A program made the position numbers and the translations under genes. The notes under the pieces are model-generated. The model did not search any database. It saw only the letters and a program-made list of their open reading frames with translations, and was not told the origin of the DNA. A DNA stretch of 64,000 nt from Symbiodinium sp. CCMP2592 (Eukaryota > Sar > Dinophyceae > Suessiales > Symbiodiniaceae): contig CAJNDT010005869.1 in the NCBI GenBank assembly GCA_905221615.1, positions 795,733-859,732 on the forward strand, written 5' to 3'. Shown piece by piece: positions 1 to 64,000 of the stretch. Position 1 is the first letter of the stretch, and each line of letters starts with the position of its first letter.

Positions 1-640
1 TGAGCAGGATCCCATGGTCCAGCCCGAGGCCTTCAATCAACTCGCATAGAGTTGAACGCAATGGGCCACGTCTGCTTGGAAGAAGCTTCGGCGGCCGTGG
101 CGGCAAACCAGAGTCCTGCAACCCTAAGCGCAAGACCCATCTGGAGGAAGGAAAAGAGATGATCCGCAAGAAGCAGGAATTGGAAGCAAGGCCCAAGGCC
201 AGCAATGGACAGCGGCATGATGCGACATAATCTTGGAAGCAAAGAGGCCAAGACTGTCAACGCCTCACATCCCACGAGAAAAAGCGTCCGTTCTGTGTGA
301 TCTTCCTTTCCTTTTGACATGTCGCTGTCGTCGTGTGTGGAAAGATGGGGTGAGACACGGAGCTGGAGGTTGTGGCTGACGCCCCCGCTCCTGGAAGCAA
401 CAGCTGAAAAAGGCCGCCGCCAGGAGAAGTCCAGCTGCATCCCTGGCCTAAAATTTCCTCCTCAAAATGAAGAACTGCCGGAGAGCTGCGGCCTTTTGGT
501 TGTAGCCCCCTGCAAAAAGGACATGTTCGTGTAACTTGAACCGCATAGTTTAAGCCGTCAACCCAAGCATCCTCCAATCGAGTCCTCGGTCCACAAGCCG
601 TATGCATCTGCTCCAAAAGCCCTCGAGAAGCTTGTGGGCT
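1..640. other. No gene recognised
   Basis: Several overlapping open frames exist on both strands, but none shows a recognisable motif or a consistent coding composition. I see nothing assignable in this stretch. Confidence 0.5.
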
Positions 641-930
641 TAGGGTTTGGGGATTTAGGGGTTAGGGATTTAGGGTTTGGGTATAGGGTTTGGGTTTAGG
701 GTTTGGGTTCGCAGCTACATTATATTCCCATGAAGCAGCTGTATAGGCTTTATCCTAGCATGTCCGTACATGCAGCCTTCAACAAAGCCATGTATGAATA
801 CCTAGCCTTACGAAGGCCTTGAGCCTCTTACAGAAATAAGGGTTAGGGTTTGAGGTTCAGGGTTTAGGGTTTAAGGTTTAGGGTTTAAGGATCAGGTTTT
901 AGTGTTTAGGGTCTAAGGTTTAGGGTTTAA
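641..930. repeat. Degenerate telomere-like tracts (TTTAGGG type)
   Basis: Two clusters (about 641-709 and 838-930) of imperfect TTTAGGG, TTTGGG and TTTAGGGG units. TTTAGGG is the telomere repeat of dinoflagellates and plants. These tracts are irregular, short and internal, so they are interstitial telomere-like repeats rather than a chromosome end. The same sequence type recurs through the window in both orientations. Confidence 0.8.
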
Positions 931-1455
931 CAAAGGGATTAAGCCGTCAAAATGACAAACCTCTCGGCTTCGGAAGCCCGGCACGGAGGACGAGCTCAAC
1001 CCCTGTGTTACCCCCGACAAGGCGGGGTTTTCCTGTTGTTTGTCGTCTTTCCGCGAACAGCTTGCTTTCTTTGTTTTGGCATTTGCAGGGTGCTCAGGGC
1101 TTGTCACATCAACTTAACAGAACCCGAAACCCCCAAGCCCTAAGCCGCTAAACCCTTAACAGAACTTCTTGGAATGCTGGCTTTGGGTGCACGGCTTCCG
1201 ACTTGGCACTTAATAAGTTTCAACGCTTCGTGTCGTCCGCCTCGGCCCGGCTGTAGTTGAAGCAGACGCCAAGCACCAACCCCATAAACTTGCACCCTTA
1301 ACCGCGCACAAACGCGATGGCAATCAAGAAAGGGGGGCCGCGAGAAGAAGGGGTCGGAGTCCCCGTGGGAACCTCTGACCGCTTCGGCCGGCAGAGTTTC
1401 CTCGGCCGCTGGCAGCGAGGGTCACGGAGCAACGTGCGCACCATGCACGCTGTCT

Positions 1456-1818
1456 ATGCGGAATACTGTTGCGAAGCTTCCTGCATGGAATGCCAACAGC
1501 TGGCGGTTGCCTGCTTTAAGTACAACGGAATCAACGGATGCTCAAGCACGGCTTCTGGCCACGATCGTGAATGCGGCCTTCGCAAGACCTGGTCTCTCAT
1601 GCATTTTACAGATCTCAGCCCACGAGGGCTACCGTACGGCGAACGAGTATCATCTCAAGATGAAGGCAGAAGCCCAGGCTTCGTCATAATGCCAAACGGG
1701 CCTTGAATGCAGCTTTTCAAGAGGCCCTGCAAAATTCTACATGTAACCGGAGACGCACTGCGGGACGTGAGGAGGCAGCCGCAGCCTACGTTGAGGTTCA
1801 AGGGCTTAAGCTCTAAAC
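1456..1818 (+). pseudogene. Possible decayed coding fragment
   Basis: One frame reads ATIVNAAFARPGLSCILQIS and runs to about 1689. A different frame then continues with NAKRALNAAFQEALQ and ends at a stop near 1816. The composition (Ala, Gln, Glu and Arg rich, plausible helices) looks more coding-like than its surroundings, and the change of frame near 1680 suggests a frameshift or a missed intron. I recognise no family. It could be an exon pair or a retropseudogene fragment. Confidence 0.25.
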
Positions 1819-1824
1819 CCTAAT

Positions 1825-1925
1825 GTAGGGGCCTTAAAAAATAGAATACGAATTGGGGGTATACTATACTATAAATATAATAAGGAGCCCCCGAAATCCT
1901 GTTCTGAAAATTAAAGCCCCTACAG
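1825..1925. mobile_element. MITE family A copy
   Basis: A 101-bp foldback element with termini GTAGGGGCCTTAA and TTAAAGCCCCTAC. The interior carries the family hallmarks: a TGGGGG-type motif, a central TA-rich loop and CCCCC with CCTGTTCT near the right end. Related copies lie at 27.8, 28.4, 28.7, 47.2 and 53.0 kb, and the split copy around LINE-A is a further member. No coding capacity; a non-autonomous DNA transposon is the natural reading. Confidence 0.65.
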
Positions 1926-2339
1926 TAAACCCCTAAACTCTGCTTGCAGGGGTCCGGCGCCTTCGACGACGTTTGGCGCAACGAGGCTCGGAAACTAATT
2001 TTGGAATCCGCTTTACACCGAATCCCCATGTAGTACCTGGCGACTAAAGAAGAGACCTTTGATCACAAAGGCATTCGGGAAGGAGCATAGCCGAAATTAG
2101 AGAGGCCGCTGTTCAAGGGAGTCATAGGTGCGGTGTATTCCCTAAGGGGACTCTTTCCGGCTTTTTGCTGCTGCTGCTCCGGATGATTTCAGGCGGGCTT
2201 ATCGTCAAGGGTTAATCCCCAACTGCCGCTCCCCCACCGCCGCCGCCACCCCCACCCAGCAAAAAAGCAAAGCAAAGAGCCTTTTCAAAGCCGCTGCGCA
2301 GGGAGTCGACACCCTCCACAACCTTCCGGACGACAAGGC

Positions 2340-2455
2340 GACGACCCGAAACCTTACCCCGAACCCTAGACCCCTAAACCCAACACCCCTAAACCTCAAA
2401 ACCCCAAAACCCCTAAACCCCTAAACCCTAAACCCCCAAACCCCGAACCCAAGGG
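2340..2455. repeat. Telomere-like tract (CCCTAAA orientation)
   Basis: Imperfect CCCTAAA, CCCCTAAAC and CCCCAAA units in tandem, the opposite orientation to the tract at 641-930. Interstitial telomere-like repeat. Confidence 0.8.
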
Positions 2456-5400
2456 GTCTTTGGGGACCGCCGCTCTCCCTGCCCGGCATGAGGCATGAGG
2501 GTGCATGATAGTTTTTTTTTGGATATGTCTGTGCGTACGTATGTATGTATGTTTGTTTACATAAATGTGCATGTATGTACATGTCATATTCTTTGTGATG
2601 CATATGATCTACCCTGTTCTGTTATATAAGTCTGCTATATGTATATAATCAATTTCTGTTGTATCTCGCAGTTTTGCTCGTGGGCCCAGAGGATGCCCTC
2701 ATTGGATCCCCTGCTGTGGTCCTTCATTCCGCATGGGTAGTTGAGCCCTAATCAGGGGTAGTTGCGAGGTTTAGGTAGGCAGAATTGCTTCACCAGAGTG
2801 CAGAGTTTGGGTTTGTTGTCGAAGTTCTGCCATCTACTGTTCCGTGATGAGGCAAATCTGCTTGTCTTTAGTGGCATAGATCCATGTTTTGGGCTTGGGG
2901 TCGCAAAGCGATGTCAGACAAGTGTGCATGCATATCGGCATATCCGCACAATGCCAAAACGACGGAAAACACCAGCAGCAGCGACAAAGACCAAACAAGA
3001 GCACGATCAACGCCCAACCAGCAGTACAGTGCAGAGGAATTTCCATACCAGGAAAACCGACCAAGCATGACGAAGCCATGCGTAATTTCAAACGCCAAGA
3101 AGCCGCTTCGCCAAAGCACAACATGAAGACACGACTCAAAGGAAACACCGCTGAACAACCAAGCACCACCAAACAACGATAGGTCCGGAAGAAGTCGCGA
3201 ACCCCTCAACCGTAGATCTGCCAGCAAATATATATATATATATATATATAGATATACACAGGGGTTTAGGGACTTAGGGTTTAATGAGGGCTTGGAAAAT
3301 TAGTACTTTGATGTGTCAGGTGTCAGTTTTCTTCCAAATCCTTACAGTACTACGACCCCCTGTCAACAGCCTGCAGCAAGCCTTAGGAATTTGGAACCTT
3401 GGCAAAGGATGACTGGTGCTGCGATGCACGATAGTTTGCCCAGAAAGCACACATTCCGTGCCCGAGTTTTGGCTTCCACCTCAGTCTCCGAAACCCTAAA
3501 ACCCTGCAGCCCCATGCATTACCATTCGCTGAACCTGCACTTAAATGCATCCTCAACCTTCTCCCCTTCAACCCCAGCCCAAAACTGAACCTTAAAACAT
3601 AAGATGAAGGCCTCAGCACCGAACCTTGTGACAAACCCCAGAGGCGACCCTAAACCCGAGAACCATATCATACCCTGGACCTTAAAATAACGCCATTACA
3701 CAGAACGCTCGCATTAGAAGTGCGCATGTTTCCTAGGGCCTCCACCTTCCTGGCGACGTTACCGCCGAGCAGGCCATGGGCTGTCCCCTTTTCGAGAATT
3801 ACTGTGGGGTCAGGATCTAGGGTTTAGGGATTGAGAATTACCTTGGGATTAATTAGTGTCTAGGGGTTGGGGTCCTTTTAAGGTTTAGGGTTGGGGGTTT
3901 AGGAGGGTTTGTTTCACAATGTTGTTATTTCAGGGGCCAAGGTCATCTAGGCTTCCGGGCCCAACGACTACTGGACAAGGCTTTTGGGCTCTGCCTTGGC
4001 GTTTAGTTTGAAGTTTACGGTGCATCATAGTCCAGGTGAATGTTCAAGCGTCTATTCGGGATTGGACTCACGAAGTTGAGGGCGTTTGGTCTGGTGTCTC
4101 AACAACTGTGCAAATAATGTCCTTGTATGGTACCCGTCTACATGTTGCATGAGCTACATCGTCATAGCAGCCCCTGACAGTCCTTGTGTCTGCCTAGCAT
4201 TGCCGAGCCCAAAGCACGATTCTAATTTCTTCTTAGGGCTCTTGGAGCCCTGACGGGTAAGCACGGGTTTCGGCTGCAGTATCTAAAGTTTGCAGGGCAT
4301 TTAGGCTTTAGGGCATTTAGCGCTTGGGCTGAGGGTTGCAGATGCAGTACACGGGTTTAGGGTTCAGGCTTTCAGGTTGGAGATGAGGGGGTCCGACTGT
4401 GCGTTTCGGGTGCCCAAAGAGAGCCTAGTTACAATGTGCTGTCTCTTCATATCCTGGACCCTCGACAAACCCACCTTTTTTCGGGATCCTGATTATGATG
4501 TCCTTCTAGAAGTCCGTAAAAAAAAGCCAGGTTACTGGGAGGTCAGGAAGATCTTATAGGCTGCGCAGGGCTATCCTGAGCCCCAAAAGCCCAAAGAGGA
4601 ACCCTGGGCTCTGAGGCGTGCTTGAGAAGCCTTCAAGGAGCCCTTGAAGAGGAGCCTTATGAAATCACCTAAACCTAAACCCATGAAGCCCTACCCCTTT
4701 TACCCTAAACCCGAATGGGTTTAGGGTTGGCAGGGTTTAGGGTTCAGGAAGCCCTACGAAGCAGTTGAAACTGCAAGGGAGTCGGAGAGCAGCACGGCGA
4801 ATTCGCTGCAAATTGCTTCCAGGACACTGAGCCGGCTCTGTCAGGTTTACGGTTCCTTGATTCCCTAAAGGGCTATAAAGAGTTACTATAAGCTTTTAGC
4901 GCCAAGCGGCCTTGATAATTCGAGCGGGGTTCTATTGGGGTATGTTTCATCAAAACGCATTGAACTAAATCATACGAGCCTTGAGAGAACAGGGTGTCGC
5001 ATGAAAACCCCGAATAATCGATTTCGGAATCGCTATGCGTGTACATTTTTTGAACTTGGCGGCAAAGAACATTGAAGCCGTTCGTCTCCAAGCAGGGTTC
5101 CGTGCAACATGCTTAGCCCCAAACTTGTATTCGAAACGTTTATCGTGGGACAGTTCGGGACAATTCCAGCAACCTTTTAAGCATTCGCACTCTTGGGTTT
5201 GCACAGATGGAGTGGCTTGCTAGCAGTGTGCCTGTTACAGCCCGTTGTTGCTTTTCTGGTACTGGGCCAAACCTTGCAAAGGCCGAGCCATACCATGACA
5301 GTTTGGAGCTCCTGGGTTAGGGCACTATTATGTAGGGGTTCATTGAAAAGTTCAAGACATCCTTCACCCTACCAGGCCCTAAACCTGATCCTGTGTCAGT

Positions 5401-5484
5401 TTAAAGCTGCTGACCCTTACAACAGCCGGCCCTGCACCGCTGCGCCGCTGCAGCCTACCCCTTGCAGAGCGCTCCAGGTGTGGA
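2456..5484. other. Non-coding stretch with scattered short repeats
   Basis: Contains a short TGTATG-rich patch near 2530-2580, a (TA)n run at about 3226-3252, and isolated telomere-like heptamers at 3262, 3823, 4352, 4690 and 4720. Open frames of 60-120 codons occur on both strands without motifs or coherent composition. I see no supportable gene. Confidence 0.5.
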
Positions 5485-5580
5485 AGTTTCCGGAAATAGG
5501 GACCCTAATATAATACCCGAAATACTAGGATCCTTATTATAAGGACCCCAAAATAAGGTACCCCCAATTTTCGGAAACTC
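5485..5580. mobile_element. Foldback element, family B
   Basis: Inverted termini GTTTCCGGAAATAGGG and a right arm ending TTTTCGGAAAC, with an interior of GGACCCTAATATAATACC followed by AGGATCC, ATTATAAGG and GGTACCCCC. Partial relatives at about 43868-43945 and 46588-46653 share GGTACC, GGGGTCC and GGATCCTACTATTTAG. No open frame. Confidence 0.6.
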
Positions 5581-5685
5581 CCGTGTAGCTGCGCAAGAGC
5601 CGCCGCATTTGCTCCACGAGAGCTGATTCCGTGGCGAGGCGACGATGGCACGGGTGCCGCAGTGGAAGGAAAGCCGAAGACATGT

Positions 5686-5786
5686 GGGTGGTTGTCAAAA
5701 TTGTGGTCCATTTTTGGGTACCCTAAATACTAGGTGCCGTACTATAAAAAGGACCCAGAAAGGGAGCATAATTTTGACAACCACCC
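5686..5786. mobile_element. MITE family C copy 1
   Basis: A 101-bp element with near-perfect inverted termini GGGTGGTTGTCAAAATT and AATTTTGACAACCACCC. The interior has GGGTACCCTAAATACT, GGTGCCGTACTATAA and GGACCC. It is flanked by ATGT on both sides, a possible target duplication. Two further copies are at 32184-32285 and 45804-45903. Confidence 0.75.
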
Positions 5787-7882
5787 ATGTATCGGCATGC
5801 AGCCCAACATCACTGCCGTCCTTGCATTCAGTTCCAGCTTTGCTACGATGCGGTGGATCCAGCTTGTGCGCCCACGCAGATGCCAGGCCACACGCCGCCG
5901 AATCACCTGCATGCTTCGAGCTTATACCTTGCAACTCAGGGGTCGTAACAACTCACCAAGAACCCTAGCCCTAGAATGAAGAGGTCGTAACCGACTGTTG
6001 TTTTGGAATTGTTCCTTACACTTCCCCCTTCAAGCTCGACCTCAGCTCATACCCTCCTCCTCAAACCTGTGCGAAGCTACTGCTCCCATTTGGCAAGTGC
6101 AGCATGGCATTAGGGACTTTCAGAAAATGGGCGCCGCTAATTTACGGTATCCTGTGCGATAACGAGCTCCCCCTTTCCCAGCAGAACGCGATTTTTTCAG
6201 AAGTACTTTCTTTGGCCTGAGAAACCTGAAAGAAAGAAGTGAAGCCTGAACCCTGCACCCTGCAACCCAGACCATGAGCCTCCACTGATCCCTAAACCCT
6301 CAGCTCCCCTCCGAAAACCAAATCCTCCGTCCTGAAATGTGCACCCAAACTGCTATACGCGATCCGCATCAACGCGAGGACCGTGGATTCCGTAGGGAGC
6401 CCAGCTTATCTGAATCCAGGCGAAGGGCTGTTCCCACAGCGACATGGTCTTTAGGGCCATGGGGTTTAGAGTTCACGAGTTCTGATGCTGTAGCGGTGGA
6501 GGGTTTTTGGGTTTGATGCTTTTAAGATTTCGGGTTCGGGATTTTTTTCAAGGAGTTTGCGGGTGGTTCCCTGTAGGGTCCCAGAGAGCCCAATAGGAGT
6601 GATATGCCGCACACTAAGTCCTACTTGCTTTACAGCAAGGCCCGAAAAGACTCTGCATGCACCGAAGGTCTGGCAAACTTACAAGAAGAATGTCCCTAAA
6701 CCCTAAACCCCTACATCCAACTCCAAAGTCCTGAGCTAAAAAAGCCCTACAGTCCTAAACCCAAGCCTTGAACTCTGAACCCGAACCTACAGGGTCCAAG
6801 TACTCCCTATTAGCCCATGGGTAAGGACCACTTTGACCCTTAGGGTAGACCCGAAAACCTGGAAGCCCCAAACTCTAAGCCCGAAGGCGACGCCTTAGCC
6901 CCAGAGTGTTCGTTCAGAGTTGCTGAGTCCTCTGAAGCCGACACGTCATCTCCTGCTGCTCCGGGAGCCATGCCTCTGCCAGGCTTATAAAGCCCTGTCA
7001 AAGACAAAGATTCTGTTCAAGGTCCGAAGACTTTTGGCGATTTTCATTAGATGAACTGAAAGTATACCCTTATTGCAGTACCCGATACAAATATCCTACT
7101 TAGAAAAGCACCCCGCCCCCAAGCGGTATCTGCGACCAAGGCTTCTACCCTTCGTCTGGCAGCCACCTCGCCTCCTACGAGGTTGAATCGGCTCTGGGAC
7201 AAAGCTGCTGTACAATTTTCGCAATATATGATCCTCTTAAGCCCCATGAGGGAAAATGTGGAATGCCCCAAGAGTCTACCCAGTGGCTGAAGGTTTATAT
7301 TGTGTCCTTTTTTCTGAGCTTACAGGGATTCTGCGTGGTCCGGTTTTGAAGGATTGTTGTTTGCAGGGAGGGGGGGGGGGTAATGAGCTGTTTGTTGTCG
7401 GGAGTTCAGTGTCATCCTGGCTTGGCAAGATTTTGAGTCTCTGGGTTCCGAGGACCTCCACACCTTCATCTTACACCAATCAGGCTACGGGAGACCCTAT
7501 ATTGCATTCTGGGAGGTTAGGGTGTGAGGAGTACTGCATGCCTTGGTTTTGGAGTCTTGAAGCCCTTGCATTGGCAGGGTGTTGCAGGATATCTTGGTTT
7601 GGGGTAGAGGATTAGTCTTGTTGTTTTTAGGGTCCCTGAAGCCGCTAAACTCAACCCTGAAAGCCTTAATCAAAGCCGTTGAGCCAAGATCCTAAAACCC
7701 AATGCCAACACTCTTAACCCCGCAAGCGTAAGATCCAAGCCGTAGTTTATGCGGTCTATGACTTCATGTATAGAAGAGTTAGTAAGGGCTTCAAGGAGAG
7801 TACGATGAAGCCCAAAAGCCCGATTCTAAGTGTTAAGGCCCAAAATCCCGCAAACCCTCAGAGAAACCGTTGTAAAAAAAAA
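5787..7882. other. Non-coding stretch
   Basis: Scattered CCCTAAACC-type units (near 6290, 6695 and 7680), a G9 homopolymer at about 7371, and no frame I can assign. Short open frames on both strands are unsupported. Confidence 0.45.
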
Positions 7883-7969
7883 CCTAGCGCTCCAGGTGCC
7901 TAAATGGTAGGTTACGGGGTACATATTCTATGCTTAGCAACCTGCTATTTAGGCAACTGGAGCCCTAGG
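7883..7969. mobile_element. Foldback element, single copy seen
   Basis: Inverted arms CCTAGCGCTCCAGGTGCC with TAAATGGTAGGTTAC on the left, answered by CAACCTGCTATTTAGGCAA and CTGGAGCCCTAGG on the right. The 87-bp unit would form a long hairpin with a small loop near 7925. MITE-like, no coding capacity. Confidence 0.55.
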
Positions 7970-8327
7970 GGAAGCCAGAAAGGATTCTTGGAGAGGTCGG
8001 TTTTTAAAGAGCGTTTAGGGCTAAGGGTTTAGTGTTTCAGACGTTGCCATAGTTGGGTAAAGTATTGTACGTTTATGGGCACCTAAACCCGAGCAGGAAT
8101 AGACTTAGGTTTGAAAGATTATCACAACCATGGACTAGCGAACGCCTCAGAACAAGTGAACCAAAAGCTCAAACCTTGCCAGAGTGTAGGGGATAAGGTT
8201 TACCCCCAAGCTCAGGAAAATCCGCATCTCACACGTCTGAGACTTAGAATGTTAGGCCTGTTAGTGCCAATCGGATTCAAGCCTCAAGTTCGAACAGTAA
8301 ACCTACTAGACGGCACTGAACCAGGTT

Positions 8328-8422
8328 AAGGAACCCAAAACCTTAAACCTCAAACCCTACACCCTAAAGCCCAAACCCTAAACCCGAAAGCCTAAAGCTC
8401 AAACCCTAAGCCCACACCCTAC
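8328..8422. repeat. Telomere-like tract
   Basis: Imperfect CCTAAACC, CCCTAAAGC and CCCTAAACC units in tandem over about 95 bp. Confidence 0.75.
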
Positions 8423-8454
8423 TCCTTCAAAAGCGAATCCAAAGACAAACCCCC

Positions 8455-8660
8455 GGGAGGTCCTTCAAGGGGTGCCTTTAAAGGAACCTTTACAGGCATC
8501 CTTAAAGTAACCTTTACAGGCACCTTTAAGGAACCCTTAAAGGAACCCTTCAAGGATCTCTTAAAGGAGTCTTTGAAGCACCCTTCAAAGGAACCCTTCA
8601 AGAAACCCCTTCAAGGAACCCTTAAAATCTCAAGGGAACCTTTCAAGGAACCCTAAAGGA
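8455..8660. repeat. Degenerate short tandem repeat (AAGGAACCCTT type)
   Basis: About a dozen imperfect units of 15-20 bp built on CCTTTAAGGAAC, CCCTTAAAGG and CTTCAAGG. The unit is partly self-complementary (CCTTTAAGG). A shorter tract of the same type lies at about 51818-51885. Confidence 0.7.
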
Positions 8661-8798
8661 TTCGCCACCCAAATGGGAGGTCCCTGAGTCCGACTCCGGC
8701 TTCCAGCTCCCGGCTGCCGAGGCCGCACGCCAGGAGATTCCAAGATCTCCAGGGAAGAGCACATGACATGCATATTTATGTATTTGTTTCTTCATATA

Positions 8799-8806
8799 TC
8801 AATGTA

Positions 8807-8856
<50 letters not shown>

Positions 8857-8901
8857 TATACATATATATACATATATATATATACATATATACATATATA
8901 C

Positions 8902-8945
<44 letters not shown>

Positions 8946-9056
8946 GCTCGCGTCGAATATTAACAGAGCATATGTTTACACAGCCACATATCTCGGTATC
9001 TAAATCTAAATCTATATCTATATCTATATCTATACATATATATATATATATATATA
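8799..9056. repeat. TA/ATAC microsatellite block
   Basis: A nearly pure (TA)n stretch with interspersed CATATA to about 8945, then unique sequence, then (TATATC)n and (TA)n to 9056. Tyr/Ile-only open frames in it are repeat translations, not genes. Confidence 0.9.
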
Positions 9057-9079
9057 TGAGGTTGTAAGTTTTAAGGTGA

Positions 9080-9270
9080 AACTTACGGGGCTCAGGGTTT
9101 AGGGGTGTAGTCGAAGATTCGGGTCAGAGTTGTAGTACGGGTTTGGGGCGCTCAGGGGTTAGGGTTGCAGTAGGGGCTTAGGTTTCGGGTTACAGTTGGG
9201 GTTTAGGGTTTAGGCTTGCAGACGGGGTTTAGGGTTATGGTAGACAGTGGGGGTTCAGGGTTTCGGATTG
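9080..9270. repeat. Telomere-like tract
   Basis: Units GGGTTTAGGG, GGGTTAGGG and GGTTTAGGCTTG alternate with CAGT/CAGA spacers about every 30-40 bp, giving a loose higher-order pattern. Confidence 0.55.
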
Positions 9271-9629
9271 TAGGCTACAAGGTTTCTGGAGCAGGCCCCT
9301 TTCTGAATGACAGGGCTGTTATCGAGTAGGGGAGGGCAGAAGGATTCCCTTTAGAGTCTAATAGAGCTGTGCAAGGACTTCCAGAATTGACAGACTCCAA
9401 AATACCTGATGCAACACTTCAGGTTTTTCTGTGGGGTTATGGGGGTTGATGTGGGCTTTATAGGGTCTATGAGGGTGTGATTGGGGCTTGACGGTGAACT
9501 TTACGGAGTTATGAGGTGGCGGATTTTTCCAATTAGCAGGGTTCTTAGTTTAGGGATCCCATGCTATAGGGTTTAGTAGGGGTTCGGGGTTTTAGCTCGG
9601 GCTTTTTGTAGGCTTCGTTCAGGTTATGT

Positions 9630-9644
9630 ATATGTGTATATACA

Positions 9645-9679
<35 letters not shown>

Positions 9680-9706
9680 ATATATATATATATATATATA
9701 TATAAT
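9630..9706. repeat. TA microsatellite
   Basis: (TA)n of about 60 bp with CATGCATA and TATC interruptions. Confidence 0.9.
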
Positions 9707-10117
9707 CTAGATGTTGTTGGGGCGTGCGCCGTAATTAGGCTTTCCGTTGTAGCAGGTCTGAAGTGTCTTGTATTGTTTCTTTCAGGTTTTAGACGGTTTT
9801 CGGTCTTGCTCCGGGGTGTGGGGTTCTTTGAATCCAGGCGCTGGTTTTGGTTTGTAAGGTTCTGAACCATTAGAATTAGTCATGAAGTTCCGAGTTTTAA
9901 CAGGCTGTTTTGGGATTTGCTGGTGGGTGTCTTTGACAAGGTGTCTGCGAAAGCAGCGCTACCTCAGTTTAGTTTCCTTGTGTTAAAGACCATACGGTTC
10001 AAGGTTTATGCTACACGCCCTGTTTTCTACGCCGCTTTCTTCGGGCCTCAATACTACGGTCCCGAAAATCTGTTCCTTTTGAGGGAGACGGGCTTATTTT
10101 GCAATTTAGCCGTAACC

Positions 10118-10260
10118 CTAAATCTTACCTCAAACCCTAACCCCTAAACCCTAAAACCCGAAAACCCAAAAACCCTAAACCCCAAGCTCTAAACCCTGAA
10201 CCTTAAATCCTAAAACCCTAAAGCCCTAAACCCTAAGCCCTAAACCCTACACCCTAAGTC
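10118..10260. repeat. Telomere-like tract
   Basis: About 140 bp of imperfect CCCTAAA units, among the densest in the left part of the window. Confidence 0.85.
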
Positions 10261-10429
10261 CCAGCATCCCTGAACAACAAGCCCCAGACGGCCAAGGTCG
10301 CTTCAAACGCCTCAGCTCCCCAAGTTCAGCCCGGGAAAGGTTTGGCAAGACCCTTTAAATCCTTAACCCTTTGCGCCGAACCAGAACCACAGGGTTTAGA
10401 TCAACAAGGCTTATATGAAAGGAACCCAA

Positions 10430-10575
10430 AATCTCATTTTTGTATGTGGTTGGCTTTATTTGTGTTTAAAAGTGTTTTTTTGTATTTAAAAGTAGTGGGT
10501 TGTATTTAAAAGTTTTTTAAATAGGTTTTTTTGTGTTTTACAGTTGTTAAAATTCTTTTATTTTATTTTTGGTGT
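10430..10575. repeat. T-rich repeat (GTATTTAAAAGT type)
   Basis: Imperfect units of GTGTTTAAAAGTG, GTATTTAAAAGTAG and GTTTTTTAAATAG. The composition resembles the larger array at 25590-25925. It borders the first exon-like sequence of the next locus. Confidence 0.6.
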
Positions 10576-10680
10576 AAAAAATCCATGTTTGTGAATTTTG
10601 CTTGCGTTTGGTTAGGGTGATTTTTTATTTTTTCTGGTTTTGTGGGGGGCTTCTGGAGCAGTCTGTATGTAAGCCCACAG

Positions 10681-10890
10681 TGCAAGCTGCTACCTTCTGC
10701 CACCGCCGGCGGCGCCTCAAAAGGCACGCTCGCAGGACAACATGGTTGCAGAGGCATTCGCCACACACTTTGCAAGAGACATGACAATGACTTCAACATT
10801 CTCCAAAACAGTTGGCAACCTTTCGTATGTCTTCGCCATGGAAGCTTGCTTGCGCGAGTTGATCCAGGCGCAACTGCAAGTGCAAGTGCT
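10681..10890 (+). CDS. Exon-like piece a of an unrecognised gene
   Basis: The open frame reads QDNMVAEAFATHFARDMTMT, then FSKTVGNLSYVFAMEACLRE and LIQAQLQ, a helical and credible protein sequence. A candidate acceptor (CCCACAG) precedes 10681 and a strong donor GTAAGT follows at 10891-10896, which also explains the in-frame stop that would otherwise end it. I do not recognise a family. It lies just upstream of further plus-strand exon-like pieces and may be an internal exon of one gene spanning 10.7-15.7 kb. Dinoflagellate genes are often intron-rich with relaxed splice sites, so the boundaries are approximate. Confidence 0.45.
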
Positions 10891-11008
10891 GTAAGTGAGG
10901 TCAGTGCGAGCGCCTTGCAGACCAGTTGAAGCTCCAAGATGTTTGCCAGCTTTTCTGCGCCTGTGCTAGTTTCGACGGCTCAAAGGCCCTTGCGGTTTTG
11001 TGCGTGCT

Positions 11009-11300
11009 TCACCATGGATTTCACATCCGTGAATGTCGAAGCACACAAGGGGTTGCTGGCCCTTACGGAACAGCTTGCTCTTCGAGACCTTCGCCTCGGC
11101 GAGAAGAAGCTTTCCTGGGAAAGCACCTTCGCAAGTGCGGCCCCGGAAAGAGTGTTGACGATGCAGAAGCTGAAGGGCCTTAGCGGCAACTTTGTCGAGA
11201 GAGGATGCATCAACATTGTGTCCATGCTCGACCTCACAGTGCTTGCCGATCCCACCACTCCTATCCGTAGGAGCGCGATAGATGCCATCCGCAGCTTTTG
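11009..11300 (+). CDS. Exon-like piece b of an unrecognised gene
   Basis: The frame reads MDFTSVNVEAHKGLLALTEQ, then LALRDLRLGEKKLSWESTFA, and ends with DPTTPIRRSAIDAIRSFW. Third positions are GC-rich, as expected for dinoflagellate exons. Coding character stops near 11300, where the sequence becomes AT-richer (TTGCTTGTAAAC). A further short coding-like piece (EKFRLVLKYDPAAKKLQRQ) occurs at about 11435-11492. No known domain is recognised. The same locus as pieces a and c is inferred from strand, spacing and composition; the exact splice phase could not be fixed by eye. Confidence 0.45.
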
Positions 11301-11907
11301 GTTGCTTGTAAACATACAGCATAGTTTGTTTTCTTTTGCCAGTCTGCTATGCTCGAAACGAGAACGTACCTGCTTTGAGAAGATTATCAATGCAACTAGC
11401 GCAATCCGCAGGTTCTCATCGCCAGCACCTTTTCCTGAGAAGTTCCGGCTTGTGCTGAAGTACGACCCTGCCGCGAAGAAGCTGCAAAGGCAGCTTCTTT
11501 TCAAACAGCACACTGCAGGATGCACGAAGAGTCCCAACACGCCACTACTGTATAACGTAAGATGATATCGTAGGAACGTCACATGGCAGGTACGCGGCCT
11601 ACTGTAGCATACTACTGCACGCTGGGTGCTGCAATAGCACAGCATGGTAGGCTATTTGTGTGACAGCACAGCGCATGTAGCACGTTTTTTTGTAGTAGTA
11701 TACCAGTGAAAAGTATACACAACGGTGCATCCGATATCACCAAGGACAGCACGCAGAGGAGTATGCTGGAATTTGCATGAATATGCAGAGTTTATTCGAT
11801 ATCGTTGGTGCGTTTACAGTTTACACAGTATACTCTGCTAGGGTTGTTTTGAGTTTCTGTTCTGGCTCTACTGCAAGATACAGCGGTAAACCGGAAATCA
11901 TTCGCAG

Positions 11908-12845
11908 GTTTAGCGGCGATGAGGCGCTCATCGCCTTCCTGGAGATGTGTGTGGAGGACGCCTCCGACAAGGTCGTGGACTTCTTGCTCGCCGTTCCGGT
12001 GACTATCCACGCCGGCAAATCAGACTTGCAGATGTATCAGGAGGTCGTCCAAGACCATGAAAACGTCGTTCGTGCTGGGCAGATTGTCAAGAAATCTCCG
12101 CTCCTCCGTGCTGCGGAAATCTGCAGGGTCCGAAGCTTGCTTGGGCAGAGCAAGCCTGTGGATGGCATTTGGGACCATTTCTTCAGCAAGGTCCAGTTTG
12201 CCAAGGGTGAGGACAACGCCATGACGAAGACCTCCGTTAGGCTCTTTGACCAGTTTTGCCGGGAGATGCTTGCTGACCCGGAGATCTACAAGGCCCTCCT
12301 GGAGTGTGAGAGCTTCGAGAGCGCCCATGCCTTCGATGGAATCACGAAGATCATAGCTGTCGCGAGCAAGTGCAACTTGCAGCAGCATGATGTCCAAGGG
12401 TCACGCCGGTTCGCGGTGGATGCTCTCTGGTCTTTGCAGGCTGCCAAGCTTCTGAAGCCGCCTTCCAAGGACGCTTTGGCGGGGGTGAAGAACAAGCGAA
12501 CGTCGCTGGTGGAGATGCTGCTGATTCGCAAAGCGTTGCGGGACTACGTTTTCGATACGTACGAGCTCGAGGACGACACCAAGGATGAATTCCGAAAGCA
12601 TCTCATGTACACTTCCGCTTGCATCAAGGCTTTTCCGGCCGAGGTGGCTGCTCTGAATGGGTCTGTGTGCGACGACTACCACGCCGGCAAGTTTGCAGTG
12701 GCAGACGGCCCTGAGTTGCTCATTCTTGAGTTCCTGCGAGACGTCCACCTCGGCTCCTTTGATGCCAGCATTCGTTCGTTCTTGGACACTTTCCCGGGTG
12801 GCTCCGTGCAAGAGCTGGCTCAGCAAGCAGCCATCAGATGCTTGG
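11908..12845 (+). CDS. Large exon-like piece c of an unrecognised gene
   Basis: The longest clean coding frame of the locus, about 312 codons. It starts after a candidate acceptor (ATTCGCAG at about 11907) with GDEALIAFLEMCVEDASD and ends with VQELAQQAAIRCLG before a candidate donor GTAAAG at 12846. It is rich in Leu, Ala, Lys, Asp and Glu, has no low complexity, and has GC-rich third positions. It appears all-helical and soluble, with no signal peptide or membrane span. I recognise no catalytic motif. An ATG-initiated version from 11777 is possible, but the first ~40 codons look non-coding and hydrophobic, so an intron boundary is preferred. Confidence 0.6.
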
Positions 12846-12934
12846 GTAAAGGGCTTATAAGCTTGCACAATACGGGTGGAAAATTTGTTTTAGGCCTTGA
12901 ACCCTAACTCCCAAGGCCCCAAGCCAGCCCCCAG

Positions 12935-13154
12935 TCATGCGATTAAGGAAAGCGCCTCGACTCCATCCGCATGTCTTTCGAGCAACGGAAAGTTCCTCAA
13001 GCCAGCGAGGCCCTCACGAGCACAGCCTTAGCTCAGGGACCGGAAACGCCGGCCACGACACCGACCCCTCTGGTGCCAGAAAGCCTCACGGTGGAAACGG
13101 AAGCCACCTTGGACAGCAAGCTTGCAGAGCTTGCTGCAGAAACTAAGCTCTCCA
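12935..13154 (+). CDS. Exon-like piece d, Thr/Glu/Pro-rich linker
   Basis: The frame reads MSFEQRKVPQASEALTSTAL and GPETPATTPTPLVPESL, then LDSKLAELAAETKLSS. It looks like a flexible linker followed by a short helix. A candidate donor GTGTAG follows at 13155, after which the translation becomes Cys/Leu-rich and implausible. The upstream boundary is uncertain. Probably part of the same gene as pieces c and e. Confidence 0.4.
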
Positions 13155-13218
13155 GTGTAGCAGTTATTTTGAGCTCCTGTTGTTGGTTATTCCTCCTTGC
13201 TCTGGCTTCCAATGTCAG

Positions 13219-13552
13219 AGCCGCTCGAAGACCCTGAGGAATGGAAGGGCCACGTGAGGACTATGTGGTCGACCCAGGCGCATGTCATGGTGGCTCCGAC
13301 TGGCAGCTGGGCCGTGTACGGCTCCATGATCGAGAAGTCTGTCTGCGGCAAGTTCAAACCTTCCGTCCTGTCGGGGAGACAGACTGCCAAGACGCAGCCG
13401 CCTGAGCATCTGCTTGTGGTGATCAATCCGAGTTGCAGAGACGGAGGAGCCCTCACGTCGGTGGAGCTCAGTCGGGGCTTCGATGTCTACAAAGACCCGG
13501 CAGACGGCTTGCTCAAGCCAGGAGCCACTTGCCAAAAACATCTCAGGAGCTG
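13219..13552 (+). CDS. Exon-like piece e of an unrecognised gene
   Basis: Begins after a candidate acceptor (CTTCCAATGTCAG) and reads EPLEDPEEWKGHVRTMWSTQ, HVMVAPTGSWAVYGSMIEKS and PEHLLVVINPSCRDGGALTS. The mix of aromatic, Gly and beta-like segments suggests a folded domain. It ends with a stop at 13551-13553 or with an unidentified donor shortly before. Directly downstream (13565-13680) lies the first degenerate copy of the intronic repeat. Family not recognised. Confidence 0.5.
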
Positions 13553-13756
13553 AGGGTTTTAACGTGAATTGTAAATTGGGACACAGTAAACAATAGGATA
13601 AGACAGTAGAGTATTGTATTCCAGGGCCCCTTAGGATGGGTTCTGGCAAGAAAGATCAAGCCATCTCAGCGCTTTCAGACTTCACAGGTCGAAAGAATTA
13701 CGCATGTAGCTGACCACAACAATCAATCCGGATCCCAGCGGCTGTATCGTGCTCAG

Positions 13757-14083
13757 GTGGTGCTGCTGGTTTTCGATGCGCAGCATCAGATTGGCTCTAT
13801 GATTGGGAAGCAGGTGGGCAAAAACAACATCCGACAGCTCACCCTAGGCTACCGCGAGCAGGATTGCTCGGAGTACTACGAGCGAATGAAGGCAGGCAGT
13901 TGCGTGAATCAGTTGGAGACTCTCTACATCATTGCCCGTGAGAGTGTGAAGCTCCCGACGATCGCCCGCATCCCGGAGTTCAGCGGGACCAACAAGGGCA
14001 ACCTCATCTCGGACGTTCCGCTGGACCTGCAGGGGGATGTTCACACGCCGTCTTTGCCCCTCGTGAAGGCACCCGCGCTGTGA
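13757..14083 (+). CDS. Exon-like piece f of an unrecognised gene
   Basis: Follows a candidate acceptor (CGTGCTCAG) and reads VVLLVFDAQHQIGSMIGKQV, NNIRQLTLGYREQDCSEYYE and LETLYIIARESVKLPTIARI. It ends at a TGA (14081-14083) that overlaps a weak donor GTGATT, so it could be the gene's end or an exon edge. The 132-bp tandem array begins about 15 bp later. The hydrophobic start is a likely buried beta strand. No family recognised. Confidence 0.5.
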   Translation: MVLLVFDAQHQIGSMIGKQVGKNNIRQLTLGYREQDCSEYYERMKAGSCVNQLETLYIIARESVKLPTIARIPEFSGTNKGNLISDVPLDLQGDVHTPSLPLVKAPAL

Positions 14084-14089
14084 TTATTC

Positions 14090-15045
14090 CTACGGGGCAG
14101 TATAGGATTGTAGACAAGCAGCATTTGTTGGAGTATGTCTCAATACACGATAGGATAGGACACTAGAGTATTGCATTCCAGGGTCTCTTCCGACAGGAAC
14201 TTGCGGGAAACATGAAACCATCGCAGTGCTAGTATAGGATTGAAGAGCAAGAGAAATGTTTTAGAGTATGTCCCACTAGGCGCGAGGATAGGACAGTAAA
14301 GTATTGCATCCCAGGGTCTCTTCGGAGAGGAACTTGCGGGAAAGATGAAACCATCGCAGTGCTAGAATAGGATTGAATAGCAAGAGACATGTTTTAGAGT
14401 ATGTCCCACTAGGCGCGAGGATAGGACAGTAAAGTATTGCATCCCAGGGTCTCTTCGGAGAGGAACTTGCGGGAAAGATGAAACCATCGCAGGGCTAGCA
14501 TAGGATATAGAAGGGTAACAGAGTTGTTTTACAGCATGTGTCGTTACGTGACGGGATAGGACGGTAGAGCATTGCATTCCAGGGTCTTTTCCAAGAAGAA
14601 TTTGCGGACAAGATGAAACTATCTCAGTGCTAGTATAGGGTTCAAGAGGAGCAACATTGTTCTACAGCTTGTGTCAGTGCACGACAGCATAGGACAGCAA
14701 AGTATTGCATTCCAGGGTCTCTTCGGACAGCAACTTGCAGGAAACATGACACCATCGCAGTGCTAGTATAGGATTGAAGAGCAAGAGAACTGTTTTGGAG
14801 TATGTATCACTACCTATAGTCTCCATTGTAGTTCCTTTTTTTGGTTAACCAGTTTTATGGTTAGGACCCTATAATAGAGATTTTGGTTAACCAAAAAAAG
14901 GAACTACAATGGAGACTATAGGTAGAGGAGAGGATAGGACAGTAGAGTATTGCATCCTAGGGTCTCTTCCGAAAGAAAACTTGCAGGAAAGATCATACCA
15001 TCTCAGTGCTGTTCCAGGAATGAAGAGTATAGGACGATAGAGTCA
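14090..15045. repeat. ~132-bp tandem array, about seven units
   Basis: Units begin AGTATAGGATTGAAGAGCAA and contain GGATAGGACAGTAAAGTATT, GCATCCCAGGGTCTCTTC, CTTGCGGGAAAGATGAAA and CCATCGCAGTGCT. Starts are near 14098, 14229, 14362, 14495, 14629 and 14764, plus a partial last unit; two neighbouring units are almost identical. A diverged unit at 13565-13680 precedes exon f. The array lies between exon-like pieces f and g and is best read as intronic. One unit is interrupted by a MITE at 14810-14925. Confidence 0.85.
14810..14925. mobile_element. MITE family D copy 1, perfect long inverted repeats
   Basis: A 116-bp foldback element. Each arm starts CTACCTATAGTCTCCATTG and continues through TAGTTCCTTTTTTTGGTTAA, a perfect inverted repeat of about 42 bp around a ~32-bp loop. 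It sits inside one unit of the 132-bp array, so the insertion is younger than that unit. Other copies are at 16218-16326, 42222-42275, 43433-43595 and 48955-49112. Confidence 0.85.
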
Positions 15046-15084
15046 TTTTCCACAGAACTGTTCCGAAACAACTCAGCATCTCAG

Positions 15085-15676
15085 CTGGCGCGGAATTGTG
15101 TCTCAGTGTCTGCAGCCCCGTCTTCAGGAGCTCCTGCGATCTCTCTGTGTGGGCTGCGTGGTGGACATCTTCGGCCACACGACCTGGCTGCAGCAATGCG
15201 TCCAGGACCGGCTTAGGTACACAGGCTTCTACGCGACGGAGAAGGAACTGAGTCTTGCAATCGCCGCTGCGGATGCCACCGTGACGAAAGGGTTGGTTGA
15301 TGTGGGCACCTGGGCGTACCACGCGGAGTTCGCACAGAAAGTGTCGAGCATTCGCGAGATGTTTGGAGCGTCAGCCCCGCCTGCTGAGATCCAGGAATCT
15401 GTGGCCCTTTCTCCAGGAGACCTGCTCGAGGAGCAGGGCGAGGAAGAGCACCCTGTTGAGAAGGACCCTGTGGTGGAGCCTCCCAAGGCGAAGAAGGTTG
15501 GCAAGCAAAGGAAGCAGAGCAAGAAGGACAACGCCCCGAAGCCCAAGAAGGCCGCCACCCCGAAGAAGGCTAGCACCCCGAAGAAGGGCAGCACCCCCAA
15601 GAAGGACAACACCCCGAAGAAGGACAACACCCCGAAGAAGGGCAACAAGACGACCGGCAAGCGCCCGCGGAGCTGA
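15085..15676 (+). CDS. Terminal exon-like piece g with basic TPKK-repeat tail
   Basis: After a candidate acceptor (CATCTCAG) the frame reads WRGIVSQCLQPRLQELLRSL, then a mostly helical region (DIFGHTTWLQQCVQDRL, KELSLAIAAADATVTKGLVD), an acidic stretch (EEQGEEEHPVEKDPVVEPP) and a Lys-rich tail with five TPKK motifs in a row of six-residue repeats, ending TTGKRPRS. S/TPKK motifs are known DNA minor-groove binding and kinase-target elements in H1-type histones, so a nuclear, DNA-binding C-terminus is a reasonable inference. The globular part is not recognised. Likely the 3' exon of the 10.7-15.7 kb gene. Confidence 0.6.
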
Positions 15677-18040
15677 TCATTTCAATCATGATTCGATCAT
15701 GTCGTTCTAGGATCCATCAGCACACTGTGAAGCAGTCGTTCTGAAACGTTTTTCTCTGCAGCATCCGGAGCGTGAAGTTGTCCCTCCACAGTAAAGAGCT
15801 GTTTGGATGCATCGCGCAAGCACGGCCTCAATTCTTGCAGTCGCAGATGCTTGAGCGCCAGAAGCAGAAATGCAGCCTTTCTGTAGGTCCAGGTCGCAGC
15901 TTTCCTGCCAGCCGTCTTTTCTTTGAAGCCTGTTTCACTCCTTCTCGCGCACAGGTGCCCCGCGGTTCTTCGAAGAGATCCGGCTCAGAGGTTGGTTTTC
16001 TGCAGTGCGTCCTCTCCTACTGTTGGTCCTTCGGGCAGGTAGCATTCAGCTCCGTGAAGCGAGCCCGTGCAGAGCCTCCTCTTCCCTCGGAGGCAGGGCA
16101 TAGTCCGCCATGAAACACAGTCACTGCGACCGGTCCCGAACAGGTGCGTCGCACTGCCGTGCAAAGCTCCTTCAGAGAGGTCGGTTTCCTTCTGGCTTTT
16201 GGCATGTTTGAACGCAACCCATAGTCTCCATTGTAGTTTCTTTTGCTGGTTATTCGATTTTTTGCTTAGGATTCCATAATATAAGTTTGGTTGAACCCAA
16301 AAGAGAAGTGCAATGGAGACTATGGGAATCCAGTCATGTATCTGCTTGAGCATGCAGTCTGTTTGACAAGCCAGGGTAGACAAGAGAGGGGGGGGGCAGG
16401 GCGGGATAGAAATCTGTACGACAGTTAGCGTCAGCAGTAAACTTTTCAAAGGCGCTGAGCTGTTTTGATCTTCCTGGCAACACAAGACGATGGGATGCAG
16501 CATAGGCCAGTATATAGGCGTATATCATGTTTTGCCGAACGCGGAGAAGGCTCCCCAAGCCGCTGAGCTGTTTGGATTTCTTCTGCAGGGAAACATCACA
16601 AAGCGAACTGAAGTGATTTAATTGTTTCTTGTTTGCACGTGACGCTGAACCTTCTTGCTTGCCTTTGTAACGGCGGATCATAGGGCCAGCTCAGCTGTTG
16701 ATTTTTGAGTTGTGACGGAAGATCATACCACAAAGTATGGTCGAAATCACGTCTTTTCCATTCCTCAAGAAGCTCTCCGTGGCGCTGAGCTGTTGGGATT
16801 TCTTTTTCAATGCTGATAATACAGGAAACTAGAGCGCTCTGTCCGACGCCGACGTGACTACGAGGGATGACGAGCACGTCTATCTACAGTTCATATGCGT
16901 TGCTTAGCTTACGTTTATATAAAGTCAACATGCGTTGCTTTCCCGCGTAACGATGGACGAATTTGTGGAAAGCTCGGCAGCAGGGGCGCGGACGTTCTAA
17001 CATGGCGCCGAACCGGAGCAGGACGTTAACGTCACGAATAGATTGTCATTTGAGGACATTTGGCGCTGCACAGACGATCAAACCATCTCAGCGCCGTTGA
17101 AAGGATTGCAGCAAATCCCAGCCTTCGTTAACTCGTCTGGCACCGCGCCACAAAGGACCCGCATGTTAGCGCCGCCGCGAACGGAGCACCCCTGCCACGG
17201 CGGGATAACGCCAAGCTCCAACTATCGTCACACTTTGCGTCTTGCCGGGAAGATGAAACCATCTCAGCGCCTCCAATGAAGAGGCTTGCAGATCGCGCGT
17301 TTTTTCTTCAAACCGCTCCAACGAGGATAGAGTACTTGAACACCGCGAGTCGCTCATGATTGTGGCGTTGCAGCTCTGATAGGAGAAACTTCGTCACGGC
17401 TTGCACCGCGCCGAGGATGGTGAGCACTTCAGACGCCGCTATGCCAACCCGCACAATATATCCGCATTTGCTGCGTCAAGGTTACGTCTACAGACAATCA
17501 CCGTTGCACGCTCCGCTGCCGGTCGTAACATTGCACGATGCCGCGGCAGAAAAGACACGGACGTTAAGGCCGTCAGCAACCGACGAGGTTTCAAAGGCGA
17601 AAAAACTTAGTGTCAGGGCCAGAGGAAAAGACATTCTCTGAAGCATCATTTTGCGTCGGCAATATCGGCACTTACGCGAAACTTTCCGCCGCGAACGCGT
17701 CCGGAGAACATCCAAGCAGCTCAGCGGCATTGAGAGCTTTGTGTCTTCGTCCGCGCTTCTTGCAGGAAAACGCGACGAAGAAAGTATTCCAGCCGGCGCA
17801 CTTTGAGTTTTGCCGCAGGCCGCACACACGCGAAATCTAGTTATGGGCATCAGACACGCAGAGAAATGCCACGAGAGAGTTCGTATGCATCTGCACAGAC
17901 ATGGGTGTGTCGAGCAGTCTCCGTTAAAGCTGGCGCTACGGCTACGGCTTAGTTGCTTTAGGTTCGCACACATATGTGTGTGTTTATTTAAATGACACAT
18001 TATATGGTGTTGTAGTTCATGGCATAATGTTAGACTGTTG
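15677..18040. repeat. Repeat-laden stretch sharing the CATCTCAGCGC core
   Basis: No clear exon. A short core related to AAGATGAAACCATCTCAGCG recurs near 17075 and 17250 on the plus strand. On the minus strand it appears as GGCGCTGAGCTGTTTTGATC near 16450 and in related forms near 16560, 16690 and 16785. The same core closes each unit of the 132-bp array. A TTGCAGG or TTCTTGCAGG motif often follows. The rest is GC-rich unique sequence with frames that I consider unsupported. A MITE family D copy is embedded at 16218-16326. Confidence 0.5.
16218..16326. mobile_element. MITE family D copy 2
   Basis: Arms CCCATAGTCTCCATTGTAGT and TGCAATGGAGACTATGGG with diverged inner arms (TTGCTGGTTATTCG and GGTTGAACCCAAAAG). 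About 109 bp, no coding capacity. Confidence 0.8.
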
Positions 18041-18084
18041 GCGCATACCCTGTACGCATACCCCGTACGCATACCTCGTACGCA
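18040..18084. repeat. 14-bp tandem repeat
   Basis: Three to four copies of GTACGCATACCCCG-like units, ending just before TTGGCAG, a candidate splice acceptor for the following exon. Confidence 0.7.
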
Positions 18085-18627
18085 TTGGCAGCTGTCCTCA
18101 ACAACAGCAACATGGAAGCTTGGCGAGAGGCTGTCTTCGGTTTTGAGCGCAGGGCCGGGAAGCAAGGAAGCTTGAAAGAGCTTCGGGCGCTGCTGAGCCA
18201 TTGGATGGCGACCACATTCTCATCCTGTGGGGTAGAACATGCATTCACGCATTCGGCGCGCATGTTCACTCGCCTGCGTCGGCGATTGAAGTTGGACAAG
18301 AGACGCACGGAAGTGACATTAGCTTGTGATGGGAAGGACTTGAGCGAGCTTGCCGAGAATGCCGCTGCCGTTTGGAAGGCAACGTTTCCGAACGCACGAC
18401 AGCGGGTACTGGTCCGCAGAGACAAAGGGTGCAAGAAAGGGCGGAGGCAAAGTCAGATGAGCTTCCGTTTGCTTGAGGACAAGCGAGTGGCTGCCGTGAA
18501 GAAGGCCCTGAGGCAGAAGAAACGTGCAGCTGTAGCTCCGTCCACGTTTGAGGCCGGTGCGCATGCTCGGGGTTCTGAGTTGCAGAGTGCAGGTTTCTTG
18601 TTCCTAGCTTTCGGCACCGTTCAATAA
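18085..18627 (+). CDS. Unrecognised basic protein, putative 5' exon of a two-exon locus
   Basis: Coding character begins after TTGGCAG at about 18091 (VLNNSNMEAWREAVFGFERR). It then reads ELRALLSHWMATTFSSCGVE and HAFTHSARMFTRLRRRLKLD, and has a strongly basic helical end (KRVAAVKKALRQKKRAA). Coding character fades near 18570, although the frame stays open to 18627. The SSCGVEHAF segment faintly recalls the C-terminal dimerisation block of hAT transposases and similar dinoflagellate mobile-element proteins, but this is not strong enough to name it. A degenerate tandem repeat fills the gap to the next coding frame (19845), so the gap may be an intron. Confidence 0.45.
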   Translation: MAAVLNNSNMEAWREAVFGFERRAGKQGSLKELRALLSHWMATTFSSCGVEHAFTHSARMFTRLRRRLKLDKRRTEVTLACDGKDLSELAENAAAVWKATFPNARQRVLVRRDKGCKKGRRQSQMSFRLLEDKRVAAVKKALRQKKRAAVAPSTFEAGAHARGSELQSAGFLFLAFGTVQ

Positions 18628-18629
18628 CC

Positions 18630-19720
18630 CCGATGCCGTGCAAAGTTTTTGGAGCCGCGCATCCGATGGTGCAGTTCTGCGACGCAAGAGCAGTCTCCAT
18701 TGCATGAGTGTCAGAGAAGAGTCGCAAGCGATGCCGTTGTGCCTTTTCTGTAGCTGATGCTGCGCTAGTGATCGTCCAATGAGTCCAATGCTGCATCCGA
18801 GTGCCCTTGTCATGGTATGCCACTCCAAATCCAGTGCTATTGAAATTGTTAGCGGATGCCGCAATAGCACGCGAAACCTGTGTCCTTTCAGAAAAAGCAA
18901 AGCCACAAACACTCGGACGTCATGCTGCATTGCAAGTCCCCGCCCGCATGGGATCAGGTCTTGTGAGTGGAAATCTTTTCAAAGGCAGTAGTTCCCTTCA
19001 ACACAGCACCCGATGCTGAGGTGCCGAAACCTGTCCACGAAGTCCCGCTCGAAACCCGTACTTCATGCTGTAGTCGAGTAGAAACCAGTATCTTGTGTTT
19101 TGAGGCCGGTCAAACCCGTAGCTTGTGCTGACGTGCCATTCCAAAGCCGAGTCCGATGCTTCAATTTGTGCTACGCAAACCCGCTCCATGGCCTATCTGA
19201 GGCGTTAGGTGCCAGTCCGAGGACGCATCTGCTGCCTTAGCCAGGCCAAGGTATAGAAGCAATGCTGTACGGGGAGTTTAAGCCCGAGTCCGATGCTTGC
19301 GTGAAGATGAAATACAAACGGAATGCTGTATTGCCTGCCTAAGCCCTGCCCGTCTCGAATGACTTGGAGACAGGCAGACCCGTAGCTGATGCTGGAGTCC
19401 AGGTCCGCCAGGTCCCAGTCCATGTCGACTGTTTTAATGCCGCAGAATGTACTGCCAATGAACCCGTAGCGGCTGCTGTAGTGGCAGGGAACACCCGTCT
19501 CGAACACTGGAGTCCCGCTTCGAACTTGCACCTGATGCTGTTGATGCTGTTGTGCGAGCCCAAACCCGTATCCGAAGTTCTAGTGCCAGTCCAAAGCGTT
19601 CCTGTTGCTCTGGTGCCAGTCCAAACCAACATCCGATGTTTAGTGGCAGACCAAGCGGTTTTCTGTGCCGCAGTGCGAGGCGGACCCGTTTGAAGCTGTG
19701 TCTTGGAGTCAGCGTGAGAG
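18630..19720. repeat. Degenerate tandem repeat, probably intronic
   Basis: Imperfect units of roughly 35-45 bp built on GATGCTGTAGTGCCAGTCC and CAAACCCGTATCCGATG. They are clearest between 19020 and 19640, where more than ten diverged units can be followed. The array lies between two plus-strand coding frames, which suggests an intron. Open frames within it on both strands are repeat translations. Confidence 0.6.
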
Positions 19721-19844
19721 TGTGCAAAGTGCACGGTCGTTCACGGTCAAAGTTTATGTGGAAGTTCGAATGCCTTCCAAGGGTTGCTTGGTAGATGGAC
19801 TAGCTTTGTGTTTGTTTTGGTTGGCCGGTTCTGCTGCAGATGAG

Positions 19845-20684
19845 TCATACTACCCCCGTGAGGCAGCTACCGTGGGGAGCGCCGCAGAGGTTGCTTTGCA
19901 AAAGGGGAGGCTTGCCAGACGCACCATGGCAGCCAAGCAGCGAGGGTTGTTGAGCAAGGAGGAACGTAAGGATCCAGCTGTGGCAGCTTCCTTGAAGCTG
20001 GCTCCCAAAGTGGCGTCGAAAACGGGTGCTGCACCGAAAGCAGCGCCCAAGACCAAGGTTCAGCCTGAACCTCCTCGGCCTGGATCGGCCCCCATTGCAA
20101 GAGGCCCCTTGAGGAAGCAAGCCCGTCTGAGAGCACAGAGGGCCGAAGTCACCGTTTATGTGGACGGGGGCTGCGTGGTTGACATGTCAGGCATCCGAGA
20201 GCGCGGCCTGAGGAAGGTCTCTGTAGCGACAGATGCTGATGTCATTGTGGCAACCGTGAGCTCTAGCACTTCCCGCAGCTCCAAGGTGGCAGCGTGGCTA
20301 GTAGGCGCTCGCATTGTTGGCCCTCAGTACTTCACAAGGCCAATGCAGGGACCCGCACCAGCATCCGTACAGTATGTGGCAGCAGTCTCTGTGAGGAGAC
20401 TGTGGTTGCTGTTTGCACCAGAGCTGCTAGATCACGGCGGAGCTTGCATGCATCACATCCGTGCTGCGGCTGGGAAATCTTATTCTCAGTGGACACTGCT
20501 TCGCGGCAGGCGGTCGTTGGAGGGATGGCTCAAAGCGCGGCCGACGCAAGTATTCGAGATCGTGCCTGACGAGGTCTACCATCGGCAAGAAGCAAAGCCC
20601 AAGCATTTGGTCTGCTGGAGCGCGTTTCTCTTGGGGCTAGCCCGCCCGCTGGTGGTGCAAGATGGCATGCGCTTCACACCCTGA
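19845..20684 (+). CDS. Unrecognised protein, putative 3' exon
   Basis: The coding frame becomes convincing after a candidate acceptor (TTCTGCTGCAG at about 19839) with DESYYPREAATVGSAAEVAL. It continues with an Ala/Lys/Pro-rich linker (KVASKTGAAPKAAPKTKV) and then a folded-looking part: AEVTVYVDGGCVVDMSG, ATDADVIVATVSS and KVAAWLVGARIVGPQYF. It ends with FLLGLARPLVVQDG and a stop at 20684. The beta-strand, DADVIV and WLVGARIVGPQYF pattern is reminiscent of BRCT-like folds, but I would not assign it. No membrane span or signal peptide is convincing. Confidence 0.5.
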   Translation, partial: SYYPREAATVGSAAEVALQKGRLARRTMAAKQRGLLSKEERKDPAVAASLKLAPKVASKTGAAPKAAPKTKVQPEPPRPGSAPIARGPLRKQARLRAQRAEVTVYVDGGCVVDMSGIRERGLRKVSVATDADVIVATVSSSTSRSSKVAAWLVGARIVGPQYFTRPMQGPAPASVQYVAAVSVRRLWLLFAPELLDHGGACMHHIRAAAGKSYSQWTLLRGRRSLEGWLKARPTQVFEIVPDEVYHRQEAKPKHLVCWSAFLLGLARPLVVQDGMRFTP

Positions 20685-21099
20685 TCTGAGGACGGCAGCC
20701 GTGCTGCAGTTATTCGTTCCTGTGCGCTTAGATACACTTCAAAACAATCGAGTTTCCAACAAACCGTGCATCCATCCATATCAACCCGCAAAAAGAGCGG
20801 GTCAAGACTGAGGAACAGTGATCGACATCATATGTCTGGCATTCCCAGACCCAAGACTCCTAAATTTGTGCACTTCTGCGCACATTTGCAACCGTACGCA
20901 CAGCGCATATGATGTGTGAAACCCACCTAGACATGTGCACAGGACCCATTCTGCAACAAAGGCAGTGGTGCACGCAGAAGACCAAGACTGCAGCGAGCGG
21001 CAGAGGCCGGCGCACAACTTGCGTGCTTGCGCCAGTGTAGCAGAATCCAGATAAAAAGCTAGGATATCTTCTTTTCGTGGAAAGGTGTATTAGTGAGGA
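20685..21099. other. Non-coding stretch downstream of the 18-20.7 kb locus
   Basis: Contains a small hairpin (ACCCGCAAAAAGAGCGGGT at about 20784) and otherwise no recognisable feature. A run of about nine G residues starts near 21112. Confidence 0.4.
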
Positions 21100-21770
21100 G
21101 AATGTGTTAGGGGGGGGGGGCGGGGCGGACGCAAAAATGCGCAGTCAGATTTCGGATAAGGGCCGTGAGATTTTAGAACTTGGGAATAACCACCAGCTAA
21201 AAATTCCAGAGGGGGGAAAAAGCGGCCAACACTCGGACCCAGGAGCAACGCCGCGCAGTGGAAGTGTGCAGAAGTGGTTTCGGATGTAAGCCGTCAGATT
21301 TCGGATAAAGGCCGTCAGATTTCAGAAATAAAGAGAACATCCCCATTTGAAGATTTCAGACAGGGAAAAGTCGTGTAACACTTAGGTGCCAGCCATCGCG
21401 GAGTGGAAATGTGCAGAAAGGTTTTTTCCGGATATAAGCATTCAGATTTCGGATATAAGCCTTCAGATTTCGGATAGAAGCCGTCAGATTTCGGAAGTTG
21501 GCAAGATCCTCAAAGTAGGATGGGAAACAAAGAACAGTCCGCCGGCAATATAGGTGGCAGTCAGCGCAGGGTGGGGCGGCGCGCAAACAGCTTTCGGACG
21601 TAAGCCGTCAGATTTCGAATACAGGCCGTCAGATGTGGAAAGTTTTGAAAACCTTCAAATTCAGACCCAGTGCGCCCGTGCAGGTGCCAGCCATAGCGGG
21701 GTGAAGTATGGCTCGTCTCACACATGGGAAGCGTCCAGGGGAGGCGACGCAGCTGCAGTTTTTTCGTACT
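21100..21770. repeat. Two-level tandem array (core GTCAGATTTCGGATA)
   Basis: The short unit (AAGCCGTCAGATTTCGGATA, about 21-23 bp) occurs in runs of two to four. These runs are separated by a longer conserved block (GTGCCAGCCATCGCGGAGTG, then a TGTGCAGAAAGG-type sequence), giving a higher-order period of about 150-190 bp with four to five copies starting near 21100, 21237, 21388, 21557 and 21680. No supported gene lies inside. Confidence 0.75.
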
Positions 21771-22073
21771 GGAAAGCTTGGGCATTGATGCAACGATCAA
21801 GGAACTGAGCCGTATGCTATGCATTAGTCTTCAACGCCTGTGCCTCTTGCCAAGTTAGCATCGAGAGCATGGGCTTTTGGCCCTTTAAAGGTTGACACTT
21901 GGACCCCTAAAGCCCCGTGGAACGGAACCTTAAACCAGACCATGCAAGACAGATATAAGACGGAAATTGCATACAGGCCCTTTGCTTGTGGGAAGCTGCA
22001 TGAACGTCGGTGCAAGTATCTTCGTTGACATGCACAAAAACCTATGCTTGGGCTTGTAGTCAAGAATTTCCCG

Positions 22074-22077
<4 letters not shown>

Positions 22078-22119
<42 letters not shown>
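22078..22119. repeat. (TG)n microsatellite
   Basis: About 21 uninterrupted TG dinucleotides. Confidence 0.95.
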
Positions 22120-22121
<2 letters not shown>

Positions 22122-23049
22122 CGTTGGACTACTAGCACCGGCAACATGTAAGTGGACCGGCTTTCCTGCACAGTTCGTTTCGGCTTGCTTGCTTGGAGCA
22201 ACTCGAACACAACCACTAATCTGTGCCTTTTGGGTTACAACTACTGGTGCTATTGCTGCAAGACAGAATCCTTCAACGATGGAAATGTTTATCTGTTCAT
22301 CCTGTAAACACCATAACTACAGAAAGCTGGTTTAAATTCCAATACATGCGCTTACAGGTTGCCTAATGTCTTCAAGCTGAACAGCTAAACATTCCCATCC
22401 TTGAAGGATTCACGCTTTATTGCCTTGAAGGCAAGATTGCATCCTGCAAGTCTTTGGTGGTTTGTATGTAAACTTTGATATTGGAAAGATTTATTAGTAT
22501 GGACCCATCTAATGCTCTTGGCATTGGTTGTATCCAAGCATCTAAAAACTGAACAGGAAGAGTATTGTGAATGGTGCCTCTCTTGCAAAATTATAAGTTT
22601 GAGGCGGGGGACAAATGAAGGATCTTTGCTGGTGCTCCAATGCGGCAAGCGGACTGTCTCAAGCAGCCCGATACCGAAGATGTTAGAGTTTGAAGTTTAG
22701 GATTTTGGGTTTAGGGCTATGAGTCTATGAGTTCGGGTGCTGTGTTCGTTAGTGTCAACGAGTCACGGGCCATTGCGGCCACTGCAAGCCGGAGATCTGG
22801 CAAGCAGCAAAATGCACTCGGAGATAACGCAGCCAGGCGTCGGGGACTCCAATCGTTTCCATTAGAACCGACGTCTTGATTTGGGATCCTTTTAATCGAT
22901 GTGTTTTCGGGTTCATAGAACACGTTGGTCTTTGAGCGCAACGGTGATGTTGGAAGAAGTGGTTGGCTTCATAGCGTCGGCAGATATTGGTGGCTCCGGT
23001 TTAGCGGCACTGGGTTGCGAAGCAGCTTGTCAGAGGCTGAAAGCAGCAA
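22120..23049. other. No gene recognised
   Basis: AT-richer sequence with one telomere-like heptamer near 22705. Short frames on both strands lack motifs. Confidence 0.4.
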
Positions 23050-23142
23050 CCCTTAATAAGGACCCCTAGGTGTAGAACCGTAGTATAGCTATTATATACC
23101 CATTATATAGACATTTTAGGGTAGGGGTCCCTCTTAAGGGTC
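23050..23142. mobile_element. Foldback element
   Basis: Arms ACCCTTAATAAGGACCCCTA and TAGGGGTCCCTCTTAAGGGT enclose a TA-rich centre (ATAGCTATTATATACCC). 93 bp. The outer sequence resembles family A/B termini (GGACCCCTA), but the interior differs. Confidence 0.6.
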
Positions 23143-23360
23143 CCACCGTTTGTCCTTGGAGTTTGAGGTTGGCAGTATAGGTCGGTGGCGAATTGTCAAA
23201 GATAGCCGGCACAATGCAGATCGGGTTGCTTTAATAATCATAGACAAGACGGCTTGAGGACATTGGAGAAGTCAGTTTCTTGCCTTTATGGACACCGCTA
23301 CGATCGCTCCGGTTTGGTCGCTGCTTCTGTTATTGATGTTAAACGCTAGTCCCTAAGCCC

Positions 23361-23560
23361 TTAAGCCCTAAACCTAAGCATGGCGCCCGCCATTGGTGTT
23401 GGTGAAAGTGTGGTGGTGGTGGCAGTGGTTGTGATGTTCTTGTTTTCGGTTGTGATTGTGTGCTGCTGCTGCTGCTGCCGCTGCTGTTGTTTTGGGTGCT
23501 GGTGCTGCAGTGCTGATGCTGGTCTTGCTGTGCTCCCTGTCGTTGTCTCCGTCACTATGT
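23361..23560. repeat. CTG/GTG-rich microsatellite patch
   Basis: TGGTGGTGG near 23413 and (TGC)n near 23460-23500, with interruptions. Val/Cys-rich and Gln/Thr-rich open frames across it are repeat-driven. Confidence 0.8.
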
Positions 23561-23984
23561 TTATCATCGCTCAGGCTTCCGATATCGTTATAACCGTTAG
23601 CGTAGTTTTTTCTGATTCTGGTTGTTTTATTTTCCTGTATACTCTGACTTGGACTCTGACGGTTACAGTTAACGTTCTCCTCATCGTTGCCGGTTTCGGA
23701 CCGGTTATCACTATAATCATGATGCTCACTGCTATATAGCTATTATCATCGACAATTATTTTTTATTTTTTCCGGCTTCTTAAGCAAACACAAGTTTGTT
23801 TCTGAGTGAGTCAATTGGCTTCCTGTTGTTCTACCTGGTTTCCTGCTGCTGTATGTCTACAAAATTGTTGTTTATTTGTTGTTGAAGTTAATAATTTTTA
23901 ATATTTAATCTTTTTAAATAGTTTTGGGTTGTGATTGAACAAAGAAGGGAGGCCGTAGTGACATGTTGACTTGCCTTGAGATCT

Positions 23985-24427
23985 TGCCCTTACCCACGCG
24001 GATCGACTGCCCTTCTCGGTTCGTGGGCACCGTTGGCCGGGTGTCAGGTGTTGAGTCGATGGTACCTGGACCGCCTTGGGGCCAACGTGCCAGGGCAGTG
24101 GCATATGACACCCGGGCACATGGGCTAAAGTGCCGGGTGGGGTGGTCCAGTGGTTGTGGCTTGATCTGTTCTCCCAACCAGGAGGGGAGGCCATCCATGC
24201 TTGTCACGTTAGTTAGGGAGCCTTGCGACTTGGATCGACAGAGGCAGAGTGCCACCTTACCCACACGGATCGACTGCCCATCTCGGTTCGTGGACACCGT
24301 TGGCCGGGTGTCAGGTGTTGTCGATGGTACCTGGACCGCCTTGGGGCCAACGTGCCAGGGCAGTGGCATATGACACCCGGGCACATGGGCTAAAGTGCTG
24401 GGTGGGGTGGTCCAGTGGTTGTGGCTT
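23985..24427. repeat. 178-bp direct duplication
   Basis: The segments 23988-24162 and 24255-24427 are nearly identical. Both run from TTACCCACGCGGATCGACTG through GTTGGCCGGGTGTCAGGTG and GTACCTGGACCGCCTTGG to GGTGGTCCAGTGGTTGTGGC. Differences are a few substitutions and a short indel near GAGTCGAT. The shared frames on both strands are not recognisable proteins. The spacer contains GGCAGAGTGCC (24243-24253), which links this block to the minisatellite downstream. Confidence 0.85.
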
Positions 24428-24800
24428 TGGGACGACGAAGATGAACAACAACGGCAGTTTGTCCTTCAGATGAAACCCCTCTCACTTGTTGCCATCCGTC
24501 TCGGTGGTCCGGGGGAGCTTCCTGACCTTGATGCTGGAGCAATACCTTTGACCGACCAGCTTCGTGCAAAGTTGGGGATGAATTCCAAATGGCAATAATT
24601 AATGGATCTTGAGGCGGGAAGGCAGAGTGCCAGCAGCTGGGAAGGCAGAGTGCCAGACGTTGTCGCGTCACCCAGCTGTACCCTGCTTCGCCTGCACGTG
24701 ATTCGCTTGACAGTGTGGTCAACGCAGAAAAGCGCAACATCCAGCAGTTCGTAGCCACTTCACGTGATTTGTGCATCCCTAATACTATCAAACCCTAAAA

Positions 24801-25535
24801 CTATGGCACTCTGCCTTCTAGCCCCAAACCCTAAATACTAAAGACCCTGAAACTCTAACCCTAACCCTTTCATTACCCTCAAACCCCTAATACTATGGCA
24901 CTCTGCCTTCTAACCCCAAACCCTAAATATACTAAAGACCCTGAAACTCTAACCCTAACCCTTTCATTACCCTCAAACCCCTAATACTATGGCACTCTGC
25001 CTTCTAACCCCAAACCCTAAATATACTAAAGACCCTGAAACTCTAACCCTAACCCTTTCATTACCCTCAAACCCCTAATACTATGGCACTCTGCCTTCTA
25101 ACCCCAAACCCTAAATATAATAAAGACCCTGAAACTCTAACCCTAACCCTTTCATTACCCTCAAACCCCTAATACTATGGCACTCTGCCTTCTAACCCCA
25201 AACCCTAAATATAATAAAGACCCTGAAACTCTAACCCTAACCCTTTCATTACCCTCAAACCCCTAATACATGGCACTCTGCCTTCTAACCTCAAAGACCC
25301 TGAAACTCTAACCCTAACCCTTTCATTATGGCACTCTGCCTTCTAACCCCCCTAAACCCTAAAAAACCCTAACCCTATTACCCTCAAACCCCTAATACTA
25401 TGGCACTCTGCCTTCTAACCCCAAACCCTAAATATAATAAAGACCCTGAAACTCTAACCCTAACCCTTTCATTACCCTCAAACCCCTAATACTATGGCAC
25501 TCTGCCTTCTAACCCCAAACCCTAAAGACCCTGAA
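24801..25535. repeat. 94-bp minisatellite, about nine units
   Basis: Each unit carries CTATGGCACTCTGCCTTCTA, a CCCCAAACCCTAAATATA segment, AAAGACCCTGAAACTCTAAC and CCTAACCCTTTCATTACC. Unit starts at 24801, 24893, 24987, 25081, 25175, 25269, 25327, 25398 and 25492 give a regular 94-bp period with two short units. About half of each unit is telomere-like (CCCTAAA/CCCTAACCC). The upstream flank carries GGCAGAGTGCC, the complement of the unit's GGCACTCTGCC, at 24621 and 24644. Confidence 0.95.
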
Positions 25536-25589
25536 ACTGTAAACCCTGTGCCAGGTCTTCTTCATCCTCGTCTTCTTGGAAAAAACCTT

Positions 25590-25930
25590 AAAAAATGAAT
25601 TTTTTTGTGTGTTTTAAAGTTTTTAAAAAATTTTAAAAGTTGTTTAAAGTCTTTAAAAGTCTTTCAAATTCTTTTTAAAGTTTGTAAAAGCTTTTAAAAG
25701 CGTTTAAAAGTCTTTTAAAGTCTTTTTAAAGCTTTTAAATGTATTTTAATGTTTTTAAAAGTCTTTTAAATATTTTAAAAGCCTTTTAAAGTTTTGAAAA
25801 GTCTTTTAAAGTTTGCAAAAGTCTTCTAAAAGTTTCTAAAAGTCTTTTAAAGTCTTCTAAAAGTTTTTAGAATGTTTTTTCTTGCATTTGAAAGTTTTTA
25901 AAAGTCTGTAAACGTCTTTAAAAGCCAACT
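25590..25930. repeat. AT-rich tandem repeat (TTTTAAAGTC type)
   Basis: About 25 imperfect 12-16 bp units such as AAAAGTCTTTTAAAGTTT. No gene. Confidence 0.85.
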
Positions 25931-27200
25931 CTGTCGAAAAAGCCCTGTGGATCTAAACCTTGTGGTTCTGGTTCGGTGCAAAAGGGCAATGATTAAATGC
26001 AAAACCTGAACTCCTGAAGCCCTAGAACCCTTAAGCCCTAAACCCCAAATCCCTAAACCACAAAGCCCTAAACCCTCCCCCACCCCCGCCCGTCGAAGTG
26101 TCATGAAATGAAAACGCTGTGCCCCCAAGCTCTCAGCACCAACCCCCCAAGATTGAGCCATGCTACCATCGCTATTGTTGTTATTGTTATTGTTTTCTTT
26201 ATCAGTCATCAGGATTAGTGGTGGTAGTATTTCTTTAGGGTTATTCGTATTTTATCGTTATTATTTTCACTACCATTATCATTGTCCTTATCACTGTTGT
26301 CACGATTGACATTGTTATCCTAAATAACCATTTCTTTTATGCATTGGTATTACTATGATTGTTTTAGAAATTAATTCTTGCAAATATTGCGATGGTTCCA
26401 GCTTCGTTTCATCTGGGAAACTGAACCTGAACCCTAAATGCTAAGCCCCAATTGATCATCACTTTTTTGAAGGCTGCGACCGTCACCAGCCCCAGTGCCT
26501 CGGCTAGCAGATGAATTTCACTCGAGTCGGGTCTGGGAGAAACCCCGCAAATGATCTTGCTTCTTGGGTCGATGTGTCTGGAGTTTTAAGAACCTCACAA
26601 AAACAAACAAACATCATGCAATGGTTTCATGATGGAGGCAGACCTTGCAAGACTAGGCACACCCAAACACCTCAGAACCCTATGATGATGAGGCAAGGTT
26701 CATATTGGGGCTTTCGTCAGTGTACAACGGGCTCCAACGAATTCTCGAAGGCGCCTTCCAGGAAGTCTTTCAACCACTCCGAAATTTAGAATGCATTATG
26801 CTGGACTTGAGGGGTTCAGGGTTTCCTGGTTGAGTCAAACGGAGCGTGGCCAACCCTCCTCTTAGGTTCCTTTGAAAACTAACCAAAAAGGGAAGCCATT
26901 TTATTCTAGGTTGCTGCTTTACTGGGCATCCTAGTAGTCCAATGACAACGTTTCGATCCGCGAGGGCGTGAGCCTCGAAGGCAGTGACAAGATCATGATA
27001 ATGAGGGAGTGTATTTACCAATGCAGTTCATGCACACCAAAACTCTCTTCTGATTTTGCAGCCTATATGTAGCTGGATAAGATTGTTGAGCCATGGTCTG
27101 GGGTTTAGGCACGAGGACACCGTCTAGTTGCAGAACAGCCAGTCGGAAAAGGCTCTGGCAGGGGGAACATGTTTAGAGTTTGAGGTTAGGGTTTAGGGTT
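25931..27200. other. Non-coding stretch
   Basis: Telomere-like units at 26030-26070, a TTATTG-rich patch at 26160-26330, and a right half-element (AAAAAGGGA... with TTACTGGGCATCCT ending near 26932) matching the right arm of the foldback at 32355-32463. No supported gene. Confidence 0.45.
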
Positions 27201-27211
27201 TAGGCAGAGGA

Positions 27212-27515
27212 GTGAGAGATGCAAATCGACGACGCATCGAGCTTACAGTGCTTCCAGCTGCTTACTTGGCCTGGCTTTCTATTGAACGCCGCGTTGCTCC
27301 ACACGGTCCTGAACGCTGCCGCAACGAAGGCACAGAGGATATGGAGGATTTGGAGGTGGCTGAGGCGGATGCCCATAAGAATCAGTTGCATTGCGTGCAA
27401 ACACCACCTTTGTCTTCGCCCACGATAGAGATCCCAGACTCGCCACCGGCAGATCCCGATGACGAATCCGACGTCAAAGCATTGCCTGCAATGCGACCGG
27501 GCTGGCTGCCGAGCA
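27212..27515 (+). CDS. Weak coding-like frame
   Basis: Reads ELTVLPAAYLAWLSIERRVA, CRNEGTEDMEDLEVAEADAH and SSPTIEIPDSPPADPDDESD. The acidic, Pro-rich middle looks like a disordered protein region. It ends in microsatellite-like sequence (CATGCATGCATG near 27542). No domain is recognised and no splice sites are convincing. It could equally be chance. Confidence 0.25.
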
Positions 27516-27579
27516 TGTACGTGCACACATACATGCAGCACGCATGCATGCATGAATGTATATGCTGACATTGTCACAA

Positions 27580-27655
27580 TACCATACCGCGCTGCAGCTG
27601 CCATACCACACCACGCCGTTACCATACCATACCACACCAGGCCGGATCATACCGT
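27580..27655. repeat. CCATA/CCACA short repeat
   Basis: ACCATACC and ACCACACC units repeated with interruptions. Confidence 0.7.
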
Positions 27656-27776
27656 ACCCGTGTGTACTTTGCGGACCATATTGGTCTGACATATACAAAG
27701 TGAGACATGCTGCCCTGCGCCCTCAGCTTGTGTCCGCGTCCGGATTCGTACCTGTGTCTCAGGGTCATGTATCTAC

Positions 27777-27900
27777 CGTAGGGGCCTAAATAATATTACC
27801 CATACGAAACCAAGAACCTAATTTTGGGGGTTCCTGAATGTAATCATAGTAGAATGGCCCCAAAACCCTATTTTACTTATTAAGGCATTAAGCCCCTACG
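27777..27900. mobile_element. MITE family A copy
   Basis: Termini CGTAGGGGCCTAAATAA and TTAAGCCCCTACG. The interior has TTTTGGGGGTTCCTGAATG and CCCCAAAACCCTATTTTACT. About 124 bp. Confidence 0.75.
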
Positions 27901-28359
27901 CCGATGGGTCTTCTTGTGACTGTTGCAACACTATATCTTGTAATTGCGGCCCGTTTCCCATGCGGAGCTCTTCAAACTAGGGTGGGAGGGTAACATGTTT
28001 ATGGATTATGGGCATGTTTGGGAGACCTATTCACGGAGAGCGTGGCAACCCACTGCCGCAACGCCTTACTTACCTCACTCAAATCCCAAGAAACTTAACC
28101 AGAATGAAGGCCTAAAGCCCAGACTAACACAACAAACAAGACGACTTGAAGAGTCACCTGTGATGAAACCCTAGCGGCCCTAAGTCCTGCACTTTCCAAT
28201 TCCCAGCCAAGAGACCGAAACCCCGAACCTCTTCCCCAAAACCCTTAAACCCTAAACCCCTAAGCCCTTTGATCAAACAAACCGTTAGCTCCCAAATGCC
28301 CAAGCCCGAACCAGGTCCACAGCCACTCCAGTGCCTCCATCGAGGCCAATCCGGTGTGG

Positions 28360-28462
28360 CACCGTAGAAGCATAAATTAGGTACCCATACTATTTTGGGG
28401 GTTCCTTACTGTAAGTATAGTCGATTGTACCAAAGCCCTATTCTAGTTATAAAGGCCCCTCT
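28360..28462. mobile_element. MITE family A copy
   Basis: The left terminus is diverged (AAATTAGGTACC). The interior matches the family: CATACTATTTTGGGGGTTCC, a TTACTGTAAGTATAG loop, AGCCCTATTCTAGTTAT and AAGGCCCC. Confidence 0.65.
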
Positions 28463-28733
28463 TGGTACCTAGGGTTTGGCACATCGCACATCGGGTCGCG
28501 ATAATTTAGGGGTTACGGTTTAGGCCTGGGGTGGGTTTAAGCTTGGGGTGCAACTTATGGGGTCGTTTAGGTTTAGAGTTTAGGTTGGGGTTTAAGGATC
28601 CCCATTTAGTCCCTATATGCTTAATTAATGGTATAGTGCATCAGCACACTGTTCCGATGATTTCGGCCCCTGTGCGTGACAGTGTTTTAACCTTTGCGGG
28701 GTTAGGATTTGCCTGGAAGATCATGGGGGTTAT

Positions 28734-28838
28734 TATAGTGGCCTAAAATTGGCTACCTCTAATGTTTTGGGCTTCCTTGTAATACATTTTTACAAAAATA
28801 TGCCCCAAACCGCGGTTCTACATAGAACGGCCCCTATA
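28734..28838. mobile_element. MITE family A copy, diverged
   Basis: Arms TATAGTGGCC and GGCCCCTATA, with an interior of TTTTGGGCTTCCTTGTAAT and ATGCCCCAAACC. More diverged than other copies. Confidence 0.5.
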
Positions 28839-30239
28839 TTACCGTGCGCCTATGAGTTACAGCAGGGTCTTTCGGCGTGGTATAGGTCGTGGTGCATAAG
28901 CCCACGAGGCCACAAAGCTTCAACCGTGCGTTGCAAAGGACCCTGGTCATGAGCATGCCCGAGCCCTGAATCCTAAAGTTAAGGTAGAAACCGAAAACCC
29001 TAAACCCTAAACCCCGTTTCCACCGAGCTCCTGGCCTAGTTCGATAGACGTAGAAAATTCAACGATCTTTTGTGACTTGCACGACGCTGTTTCAAGGATG
29101 TGATCGACCAGGTTCTAGCATTACCCTTTTGCCCTGTTTCTTTTTGGGTTCCCTTATGACAATCAAGAAGTCAAAGGGCACCCTCACTATTACGGGGCTA
29201 CTGGGGAACCTGACTTGGGCTATTTCAGGATACCGTAAACACTCCTTGCCTGGGTTTAGAGTTTTGGGTTTAGATTGTTTTGGTGGTTGCGAATTCACGG
29301 TGTGGGCTGTGGCATAACCCGGATAGAGTTACCCAGCACAGTGGCCACCGGGGTTCCATTCGATCTTCCAACTGCACAGCCTCAAGCTGTCAACGCTCAG
29401 ACGGCTTAGGGTCAATAGGGTTTGGGGGTTTAGAGCTCAGCATCGCGCCTGCCAATATGCCCGAAAAAAAGGGCCTTCAACCAATGGCAACAACCGCCAA
29501 GCACAGCAAAAGCATTACGCAGCCCGGAAGCCTTGAGAACGACCGCAAAAAAAGGAACCCGAAGTCACCAGAGTGTACACCCAGACTCTTTACAGCTTTG
29601 AGATGTTGTAGGGCATCAGCCCCAACCTCCAAAACTGCCACAGGACGTGGGTTTAGGATAGACGGGTTTACTGTAGGTTATTGTAGTATTCGGGAAAGCT
29701 TAAGATTAGAACTGCAGGCTTGCCCAACAACCTTCGAAACTCGGGTTGGCGTTTTTCTGATGGTGAGGGTGCATAGAGTTTAGGATTATACCCTGGGCCC
29801 CTAACATCAAAGTTACCTCTCCAAAGCTTGCAGCCGCTCCGAAGGGAATCGTCGGCTCTCGAATGAAGCGTCCGTACCTTAGGGTGTAGCTTGGGGCTGC
29901 GCCGGGGCTTAGGATTCGGGTGTAGAGTTTGCATTGGATGTAGGGCTCAGGGCTTAGCCGCGACGGTTTATAGATGTTTTAAGGTTAGGGCTTAGGGTTT
30001 AGGGGTTTCGGATTCGGGTACAAGGTTGTTCTATGGGTTGTTTTCGTACAGCTTCCTAGCTACTGCGCTACTTGGGTCTTGCAGGAATTGAGGGGATCTT
30101 CTGACAGACACCAACGTAGTCGTAGGAGCCTAGATTTCAGTAAGCAGTAAGGGGTGCTCCTTAGCCCTGAACCCACATTTTGTTTGAGAATCCCCGCTGT
30201 TCGCCTAAGAAGCCTTGGGAATGCCCCGGTTTAGGGTTT
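28839..30239. other. Non-coding stretch with telomere-like units
   Basis: CCCTAAACC units near 28996 and GGTTTAGGG-type units near 29255, 29415 and 29985. A 29280-29783 plus-strand frame has no motif and crosses telomere-like sequence, so I do not call it a gene. Confidence 0.45.
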
Positions 30240-30353
30240 CCTAGTAGTAGAGTAGGTAACCTTTAACCTTTTTGGGTAGCATAGTCCCTATATGTAGTCC
30301 CTATCTAACCAAAACGGTCAACCCTTAGTTCCCCATGATACCCGACAAGTAGG
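30240..30353. mobile_element. Foldback family E copy 1
   Basis: Starts CCTAGTAGTAGAGTAGG and ends CCCCATGATACCCGACAA with GTAGG. Inner inverted arms are AACCTTTAACCTTTTTGGG and AACCAAAACGGTCAACCC around a GTCCCTATATG-rich loop. Three other copies lie in the window. Confidence 0.75.
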
Positions 30354-30657
30354 GTTTGGGGTTCAGGCGAGCCTTCAACCCGAAGCTTCGCATCCGAAAG
30401 CCTCAATGCCCCAAGCACAAAGCCCCAAACCCCAAACCCTAAAACCTCGATATCTCAGCCCTAAACCCTGAACCAAGCAACAAAACATTAAAAGCCAAAT
30501 AAAGATAAAACCCACGTGGACTTCTTAGCCCTAAGCGCTCTGCCCTCGATCCCCATCCAGCATGAAGCCGCTAAACTTTAAACCGTTCAACTCGAAACTT
30601 CACCGAGGCCTTTAAACTCCGTAAGCTGAAGATGCACTCCCTGTTTGCATGCTGAAC

Positions 30658-30768
30658 CTAGTAGTAGAGTAGGTGACCATTAACATTTTTGGGTAGTATA
30701 GTCCCTATATAATCCGCATATAACCAAAAAGGTTAACCTTGAGCTCCTCATGATACCCGACAAGTAGG
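30658..30768. mobile_element. Foldback family E copy 2
   Basis: Same layout as copy 1: CCTAGTAGTAGAGTAGGTGA, TTTTTGGGTAGTATAGTCCC, AACCAAAAAGGTTAACC and ATGATACCCGACAAGTAGG. Confidence 0.75.
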
Positions 30769-31030
30769 TGAATCTAGAGCCCTTGATGAAATGCATACAC
30801 TTCCTCGCAAATCCTTAAAACGAAGCTCTAGGATGGAGGAGCCTGATTAAGAACCCTGGTCCTGTAGCACCAAAATATCCTTGGACTCTTTTAAAGAACT
30901 ATCTTGTAGGAATCCCATCAAGGCTCAGGCATATACCGCATATGCACCATGGAGTCTGGCTAGCACCCAGGTCATTCGATAGACGAGCGTCGGCATTCGA
31001 TGGACCAGCATCGGCGGATGTCGAGGCTTA

Positions 31031-31144
31031 TCTTACCTTTGGTTAGTTTTGGGGCGCATTATACTATAACTATAATAAGGAACCCCCAAAATAGCAAAGG
31101 TAATTATTTAGGCCCCTGCATGAATCTATTCTTGGGGCCTTAAT
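31031..31144. mobile_element. Composite or diverged foldback sequence
   Basis: CTTACCTTTGGTTAG opens it, followed by a GGGG-TATACTATAACTATAATA loop and GGAACCCCCAAAATAGC, then AAAGGTAA and AGGCCCC. It mixes family F-like outer arms with family A-like interior sequence. It is immediately followed by a complete family F copy. Confidence 0.4.
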
Positions 31145-31235
31145 CTTACCTTTGGTTAGCTCGAAATGGAGGAATGGGGTACCATTATAGCTACTATTAC
31201 TGCCATTCTTCCATTCCCTACGAACCAAAAGTAAG
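31145..31235. mobile_element. Foldback family F copy 1
   Basis: Arms CTTACCTTTGGTTAGCTCGA with AATGGAGGAATGG, and CCATTCTTCCATTCCCTACG with AACCAAAAGTAAG. The central loop is ACCATTATAGCTACTATTAC. The second copy is at 45277-45367, with the loop region in inverted order. Confidence 0.75.
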
Positions 31236-32183
31236 TTCTGCGATACTCGAAGTTTTTCCCGGATCGGCGGGGAGCTTCGTAGGAGTTCTATTCATGGGGT
31301 TCTGTAGAAGAGTGATTCCATCTAGATTTGCGGCTTTTGTTCAAGTTTACAGCAGAAGCACCTATGTGGATACCATAACGCATGTCTGTCGAGACAGTTT
31401 CTTCCTGTTCTGATCACACAGTCAGTCTCGCTCAGACAGAAGCCCTGAACCCTAGAGACTGTAAGCCCCGGACTCCAGAACCGTAATGAAGCCCCCAAGC
31501 CATAGTGAACTCTGTGCACCCAGAGGTGTGTAAAACTGGGAGGGTTTTGTGCTCGTTGATCTTTCTAGCACAGAATCGTCTTGGGCTCCGAGCCCCAAGC
31601 CCTTAACCCTAGGCCCCTAAGCCCTACGGCCCCTGAACTCTGAGCCAGGAGCCCCATAAACCCTAGGTGCTATAGTCTCCTTAGGGTTTTTCTATTTTTG
31701 TTCATATAAAACCCAAGAGAATATTGAACATTACATTTTTATTATGGTTCTAAGGGAGGTATAGGGCAGGGTTCAGGAGCTTGGTTTCTAGGTTTCTATG
31801 GCCTCGGGGCCTTGAAAGCTTGCATGCTCGCCGGAACGGTGTGGTCGTACCGGTTTTCAGGTTCATGTCCCAAAGCCACTGAGTCAAATTAAGAATTTGC
31901 CTCCCCCCCCCCCATGAGCGCGAATGAAACCCACATGTTAAGAGTATAGCCCCTCGAAAACCCATATAAGACTCTGCAACTCCGTAAGCAAACAGGCAGG
32001 CTCAGGCTCCGATTCCACACCTTGGCGCCATACAACCTCGTAACACACCTATCATATATCCCCAAGGCTCCAAGTATGCAGATGGCAATTACCGACTCTT
32101 TGGGGTTTCATGCCTTTAAATCGTATCTACCTTGGGACATTTGGAGCCCCAGGGTATGCAGTATGTATCATCATAATCCTTAT

Positions 32184-32285
32184 GGGTGGTTTTCAAAGTG
32201 ATGGGCCCTTTTTGGGTCCTTATTATAGTACGGCACCTTAATATTTAGGGTACCCAAAAAGGGGCCATAATTTTGACAACCACCC
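32184..32285. mobile_element. MITE family C copy 2
   Basis: GGGTGGTTTTCAAAGTGATG on the left and CATAATTTTGACAACCACCC on the right. The interior (TATTATAGTACGGCACC, AATATTTAGGGTACCC) matches copy 1 in inverse orientation. Confidence 0.8.
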
Positions 32286-32354
32286 ATGTATGATGATCCC
32301 TATACATAAAAGGCCCCATGGAGCCGACATGGAACCCTTACGAAGCCTTATGCT

Positions 32355-32463
32355 AGGATGCCCAGTAGCAACCTTATTCCCTTTTTTGTAGTCCTAGGTT
32401 CCTTATAAAAGTTGCCCAATACCGAAAAGGGAGCCCTTTGAATTCCTAGGTTACTGGGCATCC
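32355..32463. mobile_element. Foldback family G
   Basis: Arms AGGATGCCCAGTAGCAACC and CTAGGTTACTGGGCATCCT, with inner TTCCCTTTTTTGTAGTCC and CCGAAAAGGGAGCCC. About 109 bp. A half-copy ends near 26932. Confidence 0.7.
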
Positions 32464-32487
32464 TCGTATAAGACCTTGATACAAGTA

Positions 32488-32589
32488 GCTAGTAGTACAG
32501 TAGGCAACCTTTAACCTTTTTTGTGTAGTATAGTCCCTATATAACCGGAAAGGTTAACCTTTAGCTCCCCATGATACCCGACCAGTAGG
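32488..32589. mobile_element. Foldback family E copy 3
   Basis: CTAGTAGTACAGTAGGCAAC at the left, ATGATACCCGACCAGTAGG at the right, and a shorter loop than copies 1 and 2. Confidence 0.75.
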
Positions 32590-32679
32590 AGTATAAGCAG
32601 CCCCTTTGAGACTCCAATCTTGAAGACCCTGGGCCCGGAACCCGGGCATACTTCTAAGTTTAAAGCTCCCGAAGCCCTG

Positions 32680-32765
32680 TTAGGGTTTAGGGTTTAGGGC
32701 TTGGGGTTTAGGATTTTTTAGTCTTGGGTTTAGGGTTTAGGGTTTACCTGAACCCCCCGAAACCC
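32680..32765. repeat. Telomere-like tract, both orientations
   Basis: GTTAGGGTTTAGGGTTTAGG is followed within 100 bp by ACCCCCCGAAACCC and CAAACCCTA, so the two orientations meet. More units lie at 32880-32910 and 33056-33085. Confidence 0.75.
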
Positions 32766-33282
32766 TGCAAACTCAAACCCTATAACTTCATGTCTTCAGC
32801 AGCCGCGAGGTCCGATGGCTTTGTGCAAACGATTCTGCCGCCGGACTACGAGAAGAGGCCCGGGATGTGGGTTCAGGTTTTGGGGTTTAGGGTTTAGGGG
32901 TGTTTTAATATATAAGCTATAGAGCAGACCCATGATTGTGATTAGTAAAACCCCCTATAAGAAAAGGCTCTATTAGGGTTTTGCAGAGCTTATACTATTG
33001 AGGGTTGTGGGGCTTCAGGGTTTTAGGGCTTTGGGATTCCAGGTTGCCACACTCGCACCCTAAACCCCAAACCCCTGAACCCTAAACACGATTACGACGG
33101 GGATTCGACTATCTCCCCTGGGACACCTCTCGAGGGTTAGGACAGAAAAGGCCGCAGTCGGGACCGAATCCATCCATTCCATTTTTGCGGGAGGCCGCCG
33201 ACTGGCACGTGCTGCACGTCGACGAATCGCCCCGTTTTGGAACCCGCAGTGCCGTCCACCTCAGTCACACCTTTGTGTGAAA

Positions 33283-33317
33283 TATAGGGGGCTAAATAAT
33301 TATCAATACTATCTGGG
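33283..33317. mobile_element. Left half of a family A MITE split by LINE-A
   Basis: ATAGGGGGCTAAATAATT followed by AATACTATCTGGG matches the left third of family A. The remainder of the same MITE resumes at 41386 beyond LINE-A. Confidence 0.75.
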
Positions 33318-33549
33318 AGGGCTCAGATCGCCGGCCAGCAAGGCAATAGGAACACTGACGCCACAGTGCAATACGCACGTCTCAGCCTAGGGCCCAACTG
33401 CAGCCATTGGACTGCACCCGCCTTCGCCCAACTGTCATCACCGCGAGAGACGGCGAAGAAGCAAAGCTCGTCGTCGAATCAGCGTTTCAGTTCGCAAGGG
33501 CGTTGCGCCCTCAGCCAAGGATCTCTCATTACTTCTTTGTCATCATTCA

Positions 33550-34735
33550 ATGAGTGGAAAGACATGGAAGAACAAAGGCTACGACGATCGGGCCTATTAT
33601 GGCTCCGACGAACGATCCTATTGGCGTGGTGCATGGTATGCAGCACCCAAGGGTGGCAAAGACAAGGCCAGATTTCCGGCTTACGACCAGAAGCCCCATG
33701 GCAAGGGCAAGGCAAAAGCCGCGGAAGAGGCATTGGAGGAGCCCACTTTTGCCAATCTCCTCCAGGCGAATATCAATGCCACGCGCAAGGCCGAACAGAA
33801 GGTCGTGTCCATACAGAATGCCCTTCAAGAACGCAGGCAACAGTGGAGCGACTACGAGGCGGACATGAAGAGGACTTACATCCGCGAACTGAACAGCTGT
33901 AACAAGGAGTTGGAGCGCCTGGAAGGAGAGCTTCAGAAAGCATTCGCCTCTCAGGAAGGGGCACGGGTGGATCTTTTGCGAGCGGCCAATGGTACGAAAC
34001 CACCGGATTCCACCATGCCACAGGCGCAGTTGTAGGAGGACAAGGTCAGCAGCTGGAAGGCCGATCCTTCGGATCTGGACTCCAAAGCAGTTTTGTAAAG
34101 GGCCCTGCAAGCGAATTCCACCATGCCACAGCCGCGCACGACTGGGCCTACGTCTCAGACCATGATGACCGGGCCAGCAGCAGAAGGACCCAGTTTTTTC
34201 ATGGGCCCGCTACCATCACGGACCCCGTCATGACAGAGTCTCCTGGTTGGCCGCCGACGACAGCACCAGTACAGTTGGACGCAACTCATCATTCCCAGTG
34301 GGATTTGGCCCGCCGCCGCTAGGATTGACTACAGAGGTTCCGTCAGAGCCAGCTCCAGGCCTACCCTACATGGTTCCCAAGACCTCGGACCCCATCACCA
34401 AGGTGGAAGCGACAGTGGCGGCAGGCGCAGTGGCCTCCCCTCAGATGTCGCCAGGCACCAAGATGAGGAATGCATTGCAGCGAAAGTCTGTCAAGACCAA
34501 ACCTCCTCTGCAAGCCGAGCCAGTCTCAGGCCCCTCGTTGGAGCAGAAGTGGAAGCATCAAGAGCCAAGGCCTTTGCGGAAGCTTTTGCAGCCACCCCAT
34601 TCCGCCCGACGTCGCCAGCCACACCGAAGATCAGACAGAAACCAGAGCTCCACAAACTGTTTCTTTGGTCAACGACGATTCCTCCGAGGACGGCGCGAAC
34701 ACTCCCTCACATCTCGCCGGCATGGAGTAGCACAT
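33550..34735 (+). pseudogene. LINE-A ORF1, coiled-coil nucleic-acid-binding-type protein, broken
   Basis: The frame starts MSGKTWKNKGYDDRAYY, then SYWRGAWYAAPKGGKDKARF, and goes on to a long coiled coil (TRKAEQKVVSIQNALQERRQ and ELNSCNKELERLEGELQKAF). A TAG at 34033-34035 interrupts it, and the same frame continues for about 20 codons to a TAA near 34098. Further pieces in shifted frames (MAADDSTSTVGRNSSFPVGF; KAFAEAFAATPFRP; APQTVSLVNDDSSEDGA) match the expected disordered C-terminus of this ORF1 type. In LINEs, ORF1 proteins bind element RNA and form ribonucleoprotein particles. At least two frameshifts separate the pieces. Confidence 0.7.
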
Positions 34736-35637
34736 GCTGAATCTGCCTTTCCTTGGCCTCTTCCTCCCTGTCAGCCGTGTCCCATGTCGGGTGCACTGTC
34801 CCGCGTGCGACAGTTGCTATTGGGACTGCAACTGTGTGGCCTATCGACCCGCCGTGGAAGACAGGCCTGATATGGAGCAGGAGGCTGGGACATGGAAGAA
34901 TGAGCGTTTGCGATGTGACCTTGCCTGGCCCTCTGGCTGTCACGGTTCTTCACTCAGGCTTAGGTTTTCATACTGCATTTGTACAGTACCCTCTCCTTGG
35001 GCCTCACTTCACTTCCTCGCTGGAGGCCGGCACTGACACGCATTGGTCTTGTGCCTCCCAGTCTTCCACGCGAGGCTTCACTGGGCATTGGGCTTGTGCT
35101 TCAGGAAGTCCTTCCCCCCCGTGCACAGGAGCACACCACGTGGCAGTGTCCTTTCAAGCAAGGTGGTGTCTTCCTCTCGCGCTGGGAGGTCGCAATGTGC
35201 CTTGTATGGCTGCAGGACCTCCACTGCTCAATCCAGCCCCTGTTTTTCAGCAGAGCCGCTGCAATGCGCCTCATTTGGCAGCACACAGCCTGCTCTCTCT
35301 TCACTCCCTCCTTTGTGTATAACAGAGAGGGATCAGAGCACTGGTCCAGGTGCCACATCGGTGGAGCCGGGGTGTCCACCTGGTCCTGTTGCCTTTACAT
35401 CACATAGTTGGAGTTGGGCAGAGTCTCTCTGCCAATGCCTTCTTGCACGTCTCATCTTGCTGTCAGGTTTGGCACCGCCCTTCTCTTTCTCTGCCTCCTC
35501 AGCTTGACCCGAGTTGCAGCCCGACCTCTTCATCTGAGCCGACATTTCGGAGGAAAAGTGCTGCATGCTTTCCTTTGCTGTGGATGTTACGCCCCAGTTA
35601 CAGGTCTGGGCATAGTGGAGAAGACCCACAGGGCGGC
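34736..35637 (+). other. LINE-A inter-ORF or 5' ORF2 region
   Basis: Pyrimidine- and Cys/Pro/Leu-codon-rich sequence between ORF1 remnants and the endonuclease. Long frames exist in several phases on both strands, but none carries a motif. It is probably an ORF2 N-terminal region or spacer too decayed to read. Confidence 0.4.
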
Positions 35638-36390
35638 TGAGGTCGTTTACAACATTGCTGTTGCCTCCTTTAACGTGCTCACTCTCTTTGACCCCTGCGT
35701 CCCACAAGGCCGTTCACGCAGGCTCGGCAACGTTGACCTGATGACAGCGGGGAAAAGGGCAGTTCTTGGCCACAGGCCTCTGGCTCATTGGCTTGCAAGA
35801 AACCAGACTTCCAGAGACTGCCACTTTACCTGACCGTGACTATGCTCCCTCTGGATCAACAAGCACTTCGCATTTGCTCAGGACAATGCTAACCGCCACA
35901 AGATCGAGTCGGGGCAAGTCACAGTTGTTTCCAATTCCAGCCGACATTTGCAAGCACACCTCGAGACTCCCCGTCTAGCTCTGGCAGTCCAGGTAGCACA
36001 TGGGCCACGCGCTGCTACCACTGGCGAACAGGAGGTGCGTCGGTTTTGGCATGAACGAGCCACCGATCTTTGTCGGCGTCCTGCTGGCATGGAATGTATA
36101 GTGCTCACTGACGCCAACGGCCATGTTGGGTCTCTCGAGACCTCCTCCATCGGAGGCTTCGGAGCTGAAACAGAAAACTTCGAAGGCTCTTGCTTTCACG
36201 ACTTCTGGCTTGCTGTGCGCTGTTTCCTGCCGGCCACCTTTGCACAGTTCCACAGTGGAACGCACTATACCTGGCGCTCACCTGGTCGTGAAGCAGTCTC
36301 GACTATGTTGCACTTCCCAACGAATGGCGGGAGTTCGAGGTCAGCACGCAGGTTGGAGTGGGTGGTGCTGCAGATAGCTGATGGAGGGTG
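35638..36390 (+). pseudogene. LINE-A ORF2, apurinic-like (EEP) endonuclease domain, broken
   Basis: Recognisable blocks in order: VVYNIAVASFNVLTLFDP (first strand with the Asn), LIGLQETRLPETATLPDRDY (catalytic QET box), ECIVLTDANGHVGSLETSSI (the DAN/DFN box), AQFHSGTHYTWRSPG (TW/YTW box) and LDYVALPNEWREFEVSTQVG (the xDYV box). They occupy at least three frames, so several frameshifts are present. The final SDH/EDH box is missing because the foreign block at 36.4 kb begins first. EEP domains nick target DNA to prime reverse transcription. Confidence 0.75.
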
Positions 36391-37434
36391 GGTGCAGAAA
36401 ACTCCCGCATCCTCAAAATCAGCTTTATAAGCAATAATGTTCTTGCCCTGAAGATCTCTTTCCCAGAGTATCTGCTGTATTGGAGAGGCTCCGAAACTTG
36501 TTGACTGATTGCGTATGGAACTGTTGGAATAGATTCCCATGGTAGCCCCTGCACACACCTACAGCTTCATATTCCTCCCCCAACCCTAAACCCCAAGCCC
36601 ATTGCCCTGACCAGTAGCTTGCATTTTGTTTTCCTTATTTGTACTTTTCCTGCGGCCAACCAGCAAGGAAAGCGTGGATGAATTGAAGATTTCCATGTCC
36701 ATGATGGGGAGCGGCTTGGTTCAGCGGGAAGGTTTCGTGTGCTGCGCTGATCAGTTTTCGATTTTAAACATTTACGCATATATGTGCACCTTTGCTTGTC
36801 TGTGCATCCTGACAGACTGTGTGTGGTCTCCATAGGTAGTTTAGCGAATTGGGTAAGATCCAGGTACTCCTGGTACAAGCTCAACCAGGTCGAGATTCTG
36901 CAGATTTCGGCCAGGTAATGAACTCTTCAACCAACCAACGTGCGGCATGATTGCATCACAAAGCCCACATTAGGGTTCTGGCTTTGGGGCTCAGGGATGA
37001 AGGTTTGGGGGTCTCTAGATTCTAGATGTCTCTCGTATGGTAATCTTCTGACCACGTCAATGCACCAGCCAAGCTACTGCGCCACATGCGCATGTTTGTT
37101 TTTATCTAACTTCATGCGAGTCTCCCAGGCGTATAACCCACCAGTCATTTCGGCTCAACAGCATTGTGACGCTTCGCATCCGCTATCCTCGTTTGGCACC
37201 AAGAGGTCGTGCACATTCGTGCAGAATTCGCCACGCGCTCGCGGATCTCCACCGCAGCGATTGTGGTGGTTGCACTACTATGATTGTGCGTTTGGCTTTA
37301 GTTAAGATACAGATGTTAGTAACCCCCTTATAACCCCCCTGTAACCCCCTTACATCTTTGCTATCCATGACGTAAGTCCCTGCTAACTTGGGGGAAGTTA
37401 TTAGAAGGTTGGTTGGAAGAAATAGAAGTTACTA

Positions 37435-37510
37435 ACCTCAAGTTAACTTTTAGGCTAACTTTTTCTAACTTATGTTAACTTATGTCAACTTATTCTAACT
37501 TTTTTGTGTT
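37435..37510. repeat. TAACTTATG-type short repeat
   Basis: Imperfect units of TAACTTATGT, CAACTTATTC and TAACTTTT. Confidence 0.7.
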
Positions 37511-37626
37511 ATGTCGGGTTTGTGTTAAATGGTTTTCGTTGTTAGTCACTGATGCTGTTCTTTTCTGTGCTCCACAAAGATAAGAGCATATACTACGGGC
37601 TTAGGGGGTTCCGGTGTTTAGGACCG

Positions 37627-37637
37627 CCAGCACCAGC

Positions 37638-37668
<31 letters not shown>

Positions 37669-37765
37669 CCACCACCACCACCACCACCACCACCACCACC
37701 ACCACCACCACCACCACCACCACCACCACCACCACCACCACCACCACCACCACCACCACCAGAGT
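37627..37765. repeat. (ACC)n trinucleotide repeat, ~140 bp
   Basis: About 40 nearly perfect ACC units. Poly-Pro and poly-Thr translations are artefacts. Related interrupted ACC/AGC tracts continue at 37806-37920 and 38005-38220. Confidence 0.95.
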
Positions 37766-37805
37766 TATAGGGTTTAGGGGGTGTAGGGGTACGGTGTGGA
37801 GTGTA

Positions 37806-38225
37806 GAAACACCATCACCGCCGCCGCCACCACCACCACAACAGCAGCAACAACAGCAACCACCACGAGCACCAGCACCACCAGCACCAGCACCACCACC
37901 AACAGCAACAACAACAGCACGTCTAGGATGTTAGGAACACCACTAGCGCATGTTTAGAGTTCAGGGGTTTGGGGGCTTAGGGTTTGGGGTGCAGTGTAGG
38001 GCTTGGGAAACCTCCGCCAGCGCCAGCACCAGCACCAGCACCCACCAGCACCAGCACCAGCGCACCAGCACCACCGCCGCCGCCGCCGCCCCCACCACGA
38101 CCACCACCAGCACTACCAGCACCACCACCACAGCAGCACCAGCAGCACCAGCAGCACCATCACCACCGACACCACCATCAGCAACCCCCACCGCCCGCGC
38201 TACCACCGCCAGCACCACCCCCGAG
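37806..38225. repeat. Interrupted ACC/AGC/CCG triplet tracts
   Basis: Two blocks (37806-37920 and 38010-38225) of mixed ACC, AGC, CCG and ACA triplets separated by GTTTAGGG-like sequence. Confidence 0.85.
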
Positions 38226-38234
38226 TTCACAAAA

Positions 38235-38492
38235 CCAGGCCGGATAAGTTCAGAAAAGTTCATATTTCCAGGCCTGAAAAGTTCATAAAAAGTTCATATT
38301 TCGTGGCCTGAAAAGTTCATAAAAAGTTCATATTTCGAGGCCCGAAAAGGCCTGAAGAAGTTCATATTTTTAGCGCATTATTGGTATTTACAATGAATCC
38401 AAGCCTGAAAAGTTCATATTTCGAGGCCTGAAAAGTTCATAAAAAGTTCATATTTCCAGGCCTGAAAAGTTTATAAAAAGTTCATACCACCA
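38235..38492. repeat. ~34-bp tandem repeat (AAAAGTTCATATTT type)
   Basis: Units of GGCCTGAAAAGTTCATAAAA plus AGTTCATATTTC. About six imperfect copies with one internal insertion near 38370-38400. Confidence 0.85.
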
Positions 38493-38514
38493 CCTCGAAA
38501 CCCACCACACCCTA

Positions 38515-38740
38515 CCGGTGGTGGGCCGGGGGTGGTGGATGGTGGTTGGTGTGGAGTGGGTGGTGGGTGGGTGGTGGTGGGTGGTGGGTGGTGGGTGGCG
38601 GTGCGTGGTGGCTGGTGCAGCGCCTAAAGTTTCAAACGATCCCCCAATCAGCTGCGCAAAGTTTTTCTAGGAATGGATTTGTTAACCTCATTTTGGTGTG
38701 GGTGGTGGGTGGTGGTTGGTGGGTGGTTGCTGGTGGGTCC
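38515..38740. repeat. GGTGGGTGG tract
   Basis: Two dense blocks (38515-38612 and 38694-38740) of GGTGGGTGG, GGTGGTTGG and GGGTGGTGG on the plus strand. Closely spaced G runs give potential for G-quadruplex structure. Confidence 0.85.
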
Positions 38741-38764
38741 CTGTACACAGCAGTATCGCCTTTC

Positions 38765-40805
38765 AACCGCTACCAGCGGTTCTTTTGAGTGATGGCACCA
38801 TGGCCCAAACTTTTGCGCAGAGGCAGCAAAGGTGGACAGAATATTTTAGTCAACAGGAAGCAGGTATTACTGTCTCTGCCCAGGAATACGTTGAGGCCTT
38901 CACGCAGCCGGAGGTGGAGGTCCTTCCCCACGGCCTTCATTCTGCATCCATGCCACCCCGACGCTCCATGAGCTTGTACAGCAACTCCTGCAGTCCGAGC
39001 TGCACAAGGCATGCGGTCCCGACGGGATCGCTTCCGAGATCTTTAGGATCTCTGTGCCGCATGTCTTTAAAATGCTTTTTCCGATCAGCCTCAAGGCCAG
39101 TCTAGGCACCAGGGAACCTTCTGAATGGCGTGGTGGCAGTTTGATGTGCCTTGCGAAACGAGCCAAGGCGGCCATGGAATGTAATTCTTTTCGATCCATC
39201 TTAATGGCCAGTGTGGCCGGGAAGGCGCATCCCCGCATCTTGCGTGCCAAACTGATGGATTCCTTCGTGTCCTATAAGACATCCCTTCAGTCCGGGCAGG
39301 CTAAAGGAACTGGTGTTGAGGGCATGGCACACCTCGCCCGTACGTTTCAGCTCTTATGCTGTGCTGTCACATTCTTCGACGTCAAAGCTGCGTTCTACCA
39401 GGTGTTGAGGCAGGCATTGCTTCCCACCAAGCATGGCCTTTCCGATGAAGGTTATCTTCGGTTGCTTCATGGGCTCGGCATTCCTGATTCGGCAGTGCCC
39501 GAATTAGTTCAGCACCTTCGCACCATGGCTGCGCTGTCGGAAGCGGGGACGGAGCAACACCTTGTCGCGCAGACGGCAGACCTTTTTCGGGGCAGTTGGT
39601 TTAGGCTTGACAATGCAGGGCCCCTGGTCTTGACCCGAAGGGGTACAAGACCAGGGGGCCTTTAGCAGATATCTTATTCGGGTGTACTTTCGCCGCCTAC
39701 CTTCGCAGCTCCGAACAGGCCTTACCCCGTGCCAGTTTTGGAGGGTCCGCAATTTTGGCGAGACTGGGATCCAGTCCACAGCATCGGCTGCTTAGCCTGG
39801 GCTGACGACTATGCCCACTTGCAAGCAGATCGGCTGCAGTCGGTCTTGCTTGATAAGGTTGCACGGGCTACATCCATCCTCGTCACCCATGCTTTCTTGA
39901 ATGGCATGCAGATCTCTTTCGCGGCTGACAAAACCACCGTGCTTTTCTGCACGGCCTGCTCTAGGACCCCCACATGACAAGTCGTCTCCAATGACGACGG
40001 GGAACCATGCCTAGTAGTCCACGATTCCATTACCGGCAGTACTCATCTTCTTCAGATCGTTGACTGCTATCGCCATTTCTGTACGATTGCGGTCGCGAAT
40101 GCCACACCAGGGCCGGAGATTGCCTTCCGAGCAGCACAGGCCTTCGCCGCGGTCAAGCCACTTCGGCGCAGACTCTTCTCCAGTTCGGATGTTCCCATGC
40201 CAGTGCGTCGGAACTTGCCTAGGGCCCAAACTTGTCTTCTCGAGCTGTGCTATACTCCTGCAGGCTGGGACCCATCGCAGGACGTGGTGCAAACACTACA
40301 TCGCACTTTGGCGCAGCCTCTGCCGATGGCATCAAGCTCACTGCTCCCCGTATGCCTTCCAAGTACTTCTTCAGGCTCTGCTACGTCGCCGCTGCTTGCA
40401 ATCGCACAGGCCAGGGCAGGGTATTTCCGCAGGCTCCTCGCGTGGGGGCCGCCAGAGCTTTTTCACCTCTTGCTCGCTCACTGGCAGCGTGCTCCGGCGC
40501 ACTTGTGGATCGGCCAGTTCGAAACAGACATCAAGGCTGTCTCTGTCTGCATTCCAGACGATGTCGTTGTCTTGCGTGTGGGCTCACCAGTCTCACGACT
40601 ACTTGAGGCAATGCAACATGACCCACAGTGGTGGCCCCGTCTTATCAAGCGAGCGATTCAGAAGTATGCGCATGATCTTCACCTGTGGGAACAGACCAGA
40701 GCATCACCCGCACCAGAACATCGCGTGACGAGCCTTTCCTCAGAGGCTCAGTCCTTTCAGTTCGAGGCCTGTGGGGCTGTATTCAGGCTCCGGAAACACC
40801 TATAG
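38765..40805 (+). pseudogene. LINE-A ORF2, reverse transcriptase domain, broken
   Basis: Resumes with RPLPAVLLSDGTMAQTFAQR and QQRWTEYFSQQEAG (pre-RT linker), then REPSEWRGGSLMCLAKRAK and CNSFRSILMASVAGKAHPRI (fingers). Motif A is AVTFFDVKAAFYQVLR (catalytic Asp near 39378); motif B is RGTRPGG with PLADILFGCTFAAYLRSS after a frameshift near 39655; motif C is CLAWADDYAHL (WADD at 39798-39809). The thumb follows (NGMQISFAADKTTVLF), then VVSNDDGEPCLVVHDS beyond an in-frame TGA at 39975-39977. WADD in place of YADD is common in this dinoflagellate LINE type as I recall it. Confidence 0.8.
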
Positions 40806-41287
40806 GAGTCCATCGAGCGAGTGCCCATGGCCATTTCAGTCCGGCACGGCACTTTGTCGTCATGCCCTACTGTCTTGTATGCCACAAATGGTTTCATACC
40901 ATTGAACGTGTTCAGTACCATCTTAAGAGCAACAGGCATTGCATGTCTCGCCTTCTTCATGTCATCCCTCCAATGACCAAATCTCAAGTTCAGATCGTCG
41001 AGACAGAAAATCGATGCCGACAGCGAAAAATACGCCAGGGAGCGTGGAATCATTACACCGCAGCTGCGCTTGCTCTCCAGGCATACTTCCACAGACTGCC
41101 TACATACACGGAAACTCGCCCTGACGAGACCGACTCCCTTGCTGCTCTCCGGCCTCGCTATCGACCCTCTCCTGACACCGTTCATTGGATTATGAACCGG
41201 TTGCAGGAATCTTTGTTGAAGGCCCTAGGAACGAGGTCCAGGAGTTTTGGCTCCAGAGCCCCCCCACTACCTTCCTCGCGACTGTGA
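40750..41287 (+). pseudogene. LINE-A ORF2 C-terminus with C2H2 zinc fingers
   Basis: A degenerate first finger (FEACGAVFRLRKHL, then HRASAHGHF after a frameshift near 40800) is followed by a clean one: CLVCHKWFHTIERVQYHLKS with NRH (C-x2-C-x12-H-x5-H). A basic region follows (NRCRQRKIRQGAWNHYTAAA) and a tail to a stop at 41287. C-terminal zinc fingers in LINE ORF2 proteins are thought to contact nucleic acid at integration. Confidence 0.7.
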
Positions 41288-41385
41288 TTGTGTGCCGGAG
41301 TCAGTGTTTCAACTGTACAGTTTTTGCCAGTTTGGGGACGCGCCCAACATGGGCCTTACTGTCCACTCAGTAAACAGTAAACAGT

Positions 41386-41455
41386 AATACTATTTGGGGG
41401 TTCCTGATTATAAATACAGGTATACCGGGCCCCCCAAACCCTATTCTAAATACTT
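41386..41455. mobile_element. Right part of the family A MITE split by LINE-A
   Basis: AATACTATTTGGGGGTTCCT, then a TATAAATACAGGTATA loop, GGGCCCCCCAAACCCTATTC and TTAAGGCCCC. This is the family A interior and right terminus, continuous with 33283-33317 if LINE-A and one target duplicate are removed. Confidence 0.8.
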
Positions 41456-41497
41456 AAGGCCCCAATCTTCTAGTGCGGTACCCAGAGCTTCCCTCAT

Positions 41498-41612
41498 AGG
41501 AGGCCAAAAGGGGTTTTAGCCTTTGGGGGTTTAGTAGGGATTAGGGTTCCATAATAGGGTTCAATTAAGGAATCCCTACCCCAAGAATCTTACACCCCCC
41601 TTTTGGCCTCCC
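41498..41612. mobile_element. Foldback element
   Basis: Arms AGGAGGCCAAAAGGGG and CCCCCCTTTTGGCCTCCC around TTTAGTAGGGATTAGGG and CAATTAAGGAATCCCTACC, which are themselves partly inverted. Confidence 0.65.
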
Positions 41613-41627
41613 GTCAGCTTCCTATAT

Positions 41628-41707
41628 TATTTCATTAAGGATTAGCCCTTGAAGTAATAATCGGATCCCTACTATGATTCAAGCTATATCCCGTAGCGAA
41701 GGGATAT
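41628..41707. repeat. Dispersed repeat, copy 1 of 2
   Basis: Shares CGGATCCCTACTATGA, a TTCAAGCTATATCCC-like segment and GAAGGGAT with 62846-62930. Probably a fragment of another MITE family. Confidence 0.55.
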
Positions 41708-42221
41708 TGGAAGGTCTGGGTAACCACCGTCGTCCTGTCGGCTGGGCTCAGGCAGAGATCTAACTTTCCATCGGCATTTTCGGGCGCTTAGTACTACTTG
41801 CCACCTCGGTCTTTCAACACACAGCATTATCTAGCGAGTATGATTCGCACCGCTCAAAAGCTACATCCGAAAAGCTTAGATCCCAAGGATCGCAGTACTT
41901 ATTCTGGGACATAGGGCCCCCCCAAAGCACCGAAACGAAAGTCCATGAACACCTTCAATATAAGTATGTCTATATTTGGACAGCTTGGACTGATAGGGTA
42001 CGTGGTTTTAATAAATCCTTATGATGCCCTATTGAATCCTTAAAACCCCCTTAGAAGTTTTGATTACCCGGCATGCCTTGGCAGACGTGATTCTCAAGAC
42101 CGAAACTTAAGAGTCGGAACTCGAAGGCTCACCACCACCAGCTCGTGGCCTAAACCCTCAGTGTGGGGCTTGAGGGCTTAGGGCTTATGGTTGTTGGTTT
42201 CGGGGAGAGAGAGGCTCGATT

Positions 42222-42275
42222 GTAGCCTATGCGTATAAAATCCCACAAAGGAGCTACTATGGAGCCTATAAGTAG
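42222..42275. mobile_element. MITE family D, short derivative
   Basis: GTAGCCTATGCG at the left and CTATGGAGCCTATAAGTAG at the right, only about 54 bp. Apparently an internally deleted copy. Confidence 0.5.
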
Positions 42276-43432
42276 GGTCTAGGGTTTTCTCAGACGCCAC
42301 TTCTGCGAGGACGGCTGTGGGCGGCGAGCACCTTCCTTCGCTACCGCCAGGGCGCGCCGGGGCGGATGGTCCGGCAGGTTGAGGTTTAGAGGGGGTTTAG
42401 GGTTTACATAAGGTTTACGGGATTTAGCAACTCGCAGCGCAACTGACAGCTAATTTTCCAAACACCCGAAACCAGAATAGATAGAAGAAAAGTCAGGGAA
42501 GCATTGAAAAGTTCTGGCAAGACGACAAAGACTCTGTTTGCTTGTTTTTCTGACATAAAGGCTCTGTTGCGATGTCGAAAGACACGGGTTTCAGGGATCT
42601 GGAGGTTTTGGGATTTTGGGGCTCCATGAGTTTCTGTACGCCTTGTTTCTTGGCGGTTCCCAGTGGTTTGTCGAGGATCCTGCCTTTCGGGAGGGCATCG
42701 GAACAATCACCAAGCCCTCATAGTTACTATTTTTGTCAGGATTTTACCTAAGTCTTGAAAAAAGGTAGTTATTCGGTGTTAAGGTGACCGAAACATCTAA
42801 GCCCAAACCCCAAGCCCTGAACCCTAATCAGCTTTTCCAAGGATGCATCGCTCTGGGTGTGCCGATACAACAAGCACAGAAGCCTAGAAACCGCAACGGG
42901 AAGGGCGAGGAGAAGAACGGGGTTGTGAAGGCCAGCGGCATTGGCAATGTCTGCTGTGGCAGTCCCATAGCGCTATCAGGAGCATGTTCATCCACTTGAT
43001 CCTGGTAATGACTTCCGCACGCCGAACTGCGTGTGTTGCGGACGATTTTTGCCCCTATTACTACCTTTCAGGTCCAAGAACTGGTAGTCGTATAATGAGG
43101 GAAAATATTAGTCATTATGATTACTATAATGAGGAACCTGCCACTGTCCTAAATCCTGACCTAAATCAGGGTGCGGGCGGCTCCCCCGAAACCACTACAC
43201 CCACTCTCGTAGTACCGTTGTGCCCTTTTATTCTGGATCTCCTGAGGTTCAGGATAGTACCCCTTGCCCAATCATTTCGAGTCTCCTTGGGGTTTAGAGT
43301 TTTGCTTCGGGTCTCTTTAGGGTTTAAGGCTTTATTTTGGGTCTCCTTTTAGAATTAGGATTTTAGGGATTAGGGTCTGCCGAAAAGTAAAAAAAACAGG
43401 GTACGCTCATAATTGCGGGGCTTCTGCGTAAC
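42276..43432. other. Non-coding stretch
   Basis: Telomere-like units at 42383-42415, 42800-42830 and 43290-43350. No supported gene. Confidence 0.4.
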
Positions 43433-43595
43433 CTACCCATATGCTCCACTGTAGTTCCTTTTTGGGATTACCTTGTAGATTCTCCTAAACCCTAAACCCC
43501 TAAACCTTTAAACCCCTAAACCTCTAAACCTCTAAACCCCTAAACCCTAAAAGTAGGAACCCCCAAAAGGGAACTACGATGGAGCCCGTAGGTAG
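43433..43595. mobile_element. MITE family D copy containing a telomere-like array
   Basis: Outer arms CTACCCATATGCTCCACTG with TAGTTCCTTTTTGGGATTA, and CCAAAAGGGAACTACGATG with GAGCCCGTAGGTAG. The interior (about 43483-43555) is a CCCTAAACCCCTAAACCTCT-type array that is absent from copy 1. Confidence 0.75.
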
Positions 43596-43669
43596 AGCCC
43601 TCTCGGCAGTGAAGGTTTTCGCGGCCCATGACTCCCGAGTCCGAGGCGCCCGAGCGCCAAAGTGAGCAG

Positions 43670-44115
43670 AGTTTCGGGTTCTTTCAGGTTTCTAAACCGG
43701 GGTTTACAAGGGTTTTCTCAGATGGTTTTATAAGGGTTCTATCAGGGTTTTATGAGGTTTCTCTGATGGTTTTATAAGGTTTCTTAACAGGGTTTTATAA
43801 GGGTTCTAAACAGGGGAGCAGAGTTTCGGGTTCTTTCAGGTTGCTAAACAGGGTTGTTTGATGAGGCTTCTACAAGGGAGCTTCCGGAAATTAGGGGTAC
43901 CTTTTTTGGGGGGTCCCTAAAATACGGATCCTACTATTTAGGGTACTAGATTAGTTTCTAAATTCTAAAGAGGGTTTTATAAGGGTTCTATCAGGGTTTT
44001 ATAAGGTTTCTAAACCAGTGTTTTGTAAGGTTTCTTAACAGTGTTTTATAGGTGTCAAAACAGAGGTTTATAAGGTTTCTACGAGGGCTCGAGAAGGTTT
44101 CTATGAGGTTTGTAT
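43670..44115. repeat. Degenerate tandem repeat (GGGTTTTATAAGG type)
   Basis: Imperfect units of roughly 30-35 bp: GGGTTTTATAAGGGTTCTA and TAAGGTTTCTTAACAGG. It is interrupted near 43865-43960 by a partial family B foldback (CTTCCGGAAATTAGGGGTAC with GGATCCTACTATTTAGGG). Confidence 0.75.
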
Positions 44116-44429
44116 CAGGGTTCTAGTAGACGGTTGGACTATGTTGCGGGATAATGTTCCCCGAAAGAATAATAACATAGCATAATAACAGAATGTACTC
44201 CACAACACTATTCTACTTGATAAGGACGCTACATTATTATGAGGTTTCTGTAGGGCTTCTAGCAGATTCTAGCAAGTTTCCACAACGGTTCTGGAAGGTT
44301 TCTACCAGGTTTGGAACTATGGGGTAGGAGTCAAGGGCCGCCATCGTGCCAATAGGTTTGACTCTTTGAGGGAGCAGAGAGTTTGGGGGAGGGGTGTAGT
44401 TCGTGATTATTCTCATATGCCTGACACTG

Positions 44430-44645
44430 TCATGAAATCCGAAATCCAGCCAATGCTGACGATGTGCGCCCCGGTGCTGGCCAAATCCGTCCAATTATTG
44501 GGGCGAGCTGCGATGAATTCTGTGGGTTCAATGGATCGGGGAGGGAGTCTGAAATCCAGCTGATGCTGATGATGCGCGCCCTGCTGCTCGTGAATTCCGA
44601 CCAAGCATTCTTTCGAGCTGTAGTGAATTCTGTGGATTCCTTGGG
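44430..44645. repeat. ~110-bp tandem duplication
   Basis: Two adjacent copies, each running GAAATCCAGC...ATGCTGA...GATG.GCGCCC, then ATTCCGACCAAGCATT or TCCGTCCAATTATTG, then CGAGCTG..ATGAATTCTGTG. About 75% alike by eye. No supported coding function. Confidence 0.65.
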
Positions 44646-45276
44646 CACTGAAGCTTAAAGTTCGAACCGTAAACCTTAAAGCTACAACCCAAAACCCCGG
44701 GCCCCATAGAGTCTAAACCCTATCCCCCCAAAGCCTGAGTAGGGTTTCGAGTTGGGGCTTACGCCTTGGAGTCCAGGGTCGTGGGCTTCAAGGCCCGCGC
44801 TTCAGGAGACTCAGAACTCTCGAGGTTCTTCTAGGGTTTAGGGTTTCGCGGTATATAGGGGTTAAGAGATTTGGGTGTAAGGTTTTGGGTCTTGTGGTTT
44901 GGCGGTTGTTGTGGGTTTAGGTTTTGGGGTTATAGGGCTTGGACGACCATTGATTGAGTAAGGCCAGAGTCCAAACCCTACATCCCAACAACACCCTGAA
45001 TCCTACGTCCTACCATCATGGCAAGCTCCAAGTCTTGCATGGCCCGTACCTAGCAACAAAACCCTAAACACAGCAAGCCCTACATCCCAAACCCAAAACT
45101 CTAGACACTCTAGAGACCCTAAACCCCCTTACCTAAATCCTTGAACCCCAAACTGTAAACTCCCAAATTACGTAAATCCTTGAACCCTAAACTCTAAACT
45201 CGCCGATACGGCCAAGCTTCCAAGCTTCGCGAGGAAGCGCTTCAAGGCTTTCAGGAGGACTTCGTCGGGCTTTTTT

Positions 45277-45367
45277 CTGACCTTTGGTTAGTAGGGAATG
45301 CAAGAATGGTAGCAATAGTAAATATAATTGTACCCCATTCCTCCATTCCCTACAAACCAAAGGTAAG
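45277..45367. mobile_element. Foldback family F copy 2
   Basis: CTGACCTTTGGTTAGTAGGG with AATGCAAGAATGG at the left; CCATTCCTCCATTCCCTACA with AACCAAAGGTAAG at the right; loop TAGCAATAGTAAATATAATT. Confidence 0.8.
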
Positions 45368-45453
45368 TTTTTGTTTGGGGTTTAGGGCTTATCGGGTCCA
45401 GGGTTTCGGGGTGTGGGGGTTCAGGGTTTTGATTTTGGACCCTAAGCCCTAAT

Positions 45454-45567
45454 AATGTAGGAACCTGATTAAGAAACCTTGGGCCTTTACTAGGGCTCCT
45501 TATGTGAATCCTACTATTTATTATTGGGGTTATAGGCCCAGGGTTTCTTAATCAGGTTCCTACATTA
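45454..45567. mobile_element. Foldback family H, long near-perfect arms
   Basis: Arms AATGTAGGAACCTGATTAAG with AAACCTTGGGCC, and GGCCCAGGGTTTCTTAATC with AGGTTCCTACATT, about 32 bp each with one or two mismatches. Single-arm relatives appear at 30835-30865 and 49331-49362. Confidence 0.8.
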
Positions 45568-45803
45568 AACCGTTGTGCCGGTAGGCTTTAACATTGGGGC
45601 TCAGATCCGGGATTCCAAATCAAAACCCTGAAACCCTGAACCCAGAAATCTTGAGCCCACAATCCTTAAAGTCGAAACCCTAAGCTCCATACCCTGAACC
45701 CTAAAGCCCAATCCCTAAACTCTAAGCCGTAAGAGTGGCTTCTACTGGCTTTGGAGACTTAGCCCTGGGTGAGCCGGCGGAGGCAAACAGCGAAGGGGGG
45801 GGG

Positions 45804-45903
45804 GGGTTATCAAAATTAGGATCTTCTTGTGGGTCCTTATTTTCATACGGCACCAATTCTTTAGGGAACCCAAAAAGGGACCCCAATTTTGACAACTACC
45901 CTA
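45804..45903. mobile_element. MITE family C copy 3
   Basis: GGGTTATCAAAATTAGG at the left, adjoining a G12 run, and CCCCAATTTTGACAACTACC at the right. The interior CATACGGCACCAATTCTTTA matches the family. Confidence 0.7.
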
Positions 45904-46392
45904 CCCAAATAGGTCCAGGTAAGGTCGGGTTTGCATTGTTTTGGTCCTGGGTTTGAAGTATCCAAATTAGAGTGTGGGATACCTCTGGTTTTGAGGTTTA
46001 TGTCTCTGGGATTAGGCCGTAGTTTTAGGGTTTAGGGTTTCAGGTTCCGGAGCTCAGGCTGTCAGGTCATGAAAAACGGCCTGAACCCGAAAGCCTTAAA
46101 CCCCTAAGCCCTAAGACCCTAAAACCCTGAAACCTTAAACCCCCCAAACCTAGGGATCAAGACGGCCAATCTGGCCTTCTCGCTCACGCCTTGCCTTCGG
46201 CTTGAATCGGGTAACAGAATTAGAGTTTAGGGTTTAGGGTTCAGTCGGGGTGACTTAATACCATGAGCCCTGGCTACGGTACTTAGCGCCGAAGCTGAAC
46301 TATGAAACGCCCAAAACCCCACAAACAAACAACCTAAACCCGAAAACCACCAAAGCCCGATATCTTAAACCCTCACTACCCGACTTCTGGAG

Positions 46393-46497
46393 CCTAGTAG
46401 TAGAGTAGGTAACCTTTAACCTTTTTGGGTAGTATAGCCCTTATATAATCCCTATATGGCCAAACAGGTTAGCCCTTAGTTCCCCATGATACCCGAT
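46393..46497. mobile_element. Foldback family E copy 4
   Basis: CCTAGTAGTAGAGTAGGTAA to CCCCATGATACCCGA; inner arms as in the other copies. Confidence 0.75.
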
Positions 46498-46587
46498 GTT
46501 TGGAGCCAAAAAAATATTCGGAGGATACGACCTGCCGTCTCGATGGCACAGCCGAGAAGATGCTGAAACCTGGACTGAGGGCTTGTA

Positions 46588-46653
46588 GGAATTTCCGAAG
46601 ATTAGCGGTACCTTATTTGGGGTCCTTGTGATGAGGATCCTACTATTTAGAGT
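46588..46653. mobile_element. Partial foldback, family B-like
   Basis: TTTCCGAAGATTAGCGGTAC, GGGGTCCTTGTGATGAGG and ATCCTACTATTTAGAGTGCT correspond to the left part of the copy at 43868. The right arm is not seen. Confidence 0.45.
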
Positions 46654-47241
46654 GCTGTTTTCGGGTTTAGGGGGACAGGGCCGGGGGGTTAAGTGATTTT
46701 GGAGTTCAGGTTTGGGGAGTTTAGTGCTTCCTGAGATCTAGGACTTGGGAGTTTGAGGTTATAGTGAGTTTAGTATTCAGGGCTCGGGGTGTCTAGAAAT
46801 CACTGGCGCAGGGAGTTGTGGTTATGGGTGTGGGGCTTGGTTCTGTTTCGAAGGGGTGAGGTTCTAGAGTCTAGGGTTCGAGGGTTTGGGCTAACTAATC
46901 GTGCTTGAAATGGAGGTTGAGGTTTCAAGGGTCCTTGGTGCGGTCACCTGAAACCGAACGCAGGGAAATCCCAGATTATTTGAATTCGGTGTACGGTTCA
47001 GGACGTTTAAGCCCGTTTAGGAGGTTCGCAAGCCCGCGGATGTTTAGGGTTTTTCTTCTCTCCTCGACCTCCAGCGGGGACCTTTCCAGGCGAAGTCAGT
47101 AGTCCCCAACCCAGTTTTTGTAACTTCACGCAACCTAGTCTTGTCGGGTTCCTATATAAGTTTAACAAGCTTTCCTACCAACTTCGGTGTTCGATCTTAA
47201 ACTTCCAACCCATGAAAGATAGGTTGTCATGATTTCGGGTA
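46654..47241. other. No gene recognised
   Basis: GT-rich sequence with loose GGGTTTAG units. A plus-strand frame at 46905-47102 has no motif. Confidence 0.4.
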
Positions 47242-47347
47242 ATATAGGGGCCCCGATAAAATCCAAATACTATTTCAGGGGTTCCCTATTGTAGTTACAT
47301 AATAATGGGCCCCAAAACCTTTATTCTAATTATTAAGGCCCCTATAT
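47242..47347. mobile_element. MITE family A copy
   Basis: Termini ATATAGGGGCC and GGCCCCTATAT; interior AATACTATTTCAGGGGTTCC, ATTGTAGTTACATAATA and GGGCCCCAAAACC. A clear reference for the MITE into which LINE-A inserted. Confidence 0.8.
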
Positions 47348-47657
47348 TAAACCCACGCCCTTCGAAGCCTTACCTCCACTTGGGCCCAAGGACCCTAAGC
47401 CCTGGAAGCTAATACATGGAACCTCAAAGTTCCAAGCTTTTATCCGAGAAAGCTTTTGAACCTTAAGCCTTACACCCCTAAAACCTGCCCTGCGCCGTCA
47501 AGAAAAGCAAAACACATGAAAAAGAGAGTCACGAAAACACTTAAGTTTCAATAAACCCAGATTGGGTCCGTGGTCCAGCCAAGGAAAGTTGTACCATTGA
47601 CTCTTTGGCTGGAGGACTCCGGTGAAACCCTAATCTGCAAACTCTATAAGGTAAAAG

Positions 47658-47742
47658 CCAGAAAGTTGGAATATGATTATCCTAACCCTTCTATGGTAAA
47701 TTATAGGGGATCCTACCATTAATCCATATTCCAACTTTCTGG
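47658..47742. mobile_element. Foldback element
   Basis: Perfect 18-bp arms CCAGAAAGTTGGAATATG and CATATTCCAACTTTCTGG. The inner sequence GATTATCCTAACCC/AGGGGATCCTACC is partly inverted. Confidence 0.7.
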
Positions 47743-48039
47743 AGTTCCCTTTAAACCCTAATTGTGGGGAATACGTGCTATTTCGGGGTGCCTAGACCCC
47801 ACACCCTAGACCCCGAAGCCCCTCAATCCGACAGCAATGTAGTATGTAGCGGGCTGTTTGGGAATACCAAGACTTCATCATCACGTCCTTACGCTTGTTC
47901 AGGCCTTCTTGACGGAGGGGCTGAGGTCCGTGCCAATATCGACGTTTTACACTTGCGTTGGAGTTTCATATTTGCACTGAATAGTGGGCACAGCGTACAC
48001 GTAATACGACAAAGATACTGAGAAACCGTATACATGGGG

Positions 48040-48133
48040 AGCTTTCTAAGTTCGGGTCCTTCTTTATGTCCTCAACATAACACGGCACCCGTATAAGAAG
48101 GACCCTGAAAAAGGACCCCTAACCTAGGAAACT
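48040..48133. mobile_element. Foldback element
   Basis: AGCTTTCTAAGTTCGGGTCC at the left and GGACCCCTAACCTAGGAAAC at the right, with inner TTCTTTATG, AACACGGCACCCG and AAGAAGGACCC. Confidence 0.5.
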
Positions 48134-48954
48134 ACTCCAACAAAGTTCTTCAAAATGCTGATAAAGCCCCACTGAGTCGAACAACGTCAAGCCGTCACTA
48201 GGCACATGCAGAGACAGCGCAAGAGCAGTGATTAGTACGGTGTACTCCGCATTTGAGTGTTATAAGACACCTTCGTTTGTCGTAGTCGCTGTCCTTAAAT
48301 TTTAAACCCTACCGTGTTAGCAGCATATCTCCTGAAGACTCTACTACCATACGTACTTTGCGAAACCTTAGACTCTGTCTTTCTGAAAGGACGGGAGACA
48401 TGCAGCTAGTGCGCTCCCTTCTGATGGTTAAACCCATGTACATGTACCCCCCATTAAACCCATAGATCCTAAAGGTGCGGAATCTTGGATTAACTTCCGC
48501 TCGCAGCACCCGACTTGAAGCTTCTGAAAAGCCAAACGTCGCTTCTTGCCGCGTAAAGAGTTCTATGGGCTGGTATGAGGGTCTTCTATACATGCTTTAC
48601 GGTGTCTCATAATGGTCACAAGGCGCACAGGAGCTGAATGCAAGATACCGTTTTGGCAGAAGGATCGAAAGCGAGACCTGACCCAGACCTCTATCCCTAT
48701 AGTACCCCCCCTTACAGAAGCCCTTTGAGCGACCCCTAAGCCCTAAACCTCCAGACCCCAAAGCCCAAATCCTAAAGCCATAAATGCCAGCCCTCATTTT
48801 GTTTGTGTTCCGATCTGGGAGCCCTATAAACACTAAGGATCCGATGGTAAGGGGCTTTTATGAGGGTTGATAGGTTTGCCATAGGCTGTGGTCTAGTGGC
48901 TTTCGTGTTTTTTGTAGGGCGTATATGTTGTGTAGGGTCTTCGACATTCGGGTC
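48134..48954. other. No gene recognised
   Basis: Low repeat density, and short frames on both strands without motifs. A minus-strand frame at 48309-48593 is open but not recognisable. Confidence 0.35.
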
Positions 48955-49112
48955 CTACCCAGTGATAATCTCGCATTGTAGTTAACTTTTTGGTTTGCCA
49001 TATTATAGGTTCCTAACAACATAAAACTATGTAGAACAAATTGTACATATGTATATATATATATATATACAATTGCCAGGAAAAGAAGGAACTACAATGG
49101 AGACTAGAGGTA
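48955..49112. mobile_element. MITE family D copy with TA microsatellite inside
   Basis: CTACCCAGTGATAATCTCGC with ATTGTAGTTAACTTTTTGG at the left; AGGAACTACAATGGAGACTA with GAGGTA at the right. An internal (TA)n with ATGTATATATATA lies near 49050-49070. Confidence 0.7.
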
Positions 49113-49439
49113 AACCCTATACCCTAAACACCCCGCTCCGTCAGCTCGGTTGGCTCAAACGTGCAGGGCGTGCATTAGCCCCCCTTTCCGGGTCTGTCCT
49201 GCGCTTCACGCCTCCGTGAGCTGCCCTGCTTTCGGGGCATGAAGGTGCTCCCTAATCCTAAACGCGGCTACAAACCCTGACCCCTAAACTCTAAACCCAT
49301 CTAACCCAGAAACCCTCAAGCCCTGCGCCCTAATGTAGGACCTGATCAAGAAACCTTGGCCTAAGCAGGCTAAGTACGCAAGCAGTTGTTGGTTTCCATA
49401 CACGGAGAACCGAAGCAACAATCGAAAAGTCAAAAGTCA

Positions 49440-49840
49440 AAATTTGTTGCATTCTTGAATGTTCGGGTGTTCTTGCACTTTGGGACTTTTGGGGGCGTTT
49501 CGACTTTTCTTGCACTTTTCTGACATTTATGACTTTTTCGACTGTTCGGCTTTTCTGGCATTTCTTTTTTGGTGTTTTACTTTTTGGGCTTTTCTGCGTT
49601 TTGACCTGGCAGGTGTTCATGCGCTTTCCTCTTTTGGGGTGTTCTGCTTTTCTACTTTCTTCCGGTTTTGGGACGCTAACGTGTTTTTTAGAAGTTTCGG
49701 GTTCCACTGTTCGCATCGAGTTTTTGTAGCATGTTTTGACTTTTCGTGCATGTTCTTGCCTTTTCAATTTTTTTGCTTCTGCAAGTTTCCGATCATGTTC
49801 GGATTTTTAAACTTTTGATTGAGTTTCTGCCCTGGTGTGC
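49440..49840. repeat. TTTTCGAC-type degenerate array 1
   Basis: Irregular 12-20 bp units on the plus strand such as GACTTTTCGTGCATG, CGACTGTTCGGCTTTTC and GGCATTTCTTTTTTGG. A similar array lies at 50940-51148. Phe-rich and Lys-rich translations are repeat artefacts. Confidence 0.7.
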
Positions 49841-49990
49841 CCTGCGCTACGATTTCATCGTAGAGACAAGCTACAACCACGCCGCAAAGACTGGCAATCG
49901 GAACTGTGTCTCCAACAAATACAGCACTAAGCAAGACCGCGCGTGGCAACAAATCTGTTGCGAGCATGTTGCACGACTGAGTGTCTGAGC
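49830..49990. other. Ambiguous exon-like sequence
   Basis: Both strands read plausibly: plus gives LRYDFIVETSYNHAAKTGNR and YSTKQDRAWQQICC; minus gives LATDLLPRAVLLSAVFVGDT. It lies between two TTTTCGAC-type arrays. Neither strand can be preferred by eye. Confidence 0.25.
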
Positions 49991-50084
49991 TGCCAATGCG
50001 CTTCTTGAGTTACATGCAAGTACAAATGCCAGTTATCCAGACCGCCAGATGATCTTTGAGTGTTTGAGTCTGAAGGAGCTAAAA

Positions 50085-50275
50085 AGCAAGGCCCTCACAG
50101 GCCTGCCGCAAGCCAAGACGTCTTGGCCTGTCGGCAAGGAGCGGTGCTTTTCGGCGGCAATGTTTCCGTTGTATTTTGAGCCGTTCTTGCTCAGTCGTTG
50201 CTCGTGACGTGCGCATTCTTTGTCGACCTTGTCGTCGAGCTCGACAATCTGTCGGGTCGTGGCATAGTCGCCAAC
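50085..50275 (-). CDS. Exon-like piece, minus strand
   Basis: Reads VGDYATTRQIVELDDKVDKE, then CARHEQRLSKNGSKYNGNIA and AEKHRSLPTGQDVLACGRPV. It is charged and helical, and much more protein-like than the plus-strand frames. TTGCAG precedes it on the minus strand as a candidate acceptor. No family is recognised. It may belong with the Walker-A-like fragment upstream on the same strand (50744-50767). Confidence 0.3.
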
Positions 50276-50689
50276 ATGTGCAGTCCTGCAACTGCTCGCA
50301 CGCAGAGGTTCGGGCGTGAGGTTTCACGCAGGTTTAAATTCGAAAGAATTGTAACTCATGACACCGCTGGATACTCTTCTCAGAACAACTCTGACCTTAC
50401 AGAATCTGGTCCAACGCGAAATCATGCGAAGTAAATGATGCGAATCCTGAAATTCAGACAAACAGCGGACGTAAACGAATAGGAGTACCTTGCCAAATCA
50501 AATCAGACCGTATGCCCTTTACACTAGTCACTCCCACGGAGGTTCTGCGGGCCTAAGGTTTTGAGTTGTTTGAGACCTGGGAGGTTCGTTTTTCAAATCC
50601 CTGAACAGTCCTTTTCACGGTCTCTAAGAAGATATAGGAGCTGGCGTGTATACATATGCATGTACTGGTAACCATGTTTCTGCTTTGGT

Positions 50690-50910
50690 TTACACACGCA
50701 GCACATTCAAGTGTTCAAGTTCCTTTTGTAGAACCTTCCACATCGACTTCCCTGTGCCATGGACACCTCGCACATGTAGTGAAACCCGGCATCCTTTCCG
50801 GTGCTTTGACTTGACAAGGTTTTAATTTCAAAAGCTCCAAGGCCAGAACACTTCTGCCAGTACCCTTTGCTCCCTGCAGACCAAAGCTGTGCCAGGACGC
50901 TTCAGATGTG
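50690..50910 (-). pseudogene. P-loop NTPase-like fragment
   Basis: One minus-strand frame reads HVRGVHGTGKSMWKVLQKEL. It contains a textbook Walker A motif (G-x4-G-K-S; GVHGTGKS at 50767-50744) followed by a helix, as in PIF1-type helicases and other P-loop ATPases. About 90 bp upstream a second, imperfect version appears in another frame (LQGAKGTGRSVLALELLK). No Walker B or other motif could be linked. Best described as an orphan fragment. Confidence 0.3.
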
Positions 50911-50939
50911 TGCCAATTGATGTTTAGTTGGCTTCTGCT

Positions 50940-51148
50940 GTGGTGTGTTTTCGAACTTTTGACTTTCGACTGTTCGCGTTGTGTTTGATTGCTCGTGGCT
51001 TTTCGACTTTTAGCTTGTCTCTGTTTTTTTTTTGACTTGTCGCGCTTCGCTGTATTTTTGCTGGATTTTTAGACTTTTCGGGTTGTTCGTGCAAAATGTT
51101 TGCTTTTTGCAACTTTGCGACTTTTCGTGTTTCGGCTTTTCGCGTGCA
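50940..51148. repeat. TTTTCGAC-type degenerate array 2
   Basis: The same vocabulary as array 1 (GACTTTCGACTGTTCGCG, GCTTTTCGACTTTTAGC, TTTTCGTGTTTCGGC). It ends at a candidate splice acceptor (CGCGTGCAG). Confidence 0.7.
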
Positions 51149-51149
51149 G

Positions 51150-51246
51150 GTTGGCCACTTATCCGCGCCCACAGCCGTTCGCAAACACAGAGCCGGAGAT
51201 ACTAGGATTCGTATCAGGAAACCTAATGGCCCTAATGAACACCCAA
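51150..51246 (+). CDS. Exon-like piece, plus strand
   Basis: Immediately after TTCGCGTGCAG the frame reads LATYPRPQPFANTEPEILGF, then VSGNLMALMNTQ, and a candidate donor GTTTGT follows. A further coding-like piece (TMKVLPMAMIEGDEQTKTSL and AAIKAPFLKL) lies at about 51268-51360 in another phase. No family is recognised. The minus strand of this area is also open, so the strand is not certain. Confidence 0.3.
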
Positions 51247-51360
51247 GTTTGTAGTACAACTTGGAAACCATGAAGGTGCTGCCGATGGCGATGATTGAGG
51301 GTGACGAACAAACAAAGACCTCCCTCGCGGCGATCAAGGCTCCTTTTTTGAAGTTAAAGG

Positions 51361-52588
51361 TTTGGGGTTTTGGTGTGACTGATCCGGCCGGGATAGGGTG
51401 AAGGGAGCTTTGTCATGCATGTTGAACGCGGTGCACAAGCCTTCCAAAGTTTGTTGTCTGTGAATTTCCGGCTTGCCTTATTCAATCTTGCATCATACCG
51501 CAATAAGGGGCGGCTACTATAAGGGGCTGCATAATCGGTACCTATATTACAAGGGTGTTCTGTCGGAGTTCTGCGAGGTGCTTCGGGACTCTTGGGGAAA
51601 GGCCGGCTTATCGGGAGGTCGGTTGACTCAGAGAGTTCAGGAGTTTGGCCTTCACGGTGACGGATTATGATTTGGGTTGTAGGACTTCCTATAAAAACCT
51701 TCTGAAACTCCTGCATCACCCTTACAAAACCAAGTCCTTTTCATCAGTATACTACAGTACACCCCAAAACCCTGTTCTAATGATTAAGGCCCCCGCACAG
51801 ATCTGTTACAGAACCCTTGAAGGAACAATTAAAAGACCCTTTATAAGAACCCTTTAAAGGAACCCCTTGCTACAAACAGGGAACCCTTTTCTTCTGACCT
51901 AGGCCCCTAAACCCTAATTAGACCCTATTCTAAGAAGATTCTAAGTATTAAGGCCCCTTATGGTAGACTCCGTGGCAACAGAGAGGCTCGGCCGCGGGAC
52001 CTTTCGCCAGGCTCGCCGAAGGCTCCGCCATCGCCGTTTCGAGTTTAGCGCTGCTATTTTCGGTATTTTTTGGGGTTTTGGGTTTTAACGTGTTCAGTTT
52101 TTGTTTTTACGGGCAGGTTTCTGGGTTTTGAGGTGTTCAGGGTGTTTTTTACGGGCAGGGTTTTGGTGTTGAAGTTATTAACAGGTTCCTTCACATGTTA
52201 TATTCCAAGTTCCCTCGAATAAAGGACTCCAGAAGGTAAGCCTCCGAGTGCCGTTTAGAGCTTTAAGTTTAGTATGGTCTGACGAGCTTAAGGTGCTGGT
52301 GCTACAGGCTTAGGAAAGTTTAAGATTTATGAGGTTACTGGCCCGGGAGCTATTTCACCATCAGAATCCCGTCAATTTGGGATAGCGTTTAAGAGTTATT
52401 CGCGCTGGGCACCCGAAACCCGAAATCCTAAACCCTAACCCCGAAGCCCTAAGCCGTAAGCCCTAGATTTAGGTTTGTGATTTATGACTCAGGTTCTTGA
52501 GTTCTGGGTTTGGGGCTCGGCGCAGGGTTGAGGGTTAGAGCTTCGGTACAACACTTGACTATCCTATGAAGAGTCTGATTCATTTCTA
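51361..52588. other. Non-coding stretch
   Basis: Includes family A-like right-end sequence near 51762-51795 (CCCCAAAACCCTGTTCTAAT with AAGGCCCCC) and again near 51925-51960, AAGGAACCC-type repeats at 51818-51885, and a few telomere-like units at 52425-52460. No supported gene. Confidence 0.4.
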
Positions 52589-52726
52589 CTTGAAAACTCG
52601 GGAGACTTAGTAAGTTGGTAATAGTAATAAGTGGTTATAAGTTCCCTGCAAAAGATCCTGGTTGTTGTTACGGCACCTTTCTACTGTTTAAAGTAACTAC
52701 TTACTAAGACCCTCGACTCTCCAAGT
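52589..52726. mobile_element. Foldback element
   Basis: CTTGAAAACTCGGGAGACTT with AGTAAGTTGGTAA at the left, against TTACTTACTAAGACCCTCGA with CTCTCCAAG at the right. About 33-bp imperfect arms, 138 bp in total. Confidence 0.6.
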
Positions 52727-53013
52727 AAGCCTCGAAACGAGAATGTGCAGGTCTGAACGGTGTCTAAGATCGTCATCCCCTTCGAATCCCTAACAGCTGT
52801 GGAGGATTGAGGTATGTTTCGGTTCTCCAGTTCTGGCACCACTCCACGAATGTACCCCCAAACCACCCTGAACAGGCTGGGTTCAGGTGGGAAGTGCTGT
52901 ATTTGCTGAGTTCTTAGTTGATTGAATTGGCAGTGGCTGGCCGTCAGAGGGGTCGCGACAATAGCTTTGCCGAAGCGGCGTTAAAGACTGTAGCGCGGTC
53001 GAAAAAGGGCTAG

Positions 53014-53115
53014 CATAGGGGCATAAACACGTTCCCAATACTATTTCTGGAGGTTTCTCATCATGCTTCTAATTTACCCAAACCCTATTCTAACTAATTG
53101 TTTAGGGTCCCTATG
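53014..53115. mobile_element. MITE family A copy
   Basis: Termini CATAGGGGC and GGGTCCCTATG; interior CCAATACTATTTCTGGAGGT and CCCAAACCCTATTCTAACTA. Confidence 0.7.
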
Positions 53116-54365
53116 ATTTCATTAAAGAAAGCAACCCAAAACCCTCCCAAAGCTGGGCATGTGCTACAGAGGCCCCCCTCAGTTTATGGGTGCTTACCGT
53201 TACGTTCAGGTTTATAGCGTCGGGTTTAGATGAGACTGCACTTTGCGAACATGTGTTTGCCTTGAACTGGTTTCTCAAGCTGCAGAACAACCCTAAACTC
53301 CGCCTTAACCACAAATAAACTACCTTTCGAAATCATATTCGGGAACCCTCAAAAGGTAGGTTATGTATTTGGGGTCCAGGTAAACCCTCCACCCTCCGAC
53401 CCAAGCTCGAAACCATGCTGCTAGGACCCTCAAGGAGCCAGTGACCCTCAAACAGTATGGGGCTGTATGGCTGTACATCTAAAGCATAACCCGAAACCCT
53501 AAACCCTATAACCCCATACTTTTCTTATGAAAGGTATGAGGATTGTGATGTTCTAACTTTTTGGCTTCCACCATTCTTGAATCGCTTCATTGGGGTTCAG
53601 GGTCTGTATAGGTTTCAGGGTGTAAGGCTTTAAAAGTTTAGCGTTTAGGCTTCGTTAGGGTTTAGGGTCTGGCTTTTTGGGGTTCGGGTTTTGAAGGGTT
53701 TAGGGTTCAGGGTTCATTGGGGTTTCGGGTCCATCATATAGGTTTTTGGGGTACAGGTTTTGGAGCTTAGGGTGTATAGGTTTTAATGAAGTCCTTGACA
53801 AGGATTGCTGGTGTCTCCAACTGCTCAGCAACATGGACTGCGCTGCAGCCGTGGGAAGCTGGAATGCAATGCAAGCTGTCCTGAAGACTGCCACTCGTTC
53901 ACAAGGGTTTAGGATTTACTGTAGGGTTTCAGGGTTGAGGAGGGGTTTGCGGTTAGGGTTGATGGCCTAGACCCTAACCCCACATCCTTGGACCCCTGTT
54001 CCCGAAACCCCCAAGCTATACATAAACCCCGTACCCAAGAAAACCCAAACCCCTGAGCTGAAACAATAGCCTCATTAGCATTCACATAAACCTTCAGCTT
54101 CACCTTTTCCTTATTATTGCCAGCAGTAGCATTAGCATTAACATATTCGATCAGACCTTGGACGTCATCATGGTTGGGCAGCCGAAGCACAGAAACGACC
54201 ACAGACATCGGCACGGCAAGCAGAGAGAGGAAACCCAGAAGATACGGGAGCTGGGAACACCGACAGCACCGTTATATTTGGCACATGAAGTAGAGGAAAC
54301 ACAGTAAGCACCGATGGAGTCGACATGTCGTTTCTGCACACTTACATAAGGATCGAGCCGACGAC
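53116..54365. other. Non-coding stretch with telomere-like units
   Basis: Loose GGGTTTAGGGT units at 53580-53780 and CCCTAAACCC units near 53490. The frames across 53700-54300 on both strands have no motif. Confidence 0.4.
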
Positions 54366-54403
54366 AACAACAACAACAGCAAGAGCAACTCCAGCAACAG
54401 CAA
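54366..54403. repeat. CAA/CAG microsatellite, left flank and target duplicate of LINE-B
   Basis: (CAA)n and CAG units ending in CTCCAGCAACAGCAA (54389-54403), which is repeated exactly at 60827-60841 on the far side of LINE-B. Confidence 0.8.
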
Positions 54404-55437
54404 TTTTTTATTGGACGCTGAGCGAGCGGGCTCTGCTCATTGCGGGCGTGTGAGACTGCCTTTGCACCTGAGCAAAGGTCTGAGGGCAGAAATGCAAAGG
54501 GCCTGGGCCTGAGAGCACTGAGAACAGGCTAACGTAAGGAGAGAGCTACCCTACAAGCTACATCAGAGGCCAACTCATATTACTCAGGCGTGGGTGAGAA
54601 ACCCTCCGACACCCTCAGTGTCCTCGAACCAATGATTGATGAGCCGTACCCCGCGGGACCGTCACTCAGAGTGCCTGTTGCGTGGCGTCCCACTCATGGT
54701 CACTCTCAATCAGAGGCGATGGGCCGTAAGGTCGCAAAGGTGATGAGCACGTGGAACGGCTGCGGGATCCTGTCGTGCCGTCAATCCAAGAAACCCGAAG
54801 AAACCAGCCAAGCCCCCCGCCAAAAGCAACCCCGGCAAACCCAACCGAAACAGAAAATCCGAAGACGAGGCACCCTTGCAGCGGCTCCCACTCTTTTCTG
54901 ACTGGTGGATCGCACAGAGCTCCAATACTCTGAAACAATGAAGACATCAGCTCCGATGCTGATAAATCGCTTCAGCTGCTGCTGAAAACCACTGCCCCCC
55001 TGCAGACACAGGGTGGGAGGGTGGGAAAACAAGACTGCCGTCCGACAACACTGCAGGCACTCGAGCAAGACCACTCGAACTACACAGTGGCACACGGACA
55101 GCTGTAGCAATCACACATGTCACGCCACATGCAACAGCAAACAAGCCTTGCCTAGAAGGACACAAGGCACTCTCGGATCCCACTTCGTGCCCAGCAAGTG
55201 TTCACCCCGCTATAGTGCTGTTATCTGAGGTAGCTCCGCTTTTGTGGGCAAGCAGATTGCATCGGTGAACGATGTGGCACACCCTGGCGGTTAGCACACT
55301 GTGCCTAATAAGGCCGATTTCAGCCATTGGTCAGCTGTGTTGCTGACAGGCGTTGCCTTTCTGGAAAAGCAGCGAGCGTTGCCCGACTAGCATGACAGGT
55401 CTAGGCCGCTATTGCGCACAAACGCTGAGTAGAAGAG
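54404..55437 (-). other. LINE-B 3' untranslated region
   Basis: About 1.03 kb between the last stop (55438) and the A-rich tail. It contains CAGGTG-rich and GGCCTGGGCCTG sequence and no recognisable domain. Frames at 54590-54947 on either strand are not supported. Confidence 0.55.
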
Positions 55438-56463
55438 CTACGTCAGCCGTACAACTTGAGCAGCAAAACTGAGTGACAGCGTTCCTGCTCCCTGCCGTGC
55501 AGGCAGGTCGGTCCCACGGAGCCAGTGGGTCGCCCCCTCCCTGTAAAAGGAAGTAGGGGCCCCTGGCCGCAGGGGAACCCTCAGCTTAATCATCAGAAAC
55601 ATGGACTGGCATAGGGCCAGCCTCCGCTGGTCCTCGGAAGGCGACACTCGGAACAAGAGGGACGACTTGCACTTACACTTACACGGGGAGGACAACAGCG
55701 CAGGTGGCACTGTGCGAGGTAATGAGCCAAGTCGCACTAACAGCACACAACAGCCGTGGCGTGCTTGCCTGAGATCGGAATCGGAGGCCGGAACCGACGG
55801 ACGACCATCGTCCGTGCTGAACCAAGGTTGATCGGGGTTGCTCCTCCAAAGGGAGCGATAGTGTCCACTGTGCGGAGTGTCTCCTATATGAAAGACACAG
55901 GACTGGACCCATCCGTGCTCTAGTTGAACGAAGCCCGTCGGGGCCCACTGCGGGAGCTGAACAGGGCGATGTAGACCTGTTACGGCATAACTGAGCTTGC
56001 GACCTTCAACGAATCGTGCCACCGAGAGAACCACCAGCCGTTGCTTCCCTCGAAAAGCAGCGTACACTGGCTGACCGGACCACCGAGAGATCAGCTCCTG
56101 GAGTTCGTGAGAGCCAGCTGCAGTCGGAGCCGGCAGCAGGGCGAGCGGACCACCCTCATCCGTTACTTCAGTAGCGCGCCCATCCCTGACTTCCCAGGGT
56201 CTTGCGATTGGAAACCCAGTAATTCCAGCGAACAATGCTACCAGGAACTCCGAAGCATCTTGCTGTTGACCATCATAGCGCCAGGTGGGAGTGAGATGAC
56301 GAAGTGTGAAAGAGGCAGTCAGGGTAAAAGGGGAACCAGAGGCGGAGTCAGCCACTTCGTGGTGGAGGGAGGTGCTGGCTCTTCCGTGCTCAAGCAAGAT
56401 GCGCGTCGGCACCAATGCCGAAAGCGTAGAGTTGACATAGCACTAATTAGAGATATTGCGCAA
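55438..56463 (-). pseudogene. LINE-B C-terminal USP-like (peptidase C19) deubiquitinase domain
   Basis: USPs remove ubiquitin using a Cys-His-Asp/Asn site. Here the Cys box reads SLRNISN, stop, CYVNSTLSALV, against the family pattern GLxNxGNTCYMNSxLQAL. Only the Thr codon is replaced by TAG (56445-56443), and the catalytic Cys follows at 56442-56440. Next come YDGQQQDASEFLVALFAG (QQDA-EFL box), HELQELISRWSGQPVYAAF, RLVVLSVARFVEGRKLSYAV (the L-x-RF strand), and CVFHIGDTPHSGHYRSLW (GHY His box) with PWFSTDDGRPSV (the W-x-DD box). No CxxC zinc ribbon is seen. The frame is open from the TAG to a stop at 55438, with about 85 extra residues after the domain. Confidence 0.8.
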
Positions 56464-57290
56464 CGAGCGGGGAGCAGCGAGTGCTCCGTCCCTTGATCCT
56501 TCTGCCTCTGGATTCGGCGGCAAGGGGCCTGCAGGCGTTGCCTGGCGAGTCAGGGGCGTTGCTCCGACAGCGGTACTGCCGTCCTGTTTGGGAGCATGGC
56601 CCGGTGTCGCGCCAGCCATTGGCATGTACCTACGTAGCGGTCCACCCTGACAGCGGGAGAGATCATGAGCCAAGTCGTAGAACAGAATCTGAAACAGTAT
56701 CGGACACTGTGCCGGATGCTGCCTCCTGTCCGTAACCTGCTTGCGACAGCACGGACAGGGCATGCCCTTGACAAGGACCAGACCTGATTTGCTGCTCTGT
56801 GCTGTGGCAGCTGCCCCATGAGCCGCCCATTCGGGCTTGTGGGCCTGCCTGATGTGGGATTTGAGTTTGGTGTTGTCTGGAGTCCAGAACCCACACAGCA
56901 AGCAATAAGACATAAGGGTCCTGAGACTCATCCAACCTTCCTAGTTCAACAGCTGTGTGTGTAGTCAAGGTGTCATGCAAGCGCTGCTGCCTGGGATGCA
57001 ACCGGGGCATCAGCTGCGAGTCTGAGGGAGGGTGCGCCGCGTCATCCAGCTCCTTTAACCTAGCTGGCTCCGAACAGGCGCCAGATAGCAGGTGATCTTT
57101 TAAGCCCTTCATTTGAGGGAATTGCCTGTTGCAGGCTGCACACTTGGGGAGCCCTCCTACGGAGAGAGTGTGGGAAAAACCTCGAGGGACATATCTAAGA
57201 ACCGAGCCTGGATGCTTGCGGGCCTGGTGGGTGCGAAGACCAACCTCAGTGTCGAAGGCCTGAGCACACGTCGGACATGCGAAAGAGGGA
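56446..57290 (-). pseudogene. LINE-B zinc-finger region between RT and protease
   Basis: Fingers in order: CPTCAQAFDTEVGLRTHQAR with KH (C-x2-C-x12-H-x4-H, Cys codons at 57277-57266); CAACNRQFPQMKGLKDHLLS with GAC (C2HC); after a frameshift, CLLCGFWTPDNTKLKSHIRQ with AH (C2H2); and CPCCRKQVTDRRQHPAQC (C-x2-C with H and C). A Pro/Ala-rich linker (TRQATPAGPLPPNPEAEGSR) joins this directly, in the same frame, to the USP domain. Zinc fingers after RT are usual in this LINE class and likely bind nucleic acid. Confidence 0.75.
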
Positions 57291-58606
57291 GGGGCCTCCT
57301 GCTGGGCTGTGTCCTCGGAGAGTTGTTGCAGAACGTCTGCGTACCTGGCAGAGAGCGCCTCTGCTTAGGCGCTTGACACGATTGGCTTGTCTCGCCTGCA
57401 GCTTACAAACAGGATCCATGATCTCGTGGGAGGCATAGAGGTCAGTGGTCGATATGTGTGCAAGGTGCACTGGCTTGTTCAGTACAGCTCGGATTTTTCG
57501 AGCGTGCCAAGCCCGCAAGAGTTTGGCTGTCTCCAAAGTCAAGCCCACATCCACCAACCCAGAGGCCACGGTGGCCCAGACAGTACTATGCCAAATATGC
57601 AACCGCGATGCCGGCCCTGCCGTGCGTCTGTTGTGAACGAAGCGACGTACCTGCTGCAATTTGGCATTGCCCTCCTGCAACCGAAACTTGAGAGTAGCCT
57701 TCTCAAAGTTAGAGTAAGAGAGCACGACTCCGAGATACTTAAAGGTCGTCACCATCGGGAAGCCTTCGTGAGACTTGGACGCTCCCAGCCGCCACATCTT
57801 GTGGCGAGTACCGTCGGGCGCGGTGAGCCAATACGTGTGCTTGGATATGGCGCGTGGCGCCTGTTGGCCCTCGAGCTTTATCATGACGGTGCATTTAGCA
57901 CCATTGACAGCAAATCCATGACTGCGGACCAACTGCAACAGCTGCTCAATAAGAGCATGGGTCCTCCAATGAGTGGATTTCGCGGTGAACCGTCAGATCA
58001 TCCGCGTAGCCTGTGAGGTAATCCACCACAGCACGAGCACCGACAAGAGCTATGAGCTCCCGAAAGATGGTGCCCGTAAGCATGGAGAAAAGAGTAGGGG
58101 CAAGCTTACAACCCTGTTTAATGCCAGCTGTGGATTGGACTGTGTCCTCTTCACCCTGCGTGCGAAAGGTGTAAGCACTACCAGCATGTAATGAGGCGAC
58201 ATAGGTCCATTAGGTCCTGAGGGACTCCCGCATCCCGCAGGGTGTTGAGCAGGTCTGTCCTGCTCACCATGTCAAAGGCCTGTGACAAGTCCAGGGCAAA
58301 ACAGATACCACCTACCAGCTGGGGGCGAGTTCGCCCCGAGTGAAGCTGATGCCTGGTACGTCGGGCCTCCTGGCAGTTGCTGCGTACCTGAGTGACATGG
58401 CCAACGACCCTGCTCAAGGCATCGGAAAGACCACGTTGGGGTTGGTAGGCAAATTGTGGGAGACCCCGGAGATAGTCAGCCGTGTAGGGAGACAGCTGGT
58501 CTCTACAAGCCCCCGCCAAGCCTTTGCCATCCGGCCGAATGATGCCGAGTGGACGAAGGTTGCCAGGCTTCGTAGCCGGCTTGTTAGGCTTGGGAATAAA
58601 ACACAA
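57246..58606 (-). pseudogene. LINE-B reverse transcriptase domain, broken
   Basis: Blocks in order: LRPLGIIRPDGKGLAGACRD (fingers), LPQFAYQPQRGLSDALSRVV, motif A GICFALDLSQAFDMVSR (Asp at about 58290), LNTLRDAGVPQDLMDLCRLI, then after a frameshift near 58180 AYTFRTQGEEDTVQSTAGIK and motif B GIKQGCKLAPTLFSML, motif C GYADDLTVH (YADD codons 58008-57997), a one-base shift near 57960, then VRSHGFAVNGAKCTVMIKLE and FKYLGVVLSYSNFEKATLKF (thumb). All catalytic aspartates are retained. The single-base slips look like recent decay or assembly errors. Confidence 0.8.
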
Positions 58607-58607
58607 G

Positions 58608-60368
58608 TCAGCATTCTAAATTTAGAGGCGGCTGGAGAACCTCAGCAGCCGGCTTTGGGCGTTGCCCCCGAGATTGCAGCGTTGCTGCTAGCCCCGCTCC
58701 CGCATCTACCGAGCGCAGCCGCCAGGCAGCCGCCGGAGCCGAACCCTGCGGGACCGCCTTGTGCGGTCTAATGGAGCCGATGTGCTTGGCCAGCAAACCA
58801 GCCGGGATTTCCGGTAGCGATCCCACTTGGTGTTCGAGGGGAGGATGTCTGGCAAAGACCTGTTCCACGTGTTCGCGAAGCAAACGAAGCTCAGAGTGAG
58901 AATCCAAAAGCAGGCCATCCGGTCCCTGAAGCTGGGCCTTGATTTGCGGCTCCCATGGTCGGAGCTTCTTTAGGGTCTTATGCGCGATGTACGAATCGTG
59001 TCTGGCACACGCCTCGTCCACCTCTGCCTGAAAAGCTCGGTAACGTTCCTTCTTGGCTAGGTAGAGAGCCTGCTTATGCCAGCGACTCAGGTCCTCCAAA
59101 GACTGATCCAGGTCGGATAAAGTGGTGATGGAGTCCTCATGCAAGGAGCGGATGTGAGCGACTCTGTTCCACATGCGCAACGTCGCACGATGCTGAGCAG
59201 TTTCCGGAGCTTGTTGTGGCCGAGGCTTGGGAAAGAACAAAGCAGAGGCCTCCAGCAGCACCTGATTGACTTCATCAGGCGTGTGATTCCGAGAGGACAG
59301 ACGCTGGCCCACCCAGTCCTGCATGCGGCCGGCTATCGGCAGACCTGAACGGACAGCCGTCTCTAGAGCTTCCTTATGGAAGGTCAGGGGGGGGCAAGTG
59401 GGCTTAGGCAAATTCCAGTGCTGAGTGGGTCGGAGATGAGTCAAGACGGGAAGGTGGCCGCCTCGCTTCCACCTGCCGAGCTGAAGATCCTTGCATGGCC
59501 CAGACTGTTTTGCCGGACCCTTGGCCGAAGCCTCGGAGGTTAGCAGAAAGTCAATTTGCGAGCCCCGTCCATTCAAGAAGAAGGTGTGACCAGCGCCACA
59601 GGACCAAGTGTTAAGAGCTACCAACCGATGGGAGGAAACCAAAGCCTGGAACGGCTCATCCTGCATTTGAGCATGCTCCTTCCTTGTGCTACGCTGGCCC
59701 ACCAGACCCTCCTGCGGAGTCAAACGAGCGTCAAAATCGCCTGCCAAGAGAAAGGTATCCCTCGCCGGGATTGCCCGGATCGCTGCTGACAGATCGCGGA
59801 GCAAGTGTGAGCGGAGCGGTCTTCCTTGTTCTGCTGAGGAGACTTCTTAGAAGACCACGCATGTTGATAGACCGCAAAGACACATGCACGCGGGCCCCAA
59901 GCCACGGGAAAATGACCTGAATGAGCCTGCCGCGGCGTTGCTCTCGCCACCTAATCCGTTTCTTGTCTATCTGAGGAGAAAGGAGAACCATGACACCGTC
60001 CGCTCGACTTGTGTCATGAACAGCTGGCTGCGTGGCAGCGCCTTGCTTGGAGCGTTGCCCGGGAGCAGTTTTAGCTTTGGGTGCCCGGGCAGCCCCTTTT
60101 GTGGCGGAGCTCACGCAGTGCCAACCCTCACATCAAACTCTGCTGTTTCACTCCAGTGAGTTTCCTGCAAGACCAGAATGTCGCAGACATACTTGGCCTC
60201 CGTGCGAAGCCACGTCTTCACTTCTGTCCATTGTTGCATGCCAAGGTGCCCAGCGTTCCAGGAGAGAACACGAAGAGACTTGCTGGCACGACCGCCTCTC
60301 GGGCGCGAACGGAAACTGGCGCAGGGACCTGAAGGACCTGAAGGAGAAATCGTGGAGCCAGACAGCAC
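58608..60368 (-). pseudogene. LINE-B EEP (AP-like) endonuclease domain, broken
   Basis: The N-terminal part reads SLRVLSWNAGHLGMQQWTEV and DILVLQETHWSE (SxNxxG and QET boxes). Then, in two other frames, GVMVLLSPQIDKKRIRWREQ and CVFAVYQHAWSSKKSPQQNK follow. The last frame (59804-58608) gives TFLLAGDFDARLTPQEGLVG (GDFNA-like), FFLNGRGSQIDFLLTSEAS (xxIDFxL) and RGGHLPVLTHLRP, in the place of the usual SDHxPV box. After the endonuclease comes a charged helical linker toward RT. At least three frame changes show decay. The domain would nick DNA to prime reverse transcription. Confidence 0.75.
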
Positions 60369-60826
60369 GGGAGGGGAGGAGGGGAGGGCGGGGTGAGTCC
60401 ACTGCGGCGCAAATGTTCGGGCGTCAACGTACCATTCCGGTACGGGATGCTGTCTTGTGTTCTATGTACCTTATTGCAAGCCCTGCGAAAGGCTTTCTTG
60501 CGAATGCTCTCAAAAGAATGCTGGTGCATTGGCGATTGCGCCGTCCGCTAGTTTCGCCGGAAAGAGAGAACTCAATCCGACTCCCTTCACCCTGCGGAAA
60601 GGTGAAAACCACTACCGCTTACCTCATGCCAAGGTTGTATAACTGCAGACAGAGGCCCGGGAATTGGGACCCGGCAGATCACAGCGGCACGCGGCTCCGG
60701 GAATAGCTATGGCTCAGAAAAAGGACAGTCCCTTAAGCTTCGCAGAAGGGGGACGTTGCGAGCCTCTAGCGTTGGTACCCAGAGCCTTGTTAGCAAAGCT
60801 ACACAGCCTGCTGTGATCCGTAGCGG
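60369..60826 (-). other. LINE-B 5' leader
   Basis: About 460 bp upstream of the first endonuclease block, GC-rich, with no ORF1 visible. It contains a GAGGTAAGC donor-like and a TTTCCGCAG acceptor-like sequence, which may be coincidental. LINE-B thus appears to lack a separate ORF1 unless one is too decayed to read. Confidence 0.5.
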
Positions 60827-60886
60827 CTCCAGCAACAGCAACTGCAACAACAGCAACAACAGCAACAGCAGCAACAGCAGCAACAG

Positions 60887-60921
<35 letters not shown>

Positions 60922-60935
60922 ATAGTTTTAACAAT
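60827..60935. repeat. CAACAG/CAACAGCAG microsatellite, right flank and target duplicate of LINE-B
   Basis: Begins with CTCCAGCAACAGCAA (60827-60841), the duplicate of 54389-54403, and continues as (CAACAG)n and (CAGCAA)n. Poly-Leu and Asn/Ser open frames across it are artefacts. Confidence 0.85.
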
Positions 60936-61539
60936 AACAATGCATATGGTTATAGGATTGAAATGTTGAAGGGAACCAGTCGCGACAACCAACATGACTA
61001 TAGTTGAGTTTTGACTACCGGCAGGGTGTCAACAATAGTTTCATTTCAACCATAAGAGCAACAGCTAGAGCTCTCGGAATGTCGACAACCTAGCAGACCT
61101 AGCAGCTGGTTCAGCCATCGCAGGTCAGCCGTGAACTAGCACCAATCTTTCTTGCAACGCAGTGCATTGCATTCGTTGGCTCCATGTACTTTCTCGTCGC
61201 TGGTCTGATGTGACTGGCCTGATTTAATGCTTGCATGGCTCAAGGCTCATGTCAGGTTTATCGTGTCGGCAGGTTCTGAGGCGTGGAAATGATTTGGATG
61301 GAGTTGATAGTCAGGTCATCACAGCCCAAGCCTGAGTTGTTGCCTTCCTGATCCAGGGAGGTAGGGAAGTAGGTTTGTCGGCCTACCGTGATTAGGTGGT
61401 TACATAGCTGGTTTTCTGACGGGTACACAGGTCGGCTCTAGGAAGATAGATAGCTAGAGTTTGTAACTGCCATGTATGTGTATGTGTACACATTTGACCA
61501 AATAAAACCTGTAGATTGTACATAAATAATAATATATGG
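60936..61539. other. No gene recognised
   Basis: Unique sequence without open frames of note and without telomere-like tracts. Confidence 0.4.
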
Positions 61540-61559
61540 TAAAACACATCAACAGAGGT

Positions 61560-61735
61560 TACTTGCTTGCGTGCTTGCTTGCCTTGCTGGCCTTGCTTGC
61601 CTGCTTGCTTCCTTGCTTGATATTGATTGTTTGATTGGTTCATTGATTGATTGATTGTTTGATTGATTGGTTGATGGACGGGGTGAGCGAGTGAGTAAGT
61701 GAGTGAGTGAATGACTGGGTGAGTGGGTTGAGTTT
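61560..61735. repeat. Tetranucleotide block (TTGC, TTGA, GAGT)
   Basis: Successive imperfect runs of TTGC/CTTG, then TTGA/TGAT, then GAGT/GAGC. Confidence 0.85.
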
Positions 61736-62845
61736 GTTCATCATTAAAATTTGTTTGCATACCTTTGTCAATACACGAAAGATTGGCCTATTCATTTGTT
61801 GCTTCTGGGTTGGTTTACTGAACTTGTTCGTGTTCGGTTTATTCGTTATTTGCTAGTTTTGTGTGTGTGTGTTCGTTTTTTGATTTGTTCATTCGGTAGT
61901 TGACTGCTCATGTACGACCTATGTTCATACCTCTGCTGCGAACTTCAAACGTTTGTGCCTGGTTGTAGATATCTTCAGTACAAGCCGCCTGTCCGTTTCT
62001 TGAGACGAAAAGTGCGACTGGAAAGCGGACGTGATGCCGGGGTGGGTTTTCCAAAATGACACCAGCCAACCCTGGGCGCTGGTCGCGGAAGGTGCCAGGG
62101 GTTTTTGGGGGATAGAGTTTGGATTTGTTGTTGAGGGTTGATGGGTTCACGGCTTTGGGTTTTAATGTTAGGGTTTTAGGTTTGTGTGTTCTTGACACGC
62201 AAAAAGTGGCCGGCTCAAATCAATAGTTCGGGACGTCAGGGAGGTGTGAGAGGTCTGGTTGTAGGGAGGTGTTGGTGAAGGCATTGTAGGCTTCGGGATC
62301 AGCATTCATCCCGAATGTTGATTCCCTTAAACCACTCAGCCCTTTAAGCCCAAAGGGCCCAAATAATCCTTGGACCCATAATTAAACCCTTTTAGCCCTG
62401 AACTCCAAATCCTAAAACACCAAAACCCCAAAGCTCTTACGTCTTCGAAATGACATGGAAAGCCACGCAGGGACAGTCGCAAAAATGAGCCCTGTTAGAG
62501 CCAGGGTGTCGTACTTGCTACTTCCGCAGAGAGTGGAACCAGCATAGGTCCTCGCATCCTCAGCCGTAGCCCTGTGCCCGGTAATTAGATAATCCCTTTT
62601 CCAGAACTCCCTAAGCTCTTGAAAGGGGGAAACAAGCCCCCATATACCGTCTCTACAGCCTTGGCTCTGTAAGTCCGGAGACCTCAAAAAATTGAGACAG
62701 ACCGACTGTAGTGAGGCTGCTCGGCGATACCGTTTCTTTGGCTGCTGCTGCCGCTTGTCACGCAAGAGCGCGCAAGATTTCGCAGCCTCTTGCTGTCAAG
62801 AACCCTTCAGTTACAATAGCAACCCTATGTAATGTGACTTAAGTT
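61736..62845. other. Non-coding stretch
   Basis: A few telomere-like units near 62160-62180 and 62390-62430. A minus-strand frame at 62412-62765 is open but motif-free. Confidence 0.4.
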
Positions 62846-62930
62846 GTTTATTCCTTACTTAACTTGCACCCTTCAATGACAATCGGATCCCTACTATGAC
62901 TTAAGTTATGTTCCCTCATGAAGGGATGAA
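62846..62930. repeat. Dispersed repeat, copy 2 of 2
   Basis: Shares CGGATCCCTACTATGA and TTCCCTCATGAAGGGAT with 41628-41707. The ends CCCTTCA and GAAGGG suggest a short foldback. Confidence 0.55.
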
Positions 62931-63600
62931 GCCGAAGTCGTCAGCTGGCAGTTTGGGGCGCTCACATGGCTTGAAATCCACCCATCGCAATAGACGTGCT
63001 ATGTCCAACAAGTTAACAGCATTCTAGACCACGAGCAGCCGAAGCATTTGCCGTAGTACTTGGTGCTGCATGATGGTCGTCGTCGTCATCATTGTGGCTC
63101 TGCTCGTCACTAGCTCCCGAGGAGTCGTCCTATTTTCTGTATGCGAGCGGACGGCACACCAAGTGCATCAGCAGCTTTGATCTCTGAACGAATCTCACGA
63201 GTTGCGATTCATCTTCTCATTATGCTTCGTCGTCGTCATTCCTGTTATCCTCGCCCTCGTCCTGGCATACAGCACAGTCGAAGGGTCTGTGACCTGTGGT
63301 CGTAAGTTCAAGGATGAGGTTTTAGGGTTGAGGGCTTGTTTTGAGGTTTGGATGCGGATGCTGGCTTGTTGGAGGGATAGAGACGTATGCCTTCCTTGCT
63401 TGCTCGGGTATCTTGTAGGAACATGAAACATGATGCGATGCAGTCGCTGCTGTTTCGAGCCGCGTTCCGGCAACAAAGATAATTATGGTCCAGGGCGTAG
63501 TTTCATGGGTTAACACGCATTGCTGCATCCACCTGCATGTATACATGTTGGTTTACCATAACGGATTAGCCAGGAAAAGGGCCTGACATTCCGGTTTCAA

Positions 63601-63888
63601 CGTCTTACATCGCTGAATCCCGATTCAAGGTTGAGCCTGCGGCTGTGTTCAGCCGGCGCCGACTTGACGTCCAAATGCCAGGGTATACCAGCATTTGTGA
63701 ACCAGTTGCAATCGAACGAGCCTTTGAGCGAAGATCTGCAATACCTTGTCCGATACTTTGACGACAGTTCTGCTGGTTTCGTCATCAAAGATGTCAAACT
63801 CACGAGAGAAATCTTCCTAAAGGAGATGATCCTTTTCGCAGGCACCGCATCTGCACTTTTCACACTGATGTCGCGAATTTACATTTAG
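63601..63888 (+). CDS. Unrecognised coding-like frame at the right edge
   Basis: Open from about 63601 with a stop at 63886-63888. It reads LTSKCQGIPAFVNQLQSNEP, LSEDLQYLVRYFDDSSAGFV and IKDVKLTREIFLKEMILFAG, ending FTLMSRIYI. The sequence is well mixed, with a plausible helical fold and a hydrophobic last segment (ILFAGTASALFTLM). An in-frame ATG alternative or an upstream acceptor (GTTTCAACGTCTTACATCG region) cannot be resolved. It may be the last exon of a gene lying to the left. Confidence 0.4.
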   Translation, partial: RLTSLNPDSRLSLRLCSAGADLTSKCQGIPAFVNQLQSNEPLSEDLQYLVRYFDDSSAGFVIKDVKLTREIFLKEMILFAGTASALFTLMSRIYI

Positions 63889-64000
63889 AGTCTGAGCCCG
63901 CCCATGGGTTCCCCTATTCAACTGCATGCAGCCATTGAAGACAAATAGCTTAATAGCTTCTGCAGCCGCCCTCACCATGTGGTGGCGTGTGTGACGTTCG

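Follow-up and report, generated by a model that had tools for sequence, protein, structure and literature searches.

Dualen/RandI LINEs carry an OTU-like cysteine protease. They share an APE endonuclease with the LINE analysed here, which lies on the minus strand of a 64,000-nucleotide stretch of Symbiodinium sp. CCMP2592 DNA (hereafter the window), but OTU differs as a protease family from C19, to which the domain of the window element was assigned; Pfam reported UCH/C19 and no OTU family for this domain. The passages of PMC4640811 on these elements give Dualen/RandI an APE plus RLE make-up, and those on NeSL/Utopia non-LTR elements describe zinc fingers together with an Ulp1-like (ubiquitin/SUMO-type) cysteine protease, as a parallel to the present case. 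In NeSL/Utopia, however, Ulp1 is N-terminal, the endonuclease is restriction-like and the hosts are nematodes (same passages of PMC4640811), whereas here a C-terminal C19 domain is combined with an EEP endonuclease; a Pfam scan of 17 relatives up to E 0.01 found no Ulp1/C48, and the protease is C19. Ginger1 transposons with a C-terminal OTU or Ulp1 also join a mobile-element protein to a deubiquitinase-type domain, and a Trichomonas protein made of transposase_11 and Peptidase C19 has the same protease class as here, but according to the relevant sections of PMC2836005 these are DNA transposons with unrelated transposition enzymes, not LINEs. TRAS/Jockey LINEs have captured an extra domain, C-terminal in one case, which in the portion of PMC5563155 devoted to them is a viral-origin SF1 helicase of insect elements, unlike a USP.

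In Symbiodinium itself, SymbioLINE-Dnmt elements are described, in the main passages of PMC5890265, as LINEs with a captured host-type enzyme under purifying selection; their DNA methyltransferase is encoded by an ORF that precedes the one for the RT, whereas the USP reported here is fused C-terminally to the RT and zinc fingers. In the text of PMC5890265 the string 'ubiquit' occurs in 'ubiquitous' only. A search of openly licensed PMC papers found no description of a LINE with its own USP; the part of PMC9412976 that came up concerns a host ubiquitin hydrolase tree, not a LINE. LINEs with a captured ubiquitin-pathway protease have precedents, and the USP/C19 class was not found described for LINEs.

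Results

Layout of the element in the window

The initial annotation read EEP, RT, zinc fingers (ZnF) and USP in that order on the minus strand, and tblastn with two related proteins (relatives bear P numbers below), P0025 and P0001, recovered the same order. The matched parts span 60529 to 55735 (minus) with at least six frame changes; the RT and EEP lie in other frames than the USP, and the ZnF segment 56904–56704 is in the USP frame. The features are as follows.

60827–60841, minus: putative 5' target-site duplication, TTGCTGTTGCTGGAG, an exact 15-bp match to 54403–54389 at the edge of a TTGCTG-type microsatellite
60530–60826, minus: 5' untranslated region, provided that the 5' end is placed correctly, between the duplication and the first P0025-matched residue (60529)
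58620–60529, minus: N-terminus, EEP (APE-type) endonuclease and spacer, in at least two frames (tblastn, P0025)
57366–58615, minus: reverse transcriptase with GYADD, in three frames (tblastn, P0025)
57080–57283, minus: C2H2 zinc fingers 1 and 2, frame offset 1 (Pfam)
56839–56904, minus: C2H2 zinc finger 3, YCLLCGFWTPDNTKLKSHIRQAH, in the USP frame, +1 to fingers 1 and 2
56704–56757, minus: CPxC...H...C knuckle, CPCCRKQVTDRRQHPAQC, in the USP frame
55732–56478, minus: USP/C19 domain (Pfam, profile and structural searches)
56457–56455, minus: oxyanion Asn of the USP
56443–56445, minus: TAG stop in the USP frame (minus-strand translation)
56442–56440, minus: catalytic Cys of the USP
56265–56257, minus: QQD of the USP
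55863–55861, minus: catalytic His of the USP
55812–55807, minus: Asp pair of the USP
54404–54409, minus: 3' A6 tail, within AATAAAAAA (from the sequence)
54389–54403, minus: putative 3' target-site duplication (15-bp direct repeat)

P0025 matches the window across both the EEP and the LINE-type RT (tblastn): its residues 1–45 correspond to 60529–60395 (80%) and residues 51–629 to 60371–58620 (57%), and three RT matches follow at 58615–58199 (76%), 58200–57961 (85%) and 57965–57366 (79%). Pfam scores for these decayed pieces are low, as Exo_endo_phos reaches 15.9 bits (E 0.011) in the window ORF 59846–58608, under its cut-off of 24.5, and RVT_1 reaches 12.3 bits, also under cut-off, in the one RT piece scanned. 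Finger 1 is matched by zf-C2H2_4 (27.3 bits, cut-off 27), finger 2 by sub-cut-off entries only, and finger 3, with Pfam matches under cut-off, has Cys and His residues that are invariant in alignment A1, as are C749, C752, H762 and C766 of the knuckle (P0001 numbering). Finger 3, the knuckle and the USP share one frame with no frameshift. The element in the window is an APE-type (EEP-RT) LINE, now dead, whose protein ends in ZnF and USP.

The 15-bp direct repeat, with A6 before its 3' copy, brackets 60826–54404. In this copy the ORF starts only about 300 bp after the putative 5' end, the stretch in which an upstream DNMT-coding ORF of the SymbioLINE-Dnmt kind would have to lie. Since a word of at least 15 nucleotides was common to 16 of 1804 random flank pairs and the repeat lies at a microsatellite edge, the element ends, 60826 and 54404, are probable, and the reading of the repeat as a target-site duplication is suggestive. 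TTGCTG-type microsatellite flanks the element on both sides (60841–60960 and about 54389–54360), and this LINE family may favour such targets. The window holds a second, different LINE-like stretch at 33300–41287 (plus), with RT-like ORFs seen by eye and a C2H2/jaz zinc finger at 40676–41287 (plus); none of the 10 tblastn protein queries matched it at E 1e-4. It was rejected as a USP carrier because the USP profile matches one piece in the whole window.

A USP/C19 domain interrupted just before its catalytic cysteine

The motifs named from the letters alone are indeed all present in the minus-strand translation of 56463–55438, as CYVNS, QQDASEFL, VLSVARF (a strand), HSGHYR and TDDG. The sole interruption of the USP frame is a TAG at 56445–56443, directly before the catalytic Cys codon, so that the open frame begins at this Cys (56442–55441 plus stop). 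The TAG inactivates the window copy. The core ends at about 55732, and the interval first proposed runs about 95 codons past the end of the relatives' ORFs.

When the N-terminal box is left off, the Pfam UCH match reaches 26.0 bits against its cut-off of 23.9; adding the box, by reading through the stop, raises it to 35.2 bits (E 1.3e-8). A USP profile built from the relatives, with the window left out, picked out a single one of the 1705 six-frame window pieces of at least 25 amino acids (192 bits, E 7e-58); it matched no reversed piece, which excludes chance. The local USP profile was made from 12 seeds chosen by motif, the window included, so that its matches to the seeds, and in part the invariance of the Cys box, follow by construction; the Pfam scans are independent of the seeds. 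HMM matches and structure prediction give a C19/USP fold for the domain, in agreement with the initial view of one compact USP core, the fold being a predicted one.

A single-sequence search of solved structures gave nothing useful; a profile search matched USP46. In alignment A4, which contains 9 hand-picked domains, N16, C21, H214 and D231/D232 occur in order, are invariant and line up with the boxes of USP46; the roles of oxyanion Asn and of catalytic Cys, His and Asp are those that we take from the USP literature. QxD, GHYR and DD are also invariant in these 9 domains, and the catalytic Cys is their only invariant Cys. Of 16 full USPs, 14 have the Cys-box pattern and 15 have GHYR, and P0049 has ED where other domains have the DD pair.

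The domain has in common with the cellular enzymes USP12/USP46, USP30, USP21 and USP2 the predicted fold, the Cys, His and Asp boxes and QQD, at about 16–23% identity in structural alignments. Unlike them, it is fused to a retrotransposon polyprotein and is shortened in the fingers, with about 46 profile positions against about 103 USP46 residues between two matched blocks; compared with USP46, a full-length fingers subdomain is absent. As the length of the fingers varies among USPs, this shortening was not taken to exclude USP membership. On the question of a host donor, the USP search gave P0050, a USP-like match (E 0.28) with PF13423 and PF09409. Two giant-virus proteins in BFVD with endonuclease/exonuclease/phosphatase family names (A0A1V0SHG5 and A0A3G4ZXG1_2) match the USP model by fold and are possibly another EEP-USP pairing.

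The USP in the ORFs of related elements

That related LINEs carry the domain in frame with the RT was borne out by 10 of 17 whole relatives, in which UCH and RVT_1 are both above cut-off (P0001–P0005, P0031, P0035, P0036, P0047 and P0048); in the same scan UCH is under cut-off in P0007, P0026 and P0034 and unlisted for P0006, P0023, P0025 and P0032. P0002 and P0005 are uninterrupted ORFs of 1610 amino acids with Exo_endo_phos, RVT_1 and UCH all above cut-off, and their C2H2 patterns are present with Pfam matches under cut-off. A protein search with ZnF plus USP returned at least 8 proteins, all with an RT, five of them with UCH in their precomputed Pfam list. Among the 42 matches listed in the RT search, which like the ZnF-plus-USP search scored the best ~8000 candidates, a USP profile built for this analysis finds the USP full in 16 (a score over 25 bits, with the match beginning no later than profile position 30 and reaching position 230 or beyond), partial in 4 and absent in 22 (no USP above 25 bits). 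Many of these 22 are simply short, and when each was compared with its two best matches the similarity stopped before the USP position in 21, continuing in P0008 into the first part of the USP. Beyond the point where similarity ends, P0017, P0024, P0029, P0032, P0033, P0037, P0039 and P0041 continue with other sequence; three finger patterns without a USP are found in P0013, P0017, P0029, P0033 and P0037, and the gene models P0017 and P0024 have two USP scraps each (8–13 bits).

A USP search, which listed 17 proteins at E up to 1, added P0043–P0048 and, weakly, P0049 (E 0.06) and P0050 (see above). USPs are present in LINE ORFs only 28–33% identical to P0005 in the RT (P0031, P0034, P0035 and P0036), and P0048 is 67% identical to P0031 in the RT yet is missing from the matches listed in the RT search, which shows that list to be incomplete. 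The organism, recorded for 9 of the 50 proteins in the set, is Symbiodinium every time; the tag Skav of P0040 presumably denotes S. (Fugacium) kawagutii. P0021, a public S. microadriaticum protein that looks like a chimeric gene model, has both Pfam domains in its precomputed list, so that the RT-USP association is already in the records. No DNA copies of relatives were found in the viral contigs scanned with P0025, P0005 and P0048. Public records give the Symbiodinium LINE RT proteins P0028 and P0029 the name 'RXLR78', which misleadingly suggests an effector, and the RT-containing Symbiodinium models P0039 and P0041 have ankyrin-type Pfam entries or PF01885 (record name kptA) in the precomputed list, which would be chimeric models or further captures.

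Constraint and shared history with the RT

At the level of protein identity, in 9 of 9 pairs the USP is more identical than the adjoining linker, by 3 points in P0005/P0036 and P0031/P0048, and less identical than the RT; against the EEP-RT spacer it is higher in 4 pairs, equal in 1 and lower in 4. These comparisons indicate that the USP evolves faster than the RT overall, and as its identity is below that of the RT and near that of the spacer, the case for constraint rests on the motifs and not on overall identity.

USP and RT trees were compared for 16 elements (the RT tree itself has 24 rows; the near-copies P0003 and P0004, the chimeric model P0021, partial copies and P0049, which has no RT, were left out). 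Patristic distances correlate with r 0.88, reached in none of 2000 permutations, and 8 of 13 splits are common, an agreement that near-identical rows raise; P0034–P0036, P0040 and P0047 have a different deep order in the two trees, with weak support. On the RT tree the USP label is not clustered (7 changes, with 370 of 500 shuffles as low), which would be expected of an ancestral USP often lost or cut off and is no proof of one. An ancient capture followed by joint inheritance with the RT is the simplest reading of these trees, which do not prove a single capture. The proposal that a retrotransposon lineage captured a deubiquitinase domain held up against both refuting conditions set for it in the initial annotation, absence of a C19 fold and absence of the domain in frame with the RT in related copies. 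It agrees with the predicted fold and the ORFs in frame with the RT, and it seems that a group of retrotransposons captured and kept a USP-type domain of this kind.

Discussion

In our preferred reading, to which we give a probability of roughly 0.57, the window contains a dead APE-type LINE, functioning copies of which would make a single EEP-RT-ZnF-USP polyprotein. Capture of the USP, in one event or a few, would predate the divergence of the sampled LINEs (Symbiodinium where the organism is named), and the USP would since have been inherited jointly with the RT; it would strip ubiquitin either from the protein that the element encodes or from host proteins present at its RNP, and thereby blunt ubiquitin-dependent restriction of retrotransposition. 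The basis at hand is the predicted fold, the conserved catalytic residues, the in-frame fusion in uninterrupted ORFs and the co-divergence with the RT, and from it we infer catalytic activity, cleavage of ubiquitin in cis, the substrate and the benefit. In the mouse, according to the main passages of PMC5570191, L1 ORF1p is polyubiquitylated and degraded with TEX19.1/UBR2, which restricts mobilization; by analogy, an anti-restriction role of the LINE USP is a reasonable suggestion and protection of the RNP from ubiquitin is plausible.

An active USP might instead act on host chromatin where the element integrates, with ubiquitylated H2A/H2B or repair factors as substrates, and so aid target-primed reverse transcription; its position next to the C-terminal zinc fingers, in one polypeptide with EEP and RT, is consistent with this, as is the proposal in the relevant section of PMC2836005 that transposon OTU/Ulp1 domains act via ubiquitin-regulated repair, but we consider such a function unlikely. 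A non-catalytic role for the retained fold, either to bind ubiquitin or to form a structural C-terminus, would fit the shortened fingers and an overall identity merely at spacer level; the invariance of the oxyanion Asn, Cys, His and Asp in 9 domains, some about 30% identical in the RT, argues against it and makes it quite unlikely. The initial annotation had also envisaged processing of the polyprotein at a ubiquitin-like site, for which the USP would serve as an internal protease. Viral polyprotein proteases (coronavirus/torovirus 1a) are among the weak BFVD matches, but only 2 of 10 ORFs contain RGG, RLGG or RGGG, in places unrelated to each other, and a Pfam scan of 17 proteins (E up to 0.01) listed no ubiquitin domain, so this proposal finds no support and is very improbable. 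Finally, as the window copy is broken, adjacency there could not by itself exclude a host USP gene or retrocopy that happens to lie beside a LINE; the in-frame fusion in many uninterrupted ORFs, and the co-divergence with the RT, rule this out and leave it a negligible probability.

The subfamily of the window copy calls for a separate reading. P0025, the closest relative by RT among the matches listed (79%), is the sister of the window copy in the RT tree (99/97 support) and represents a cluster of 264 member sequences clustered at 90%, which is not a copy number. Its 1219-residue ORF stops inside zinc finger 3, and what follows is shifted by one base: the end, LSHMWFLDP followed by a stop, can read CxxCGFWTP one base on (1 position; 0 of 127,420 control tests), and in the window fingers 2 and 3 are separated by the same +1 step. 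The USP is therefore out of frame with the RT in this subfamily, where, to judge from these frames, it would be either lost or separately expressed. The frameshift in finger 3 may have cut off the USP, the element then spreading without it, so that the subfamily's USP was already non-functional and the window USP is a relic. This possibility, compatible with the anti-restriction role preferred for the other families, is a serious one that we place somewhat below even odds: the common +1 relation speaks for it, but in the window the catalytic motifs survive along about 1.2 kb that is interrupted by a single stop and by no frameshift, and split expression fits the P0025 data equally well. Rather unlikely, in our estimate, is a combined scheme in which deep-branching Symbiodinium LINEs use their own USP as a core domain against ubiquitin-based restriction, and a prolific subfamily has uncoupled RT and ZnF3/USP into a +1 overlapping frame, the deubiquitinase being produced at a fixed ratio to the RT through frameshifting or re-initiation.

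Retrotransposition is a major factor in dinoflagellate genomes, as stated in the pertinent part of PMC11453091. A conserved deubiquitinase encoded by a retrotransposon would indicate, on genetic grounds, that dinoflagellate LINEs are also restricted by ubiquitin, and this question becomes testable with a single domain, a single Cys mutant and a single assay.
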